Positions 1 to 22,215 of a DNA stretch of 22,215 nt are shown one piece after another. The stretch comes from a virus. Made by a program: the position numbers and the translations under genes. Numbering within the stretch: position 1 is the first letter of the stretch; each line of letters begins with the position of its first letter. A model generated the notes under the pieces. It made no database searches, had not been told where the DNA came from, and was given only the letters and a program-made list of their open reading frames with translations. Location of the stretch: IMG/VR virus record IMGVR_UViG_3300005613_000442, positions 1 through 22,215 of that record, one strand, 5' to 3'.

Positions 1-4
1 TCAT
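1..4 (-). CDS. Start of a leftward gene leaving the window (partial)
   Basis: Only the start codon (CAT on the + strand at 2-4) is inside the window. It is preceded on the minus strand by an AGGAG Shine-Dalgarno about 9 bases upstream, the same arrangement as the other leftward genes here. Nothing can be said about the product. Confidence 0.55.
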
Positions 5-111
5 TTTTTATTCTCCTGTAGTTAATTTATAATTTGTATTTTTAAAACAAATCATTTATAGGAATATATAGGAAAGTAAAAAAAATAAAACTAAAAAAGT
101 GAGGTTAATAT

Positions 112-315
112 ATGACTAAAATAAACCCGATTGATTATCATTATCATTCAATATTAAAAGACGCGGTTATCAATCCGACTAAAGCCTATTTTTTTAATAG
201 CTGGAATTGCCTTAACCCTTCCGAATGTCGCGAATATGCGGTTGCGATATTGCGGAAAAAATTCAACTATTCAGATAGAAGGCTTAAAGCTCTTTTAAAA
301 AGAGCTGTTGAATAG
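112..315 (+). CDS. Small hypothetical phage protein (67 aa)
   Basis: I do not recognise this protein. It starts at an ATG with a GAGGT ribosome binding site about 7 bases upstream. It is mixed in charge, with a basic C-terminal third (RRLKALLKRAVE) that could form an amphipathic helix, and has no signal peptide or membrane segment. It is the only + strand gene in the left 3.9 kb and diverges from the gene leaving the left edge. It is followed by a 27-base palindrome and by the CACAAGCGA repeats. The clear ribosome site and normal codon use argue that it is real; its function is unknown. Confidence 0.6.
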   Translation: MTKINPIDYHYHSILKDAVINPTKAYFFNSWNCLNPSECREYAVAILRKKFNYSDRRLKALLKRAVE

Positions 316-330
316 TTATAAACTCAAATT

Positions 331-357
331 GTTTCGCGTTCAACTTGAACGCGAAAC
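331..357. repeat. Perfect 27-base palindrome (13-base arms, 1-base centre)
   Basis: The arms GTTTCGCGTTCAA (331-343) and TTGAACGCGAAAC (345-357) are exact reverse complements around C344. The site lies between convergent genes ending at 315 and 429. Neither strand has a T-run after it, so it is a poor intrinsic terminator, and a dimeric DNA-binding protein site is at least as likely. Its GC-rich CGCG cores stand out from the AT-rich surroundings. Confidence 0.8.
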
Positions 358-395
358 GCGAAGAAAAATAAAAATAAAAATAGTATAGAGAAGGA

Positions 396-490
396 CACAA
401 GCGATAAACCACAAGCGACACGCGAAAGTCACAAGCGATTAAGCCACAAGCGAACACCTTCCCAACCACAAGCGATACAATCACAGGCGA
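396..490 (+). repeat. Six direct copies of CACAAGCGA
   Basis: The 9-base word CACAAGCGA starts at 396, 410, 430, 445 and 467, and the variant CACAGGCGA starts at 482. Start-to-start spacings are 14, 20, 15, 22 and 15 bases. Most copies are preceded by C and followed by T, A or C. The last four or so fall inside the 3' end of the VRR-NUC gene. More copies occur at 4165, 4214 (G variant) and 4853. All point the same way, as expected for iteron-like protein binding sites. Confidence 0.8.
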
Positions 491-797
491 TACCTTCTTC
501 GAGCAACGCGGATATCTGTCCGCCCTCATAAAGTTTAGGGGTTAGAGGCTTGTGGGTCGTGGCTAGGATAAAATGATTTTTCGGGTGTTTAAAACAATAG
601 CCAATTTGGTGTGGCGAGATAGATAGTTTTTTAACTTTTGTTAATTTTAGTTCAATAGTGAAATAGGTATTATTTTTGTTGTATCCCAACAAGTCGGGTG
701 TCCCAAAAGATGCCCAATTTTCTATCCTTGTCCACACAATGTCGGGTGTATTTTCCTTTAATTTTTTCCAAAATTTGCTTTCGGGTTTTACTGCCAT
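429..797 (-). CDS. VRR-NUC / PD-(D/E)XK phage nuclease
   Basis: A 122-aa protein matching the stand-alone VRR-NUC nucleases of phages, a branch of the PD-(D/E)XK fold that includes structure-specific and Holliday-junction-type nucleases. The visible core is GTPDLLG (residues 32-38, with the catalytic Asp at about 35), then FTIELK (46-51, with the E-x-K pair at 49 and 51), then SPHQIGY (61-67), the usual Gln-containing helix. Family knowledge suggests metal-dependent cleavage of DNA, perhaps branched DNA during replication or packaging. The start ATG has no strong ribosome site. The last ~20 residues (GIACDCIACGWEG...) are encoded by the TCGCTTGTG repeats, so the tail is probably shaped by DNA-level constraint rather than by enzyme function. 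Confidence 0.85.
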   Translation of the reverse strand: MAVKPESKFWKKLKENTPDIVWTRIENWASFGTPDLLGYNKNNTYFTIELKLTKVKKLSISPHQIGYCFKHPKNHFILATTHKPLTPKLYEGGQISALLEEGIACDCIACGWEGVRLWLNRL

Positions 798-812
798 TTC
801 GAATTAAATATA

Positions 813-1010
813 TCATTTCTCAATTTCTTTCAATGTTTGACTACCATAAAATAGTTTTAGTTTATTTGATAACTCCCTTTCAATTTTATATGAAAAAGCA
901 ATTTGTGGTGTTGTAAATGCCTCTCTACAATTTGAAAAGTCTTTAATAAAAGATGGAAAGTCTCCATCATAACCATTGTTAATGGCTTTTTTATATATTT
1001 GTCTTAACAC
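813..1010 (-). CDS. Small hypothetical protein (65 aa), GTG start
   Basis: Unrecognised. It begins at GTG, with a good AGGAG ribosome site ending about 7 bases upstream, and overlaps the end of the upstream gene by 7 bases, which suggests translational coupling. It is a charged, helix-rich soluble protein without cysteine pairs or membrane segments. It is followed closely by the VRR-NUC gene. Confidence 0.6.
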   Translation of the reverse strand: MLRQIYKKAINNGYDGDFPSFIKDFSNCREAFTTPQIAFSYKIERELSNKLKLFYGSQTLKEIEK

Positions 1011-1225
1011 TTTGTATCTCCTGTTATTTCAAAATGACTATCGTCTCCCCATTCAGTACCTTTGAATTCACAAACAAAGTCTTTTGTTTTGTATTGTGCA
1101 TTTTCTTTCATATCTGTACTTGTAGCAATATCAATAATTTCTTCTTCAGTTAATTGTTTATTGCTTTCAATCTCCCAAGTCTTCGTGTCTTGCGACCACT
1201 CATCATAAGTATATTTATATTTCAT
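1004..1225 (-). CDS. Small hypothetical acidic protein (73 aa)
   Basis: Unrecognised. It starts at an ATG in an AAGAAAGGAAAATAAATG context and overlaps the upstream gene by 4 bases (ATGA). It opens MKYKYTYDEW and continues with beta-rich and acidic stretches. The size and composition resemble the 69-aa protein at 1584-1793, so the two could be distant paralogues. No catalytic motif is visible. Confidence 0.65.
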   Translation of the reverse strand: MKYKYTYDEWSQDTKTWEIESNKQLTEEEIIDIATSTDMKENAQYKTKDFVCEFKGTEWGDDSHFEITGDTKC

Positions 1226-1464
1226 TTATTTTCCTTTCTTATTATTTCTTCCATTATCTCATTTGCTAAATCCCACTTGCCTAATAAGTAATGGTCGTGG
1301 CTATCTTCACATAAAGCAACATCATTAATATCAGTATTGCTCAAATGGTCTTGACAGATTTCTTTTATTTTATTTAAGGTAATTAAGCCTAATCTTAATT
1401 GTTCGTGTCGATTAGCTTTGTTCCTGTCGTGTATTTCAAAGTGTTCTTCTTTGAGTTCTGGCAT
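1222..1464 (-). CDS. Small hypothetical protein (80 aa)
   Basis: Unrecognised. A strong AAGGAGG ribosome site lies upstream of the ATG. The protein is charged and predicted largely helical, with several His and Asp residues (for example EDSHDHYLLGKWDLANEIMEE) but no recognised metal motif. It overlaps its neighbours on both sides, so it belongs to one leftward operon. Confidence 0.65.
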   Translation of the reverse strand: MPELKEEHFEIHDRNKANRHEQLRLGLITLNKIKEICQDHLSNTDINDVALCEDSHDHYLLGKWDLANEIMEEIIRKENK

Positions 1465-1603
1465 TTTTATTTTCCTCCTTTATACTTTCTTTTTGTATGT
1501 CTTTTAATTCAGAAAAAGTCGTTTGTAAAGATATGTTTTCTCCAAACTCTTTTTTGAATTGTGATCTAAACAACTTGATCGTGTCATATTCCTTGTTTAT
1601 CAT
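1436..1603 (-). CDS. Small hypothetical protein (55 aa)
   Basis: Read by hand. It opens MINKEYDTIKLFRSQFKKEF and is lysine/glutamate-rich throughout. The ATG at 1603 has the standard AAAGGAAAATAAAA ribosome cassette. It ends inside the next gene (28-29 base overlap), where its last residues are encoded out of frame with that gene. The overlap means the C-terminal tail is poorly constrained. Function unknown. Confidence 0.6.
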   Translation of the reverse strand: MINKEYDTIKLFRSQFKKEFGENISLQTTFSELKDIQKESIKEENKNARTQRRTL

Positions 1604-1793
1604 TTTTATTTTCCTTTGTTTCTATTTCTTCTGTACCTTCATCAAGTATATCGAAATCGTCCCCATCAACCTCAAAATAATCACAACGACCCTCATTGTG
1701 AATTTTTGTTGCGTCCTCTAAACTATTCGCCTCAATGGTACATTCTTCTCTTACTGTTTTCCTAACATATCTCCAAAATAAATATTCTTTCAT
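1584..1793 (-). CDS. Small acidic hypothetical protein (69 aa)
   Basis: Unrecognised. It begins MKEYLFWRYVRKTV and includes ANSLEDATKIHNEG, a helix with the pattern seen in many tiny phage proteins, then a strongly acidic tail (DYFEVDGDDFDILDEG). A TGGAGG ribosome site precedes the ATG. The acidic tail could mimic DNA or bind a basic partner; that is only inference. Confidence 0.65.
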   Translation of the reverse strand: MKEYLFWRYVRKTVREECTIEANSLEDATKIHNEGRCDYFEVDGDDFDILDEGTEEIETKENKNDKQGI

Positions 1794-2143
1794 TTTGCCT
1801 CCAATATGTCTTTGTCTTTCATATAGCCAATCATCATAAATTTTTGAGGCTTAATCCATTTAAACCAATCAATCATTGTCGGAATAAACCCTAAATCTTC
1901 TTTGATATGTCTTTCAGCTATAAGTCTAACAGGTACTTTTTTCCCACTAGAATTTGTTATTGTTGTCCCAAACTTTTCTTCACACGCAAAACAACCCTCC
2001 GCGTGATGTCTCAATGCTCTATGTCTAAAGTCGGGCATTATTTTTTTACTTTCGTCAAACCAATCGTGGATAGCTTGATAGTCTTCTGGCTTTCCTCCAA
2101 AATGTTTAACTGAAGATAATGAGTGATGATAACAATTAGCCAT
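1790..2143 (-). CDS. DUF6915 family protein
   Basis: A 117-aa protein that matches what I know of DUF6915: an N-terminal CYHHSLSSVKHFGG, then WFDESK (residues ~28-33), DFRHRALRHHAEG (38-50), a conserved VPVRLIAERHIKEDLG segment and IPTMIDW near the C-terminus. The dense histidines and two cysteines suggest metal binding, but no activity is established for the family. The length is typical. It has a strong GAGGAG ribosome site and overlaps the next gene by 4 bases. Why phages carry it is unknown. Confidence 0.75.
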   Translation of the reverse strand: MANCYHHSLSSVKHFGGKPEDYQAIHDWFDESKKIMPDFRHRALRHHAEGCFACEEKFGTTITNSSGKKVPVRLIAERHIKEDLGFIPTMIDWFKWIKPQKFMMIGYMKDKDILEAK

Positions 2144-2145
2144 AA

Positions 2146-2586
2146 TTAAAACTCCTCCTCAAACTCATTGTGTTCAGTATAATATTGGGTGTATTTATGT
2201 TCGATATTATTGTCTTCACTATTCCAAGAAATCTCTCCCGATTGTCCATCATTGATTTCCCAACCCGAATTATTGTGTTCCAATAAATCATAACAATAGT
2301 CTTCAACATAAGCGGATAAAGAAATTTCTTTGTCTTCTTTAACAAATTGCATTTTCTTTTCGTCCCAATATCTATAATTTTTAGATAAGATTGTTTTTTT
2401 CTGTAGCTTTTCGGGGACAATTCCTATTTCGTCAATTTGACCACTATCTCCACTACCAGAATATTCAACACAAAAAGATTTAACTCCTCTATCTTTAAGA
2501 CTTTGTTTAAAAGTTTTAGTCATTTCTTCAAATGACTTTTGTTTTTTTTCTATTTCTTTTTCTATTTTTTGCATTTCAGTTTGCAT
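2146..2586 (-). CDS. DUF6878-like protein
   Basis: A 146-aa protein with an N-terminal charged coiled-coil (residues ~1-33, EKEIEKKQKSFEEMTKTF). The body resembles DUF6878: VEYSGSGDSGQIDEI (about 40-54), a Leu-rich helix, then GWEINDGQSGEISWN (about 108-122). The GSGDSG and GWE-DG-G motifs are the family hallmarks I recognise. No biochemical function is known. The start has the AAAGGAAAATAAT cassette. It lies in the leftward early-type small-gene cluster directly upstream of the DUF6915 gene. Confidence 0.7.
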   Translation of the reverse strand: MQTEMQKIEKEIEKKQKSFEEMTKTFKQSLKDRGVKSFCVEYSGSGDSGQIDEIGIVPEKLQKKTILSKNYRYWDEKKMQFVKEDKEISLSAYVEDYCYDLLEHNNSGWEINDGQSGEISWNSEDNNIEHKYTQYYTEHNEFEEEF

Positions 2587-2605
2587 ATTATTTTCCTTTC
2601 TAAAA

Positions 2606-2806
2606 TTAATTAATTTGCATTTCTTTTGTTAAAAGTAAAGGCTTTTCCTTTACCGCAACAAAATAACTACAGTTCTTATCTTTATTTATTTTGTTATATG
2701 CTTTTAACAATTCGTTAAGTTCATTAACATCATTACACTCATCTTTTTTGTAATAAGATGTTCTGTCTTTACCGAATTTTATTTCTTCCATAATAAAATA
2801 TTTCAT
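2606..2806 (-). CDS. Small hypothetical protein (66 aa)
   Basis: Unrecognised. A very strong AAAGGAGG ribosome site precedes the ATG. It begins MKYFIMEEIKFGKDRTSYYKK, has an internal helix (NELNELLKAYNKI) and a strand SYFVAVKEK, compatible with a small alpha/beta fold. No catalytic motif is visible. Confidence 0.65.
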   Translation of the reverse strand: MKYFIMEEIKFGKDRTSYYKKDECNDVNELNELLKAYNKINKDKNCSYFVAVKEKPLLLTKEMQIN

Positions 2807-2819
2807 TTCTACCTCCTTT

Positions 2820-2987
2820 CTAATCTAAACAATCTTTACAATATCGTGGGTCAATGCTTGACCGCCAATCTGGTCTCATTATCTCACGACAATTTTTTGC
2901 TCTACAAAAATAACTATTATCAATTATTTTTTTAGATTTTTCTTTGCTTTGTTTTTCTTCTATTGTTTCTTTATACTTTCTTAACAT
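2820..2987 (-). CDS. Small four-cysteine zinc-ribbon-like protein (55 aa)
   Basis: Read by hand. After a lysine/glutamate-rich N-terminal helix the protein has FCRAKNC (Cys 28 and 33) and YCKDC (Cys 50 and 53), spaced like a small zinc knuckle. The ATG is 1 base after the stop of the upstream gene, and a GGAAAT ribosome site lies within that gene's end. This suggests a DNA- or RNA-binding accessory protein; specificity is unknown. Confidence 0.65.
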   Translation of the reverse strand: MLRKYKETIEEKQSKEKSKKIIDNSYFCRAKNCREIMRPDWRSSIDPRYCKDCLD

Positions 2988-2988
2988 T

Positions 2989-3162
2989 TTAATTTAATTT
3001 CCTTTCTCTTTTATATCGTTTAATTAAAAGCATTTGAATTATATAAAAAGTTGCATTTATTTCAATCGTAAATTTACTATCAATACTTAATTCTTCTAAT
3101 TGTCTTTCGTATCGTGCAAGGCGATTGATAATCTTAATTATATTTTTATTATGCAATTTCAT
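2989..3162 (-). CDS. Small basic hypothetical protein (57 aa)
   Basis: Read by hand. It opens MKLHNKNIIKIINRLARYER, continues with helical segments and ends in a basic tail (LIKRYKRERKLN). It overlaps the upstream gene by 4 bases (ATGA) and sits 1 base from the downstream gene, so it is firmly part of the operon. The pI is high; nucleic acid binding is possible but not shown. Confidence 0.6.
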   Translation of the reverse strand: MKLHNKNIIKIINRLARYERQLEELSIDSKFTIEINATFYIIQMLLIKRYKRERKLN

Positions 3163-3338
3163 TTTTTATATAACTTATTCATTTTTATTCTTTGTTGTGT
3201 GTCGAGTTTTAATTTCTTACTTAACTTTAATAATTTTTGTAAGTATTCATCATCAACATCTTTATCTAAAGACTTAATTTCAATTTTAATTAGGTCTCTT
3301 AAAATACATTTTTCTACTGTACTAAATTGTTCAGTCAT
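3159..3338 (-). CDS. Small helical hypothetical protein (59 aa)
   Basis: Read by hand. It begins MTEQFSTVEKCILRDLIKIE, followed by a lysine- and leucine-rich helix (EYLQKLLKLSKKLKLD). The AAAAAGGAAAATAGAA leader supports the ATG. It overlaps both neighbours. No recognised family. Confidence 0.6.
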   Translation of the reverse strand: MTEQFSTVEKCILRDLIKIEIKSLDKDVDDEYLQKLLKLSKKLKLDTQQRIKMNKLYKK

Positions 3339-3489
3339 TTCTATTTTCCTTTTTATTTAATTTTTTATAAAGTCTACAAAGTTTATTAATTTCTTCTTTT
3401 GGAAATTTATCTCTATGTAAATCTATATGAAGATATGGATACTTATTTTCAATTTCATTTATTTTATTTTGTATTTCTTTTTTAATCAT
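3331..3489 (-). CDS. Small hypothetical protein (52 aa)
   Basis: Read by hand. It begins MIKKEIQNKINEIENKY and carries LHIDLHRDKFPKEEINKLC in the middle. A good AAAAGGAG ribosome site precedes the ATG. It overlaps the next gene by 8 bases and the previous gene by 8. Function unknown. Confidence 0.6.
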   Translation of the reverse strand: MIKKEIQNKINEIENKYPYLHIDLHRDKFPKEEINKLCRLYKKLNKKENRND

Positions 3490-3670
3490 TTTTATTCTCC
3501 TTTTTAAATTTACTTAAATCAACTTTTGCTAAATCTTCAAAAATATTTGTAAGTGTTGTGTTAGACAAATGTTCAGAATTTAAAAAACAATTTTCAATAA
3601 CTGTATTATCGTCCAATACAAAATTTACTTTCAAATTTATTTTATCAATTTCTATATCTCTTATATTCAT
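3482..3670 (-). CDS. Small hypothetical protein (62 aa)
   Basis: I place the start at the ATG at 3670, which has the AGAAAGGAAAATAAA cassette. An in-frame TTG at 3703 has no ribosome site. The protein reads MNIRDIEIDKINLKVNFVLD and so on: a beta-rich N-terminus followed by a helix and a lysine-rich end. It could be a small beta-sheet binding domain; no family is recognised. Confidence 0.65.
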   Translation of the reverse strand: MNIRDIEIDKINLKVNFVLDDNTVIENCFLNSEHLSNTTLTNIFEDLAKVDLSKFKKENKND

Positions 3671-3683
3671 TTTATTTTCCTTT

Positions 3684-3857
3684 CTAACTAATTTCGTTTG
3701 CAATTTTTATTAACTCGTTAGCTATGTCTAATGTCTTCATTTTAGATTTCAATAATTTTTTTAAATTTTCTAAAAAATATTCATCTTCTAAAAGAATTGA
3801 AAAAGAACATAAAGTTTCCCCTTCTACTATTGACGCGATTGTATCTAATTTATTCAT
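3684..3857 (-). CDS. First gene of the small-gene operon (57 aa)
   Basis: Read by hand. It begins MNKLDTIASIVEGETLCSFS and ends in repeated amphipathic helices (LKKLLKSKMKTLDIANELIKIANE). The TAAGAAAGGAAAATAAA leader is the archetype of the ribosome cassette used by its neighbours. It is the promoter-proximal gene of the leftward cluster that runs to about 429. Function unknown. Confidence 0.6.
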   Translation of the reverse strand: MNKLDTIASIVEGETLCSFSILLEDEYFLENLKKLLKSKMKTLDIANELIKIANEIS

Positions 3858-3893
3858 TTTATTTTCCTTTCTTAAAAATTAAATTATTTTTTT

Positions 3894-3922
3894 TAATTAC
3901 ACCCCCTTGAAATTAAAGTCAA
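3894..3922 (-). promoter_or_regulatory. Candidate leftward promoter for the small-gene operon
   Basis: On the minus strand TTGACT (3922-3917) is followed after 17 bases by TAATTA (3899-3894), a plausible sigma70-type promoter about 40 bases upstream of the first small gene. It overlaps the rightward promoter at 3907-3934, so the two transcription directions may compete. Confidence 0.45.
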
Positions 3923-3934
3923 TAAGATTATATG
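3907..3934 (+). promoter_or_regulatory. Rightward promoter P1 of the RNA locus
   Basis: TTGAAA (3907-3912), a 16-base spacer, then TATATG (3929-3934). A 17-base block covering the -10 region (3922-3938, ATAAGATTATATGGGAA) is repeated exactly at the second promoter (4270-4286). The predicted RNA start is near 3941. Confidence 0.6.
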
Positions 3935-3940
3935 GGAAAA

Positions 3941-4090
3941 CAGTTTGATAATTTAAAGCCTATAAAACGCGAGAGTGTTTATTTAAACTATCTTAATAGA
4001 TTATAACAATAGGATATTAATCTAACGCGGGTTAAATTTAACCTTTATTTTCCTGTAAGGTAGTCGTCTCGAAAGGGGCGACTACTACAA
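3941..4090 (+). ncRNA. Structured leader RNA with GNRA hairpins
   Basis: Downstream of P1 the + strand folds into several local helices. The pairing 3965-3970/3975-3980 is closed by a GAGA tetraloop and includes one G-U pair. There is a 7-bp helix 3997-4003/4018-4024 and a 14-base palindrome at 4030-4043. A 12-bp hairpin at 4059-4086 has a GAAA tetraloop (4071-4074) and G-U pairs. The G-U pairs and GNRA loops favour RNA made from the + strand. No T-run follows, so the 4059-4086 hairpin is not a standard terminator. The segment leads into a short ORF at 4107. A 5' untranslated regulatory leader or a separate small RNA are both possible. Confidence 0.55.
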
Positions 4091-4106
4091 GTTGAAAGAT
4101 AAAATT

Positions 4107-4265
4107 ATGTTCGTATTCAAACACCCAAAATATTATTCAGAATTAAAAAAGAACAAACCACAAGCACAAGCGACAGGCGGGAAAGAAGAAAAAGAAAAAG
4201 AATTAGAGAAAGACACAGGCGAGAAAAAAAATAAAAAAAATTTAAAAAAGACTATTGACATTTAG
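4107..4265 (+). CDS. Possible short lysine/glutamate-rich protein (52 aa)
   Basis: Read by hand. It begins MFVFKHPKYYSELKKNKPQA and then becomes almost entirely Lys, Glu and Asn. The ribosome site is weak (GAAAG about 12 bases before the ATG). The reading frame contains CACAAGCGA-type words (4165, 4214) and its stop lies just after the -35 box of promoter P2 (4255-4260). It may be a genuine leader peptide of the RNA locus or an accidental frame in purine-rich spacer DNA. Confidence 0.35.
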   Translation: MFVFKHPKYYSELKKNKPQAQATGGKEEKEKELEKDTGEKKNKKNLKKTIDI

Positions 4266-4282
4266 AATTATAAGATTATATG
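4255..4282 (+). promoter_or_regulatory. Rightward promoter P2 of the structured RNA
   Basis: A perfect TTGACA (4255-4260), a 16-base spacer and TATATG (4277-4282). The block 4270-4286 is identical to that of P1. The predicted start (about 4288-4290) coincides with the first base of an 11-bp hairpin, which strengthens the call. Confidence 0.7.
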
Positions 4283-4287
4283 GGAAT

Positions 4288-4846
4288 TATATTTATTATT
4301 TTATAATAAATATAGATTAGAGTGGTAAGCTATAAAGGGGTAGGCTTTTAAATTTTACCCGCTTAACTACTAGCAAGAGATAGCTACTTGTGAGTGCATA
4401 ATGTTCTATCAACAAGCCACTACTAATCGGTTAGTGAGATTGTCTTAAAATAAAATCTCATTTGCGAGGTTGCCTGTCGTTGCAACGATAAGGTAGGTTG
4501 CTCACTAATCAGATTGTAATGGTAAGTCGTAAATTGGTAGGCTTTTAAAATTAACCAGTTTAACATTTTAAATGTTATTTCAAGATGCCATTACTAATCA
4601 AGATGTGGTGCGTTCTTGACTAAAAGGTTGAATACAATAATTGCATCAAGTTCAACCCATTACATCATTGGTTGTTGGTAGTGCATTACCGACCTATAAG
4701 TCCTAATCGAGTAGGCACATCATTGGAACTCGCTTATAGGTGCAACCAAAAGGTGATACAGAAATCCTGTATTGTGTGAAGGCACAAGCTAAAATACTGT
4801 ATGAAAGGTGTGTTGGCGCTGAGTGGTAAAAGACCCAAGCGCCAAC
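4288..4846 (+). ncRNA. Large multi-domain structured RNA (candidate new class)
   Basis: No coding frame is convincing across this stretch, but helices abut one another on the + strand. They are: 4288-4298/4304-4314 (11 bp, loop TTTTA); module A 4315-4325/4417-4428 (11 bp, bulged A4422) enclosing 4326-4330/4361-4365 and 4338-4342/4356-4360; module B 4429-4438/4501-4510 (10 bp with a G-U) enclosing 4473-4480/4485-4493; module C 4512-4522/4588-4599 (11 bp, bulged T4595) enclosing the equivalents of A. Next come 4626-4632/4651-4657, a three-way junction closed by 4668-4673/4744-4749 with arms 4674-4693 and 4694-4739, then 4756-4761/4767-4772, and last 4812-4820/4838-4846. A and C are a diverged repeat: the loop GGTAGGCTTTTAAA is identical while pairs change in a compensatory way. 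The scale resembles GOLLD or ROOL phage RNAs; I cannot confirm identity. The 3' end is uncertain and may run into the terminase mRNA. Confidence 0.75.
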
Positions 4847-4861
4847 CTAAGCCACAAGCGA

Positions 4862-4889
4862 TTGATTATTTTAAAAAAGTATATATAAA
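4862..4889 (+). promoter_or_regulatory. Promoter of the small terminase gene
   Basis: TTGATT (4862-4867), a 16-base spacer and TATAAA (4884-4889). The predicted RNA start (about 4896) is only a few bases before the ATG at 4899. A CACAAGCGA word (4853-4861) abuts the -35 box, placed where an activator or repressor could act. Confidence 0.65.
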
Positions 4890-4898
4890 TATCTAACT

Positions 4899-5426
4899 AT
4901 GCCAAATCCAAAAGGTCTACCAAAGAGACTAACAGAAATGCAAATGAAGTTTGCAAGAGAATTAGTTTTTAATGAAGGTCGAAAGACACCAAGAGAATGT
5001 GCTGTTGAAGCGGGTTATGAAAAAGATACTGCTCACGTACAGGCGAGTAGACTACGCAATCCAAAAATATTTCCATTAGTTGTTAAATACATAGGCGAAC
5101 TTAGAGAAGAAGTTCAAAAGAAATATGAGATTACTTATGAAAAACATATAGCTGAACTTGCAAAACTTAGAGATGAATCAAGAGATAAAAAAGCGTGGTC
5201 AGCGGCAATCAATGCTGAAGTCGCACGCGGAAAAGCGGCTGGCCTATATATAGACCAAAAGGTAATAAAATATGGGTCTTTAGACCAACTTACAGAAGAT
5301 GAATTAGAAAAGAAAATGAAAGATATTCTTAATGACCATAAAGTTCTAATGAATGGTAATGATTATATTGAAAGTGAAACTAGCGAAACTGATGAGACTA
5401 GTGAAACTGAAGAAACTATAGAGTAA
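4899..5426 (+). CDS. terS: Terminase small subunit
   Basis: A 175-aa protein of the phage small-terminase type, which binds the packaging start site and hands DNA to the large terminase. The N-terminus carries the helix-turn-helix DNA-binding region LTEMQMKFARELVFNEG...AVEAGYEKDTAHVQASRL (about 11-53). This is followed by the coiled oligomerisation region with the typical ITYEKHIAELAKLRDES (about 79-95) and VARGKAAGLY (about 109-118). The C-terminus is an acidic Ser/Glu/Thr repeat (SETSETDETSETEE), likely flexible. There is no Shine-Dalgarno before the ATG and a promoter lies immediately upstream, so the mRNA may be leaderless. It stands alone: the next gene is on the other strand, its end overlaps this one by 11 bases, and no large terminase is in the window. 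Confidence 0.85.
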   Translation: MPNPKGLPKRLTEMQMKFARELVFNEGRKTPRECAVEAGYEKDTAHVQASRLRNPKIFPLVVKYIGELREEVQKKYEITYEKHIAELAKLRDESRDKKAWSAAINAEVARGKAAGLYIDQKVIKYGSLDQLTEDELEKKMKDILNDHKVLMNGNDYIESETSETDETSETEETIE

Positions 5427-5706
5427 TCTTCTCCATTTTAGTAATACAACCTAGAGGAAATACATTTCGATCAGAAAACAATTCATCGTTTTCTTCATAG
5501 CTTGCAAAAGTCCATAAACTCTTTTTATCTTTATGAAATACGTATGCGTGTGTGATCATTGTAGATGGCACCAAAGATAGTGATTCCTGCGCCGTAGCGT
5601 GCCCAGAATCGCCCGTTGGGTCAATCCACGTTATCTTGTAGTAGTAATAACGTTTCTTGTTTATCAGGACGGATCTGTATTTAGATTTTTTTCTAGATTT
5701 TGGCAT
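5416..5706 (-). CDS. Conserved-looking phage protein of unknown function (96 aa)
   Basis: I choose the ATG at 5706 (MPKSRKKSKYRSVLINKKRY) because AGAAGG lies just upstream. The frame is open further, to a GTG at 5850, but that stretch has no ribosome site and looks non-coding. The protein has a basic N-terminus, then a beta-rich core (YYYYKITWIDPTGDSGHA) and a C-terminal half with ITHAYVFHKD and LWTFASYEEND. This suggests a small beta-barrel-like fold, but I do not recognise a family with known function. Its end overlaps the terminase gene by 11 bases, so transcripts converge here. Confidence 0.65.
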   Translation of the reverse strand: MPKSRKKSKYRSVLINKKRYYYYKITWIDPTGDSGHATAQESLSLVPSTMITHAYVFHKDKKSLWTFASYEENDELFSDRNVFPLGCITKMEKITL

Positions 5707-6177
5707 ATCGCCTTCTAGCATATAAGGCGAGATTTGACCCCTATAAAGTTTTTTTTGAAACCAAAAAAGGTCTCGCGCGCCGAGTACATAATTGTCACAC
5801 CCAAAAAAGCATTGATAAACAACACTTCTAGATGTGCTATGGTAGCACACCCAAAATAAGCTCCATTTTATTGACTTTTTAGTCTACCACCACCACCGCG
5901 CAAATATTTTTTTTTTAAAAAAAAAACAATACCCCCTAAAATCTCCCTTATAGTAGAGACCACCCGCGTTCCCCGCTCAGTTGTGCTTTATCTACCATAA
6001 GTTGTATTTTACCCACTATAAGTTGTATTTTGATGTTCATTTATTAATATTGATGTTCAGTTATTCGTTATCCACAGAACTGTGATATATTTGTCACAAT
6101 ACTGTCACATTTATGTCACAATATAAATTGCCTTATTTAAAACACATTTACACCACAATTGAAATATTTGGTAATAT
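5707..6177. other. Non-coding, origin-like region
   Basis: No convincing gene in 471 bases. It holds a T10A10 tract (5907-5926), two copies of ATAAGTTGTATTTT (5997-6010, 6018-6031), two of TGATGTTCA (6031-6039, 6051-6059), a perfect DnaA box TTATCCACA (6068-6076) and three TGTCACA words exactly 11 bases apart (6092, 6103, 6114), with a fourth at 5793. The combination of a DnaA box, phased direct repeats and AT-rich tracts is typical of replication origins. Function is inferred; the repeats could instead be an operator. Confidence 0.5.
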
Positions 6178-6369
6178 TTAGTCAGTCAAGATCATCAAAC
6201 GATGGCTTTCGGTTGAGCCAATAATTTTATTCTCAACCAACTTAACCTCTAATATATTTTTAGGTCTATATCGATTTGATTTAGATACAACTTGAACGCG
6301 AGCATATCCACCTGTCTCGCCTGAGTTGAATTTTTCTAATATTTGCATTAACTCTTTTGTTCGTATCAA
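6178..6369 (-). CDS. Small hypothetical protein (63 aa), TTG start
   Basis: Starts at TTG with a strong AGGAGG 5 bases upstream, overlapping the stop of the upstream gene (TTGA), which indicates translational coupling. The first residues are (M)IRTKELMQILEKFNSGETGG, then a beta-rich part (YARVQVVSKSNRYR). No family recognised. Confidence 0.6.
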   Translation of the reverse strand: MIRTKELMQILEKFNSGETGGYARVQVVSKSNRYRPKNILEVKLVENKIIGSTESHRLMILTD

Positions 6370-6542
6370 TTGAGCCTCCTTCTTTCAAATGCTGAAATTT
6401 TATCGCCGATCATTTTAATTAATTCATACCATTTGTCTTCCCAAATTTTTTGAGATTTTAAATTATCTGCATTCTTATAGGCGGTATAACAATTTGACAA
6501 TCGTCTCATATCGTCTTGTTGGCCGGGATAGTCTACTTTCAT
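6366..6542 (-). CDS. Small hypothetical protein (58 aa)
   Basis: I place the start at the ATG at 6542 (MKVDYPGQQDDMRRLSNCYT), preceded by GAAAGGA; an in-frame TTG further upstream has no ribosome site. The rest is a Lys/Trp-containing helical protein (KIWEDKWYELIKMIGDKISAF). Unknown function. Confidence 0.6.
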   Translation of the reverse strand: MKVDYPGQQDDMRRLSNCYTAYKNADNLKSQKIWEDKWYELIKMIGDKISAFERRRLN

Positions 6543-6961
6543 ATTATTTTTTTTCCTTTCTCTAGTGGTAGTTTGCAAGATAGTTTTTCTATCTGTTCGT
6601 TGTTTTCAAAGTGCGTAGTTCTTTTCATAAAAATTTTTTGCCATTTGAAATCGTAGCCTTCTTCTGTTAATTTTGTTAAGTTCCAAGCATAATAACTGCC
6701 ATCACTGAACGCTGCAATATAACCTGCGGTTTTGTTATAGAGTTTTGCTTTGTCCATAACGCCGTCATACTTCATCTTTTCTAAAAAACAATCGCCATAT
6801 AAAGTTGAGGGCATATGTCTATATTTAAGTTCCAAAGTGTAAGTTTGATTACTACAGTCCACTTTGCTATATTCGTCAAAAGTTTTTTTAATTTGATCAT
6901 TTTTAAATACCTCTTCGTTTAAGGTATTTATCATTTTCAATTCGTTCTCTTCCCAATTCAT
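6539..6961 (-). CDS. Possible PD-(D/E)XK-type small nuclease (140 aa)
   Basis: Start taken at the ATG at 6961 (MNWEENELKMINTL), which has a GGGAG site; the frame extends to a TTG without a site. The segment FDEYSKVDC...YTLELKYR, about 28-50 residues in, has the Asp followed by E-x-K on a strand that is typical of PD-(D/E)XK nucleases. It is followed by CFLEKMKYDGVM and a core strand IAAFSDGSYYAWNL. This fits an adaptable restriction-like fold, but the match is by eye only. It lies immediately downstream of the RecB/Cas4-like nuclease, and the two could act together in DNA processing. Alternative: a non-catalytic hypothetical protein. Confidence 0.5.
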   Translation of the reverse strand: MNWEENELKMINTLNEEVFKNDQIKKTFDEYSKVDCSNQTYTLELKYRHMPSTLYGDCFLEKMKYDGVMDKAKLYNKTAGYIAAFSDGSYYAWNLTKLTEEGYDFKWQKIFMKRTTHFENNEQIEKLSCKLPLEKGKKII

Positions 6962-6962
6962 T

Positions 6963-7640
6963 CTATTTTTTCTCCCTATAGTATTGATCAACTCGTTCCA
7001 GCCATTGATGTTTGTAGTCCTTGAGCTCTTGTCCTTCTATAATAAACTCTTGATAGTATGGTTCTGGGCTCGACATCATCACAACTGCTTTTTCAATATT
7101 CGTGCCATACACATAATCGTGTGCCATAGAATAGGCACCTAATTGAATAAAGTAATCCCCGATCCACTCTCTTTGTTTCGGTTTATTCGTTTGTTTAAAA
7201 TCGATAACAGCATCTTTACCATCAAAGATCCCAACTAGATCTGTTTGCCCTGCGTATAGATCAGGGTAATGCAACGTCACTTCAGTACCATAATAGGCCT
7301 CCATTCGTGATAATCCCCGTTCCACGATCAGTTCTGCCATAGGCTTTGCTTGCTGACCTAGATCCGTTAAATCTTCATAACCCTCTTCTAATACATATTT
7401 TTCAAGTAGTTTGTGCATTATCGTTCCACGATTAGCGGATGTATTTTTTATCTTCTCGGCTTGTTGTTCACCCACTCGTTGCTTCCAACGTTCTAAAGAG
7501 GCTTTCTTTTCCTCACTTTGTGTAGCGGATAAAATAGTGGTAACCGATGGTAATTTTTCCTTACCAATAATGTAGTGTCTCTTACCTTCAATCATTTCCC
7601 GATTAGTTCCGGGATACGTAAACTTTTTTATTTGTTTCAT
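6963..7640 (-). CDS. RecB/Cas4-like PD-(D/E)XK exonuclease
   Basis: A 225-aa protein with the ordered motifs of the PD-(D/E)XK exonucleases related to RecB nuclease domains and Cas4: RGTIMHKLLE (71-80, His 76), YAGQTDLVGIFDGKDAVIDFKQ (129-150, with Asp 134, Asp 147 and Lys 149 as the metal-binding and catalytic set) and QLGAYSMA (166-173, the Q-x3-Y motif). There are no cysteines arranged for an iron-sulfur cluster, so it is the simple phage version. Expected activity is Mg-dependent exonuclease, supplying single strands for recombination or degrading host DNA. It sits 1 base upstream of the smaller nuclease gene and overlaps the HNH-like gene by 4 bases. Confidence 0.85.
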   Translation of the reverse strand: MKQIKKFTYPGTNREMIEGKRHYIIGKEKLPSVTTILSATQSEEKKASLERWKQRVGEQQAEKIKNTSANRGTIMHKLLEKYVLEEGYEDLTDLGQQAKPMAELIVERGLSRMEAYYGTEVTLHYPDLYAGQTDLVGIFDGKDAVIDFKQTNKPKQREWIGDYFIQLGAYSMAHDYVYGTNIEKAVVMMSSPEPYYQEFIIEGQELKDYKHQWLERVDQYYREKK

Positions 7641-8209
7641 ATGTTATAATTCCTTTCTCTAAATAATTCGACTATTCGTTTTACATCAGTAAATAAAATA
7701 CTTCCCTTTCGATCATTCACTTCCCAACGCACAAAGATACAGTTTTCACGTGAATACGGTTTCAATTGATCCAATCGATCTAAGCTAATATTCGTTCGAA
7801 TTCCTTTACCTTGTCCACGAATATGGGTCATTGGTAAATGAGTAATGGTACAATTCATTCCATATTTTTCTTTGTGTTCTAACCAAAAATTCCAAAAGTC
7901 TTCTTTATCATTAAAACAATTTTTATATTTTTCTTCAGTTAGATTCGTTCTATTCTTTCCTCTATTCTTATTAAAGTCTTTAGCAATGGTTGCATAGATC
8001 CCCATTAAATAACCTCGCTCTGTTCCTGCCCATTGTAAATTTTTTCTTTTTCTTTCTTCTTTATTTTGTTGTCGGTAAATTCGTTGTTGCATTTTACGAC
8101 AGGGAATACATTTAGGATCTACTCCCAAATTACACGTTTGACTTTTCCAATATTGATCTAAAGTTTTTTCGACCTTACACGCCGAACAAACTTTCGTCTT
8201 CTCTATCAT
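7637..8209 (-). CDS. HNH-like endonuclease with N-terminal zinc ribbon
   Basis: A 190-aa protein. Residues 8-37 form a zinc-ribbon-like pair (CSAC at 8-11, CIPC at 34-37), followed by a very basic linker. The C-terminal third contains NISLDRLDQLKPYSRENCIFVRWEVNDRKG (rows split around residues 140-168). The SLDR-D, Y-x2-N and N-D-K elements match an HNH-type nuclease of the kind common in phages and homing elements, though the first His is not obvious. It may be a free-standing (homing) nuclease or part of the phage nuclease set. It overlaps its upstream neighbour by 35 bases, which is unusual for a mobile insert. Confidence 0.65.
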   Translation of the reverse strand: MIEKTKVCSACKVEKTLDQYWKSQTCNLGVDPKCIPCRKMQQRIYRQQNKEERKRKNLQWAGTERGYLMGIYATIAKDFNKNRGKNRTNLTEEKYKNCFNDKEDFWNFWLEHKEKYGMNCTITHLPMTHIRGQGKGIRTNISLDRLDQLKPYSRENCIFVRWEVNDRKGSILFTDVKRIVELFRERNYNI

Positions 8210-8345
8210 CTTCTTCTATATACCCTTTGCTATCACAATCTGCACAATCTAAATGTATTTTTTTAGTTTCAGTTTTATCTGCCCATAATGTTCTATAACC
8301 TAGACCATCACACTTTTCACAGAAAATTTTATTTTTTAAATCCAT
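8175..8345 (-). CDS. Small DnaJ-type zinc-finger protein (56 aa)
   Basis: Read by hand. It contains CEKCDGLGYR (Cys 9 and 12) and LDCADCDSKGY (Cys 34 and 37), the CxxCxGxG-like pair of the central zinc domain of DnaJ, and ends in an acidic tail (EEDDREDES). Its last 35 bases overlap the HNH-like gene. Stand-alone copies of this finger are frequent in phages; partner and role are unknown. Confidence 0.7.
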   Translation of the reverse strand: MDLKNKIFCEKCDGLGYRTLWADKTETKKIHLDCADCDSKGYIEEDDREDESLFGV

Positions 8346-8490
8346 TTTTTCTAGCCGCTTTCTTTGCTAAAACTTCTATGGTTTTAGAAATAGTTAAGTT
8401 TGCATCGGTTAGTTTGCTACTTAAACTAGTTAGTATTTTATAAGTATCAATTGGTACGGATACTGATTTAAATTTATTAGGATCTGCCAT
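8329..8490 (-). CDS. Small ribbon-helix-helix-like protein (53 aa)
   Basis: Read by hand. The protein reads MADPNKFKSVSVPIDTYKIL and continues with two helices ending AKKAARKNGFKK. A strand KSVSVP followed by two helices and a basic end is the size and layout of ribbon-helix-helix DNA-binding proteins. A GGAG site precedes the ATG. It could regulate the surrounding leftward genes; that is inference. Confidence 0.55.
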   Translation of the reverse strand: MADPNKFKSVSVPIDTYKILTSLSSKLTDANLTISKTIEVLAKKAARKNGFKK

Positions 8491-8665
8491 TTAGATTCTC
8501 CATTTCTTTTATTTTAATTAATAAATTGTTTCTTTTTTCTTCAAACTTAACATTATCAATTGATTCTTCTACGTGGGGATGGTTTAAAATAAGCTCCATT
8601 TCTTTGAGTTCATTCATCCTTTCTAGTTGTAAAGCAATCAATTTTAGTACGTAATCACTAATCAT
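8477..8665 (-). CDS. Small coiled-coil protein (62 aa)
   Basis: Unrecognised. It is almost entirely helical and charged (LQLERMNELKEMELILNHPHVEE...NLLIKIKEMENL), suggesting a coiled-coil dimer. AAGGA precedes the ATG. It is the first gene after a 160-base gap carrying a candidate promoter, and overlaps the next gene by 14 bases. A 16-base stretch of its coding sequence recurs at 5853-5868. Confidence 0.6.
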   Translation of the reverse strand: MISDYVLKLIALQLERMNELKEMELILNHPHVEESIDNVKFEEKRNNLLIKIKEMENLNGRS

Positions 8666-8687
8666 TCTTATCCTTTTGTTTGTTTAT

Positions 8688-8715
8688 ATTATGGGAATTT
8701 ACACCAAAAAATCAA
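8688..8715 (-). promoter_or_regulatory. Candidate leftward promoter
   Basis: On the minus strand TTGATT (8715-8710), 16 bases, then CATAAT (8693-8688), about 25 bases before the gene starting at 8665. The same gap holds a 9-base inverted repeat (8709-8717 and 8781-8789) of unknown role. Confidence 0.5.
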
Positions 8716-8826
8716 GGGTTGCAAGGTAATTCTTTTTAGTATATGATTTGGTTCTCTTCTCACACCTTTTGTTTGCTCGTCCTTGATTTCTTTCAGGGGC
8801 GGGCTTACAATTTTAGGTTGTTTTAT

Positions 8827-9072
8827 TTATGCTTTAATTTTTGGCTTTGGGGGTGGGACAGTATGTACTTTTACTTCTCTACATTCAAACCTAATAGCAA
8901 GTTTATTTTCATTAATTAAATTATCATCTAAATCTTTTAACATTCTTGAAGCAACATCATAGCCTGCCATAGCACAATCTTTATGTTGATTAAAGTCAGA
9001 GTTAATTATTAAAGATTCAGAACAAGATTGATTTATTAACGAACAGATATAAACGATAAGAACGTATTTCAT
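8827..9072 (-). CDS. Small secreted or membrane-anchored protein (81 aa)
   Basis: The N-terminus MKYVLIVYICSLINQSCSES is a signal-peptide-like hydrophobic stretch ending near Cys, possibly a lipoprotein or a cleaved signal. The mature part has KDCAMAGYDVASRMLKDL and IRFECREVKV and a Pro/Lys-rich end. The Cys...ASR...C-x-EVK pattern is shared with the protein at 9417-9635, so they look like paralogues with a possible disulfide. Many phages carry such exported small proteins near lysis genes, but no function can be assigned here. Confidence 0.65.
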   Translation of the reverse strand: MKYVLIVYICSLINQSCSESLIINSDFNQHKDCAMAGYDVASRMLKDLDDNLINENKLAIRFECREVKVHTVPPPKPKIKA

Positions 9073-9200
9073 ACACGCCCTTGTCGGTTGTATTTTTTAT
9101 AATCTCTTTTATTATTTTTGTTTAAACTTTTTGTGTGGCGACCCGGTCTTTTCTTAGGTTTTGGTCTTGGTACATAATGTGTAAATTTTTGTTTAGCCAT
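9069..9200 (-). CDS. Very basic small protein (43 aa)
   Basis: Read by hand. It contains VPRPKPKKRPGRHTKSLNK and ends KRDYKKYNRQGRV, nearly all Lys, Arg and Asn. It overlaps the next gene by 4 bases (ATGA) and the previous gene by 8. The density of basic residues suggests binding to DNA or RNA. I have the impression that similar short proteins recur in marine phages, but cannot verify it. Confidence 0.65.
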   Translation of the reverse strand: MAKQKFTHYVPRPKPKKRPGRHTKSLNKNNKRDYKKYNRQGRV

Positions 9201-9417
9201 TATCTTGGTATTTTCTAATTAAATCAATATCAGATTCTTCTAGTTTCATATATCGAATTCTGCCATTGATATGTTGCTTCGTGTCCTCTCCACAATGAGT
9301 GCATCGATAATAGTCTTCTACAATACCAACTAAGATTGCATTCTCATCGCAGTATTCACAATGTCCAACAACAGTATCAACTTTATTAAAAAGTTTTAAT
9401 TCTATAAATTTGGACAT
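9193..9417 (-). CDS. Zinc-ribbon protein (74 aa)
   Basis: Two CxxC pairs, CEYC (residues ~20-23) and CTHC (~39-42), form a classical zinc ribbon, followed by a helical, charged C-terminus (KLEESDIDLIRKYQ). It probably binds nucleic acid or a protein partner. It starts on the same base at which the upstream gene ends. Confidence 0.7.
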   Translation of the reverse strand: MSKFIELKLFNKVDTVVGHCEYCDENAILVGIVEDYYRCTHCGEDTKQHINGRIRYMKLEESDIDLIRKYQDNG

Positions 9418-9635
9418 TACTTAGGTTGTATAATTTTTTTGATCGTTTGGCTACCATCAATATTTAGTTCTATTTCTGCCTTAACTTCACCACACATTAA
9501 ACGTTTTTCAGCCATATTCATATTTCTAGACGCTTCACGTTTCATTTTCAAACAAGTAGATACATCGGGTTGAATTCTATGTTCTATCAGTTCTCCTCCT
9601 ATAAATAAACATAATGCAATAACTGTCTGTACCAT
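9417..9635 (-). CDS. Small membrane-anchored or secreted protein (72 aa)
   Basis: Begins MVQTVIALCLFIGGELIEHR, a short hydrophobic export signal or anchor. The rest carries VSTCLKMKREASRNMN and RLMCGEVKAEIELN. The pattern matches the 8827-9072 protein (Cys, then A-S-R, then C-x-EVK). It shares one base with each neighbouring gene, so translation is coupled. A role at the envelope is likely but undefined. Confidence 0.6.
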   Translation of the reverse strand: MVQTVIALCLFIGGELIEHRIQPDVSTCLKMKREASRNMNMAEKRLMCGEVKAEIELNIDGSQTIKKIIQPK

Positions 9636-10009
9636 TAATGATTCCCATTCAATTTTCCAATATTAGCTCTAACGCTATCTTTCAATTTCTCTACGTCTAT
9701 TCGTAGCCTTTCAACATCTGTTTGTAGTCTTTCAATATTAACTCTATTGTTCATCATACCATCGACTCTAATTGTTAATTTTTCTAGTCCTTCCGCGATA
9801 TGTTCAAGTAACATAAATTGTTCTTGATCAATTGGTTTTTGTGAGCTTGCTTCTAGTAGATCTTGTTCAAACAATTGATTTTTAGTCTCTAGATTATTGA
9901 GTCTTTCAATAACCCCAAATGCAAACCACGCTCCTACAGCAACGGCCGCAACTAGACCTATTAAATTCCTCAACGGAAGACCAATATTTGTATTTTCATC
10001 TATTTTCAT
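9635..10009 (-). CDS. Membrane protein with coiled-coil (124 aa)
   Basis: One transmembrane segment (about 13-33, LRNLIGLVAAVAVGAWFAFG) is followed by a long heptad-rich coiled coil (about 36-118, with ERLQTDVERLRIDVEKLKDS). An inner-membrane anchor with a periplasmic or cytoplasmic rod fits inner spanins and some holin-like or superinfection proteins, but I cannot choose. It overlaps the Cys-rich gene by 4 bases. Confidence 0.6.
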   Translation of the reverse strand: MKIDENTNIGLPLRNLIGLVAAVAVGAWFAFGVIERLNNLETKNQLFEQDLLEASSQKPIDQEQFMLLEHIAEGLEKLTIRVDGMMNNRVNIERLQTDVERLRIDVEKLKDSVRANIGKLNGNH

Positions 10010-10170
10010 TTCCAGTCAAATAGCCAATTTACATATCTCTTCCACCATTTTTTGATTTGTTTAATCATAGGCTCCTCCATATGGTTACAAGTTGGACATA
10101 GACAGCTGTCTATCTCACATTTCTCCCCACAGTGACAGTCGTGATTACAAATTTTACAATATGTTTTCAT
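10006..10170 (-). CDS. Cysteine-rich small protein (54 aa)
   Basis: Read by hand. Eight cysteines fall within residues 5-28 (YCKICNHDCHC, then GEKCEIDSCLCPTC), like a small multi-zinc or metallothionein-like knot. An aromatic, basic tail follows (KKWWKRYVNWLFDWK) that could sit on a membrane. It overlaps both neighbours by 4 bases. No known family recognised. Confidence 0.65.
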   Translation of the reverse strand: MKTYCKICNHDCHCGEKCEIDSCLCPTCNHMEEPMIKQIKKWWKRYVNWLFDWK

Positions 10171-10352
10171 TTTTTTACATCCTCAATATAACTTGCAATC
10201 TTTCCCTTATTCACACCTTCTTTAATAACGTATTTTTGTGTGCCATTAGCACCTGTTTCAACTTCTTTTTTTAAATTTTTAAATAATATTTTTTCTTTTT
10301 CTTTTAAATTTTTTTGTTTTAAAAAAGATTCGATTGTTTTACTGTCCCTCAT
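10167..10352 (-). CDS. Small charged hypothetical protein (61 aa)
   Basis: Unrecognised. It is lysine/glutamate-rich throughout (IESFLKQKNLKEKEKILFKNLKKEVETG), probably helical, with a small C-terminal turn motif (KYVIKEGVNKGKIASYIED). It overlaps the next gene by 4 bases and the previous one by 14. Confidence 0.6.
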   Translation of the reverse strand: MRDSKTIESFLKQKNLKEKEKILFKNLKKEVETGANGTQKYVIKEGVNKGKIASYIEDVKK

Positions 10353-11037
10353 AAGTTTTATCTTCCTCTCTTAATTTTTCATCTACATCATTTGTATTTT
10401 TTGGTTCTATTCCGTAAAACATTTTGTCAGTATCTTCTGTAACCCAGTCCGCATCTTCGACATCCCAGACTGTATTTTGTACTTTATAGTCAGGCCAACT
10501 GTTATCAGTAGTGTAGCTATTAACGTGCCACAGAATGCGATTATTAGGCTGAGCTGCAAAATTACCGTTATCAAGAGCCAGTATGTGTGCACACTTATGT
10601 TCTTGAGGTATTTCAGAATGTTCAACATTCAATATATTAGTCTCTGGATGTGCCCAGTCAACTGTAAATAAGTATTGTCCGTGATAAAATTTTTTATCTT
10701 TTCCTAGATATTTGCCATCTACACCAGCCAACCAATCAAAGCAATGCACACTAGGCCAATAACTAAAACAGTTCCACAACTGTAGCTCGTTCGCCTGCAT
10801 ATCCGGCACAGAGGCTCTATCGTTTTGTTTTTGAAAGAACGCTGATATAGGCAATCTCCAATAGCACGCACCATTGGGAAGCATAATGTTAAAAAGGAGA
10901 GCACGACCTGAAATAGAGACAAGACCAAAGATAACACAGTCACTATACTCTGTTTTATACTTGGGATCCATATCGTATAAGTATTCTTTTCGAACCTTAC
11001 AATAAATCGGTGGTACATTCGCGTTAAGGTATGCCAT
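10339..11037 (-). CDS. Hypothetical phage protein (232 aa)
   Basis: I do not recognise this protein. It is rich in aromatic residues (CFSYWPSVHCFDWLAG, FTVDWAHPETN, ILWHVNSYTTDNSWPDY) and looks predominantly beta with a charged C-terminal tail (EKLREEDKTYEGQ). There is no membrane segment. A GAGGAAACT ribosome site supports the start. It lies between the small-protein string and the DNA polymerase, 10 bases downstream of the polymerase stop, so it is likely co-transcribed with replication genes. A structural or DNA-handling role cannot be separated from the sequence alone. Confidence 0.6.
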   Translation of the reverse strand: MAYLNANVPPIYCKVRKEYLYDMDPKYKTEYSDCVIFGLVSISGRALLFNIMLPNGACYWRLPISAFFQKQNDRASVPDMQANELQLWNCFSYWPSVHCFDWLAGVDGKYLGKDKKFYHGQYLFTVDWAHPETNILNVEHSEIPQEHKCAHILALDNGNFAAQPNNRILWHVNSYTTDNSWPDYKVQNTVWDVEDADWVTEDTDKMFYGIEPKNTNDVDEKLREEDKTYEGQ

Positions 11038-11047
11038 AGTTTCCTCA

Positions 11048-12907
11048 TCATTTTATATCGCCCCAGTTGTTACCTTTTTCGTAATCAACTTTATTTGGAA
11101 CCTCCAGTTGTATTGCAGATTCCATTATTTGAATAATTTCTTCTGCTTTTTTATCAGATTCAACAGATATATCGACTTCATCGTGAATTTGAATGTGGGG
11201 TAGTATACCATTTTCATACAGAGATACCATAGATTTTTTCGTCATATCAGCCGCAGATCCTTGAATTAATCTATTTAAAGCTTTGTAAGTAAATGCACGT
11301 TTTAATGGTTCATCATATTCTTTTCTAGCTTGTTCTAAAGGTAATGGTTTATATACACCAAACTGTACAGGTTGCCATAATTCAAAATGACAAGCCCTAC
11401 CTAAAAGAGTTCTAATTTTTCCTCTATCGTTTGCTTTTCGCGATACATTATCCATCAATGCTTTTACAAATGGCGCTCGCTTATGGTATTGTTGAATTAG
11501 TTTTTCTGCTGAATCTTTCATCAAACCTAGTTCAGCCATCAATTTATTTTTACCCATACCATACATCAATCCTAAATTAATGGTCTTGGCTTGTTTTCTT
11601 TCAATGCCAGCCATATCCGCAACAACTTGGTGGAAGTCTGCGTCTCCTTGTTTGTATGCATCTAAAATTTCATCAACCCCATTTAAGTTTTGTAGTTTTG
11701 CATAGTGAACTAATATTCTTGGTTCTTGTTGAGAGTAATCAAATGTTCCCCACTTTGTATTTTCTTCAGGAATAAAAATAGATCTAATCATTGGGCCAAG
11801 TTCTGGATGTCTTGCAGGTATTTGTTGTAAGTTAGGGTTAGACATACTAAATCTTCCTGTAACTGTTCCACCATCATCAGATCGTATTTGATTGATGTCT
11901 GCGTGTATTCTACCTTTAACTGCGTGTTTAGTTATTGAATCAATAAAGGTACTGTGTGCTTTATTTATTTCTCTAGCTTCAGCAATTAGTTTTGGTAATT
12001 CGTGTGGATGAGTTGCTAAAAAGTTTTTTGTAAAACTTGGTTCTTTACTTTTTTCTGTTCGATCATATGGAAGATTTAGTTTATCAAATGCTTTGGCAAT
12101 TGATCTTGCCGCCATAATTTCTACTTGAATACCGCTTAAATCCTTGATTCTATTGATTATTTTAGCTTCTCTATTTTGTAAATTTTTCTTGATTTGATCT
12201 GCTTTATCAAGATCTACTCTTACTCCTTTAAATCGCATATCAACTAAACAAGGAAATAATCTTGTCTCTAAATTAAATATGTCCATCAGCTCTTGTGCAT
12301 ACAATTCCATTTGTAATCGTTGCCAAAGTTTTAAAGTAGATTCAGCATCTCTTTCTGCATATTGTCCAACATACATTGCTGGCAATCTCCACATATCTTT
12401 TTTAGGATCTAATCCATATTCTTTTGCCGCCGCTTGTAAAATCTTTTCATCTTTACCTAAACCACAATACTCTTTTGCAAGAGAATCTAATCGGTAAGAT
12501 AATCTATTTTCATTTATTAATGATGCCGCGATCATTGTATCTACAATCTTACCTTTGATTTCTAATCCATAAGATCTTAACCAACACACATCATACATTG
12601 CATTATGAAATATAAAGGTAGTGTTCTCTTGTTTTAAAACATCTTTCAACCAAGACATTACTAAACCTTTATCCATATTACCTTGTTCGTGTTGTATTGG
12701 ATAATAGCCAGACCATCCTTCTACAGCTACAGCAATACCTGCAATATGTCCTCTACCAACCACGTTCCCCGATCCTAAGGTCGTTAGTTCAGGGTCATTT
12801 GTTTCTAAGTCAATTGCTATTTCACTGTAGTGAGATAGATCTTTTAGTTCTTCAGGTTGTACCCATTCTGTTTCGGGTGCAAACAAAGGTATCTGTGTAC
12901 TTCTCAT
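11048..12907 (-). CDS. polA: Family A DNA polymerase
   Basis: A 619-aa replicative DNA polymerase of the Pol I/T7 type. The 3'-5' exonuclease domain has ExoI IDLETN (32-37, D33 and E35), ExoII HNAMYD (101-106) and ExoIII YAERD (183-187). The polymerase domain has motif A FDYSQQEPR (389-397, D390), motif B with R437, K441 and Y449 in RKQAKTINLGLMYGMG (437-452), and motif C HIQIHDEVDI (571-580, D576 and E577). There is no N-terminal 5' nuclease, as usual for phages. The residue equivalent to E. coli Phe762 (T7 Tyr526) is Leu445. It heads a series of closely spaced leftward genes, and a TATAAT-like -10 lies upstream. Highly confident. Confidence 0.97.
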   Translation of the reverse strand: MRSTQIPLFAPETEWVQPEELKDLSHYSEIAIDLETNDPELTTLGSGNVVGRGHIAGIAVAVEGWSGYYPIQHEQGNMDKGLVMSWLKDVLKQENTTFIFHNAMYDVCWLRSYGLEIKGKIVDTMIAASLINENRLSYRLDSLAKEYCGLGKDEKILQAAAKEYGLDPKKDMWRLPAMYVGQYAERDAESTLKLWQRLQMELYAQELMDIFNLETRLFPCLVDMRFKGVRVDLDKADQIKKNLQNREAKIINRIKDLSGIQVEIMAARSIAKAFDKLNLPYDRTEKSKEPSFTKNFLATHPHELPKLIAEAREINKAHSTFIDSITKHAVKGRIHADINQIRSDDGGTVTGRFSMSNPNLQQIPARHPELGPMIRSIFIPEENTKWGTFDYSQQEPRILVHYAKLQNLNGVDEILDAYKQGDADFHQVVADMAGIERKQAKTINLGLMYGMGKNKLMAELGLMKDSAEKLIQQYHKRAPFVKALMDNVSRKANDRGKIRTLLGRACHFELWQPVQFGVYKPLPLEQARKEYDEPLKRAFTYKALNRLIQGSAADMTKKSMVSLYENGILPHIQIHDEVDISVESDKKAEEIIQIMESAIQLEVPNKVDYEKGNNWGDIK

Positions 12908-12931
12908 ACTAAATTAAATAGGTAAATTGTT

Positions 12932-12963
12932 ATTATACATAAACCCATAAACTCTGTGTAAAC
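12932..12963 (-). promoter_or_regulatory. Weak candidate promoter before the polymerase gene
   Basis: A perfect TATAAT on the minus strand (12937-12932), 25 bases before the polymerase ATG. The best -35 (TTTACA) is 19 bases further away, so the spacing is poor. The polymerase ATG has no clear Shine-Dalgarno. Confidence 0.35.
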
Positions 12964-12965
12964 AT

Positions 12966-13094
12966 TCATTTCTTCTTCTCCTCATTCTTTAATTTATTTT
13001 TTTTCTTTTTGAATATTTCATCAAAATTTTTCTTATACAAATCATTGGTAGGTCTACTACGACCATCCCATTTTCTACCTTTTTCTTTTGTCAT
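12966..13094 (-). CDS. Small basic protein (42 aa)
   Basis: Read by hand. It contains KEKGRKWDGRSRPTNDLYKK followed by NFDEIF and a Lys/Glu tail. The GRKWDGRSRP-N-YK pattern is, in my memory, frequent among short phage proteins, but its function is unknown to me. It overlaps the end of the DUF3310 gene by 20 bases; the ribosome site (GAAAG) is weak. Confidence 0.6.
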   Translation of the reverse strand: MTKEKGRKWDGRSRPTNDLYKKNFDEIFKKKKNKLKNEEKKK

Positions 13095-13323
13095 CTTTCA
13101 ACTTTTTAATTTCTAGTTCACAATAGTGAATTATTTTTTCTAAATCTTGTATGCCGTTTTTATTTTTATAACGACAGACGTACTTAATAACATTTCCTTG
13201 AAAAAAAGAAAGATCATTCTTAGAAATAAATTCATAAGGTTGAATGTGAAAGTCTTTGTAATGACTGCCACCTATCTGTTTATTTTGTGGAAACACTTCA
13301 TCAAACATATCTTTATTGGTCAT
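13075..13323 (-). CDS. DUF3310 protein (T7 gp1.7-like)
   Basis: An 82-aa protein with the family core IGGSHYKDFHIQPYEFISKND (split about 17-37), then FFQGNVIKYVCRYKNKNGIQDLEKIIHYCELEI (split about 40-72). DUF3310 includes the C-terminal part of T7 gp1.7, a nucleoside monophosphate kinase acting on dTMP and dGMP; whether this short version has that activity is unknown. It sits in the replication block, 4 bases overlapping the UvrD-like helicase, which fits a nucleotide-metabolism role. Confidence 0.85.
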   Translation of the reverse strand: MTNKDMFDEVFPQNKQIGGSHYKDFHIQPYEFISKNDLSFFQGNVIKYVCRYKNKNGIQDLEKIIHYCELEIKKLKDDKRKR

Positions 13324-14828
13324 AGTAAATAAGCACGATCAAAGTTCTTTGGATCTACAATATGTAACTCTCTTTTAGCTCTAGTGGTTCCAGTATAAAA
13401 CAAACGATGTAATTCATCTGGATCGTGTTGAAACGTTTCTAAAGCAGCATTCGTTAGATCTTGTAGTATTAATACTTTGTCAGCTTCTCCTCCTTTCGCT
13501 CCGTGTATTGTTGACATTATTATTCTAGGGTTTTTATTGATTTGTTCACCATTTGCCCTCATATTTCTAATATAATTTTCTGTAAAATTATCTAGACCTT
13601 CAAATGATTCATACCAAACTTTATCAGTAAGCAAACCATATTTCTCTTTACATTCCTCTAAAGTATATTTTTCTTCAGATCGGAATAATTTTCCTGTTCT
13701 AAAACCATCCGCAACACTAGTTCCTAAATATTCATAGATGTTTTTTATTTCTATGTGGGTAAGTTGACAACCTTGTCTCCATTGTTCCCAATTATTAAGA
13801 GCTAATAAAAGTTTTAGCTTAACAGAATTTTGTCCTTTATGTTGATAATACCATCCTCTCAATTCACACAATTCTTTTACGTCATCAAGGAAATGGTTAG
13901 CGGAGGAAAGTACTAACCAATTTCCTTCAGACATATTAACCTGAGTAACATCAGAATATCTTTTTAAAATACCTTCTTCCATTCTCGGTTTATATTCTTT
14001 ATCAAATCTGTTTTGAACTTTACTGATTATTTTTTGAGAGAGCTCGTGTATTGGCCCACCTGGAATACGATATGATTGATCTAAAGTTTTAATATCATCT
14101 ACTTCACCTTTTAAAGCAATAAAGTGATCTACATCAGCCCCTGCCCATTTAAATATAGCTTGGTCATCATCGCCTGCAATATAAGTTTTAGTTGCATTCT
14201 TCCAAATTTTTCTAACCATTTCCCATTGTAGTAAAGATAAGTCTTGAGCTTCATCAATAAACAATACTTCAAATTTTGATGTTGATTCTAAATCAATAAA
14301 GTCTTCAATTAGATCTGTAAAATCTTTCATTCTTTTTTCTTCTTTATATCTTTTTAATTCTTCTGATATTAAATACAAAGTATCTCTTTCAATATCTAAT
14401 ATGTTTTGTCTTGAATCATAGTATTCTAATAGATCCATTCTTCTAACTCTTGCAGTATTAATAATGGTTAGATATTCATTATCAGAATTAAATGTTCCAT
14501 CTTCTAAAGAATACTTTGCAGTCTTAATAGGTATATTACATTTTTGACCAAACTCTTTATAGTTATCTACTGACATCATTTTTTCTTTTGTCATTCCTAA
14601 CATTTTAAAAGCATAAGAATGTAATGTTCTAAAATTTTCTAAATCATTCTCTATATCTAAACCAAATTTATTTGCAGCTCTGGTAGCAGCCTCAACAGCT
14701 GCTTTCTTAGTAAATGAAAAATATCCTATTTGCTTTGGTCTAATACCTTGTTGAATAAATTGATCTACCAAGTTTAATAAAGTTGTTGTCTTTCCTGTTC
14801 CCGGTGGCCCTAATATTATTGTTTTCAT
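13320..14828 (-). CDS. UvrD/Rep-like superfamily 1 helicase
   Basis: A 502-aa ATP-dependent 3'-5' type DNA helicase. Walker A is GPPGTGKTT (7-15), motif Ia FSFTKKAA (37-44), Walker B FIDEAQD (190-196), motif III GDDDQAIFKWAGAD (219-232). The C-terminal motifs TIHGAKGGEADKV and LFYTGTTRAKREL are also present, so it is complete although shorter than UvrD or Rep (about 670-720 aa). Likely it works in replication or recombination-linked unwinding. It overlaps the DUF3310 gene and the 69-aa upstream gene by 4 bases each. Confidence 0.93.
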   Translation of the reverse strand: MKTIILGPPGTGKTTTLLNLVDQFIQQGIRPKQIGYFSFTKKAAVEAATRAANKFGLDIENDLENFRTLHSYAFKMLGMTKEKMMSVDNYKEFGQKCNIPIKTAKYSLEDGTFNSDNEYLTIINTARVRRMDLLEYYDSRQNILDIERDTLYLISEELKRYKEEKRMKDFTDLIEDFIDLESTSKFEVLFIDEAQDLSLLQWEMVRKIWKNATKTYIAGDDDQAIFKWAGADVDHFIALKGEVDDIKTLDQSYRIPGGPIHELSQKIISKVQNRFDKEYKPRMEEGILKRYSDVTQVNMSEGNWLVLSSANHFLDDVKELCELRGWYYQHKGQNSVKLKLLLALNNWEQWRQGCQLTHIEIKNIYEYLGTSVADGFRTGKLFRSEEKYTLEECKEKYGLLTDKVWYESFEGLDNFTENYIRNMRANGEQINKNPRIIMSTIHGAKGGEADKVLILQDLTNAALETFQHDPDELHRLFYTGTTRAKRELHIVDPKNFDRAYLL

Positions 14829-15034
14829 TTATTTTTCTTTGGTTCAAAAATATATTTACCTTCTACAGTTTTAATTATTTTTTCTTTATTACTAAAAGCA
14901 TACAAACATCCTTCATAATTTTCTGAAAATATTTCCCAAGCAATATCTCTAGTACATTCTAGTCTTGGATATATTTCTAATTCAAATTTATGATTGTCTA
15001 TCTCTATGTTTTTTAAAATTGCACCTTTAGGCAT
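14825..15034 (-). CDS. Small hypothetical protein (69 aa)
   Basis: Unrecognised. It shares one base with the end of the primase gene and overlaps the helicase start by 4 bases, so it is translated with them. Sequence: MPKGAILKNIEIDNHKFELE, then IYPRLECTRDIAWEIF; beta-rich then helical. Its position between primase and helicase suggests a replication accessory; not proved. Confidence 0.65.
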   Translation of the reverse strand: MPKGAILKNIEIDNHKFELEIYPRLECTRDIAWEIFSENYEGCLYAFSNKEKIIKTVEGKYIFEPKKNK

Positions 15035-16563
15035 TAGAAATGATCCTCCTGATAAGGTACTTTAGATACAGATGTTTTTACTTTTTTCATTGTCTGTATT
15101 TTAATTAGTCTTGGAGTTCCACCCTTGAGCTCTTTTCTTTCCTCTCCAGAAAAATTATCTAATTGTTTTATTAAATTACCTGTTTTAGTTTTATCCATTT
15201 CCCAATTATTTTTCTTACAGAAGTTATAAAAGTCTTCCATTCTAAAATATGTAAACTCTCTGTTCTCATCTGTGTAAGGTAATCTATTAAATATATCTTC
15301 CATTGTTCTTGCTGATTGTCTATTGGTAGTCCAATCTTGAAGTAATGCTAGTATTTGATTCTTAGGATCTAAAGATTCTAATGGTTCTACTTCTTGTAAT
15401 CCTTTATCTAATAAAGGTTTTAAATAATATTGTTTCCAATCTTTTGGTTTTGGTACGGGTACAATTAAGTTTGCTTGATCTAAACAAGCTAATGCAAATA
15501 ATCCTGCATTATAGAGTTGTTCTGTTTTTAATTCTATTCTTGCATCATCTACATTCAAAAACCATTGTGGTGGTTTTGATGCATACTTTGTAAGATTTCC
15601 AAGTACAGGCATTTCTTCTTCACCAAATCCTACACCAAATCTTTTTGTTCTACATAAACCAGATTGACATACTGAATTGATAGGTGCATCTTTACATCTA
15701 TACTTATCATATCCTTTTCTATTTACTGATTTAATTAATTGTTGAACTTCCCCATTACTTAATGGTGGTACCATATGTTCTTGGTTTGCTTTTACTAATT
15801 CATCTTCCCATCTATCTGGTGTTGCTTGTTTAAAATAAACTGCAATATTAAATAAAGCATTATTTCTTGCACCTTCTCCAAATCCATCTTTAGCTAATTT
15901 ATTTAAACAAGGTGGGCCATCTTGAAATGCTTCTACTATTTTTGGTTTTTCTATTTTTACTTCTTCTAATTTATCTTGAACATATTTATCATACAGTTCA
16001 AAAAATTCATCTATACTAGCCGCGTTCCCATCATCTTTAATAGCATAACGCAATCCTTTCATTTCATTATGATAAGGTAAATTTAAAAAGTTTCCTGTGT
16101 CTCCACGATCCACGAGTATTTCTGTTTGCTTAGGAAATATTTCACAACCTTCAAATCCTAAAGTTGCCGCCATTTTCTTTAAAGTATTTTGCATCAAAGA
16201 TGCAGGTATGAATTCTTTAGTAAATAAAAATACGTGTGCGCCGCCTGATTTACTACGGCAAACTACTAATGGGAGATTAGCTGAGCGTACGCTTTGTACG
16301 AAGCTAGTGTGGTCAAAATTATATTCGTCAATATCAATACAACCCCACTTGCATAAATTATTTTCATTAATGGGGATGATGCCCAGAGCCGCACCTTTGC
16401 CTTGTAAATGGTTTTCCCACAAGTCATCGCTAACATTTTTTCGAACAATGAATGCCTTGCCTTTTTGCTTACCATTTTCAGCTCTATCGCCTTTTTGATA
16501 TTGTCCATATGCTATGGTTAATCCTTCAAATATTGATTTAAATTTATCTTTCTTCATTATCAT
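15034..16563 (-). CDS. Archaeo-eukaryotic-type primase/polymerase
   Basis: I start at the ATG at 16563 (MIMKKDKFKSIFEGL), which has AGGAAAAG upstream; the frame also opens from 16605, but through a hairpin and without a ribosome site. The protein (about 509 aa) is of the AEP superfamily, close to the primases of TOTE conflict systems and phages. It shows WGCIDIDEYNFDH (the metal-binding D-x-D at about 77/79), CRSKSGGAHVFLF (the His of motif II at about 110) and LVDRGDTGNFLNLPYHN (motif III region). Downstream comes a primase C-terminal helical domain with NNALFNIAVYFKQ, then three cysteines in YRCKD...SVCQSGLC, a probable zinc site. The last ~170 residues are unassigned. It would make primers for the family A polymerase. 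Confidence 0.85.
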   Translation of the reverse strand: MIMKKDKFKSIFEGLTIAYGQYQKGDRAENGKQKGKAFIVRKNVSDDLWENHLQGKGAALGIIPINENNLCKWGCIDIDEYNFDHTSFVQSVRSANLPLVVCRSKSGGAHVFLFTKEFIPASLMQNTLKKMAATLGFEGCEIFPKQTEILVDRGDTGNFLNLPYHNEMKGLRYAIKDDGNAASIDEFFELYDKYVQDKLEEVKIEKPKIVEAFQDGPPCLNKLAKDGFGEGARNNALFNIAVYFKQATPDRWEDELVKANQEHMVPPLSNGEVQQLIKSVNRKGYDKYRCKDAPINSVCQSGLCRTKRFGVGFGEEEMPVLGNLTKYASKPPQWFLNVDDARIELKTEQLYNAGLFALACLDQANLIVPVPKPKDWKQYYLKPLLDKGLQEVEPLESLDPKNQILALLQDWTTNRQSARTMEDIFNRLPYTDENREFTYFRMEDFYNFCKKNNWEMDKTKTGNLIKQLDNFSGEERKELKGGTPRLIKIQTMKKVKTSVSKVPYQEDHF

Positions 16564-16580
16564 TTCTTTTCCTATTGTAA

Positions 16581-16602
16581 AGGGGGAACTAATGTTCCCC
16601 CT
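16581..16602 (-). terminator. Strong hairpin between SSB and primase genes
   Basis: AGGGGGAAC pairs with GTTCCCCCT (9 bp, 4-base loop TAAT). Read leftward it is followed by TTTACAATAG, a weak T-tract. It separates the SSB-like gene (stop at 16611) from the primase start at 16563 and so may attenuate or stabilise the upstream mRNA end. Confidence 0.55.
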
Positions 16603-16610
16603 CATTTTAT

Positions 16611-17390
16611 TTAGAATGGTGTGTTGTCTTCACTCTTCTCTTCTTTGCTGTGTTTAGCCTGAACATCGCCAGCCTTAACGCTTTCAGCAAATCCTTTTGC
16701 CTGCTCGTACAAATTTTTGTCCTCTACAGGCCCCACCTTATTAACAGTCCAACCAAACCAAGTTCCCTTGTCATTTGATTGTTGTACAGTCTTTAGCGTA
16801 TAAATGTGGCTAAAGATAGGTGGTGTAAACAGACCATTTTTACCTTGGAGTTTCAAGCCATTCATCATTGAATTCCAATTTCTGCTTACTTTTAACTGAG
16901 TTGATTTCATAGTAATCAAAGCAGTTTCAGCTCCCTTATCTTTACACACCATCACATAGTATGATGCTGTATTTTCAAGATAGTTACCATTCTTTAATCT
17001 ATCTTTACCCATAGAATCTCTAGTAGTTTCTTGGATAATAGAACTAGATGCAGAATGTATTGCTACAGGAGCACCTCCTCCTTCGCCTCTATCTTGCCAT
17101 TCAACATATTCCCTTTTGTAATGACAAGGAATTACATTGATTCCCTTTTCACCATTGTAAAGTTCATTGGTTACTGTGTTATAGATCATACCTGCTTCAG
17201 CACTATCTATATACTTAGCATCCCTTTTATTTACTTGTGGTGAAAGCTGTCCAAGTATTCTCAAAAATGGAAGAGCAAGGTCTTGCTGATCCATATTCTG
17301 AAAACCCTGAAGGGCATCAGCTTCGAACAAATCTGCAGATGGCAGATGTTCTTTCTTAGTTGTCACGCTTCGCGTTTCATTTGTCGTCAT
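16611..17390 (-). CDS. SSB-like phage protein
   Basis: A 259-aa protein with a central beta-rich body (EKGINVIPCHYKREYVEW, then SYYVMVCKDKGAETALITM and THIYTLKTVQQSN-type segments) and a C-terminal acidic tail ending EKSEDNTPF. An acidic tail ending in a Pro-Phe tip is the hallmark of single-stranded DNA-binding proteins that recruit partners. Position next to the primase and, in order, before polymerase and helicase supports this role. The body is not a recognisable short OB fold by eye, so the call rests on the tail and the context. A clear GGAG site precedes the ATG. Confidence 0.6.
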   Translation of the reverse strand: MTTNETRSVTTKKEHLPSADLFEADALQGFQNMDQQDLALPFLRILGQLSPQVNKRDAKYIDSAEAGMIYNTVTNELYNGEKGINVIPCHYKREYVEWQDRGEGGGAPVAIHSASSSIIQETTRDSMGKDRLKNGNYLENTASYYVMVCKDKGAETALITMKSTQLKVSRNWNSMMNGLKLQGKNGLFTPPIFSHIYTLKTVQQSNDKGTWFGWTVNKVGPVEDKNLYEQAKGFAESVKAGDVQAKHSKEEKSEDNTPF

Positions 17391-17401
17391 TTATGTTTCT
17401 C

Positions 17402-17953
17402 CTATTTCCGGCTGATTTTAGTTTCATCCTTCACAAACGTGTGAAAGATATCGGAAGGCATATCAAGGCCGGCCTCGATACGCTCCCGATATAGAGCTTT
17501 CAAAGTCATTGGCTCAACTTTTTCTTTTTGTTGAGGCTCAAATCCATTTGAAGCTGCAAGGTCTAGCATTTGCTTCGCCTTGTTGTCTTCTCCACGACCA
17601 AAACTTACAGCAACCTCATTTTTAATAAGATCACCTAAGCCATTGTCACGAAGCCATTTATACGCTGATGCTTTTTTCTGTAAGTCTTTTGGTATTGTAC
17701 AACTATATTTTTTATTTATTTCTATAGTTGAACCATCAGCAAGTTTCAGAGATTGTAATCCTTGTTCTGATAAGATGTTAGGAATTACTTCTGAACTAAT
17801 TTTATCGTATTGTTTTTTAAGTTCTTTAGTTTTTTCTTCAGACATTTCTATCTGTTTTTCTAAGTCTAGTAACTTAATGCACTGATTAGATAAAGATTCT
17901 AAATCAGTTTTTTCGACTATGTTTTGTTTATCTTGTTCAAAGTCTATACTCAT
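17402..17953 (-). CDS. Conserved phage replication-region protein (183 aa)
   Basis: N-terminal coiled coil (about 20-60, DLEKQIEMSEEKTKELKKQYD), then a middle domain with LADGSTIEI and YKWLRDNGLGDLIKNEVAVS, and a C-terminal helical domain with MTLKALYRERIEAGLDMPSD. I recall phage proteins with this WLR-NGLGDLIKN core near DNA polymerase or SSB genes, none with a proven function. It lies 11 bases upstream of the SSB-like gene and is probably co-transcribed; a role in protecting or organising DNA ends is only a guess. Confidence 0.6.
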   Translation of the reverse strand: MSIDFEQDKQNIVEKTDLESLSNQCIKLLDLEKQIEMSEEKTKELKKQYDKISSEVIPNILSEQGLQSLKLADGSTIEINKKYSCTIPKDLQKKASAYKWLRDNGLGDLIKNEVAVSFGRGEDNKAKQMLDLAASNGFEPQQKEKVEPMTLKALYRERIEAGLDMPSDIFHTFVKDETKISRK

Positions 17954-17955
17954 TT

Positions 17956-18363
17956 TTATCCTTTCTGGTAGAGATCGAATGTTATTGGATAATATTTAGC
18001 CTCTCTTCGATCCCATTTCAAGAGGTTAAATTTGCCATTGGTTTGGTCACTTACGATTGCACAAGACACTCCTATAATTGCAGGATCTCCTGTTAACAAT
18101 ACATAATCTGTTTCTTTAAAATCTCTTAAATTCTTTTTCATCTTAAACACAAAAGGTGATGATGAAAATATTATCTGAGAATCTGGGCCATAATTAGGCA
18201 TACATATAACTAAATAACCAAAGTCTGATGCACCTAATATATTTATATTAGCGGGTGGATGTTGTAATACATAAACAAAATTTTCATTAGGGTTTTCTTT
18301 TTGAAATTGCAAAAACTCTTGTAAAGATTTTGGTTTATATAATTCAAATATTTTATTTTTCAT
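17956..18363 (-). CDS. Hypothetical protein (135 aa)
   Basis: Unrecognised. It has an N-terminal helix (LQEFLQFQKEN), then a mostly beta core (FVYVLQHPPANINILGASDF, YVLLTGDPAIIGVSCAIVSD) and a C-terminal strand-rich end. There are no obvious catalytic residues. It starts 10 bases inside the upstream small gene and stops 2 bases before the next, so it is firmly in the operon led by the promoter at 18535-18562. Confidence 0.6.
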   Translation of the reverse strand: MKNKIFELYKPKSLQEFLQFQKENPNENFVYVLQHPPANINILGASDFGYLVICMPNYGPDSQIIFSSSPFVFKMKKNLRDFKETDYVLLTGDPAIIGVSCAIVSDQTNGKFNLLKWDRREAKYYPITFDLYQKG

Positions 18364-18499
18364 TTTTTTTCTTTCTTTTTATTTTAGCCATATCACTTAA
18401 GTAGCCGATAAATTCTTTTATTGGAACACCTAATGATTTAGCAATTTTATATTGCTTATTAGTTAAGCTTACTTCTATCGTAAATTGTTTTTTATACAT
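18353..18499 (-). CDS. Small basic protein at the head of the replication operon (48 aa)
   Basis: Read by hand. MYKKQFTIEVSLTNKQYKIA leads into SLGVPIKEFIGYLSDMAKIK and a basic tail. One strand followed by two helices is compatible with a ribbon-helix-helix or similar DNA-binding fold. It is the first gene after the divergent promoter, a typical place for an autoregulator; this is inference. Confidence 0.5.
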   Translation of the reverse strand: MYKKQFTIEVSLTNKQYKIAKSLGVPIKEFIGYLSDMAKIKRKKKNEK

Positions 18500-18525
18500 T
18501 CTATTATTCTTTTTATTTTATTCTC

Positions 18526-18554
18526 TTGACAAGCTATATAATTATTCTTATATC
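18526..18554 (+). promoter_or_regulatory. Rightward promoter of the SNF2 helicase
   Basis: TTGACA (18526-18531), a 17-base spacer and TATATC (18549-18554). The predicted RNA start is near 18561, giving a ~22-base leader with GAAAG before the ATG at 18583. It interlocks with the leftward promoter. Confidence 0.7.
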
Positions 18555-18562
18555 TTTGTCAA
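18535..18562 (-). promoter_or_regulatory. Leftward promoter of the replication operon
   Basis: On the minus strand TTGACA (18562-18557), a 16-base spacer and TATATA (18540-18535). It nearly coincides with the rightward promoter, the two forming an imperfect palindrome with TTGACA boxes at the outside. Confidence 0.7.
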
Positions 18563-18582
18563 CATAGAAAGTAAAAATAATT

Positions 18583-20016
18583 ATGAACTATAAATTTAAG
18601 ACTAAGCCTTATGGGCATCAGCTCACGGCATTAGAAAAATCGTGGGATAAAGAATCCTATGCCTATTTTATGGAAATGGGTACAGGTAAATCAAAAGTAT
18701 TAGTAGATAATATTGCTATGCTTTATGATAAAGGTCAAATAAATGCGGCGCTTATTATAGCACCAAAAGGAGTATATAGAAACTGGTTTTCACAAGAAAT
18801 TCCTAATCATTTACCTAGTCATATTGAACATAAAAAGGTACTATGGACTGCTTCAACATCTAAGACTAAGGATAAAGAGTATCAGGAATTATTTAAAGTA
18901 GACTATGACCTTCACATCCTAGTAATGAATGTTGAGGCTTTCTCAACTAAAAAAGGTGTTGAGTTTGCTAGCAAATTTTTATCTTGCCATAATACAATTA
19001 TGGCAATTGATGAATCTACAACTATTAAAACACCAACTGCAAAAAGAACTAGAACAATTGTAGAACTTGGTAAACAAGCAAAATATAGAAGAATACTCAC
19101 AGGTTCACCTGTAACTAAATCACCATTAGATTTATATAAACAATGTGAATTTTTAGATCCTTGGTTATTAGGTTTTCAATCTTACTATGCATTTAGACAA
19201 AGATATGCACAGATGGTTGAAAGAAATTTTGGTGGTAGAAGAGTACAGTTAGTTGTTTCTTATAAAAGACTAGATGAATTATCTGGTAAGTTAGAACCAT
19301 TTTCTTACAGAGTATTAAAAGAAGATTGTTTAGATTTACCAGAAAAAATATATATCAAAAGAATTGTTGAACTTACTGATGAACAAAAGAAATTATATTC
19401 AACAATGAAACAAATGGCTATTGCACATATGAATGGTAAAGTATTAAGTGCACCAAATGTATTATCTCAATTAATGAGACTTCATCAAATTACTTGTGGT
19501 CATTTTAAATCTGATGATGGTCAAGTACAAGAAGTTAAAAATAGAAGACTTGATGAATTAATGGATGTGTTAAATGAAACTGAAGGTAAAGCTATTATCT
19601 GGGCTAACTATGTTTATGACATAGAAAATATTGTTAAAACTATAAAAGCAGAATATGGAGAAGATTCTGTTGTTCAATATTATGGTGCAATCCCTGCTGA
19701 TGTTAGACAAAAAAACATAGAAAGATTTCAAGATATGAATTCTAAAGCTAGATTCTTTGTTGGTAATCCACAAACAGGAGGCTATGGTATTACTCTAACT
19801 TGTGCCAATACAGTTATCTATTATTCTAATGGTTACGATTTAGAAAAAAGATTACAATCAGAAGATAGAGCTCACAGAATAGGTCAGAAAAAATCAGTGA
19901 CTTATGTTGATCTTATTGCTGAAGGTACTGTTGATGAAAAAATTGTTAAAGCACTTCGTAAAAAAATTGATATTGCTTCTGAAATTTTAGGTGAGGATAT
20001 AAAAGACTGGATATAA
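18583..20016 (+). CDS. SNF2-family DNA helicase/translocase
   Basis: A 477-aa superfamily 2 ATPase. The N-terminal lobe has the YGHQLTALEKSW Q-motif region (10-21), MGTGKSKV Walker A (about 32-39), IIAPKGVYRNWFSQEI motif Ia, IDESTTIKT as the DEAH-like box (DEST) and LTGSPVTKSPLDLY motif III. The C-terminal lobe has AIIWANYVYDIENIV, a V motif GGYGITLTCANTVIYYSN and SEDRAHRIGQ (motif VI). SNF2 enzymes translocate on double-stranded DNA; in phages they are thought to serve replication, recombination or removal of bound proteins. It is the only long + strand gene in the right half, with its own promoter. Confidence 0.95.
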   Translation: MNYKFKTKPYGHQLTALEKSWDKESYAYFMEMGTGKSKVLVDNIAMLYDKGQINAALIIAPKGVYRNWFSQEIPNHLPSHIEHKKVLWTASTSKTKDKEYQELFKVDYDLHILVMNVEAFSTKKGVEFASKFLSCHNTIMAIDESTTIKTPTAKRTRTIVELGKQAKYRRILTGSPVTKSPLDLYKQCEFLDPWLLGFQSYYAFRQRYAQMVERNFGGRRVQLVVSYKRLDELSGKLEPFSYRVLKEDCLDLPEKIYIKRIVELTDEQKKLYSTMKQMAIAHMNGKVLSAPNVLSQLMRLHQITCGHFKSDDGQVQEVKNRRLDELMDVLNETEGKAIIWANYVYDIENIVKTIKAEYGEDSVVQYYGAIPADVRQKNIERFQDMNSKARFFVGNPQTGGYGITLTCANTVIYYSNGYDLEKRLQSEDRAHRIGQKKSVTYVDLIAEGTVDEKIVKALRKKIDIASEILGEDIKDWI

Positions 20017-20017
20017 A

Positions 20018-20039
20018 TGGGGCAGTTGTTACTGCCCCA
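20018..20039. terminator. Bidirectional hairpin between convergent genes
   Basis: TGGGGCAGT pairs with ACTGCCCCA (9 bp, 4-base loop TGTT) exactly between the SNF2 stop (20016) and the Hsp20 stop (20045). T-tracts are weak on both sides, but position and stem strength suit a shared terminator. Confidence 0.7.
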
Positions 20040-20044
20040 AATAA

Positions 20045-20443
20045 CTATTTAATCGTAATTTGTTTTGGTTTTTTAGATTCTGGTGGATTATACTCTAATT
20101 CAACATTGAGCATACCATCTTCTAATTTACCACCTACACATTCTACATAGTCTGCTAATTGAAATTGTCTTTTAAACGATCTCTTAGCTATGCCTTGATG
20201 TACGTAATTAGAAAGATCTTCTTTTGATTTACCTTCTATAATTAATATACCATCTTTTACTTCAACAGATACTTCATCTTTTTTATATCCTGCTAAAGCA
20301 AGTTCGATAACATACTTACCTTCAGAAGCCTTTCTTATATTGTAGTGTGGAAAACCAGAATTGACAGATGTAAGATAATTAAATTTATCAAACATATCTT
20401 CAAAACCGATTGCGTTATTTAGGAATGTACTTAGATTTGTCAT
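20045..20443 (-). CDS. hsp20: Small heat shock protein (Hsp20/IbpA type)
   Basis: A 132-aa alpha-crystallin-domain chaperone. After a short N-terminus (TFLNNAIGFEDMFDKF) the crystallin domain runs from YNIRKASEGKYVIELALAGY through KDEVSVEVKDGILIIEG, YVHQGIAKRSFKRQFQLADY and LEDGMLNVELEYNPPESKKP to the end. The IbpA-like HQGIAKRSFKRQFQLAD run is diagnostic. It holds unfolding proteins in an ATP-independent way; phage copies are known, especially in marine T4-like phages, where they may help virion assembly. A perfect AAGGAGG site and a promoter lie upstream. Confidence 0.95.
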   Translation of the reverse strand: MTNLSTFLNNAIGFEDMFDKFNYLTSVNSGFPHYNIRKASEGKYVIELALAGYKKDEVSVEVKDGILIIEGKSKEDLSNYVHQGIAKRSFKRQFQLADYVECVGGKLEDGMLNVELEYNPPESKKPKQITIK

Positions 20444-20498
20444 ATTAACCTCCTTGTTAGACAGTTATTGTTAGGCCCTCCTAAAGCGACCTAGAGGT

Positions 20499-20526
20499 AA
20501 TATAATTATTATTTAAACTAAATCAA
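20499..20526 (-). promoter_or_regulatory. Candidate promoter of hsp20
   Basis: On the minus strand TTGATT (20526-20521), 16 bases and TATATT (20504-20499). The -35 lies inside the 3' end of the endolysin gene. It has the same TTGATT-N16 layout as the small-terminase promoter, so it may belong to the same temporal class. Confidence 0.55.
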
Positions 20527-20989
20527 CCGCTTTTCCGATAATAGGTTTATATTTAACCTTCTTATCTTCTCTATAAGCGTGTAAGAATTGTCTTCTGGGC
20601 TGGTATGGTATCCAACTTGCGTGAATCCATCCGCTGTTTGGCTCACCAGGAGTATAAAACTCCAAAATTAATTGATCTGTTTCTAAATATTTATGTATCC
20701 AATCGGCTAGTTCTGCGTTGTCTACACCAATTACTTCGAAGTCTGCGGCTTCAGCTTTGGCGTGCTGTGAGTTTTCTGAACTACCTATTGCTTTACAAAG
20801 TTCTGGACTTCTAAATCCACTAGTCACTTTTACTCTACCGAATTGATCCCGTACAGGTTGTAATACATTTTCACACAGTTGTTTTAATTTATCAATCTGA
20901 TCGCCATTGGGATTATTATCAATATTTAAACGGATAGCTGTATCCGATTTGATTAGCTCTTGAAGAGTAAAGTTTCGTGAAAGATTCAT
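20513..20989 (-). CDS. M15-family peptidase, probable endolysin
   Basis: A 158-aa zinc peptidase of the M15 (VanY/D,D-carboxypeptidase-like) group, here probably the cell-wall lysis enzyme. It shows VTSGFRSPELC (about 55-65), SQHAKAEAADFEVIG (74-88; zinc ligands His 76 and Asp 83) and GWIHASW (120-126; third ligand His 123). It has no signal peptide, so release would need a holin, and the adjacent membrane gene at 20989-21207 fits that. It shares one base with that gene. Confidence 0.9.
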   Translation of the reverse strand: MNLSRNFTLQELIKSDTAIRLNIDNNPNGDQIDKLKQLCENVLQPVRDQFGRVKVTSGFRSPELCKAIGSSENSQHAKAEAADFEVIGVDNAELADWIHKYLETDQLILEFYTPGEPNSGWIHASWIPYQPRRQFLHAYREDKKVKYKPIIGKAVDLV

Positions 20990-21207
20990 TATCTAATAAG
21001 ATACTCCATTAACAAAGACATCGCAACAGTACCCACCGCTGCTAAGAGAACCCAATAGATCTTGTCTATCTTACCGCCCAATTTCTCAATGTCTTCGTGA
21101 ATGTGACTTTGATTTTTTTTTATAGCGTAAACATCTTTTTTAACACCTGTTACGTGTCCGTAAAGCGATATTATATGTTCTCTTGTATTTTTAGGTTGTA
21201 TAGACAT
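20989..21207 (-). CDS. XhlA-like holin or membrane lysis protein (72 aa)
   Basis: The first ~45 residues form an amphipathic coiled coil (EHIISLYGHVTGVKKDVYAI, HIHEDIEKLGGKIDKI), followed by one C-terminal membrane segment (YWVLLAAVGTVAMSLLMEYL). This is the layout of XhlA-type haemolysin/holin helper proteins. Directly upstream of the endolysin, with shared start/stop bases, it is the best holin candidate in the window, by context. Confidence 0.65.
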   Translation of the reverse strand: MSIQPKNTREHIISLYGHVTGVKKDVYAIKKNQSHIHEDIEKLGGKIDKIYWVLLAAVGTVAMSLLMEYLIR

Positions 21208-22215
21208 TATCCTATTTTAGTTTTTCTTGTTGAAGCTAATTGTCCTGTTTCGTCTTGAGGAAACAATGTTGCAAATTTTTGTTCAAATGTCAATCCAGTT
21301 ACTGGATCAACATTATTAGCAAATTGTTGCGTAGGTAATTGTGGAGTTAAACTACCTGTTTGTAAAGGTGGTGTTTGTATTCTTGTTGTTGGTTGTAATG
21401 GAGCTGCTTCTGGTTCTATTTCTGGAACAACTAAATTATCAGTTAACAAATTTTTTCTTCTGTTATCAATAATAAATTGATTTATTTCTGGTCGGGCTTC
21501 CGTATAAGGATTAGGTAAATCAACTCCTTCTTTTTGATTTAAATCTCTATTTATTTGGTTTATTCTTTCAACAAAAAAACTACTTGGTCTTTTAGGAGTG
21601 TAAACTCCTTTTACTAATTCATTAAAAGTATCTTTTGATAAACCTTTTCTTTTTACTTTATTTCTTATAACACTTTCAGAAACACCTAGTTTTCTTGCAG
21701 CTTCTATGTTTTGATACATTTCTTTTAATACAGCAAATCTTCTACCTTCGGAGTAAGCATATCTATTTACAATATCTTTTGAATCAACTCTACCACCTCT
21801 TAATAAAGAAGCTGTAAATAAAGATTCTGCATTGTCGAGACCTTTAGTAAATCTTGTTGTCATATATATTAAACCTCTTTCTGGGTTTGATTGTATTGAT
21901 CTAAAGCCAAATAATCCAGGTAATTCATCTTTTAGGTCAAAGGTTTGACCATATTTATCTGACTTGCCTACTGCCGATTGACCTAATCTTTTAAATTGTG
22001 CAATAGAACCCGGTGTTAAAGATTTACTTATATGAGCAATACCTTTACCTATTTTAACAAATGGATCATCTTCTTCTTGCCACACTCTTCGACCACCTAA
22101 ACCAATACCTCTTCTAAAAGTAGAATCAATTAACGCTTCTGTAAATATAGATTCAGACGCAAATGGTTGTAATAATTCTATTATGGCTTCCGTGCTTCCT
22201 TTTCCAAGTGCATTC
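21207..22215 (-). CDS. C-terminal part of a large virion protein (partial)
   Basis: The frame stays open to the right edge, so the visible 336 residues are a C-terminus; an internal GTG at 22085 is not a credible start. The upstream part reads ...LGGRRVWQEEDDPFVKIGKG, then SLTPGSIAQFKRLG and a segment DELPGLFGFRSIQSNPERG. The last ~90 residues are Pro/Gln/Thr-rich and low in structure. The size, composition and SLTPGSIAQFKR-type motif suggest the end of a long internal or injected virion protein (polyvalent or core-protein type). That is inference. It is immediately upstream of the lysis genes. Confidence 0.6.
   Translation of the reverse strand, partial: NALGKGSTEAIIELLQPFASESIFTEALIDSTFRRGIGLGGRRVWQEEDDPFVKIGKGIAHISKSLTPGSIAQFKRLGQSAVGKSDKYGQTFDLKDELPGLFGFRSIQSNPERGLIYMTTRFTKGLDNAESLFTASLLRGGRVDSKDIVNRYAYSEGRRFAVLKEMYQNIEAARKLGVSESVIRNKVKRKGLSKDTFNELVKGVYTPKRPSSFFVERINQINRDLNQKEGVDLPNPYTEARPEINQFIIDNRRKNLLTDNLVVPEIEPEAAPLQPTTRIQTPPLQTGSLTPQLPTQQFANNVDPVTGLTFEQKFATLFPQDETGQLASTRKTKIG

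Follow-up and report, generated by a model that had tools for sequence, protein, structure and literature searches.

The structured RNA locus upstream of the small terminase gene

The window, that is, the whole 22,215-nt stretch of DNA analysed here, is a 22.2-kb viral record whose phage genes include those for the small terminase subunit (TerS), DNA polymerase, primase and helicases; no tRNA was found in it. Pfam matches also identified an HSP20-type small heat-shock protein gene at 20045-20443 and an M15-type peptidase gene at 20513-20989. The TerS gene (4899-5426, + strand; PHROG terminase small subunit, E 2e-12) is the downstream neighbour of a predicted structured RNA at 4288-4846 and lies outside it. 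Between 4265 and 4899 no ORF reaches 50 aa, in agreement with an earlier sequence-only reading of this DNA, which had seen no good ORF across the region. On the 5' side lies a putative promoter, P2 (4255-4287, + strand), with TTGACA at 4255-4260, TATATG at 4277-4282 and a AAGATTATATGGGAA box at 4272-4286. A generic sigma-70 scan does not single P2 out. Boxes of the form TTGACA..GATTATATRGGA were found in 60 of the 97 related upstream regions, often immediately 5' of structured RNA, and some of them precede other genes instead. A second AAGATTATATGGGAA box is located at 3924-3938, upstream of a leader with a hairpin at 4059-4085, after which comes a lysine-rich 57-aa ORF (4092-4265); leader and ORF together fold with a z of -3.0 relative to shuffles.

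The region 4250-4860 has a minimum free energy of -167 kcal/mol, versus -139 +/- 5.5 for shuffled sequences (z -5.2), and the folding of 4288-4850 scores z -5.0 on the + strand versus -3.5 on the - strand, which is consistent with an RNA read off the + strand. On this strand the modules follow one another in the order hairpin-M1-M2-M3-M4-M5-core-M7. The 5' hairpin (4288-4314) is a perfect 12-bp helix of A and U only, and is identical in the close relative L001. It is followed by three abutting arms predicted by folding: M1 (4315-4428), closed by GATTAG/CTAATC, a bulge and six further base pairs; M2 (4429-4510), closed by the 10-bp helix GGTTAGTGAG/CTCACTAATC; and M3 (4511-4599), whose closing helix begins at 4512 and consists of GATT..AATC (4 bp), a bulge and 8 bp. 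M1 and M3 are diverged copies, because the segments 4314-4367 and 4511-4564 of the first and third arms are 78% alike; between their closing helices, AG/CU is replaced by GU/AC and G-C by A-U, two-sided changes that keep the pairing.

M4 (4600-4667) contains an invariant 49-nt centre (4611-4659), and its outer stem spans 4602-4666 and is closed by GATGTGGTG/CATTACATC. The sequence-only reading had missed this stem; the hairpin that it placed at 4626-4657 is indeed present, but it is not free-standing, forming instead the middle of the larger module, where it competes with an alternative pairing. M5 (4668-4750) folds as a three-way junction (4668-4749). Between M5 and the 3' hairpin, a conserved core at 4751-4799, overlooked in that reading, runs as AGGTGATACAGAAANCCT, a hairpin and TAAAATACTG. 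It follows the form AGG(UGAUACAGAAAU)CCU, a variable hairpin and UAAAAUACUG, the 5' segment AGGUGAUACAGAAAUCCU preceding the small hairpin. As judged from its sequence, the core could form a pseudoknot via CAG/CUG; these pairs are invariant in the core alignment and are neutral on the question. M7 (4812-4846) is a 9-bp 3' hairpin with a GAGUGG..CCCAA loop, which is similar to the loops of the terminator-like hairpins of relatives; the T run is absent after it, and read-through into TerS is therefore possible. UGCA words occur at 4395, 4481, 4642, 4682 and 4741 (five, versus about two expected), several of them in predicted apical loops, and they are possible self-kissing sites. The proposal of a large structured RNA built from abutting helical modules is thus borne out by folding, with the helices at 4288-4314, the three arms, the 4668-4749 junction and the 4812-4846 hairpin correctly placed, and it was strengthened by comparison with relatives.

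Gain, loss and exchange of modules between close relatives

Two relatives, L001 (96.7-98.5% identical to the window over long alignments) and L002 (90.7% over 4.8 kb), could be compared with the window arm by arm. The three separate viral contigs carry three different module sets, and all the arms are still closed. M1 is missing from L001, with its flanks retained, and M2 is present there with GATTAG for GGTTAG in its clamp, a change of G-U to A-U that improves the pairing. In L001 the M3 position is taken by an unrelated arm that is closed by a 10-bp helix of its own (GATTGTAGTC/GACTATAATC). The L002 contig begins within M1, and the end of M1 is joined straight to M3, M2 and M4 both being missing. 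M3 is identical in L002, where its clamp is GAT-T-GTAATGG/CCATTACATC, with 10 bp kept and one bulge, and the L002 core bears a different arm, matched in L158 at 94% identity and in L159 at 87%. M5 is identical in both relatives, and M7 is also present in both of them as well as in L158/L167.

In 28 replacement events between relatives, the flanks of the replaced segment pair better than random positions do (p=1.7e-4, from 48 segments whose pairs are not independent). None of the differences observed between homologous phages was a helix-breaking substitution, the outcome that would have spoken against the helices listed in the sequence-only reading; they are module gains, losses and swaps in which the closing helices are kept. 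Metagenome assemblies could hold chimeras, and several independent assemblies agree here. At the level of sequence, these alignments show that whole modules come, go and are replaced like cassettes between close relatives.

Recurrence of modules in other marine phages

Some of the modules extend well beyond this group. M4 (4600-4666) is identical at 67 of 67 positions in L149, whose TerS DNA is 72% identical to that of the window, and a 17-base M4 pattern matched 11 viral contigs. Searches by exact pattern are biased towards conserved copies, and for this reason conservation within the search patterns was not counted as evidence; beyond the pattern, a further 32 bases are also invariant in the M4 copies that were compared, and the variation is confined to the outer stem. 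The copies lie in about six neighbourhoods, including those of phages with distant or undetected TerS. L276, L277, L278 and L279 contain M4 alone, about 40 nt 5' of the start codon of a gene beginning MKPIRKDELEF, a placement that is typical of cis-regulatory RNA and looks cis-acting. At about 7900 of L281 (reverse strand), M4 is followed by nine T, and L281 has no detectable TerS/TerL similarity to the group.

About 18 marine viral contigs contain the core, its inner hairpin varying between them. In L174, AGG..CCU is replaced by GGG..CCC, and of the five testable core pairs three changed on both sides. L159 contains the core motif twice in tandem (3006-3173), as if an arm had been inserted within another core copy, duplicating ATACAGAAAACCT. 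The core model R1 matched nothing in 75 further sources, and the core is therefore considered portable rather than universal. On genome contigs the core pattern had 13 matches, all judged to be chance, and a looser pattern gave many matches within coding sequence when applied to viral sequences. Searches of the phage collection with the RNA of the window, L163 and L193 returned TerS or chance matches only. M1, M2 and M3 were found in close relatives only, and M5 in no phage beyond L001 and L002. The core, M4 and M7, by comparison, are found in further phages, combined differently.

In most cases the core-bearing RNA is situated 5' of a GP88-like gene (Pfam PF17338 in L168 and HTVC027P). Fetching 80 relatives of this gene brought to light long arrays of further recurring modules. 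These included clamps such as CTGATCCCTGGTCC..GGACCTGGGATCAG; a frame, AAACACTATAACA..GTAGCATAGTG, in which the inner arm is exchangeable and comes in 17 distinct versions; a module, AATAAACCAGAACGGAG..GTGCAAAG; and a cleanly aligned module, GTCACACC..GTCTTC. In the last, all 12 of the 12 pairs showed two-sided change and 94.4% of the cells pair, while none of 500 shuffles reached the score and slid registers gave <47%. Abutting helices characterise the class as a whole: neighbouring clamps abut with a gap of 0 nt in 23 cases, versus about four for other short distances, across 97 regions whose background includes coding sequence. Counts of perfect 10-bp inverted repeats miss bulged clamps. 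Flanking genes and simple repeats dominated the automatic clustering of folded modules, and its output was left out of the analysis. In several relatives the RNA ends in a terminator-like hairpin with a T run before the next gene.

The Flavobacterium-1 RNA (RF02976) was recognised by its Rfam model as a module in 12 related loci, including HTVC027P, where it lies unannotated at 17753-17873 of MN698241.1 (L081 5902-6022) within an unannotated module array at about 17735-18135. HTVC027P is the sole isolate whose terS locus resembles that of the window in DNA sequence, and its RNA, used as a query against the phage collection, found only itself. The related genome 023Pt_psg01 also shows an array. 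Of the GP88-bearing records retrieved for HTVC033P and for Roseobacter and Caulobacter phages, the HTVC033P gap was folded, and no module array was recognised in it. The genes gp34 and gp33, just 3' of the HTVC027P array, are reported to be highly expressed early to middle in infection in a transcriptome paper that makes no mention of non-coding RNA (PMC12753301); this expression is consistent with activity of the HTVC027P promoter region. The assignment of the window RNA to a mosaic RNA class of HTVC027P-type Pelagibacter phages and other marine phages is well supported, and the window very probably encodes a real modular mosaic RNA gene.

Known families and candidate functions

In an Rfam scan of the window RNA nothing reached the gathering cut-off, and when about 48 related loci were included, Flavobacterium-1 alone did so. 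The sequence-only reading had likened the RNA to GOLLD and ROOL in scale and could match it to neither, a caution that proved right: the covariance models of GOLLD (RF02032) and ROOL (RF03087) gave no match in the window at the gathering score or even at E<=10. Like GOLLD and ROOL, the window RNA is a large, elaborate multi-helix phage RNA whose function is not known. It also shares with GOLLD a 3' part that is conserved and a 5' part that is less so (PMC12286853). Unlike GOLLD, it is made of exchangeable modules and has no tRNA in its window, and unlike ROOL its module content varies between close relatives. Flavobacterium-1 is a part of related arrays, but at about 121 nt it is a single block of larger RNAs, and its model found no match in the window. 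No description of such an RNA was found in the open-access literature, subscription papers and preprints being mostly outside the search. We could not match the mosaic class to a known family, and its novelty is relative to Rfam 15 and the open-access literature. A match of AGGUGAU to the 3' end of 16S rRNA was also weighed and left as unsupported.

The overall best explanation, which we favour tentatively, is a separately transcribed mosaic RNA that serves as a trans-acting scaffold of interchangeable binders; the multi-domain binding mechanism itself is put forward with slightly more reserve. The window would give rise to a separate structured transcript of roughly 560 nt, composed of the 5' hairpin, six self-contained modules including the pseudoknot-like core, and the 3' hairpin. 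As the comparison of relatives shows, modules are exchanged by recombination in or near the closing helices, so that each arm keeps its independent folding. During infection, the RNA may be a trans-acting scaffold whose binding domains are interchangeable: each near-invariant loop or pseudoknot would have its own host protein or RNA to bind or sequester, and the fast turnover of modules would mirror a changing set of host targets. Binding domains are proposed because near-invariant loops in variable stems resemble binding sites, and host targets because rapid module turnover between near-identical phages fits changing targets. It is conceivable, to a similar degree as the overall explanation, that marine phages share a pool of small conserved folded RNA cassettes and recombine them into long host-interacting RNAs. 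In such a combinatorial system the cassettes would be aptamer-like or pseudoknotted, an RNA counterpart of gene cassettes with a repertoire turning over between near-identical phages. The position of M4 ahead of a start codon in L276-L279, the lack of a T run after the window 3' hairpin and the confinement of M1, M2, M3 and M5 to close relatives count against the favoured explanation.

The same M4 copies make a cis-acting leader the strongest rival, although it is distinctly the less likely of the two. Here the modules would form a long 5' UTR, lying between an infection-time promoter and the genes that follow and acting on polymerase or translation, like the HK022 put RNA or a riboswitch. This would suit the location of the RNA in most relatives, with a conserved promoter-like box on one side and small genes and GP88 on the other, and the expression of gp34 and gp33 just downstream in HTVC027P. 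However, the gene that follows is not constant, being TerS in the window, TerL in L174 and GP88 in most relatives, several relatives have the terminator-like hairpin and T run before the next gene, and so many interchangeable modules exceed what a leader needs. An RNA-only assembly, that is, an oligomer or compact particle with structural or kissing arms, is unlikely. GOLLD and ROOL form nanocages (PMC12286853), and the window RNA shares their scale, phage origin, elaborate structure and lack of a known function and contains an excess of UGCA words that could self-kiss; nevertheless, neither covariance model matches it, and free arm swaps and a wide size range would hardly be tolerable for a fixed symmetric cage.

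The packaging role that the sequence-only reading had suggested, by analogy with phi29 pRNA, did not hold up against the relatives. A role in packaging or in regulating terminase, linked to TerS, would account for an RNA directly 5' of TerS in the window and for the packaging-gene neighbourhood in most relatives, but it is very improbable because about 1-2.4 kb, usually with other genes, separates the RNA from TerS in HTVC027P, L004, L149, L151 and L161. Moreover, the RNA of L174 is directly 5' of TerL, the position and content of the RNA are not conserved relative to TerS, no module is universal, and the Rfam pRNA model has no match in the window. We give the least credence to DNA-level elements, such as attC-like sites or MITE-/REP-like inverted repeats, in place of a functional RNA. 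As in integron attC arrays, the units are bounded by inverted repeats, here the closing helices, and are gained and lost like cassettes; however, the attC ends RYYYAAC..GTTRRRY were not found on either strand of the window, and the units are folded RNA modules without ORFs. Furthermore, in the loci read, recurrent modules all point the same way with respect to the gene downstream, the GTCACACC..GTCTTC module has conserved loops on covarying stems, and the + strand folds better in the window.

In the ocean, few hosts or phages are more abundant than SAR11 and the Pelagibacter phage group. Large phage RNAs whose function is not known pose a lasting puzzle. The window RNA evolves through the exchange of self-standing folded blocks, and natural swaps thereby separate its domains and provide a map for testing. 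The mosaic class and its evolution are well supported; the function proposed for it is a hypothesis that could be tested in HTVC027P on HTCC1062, a cultured phage and host with infection transcriptomes in which such an RNA is carried unannotated. Flavobacterium-1, an orphan in Rfam, gains a context as a block of a larger phage RNA.
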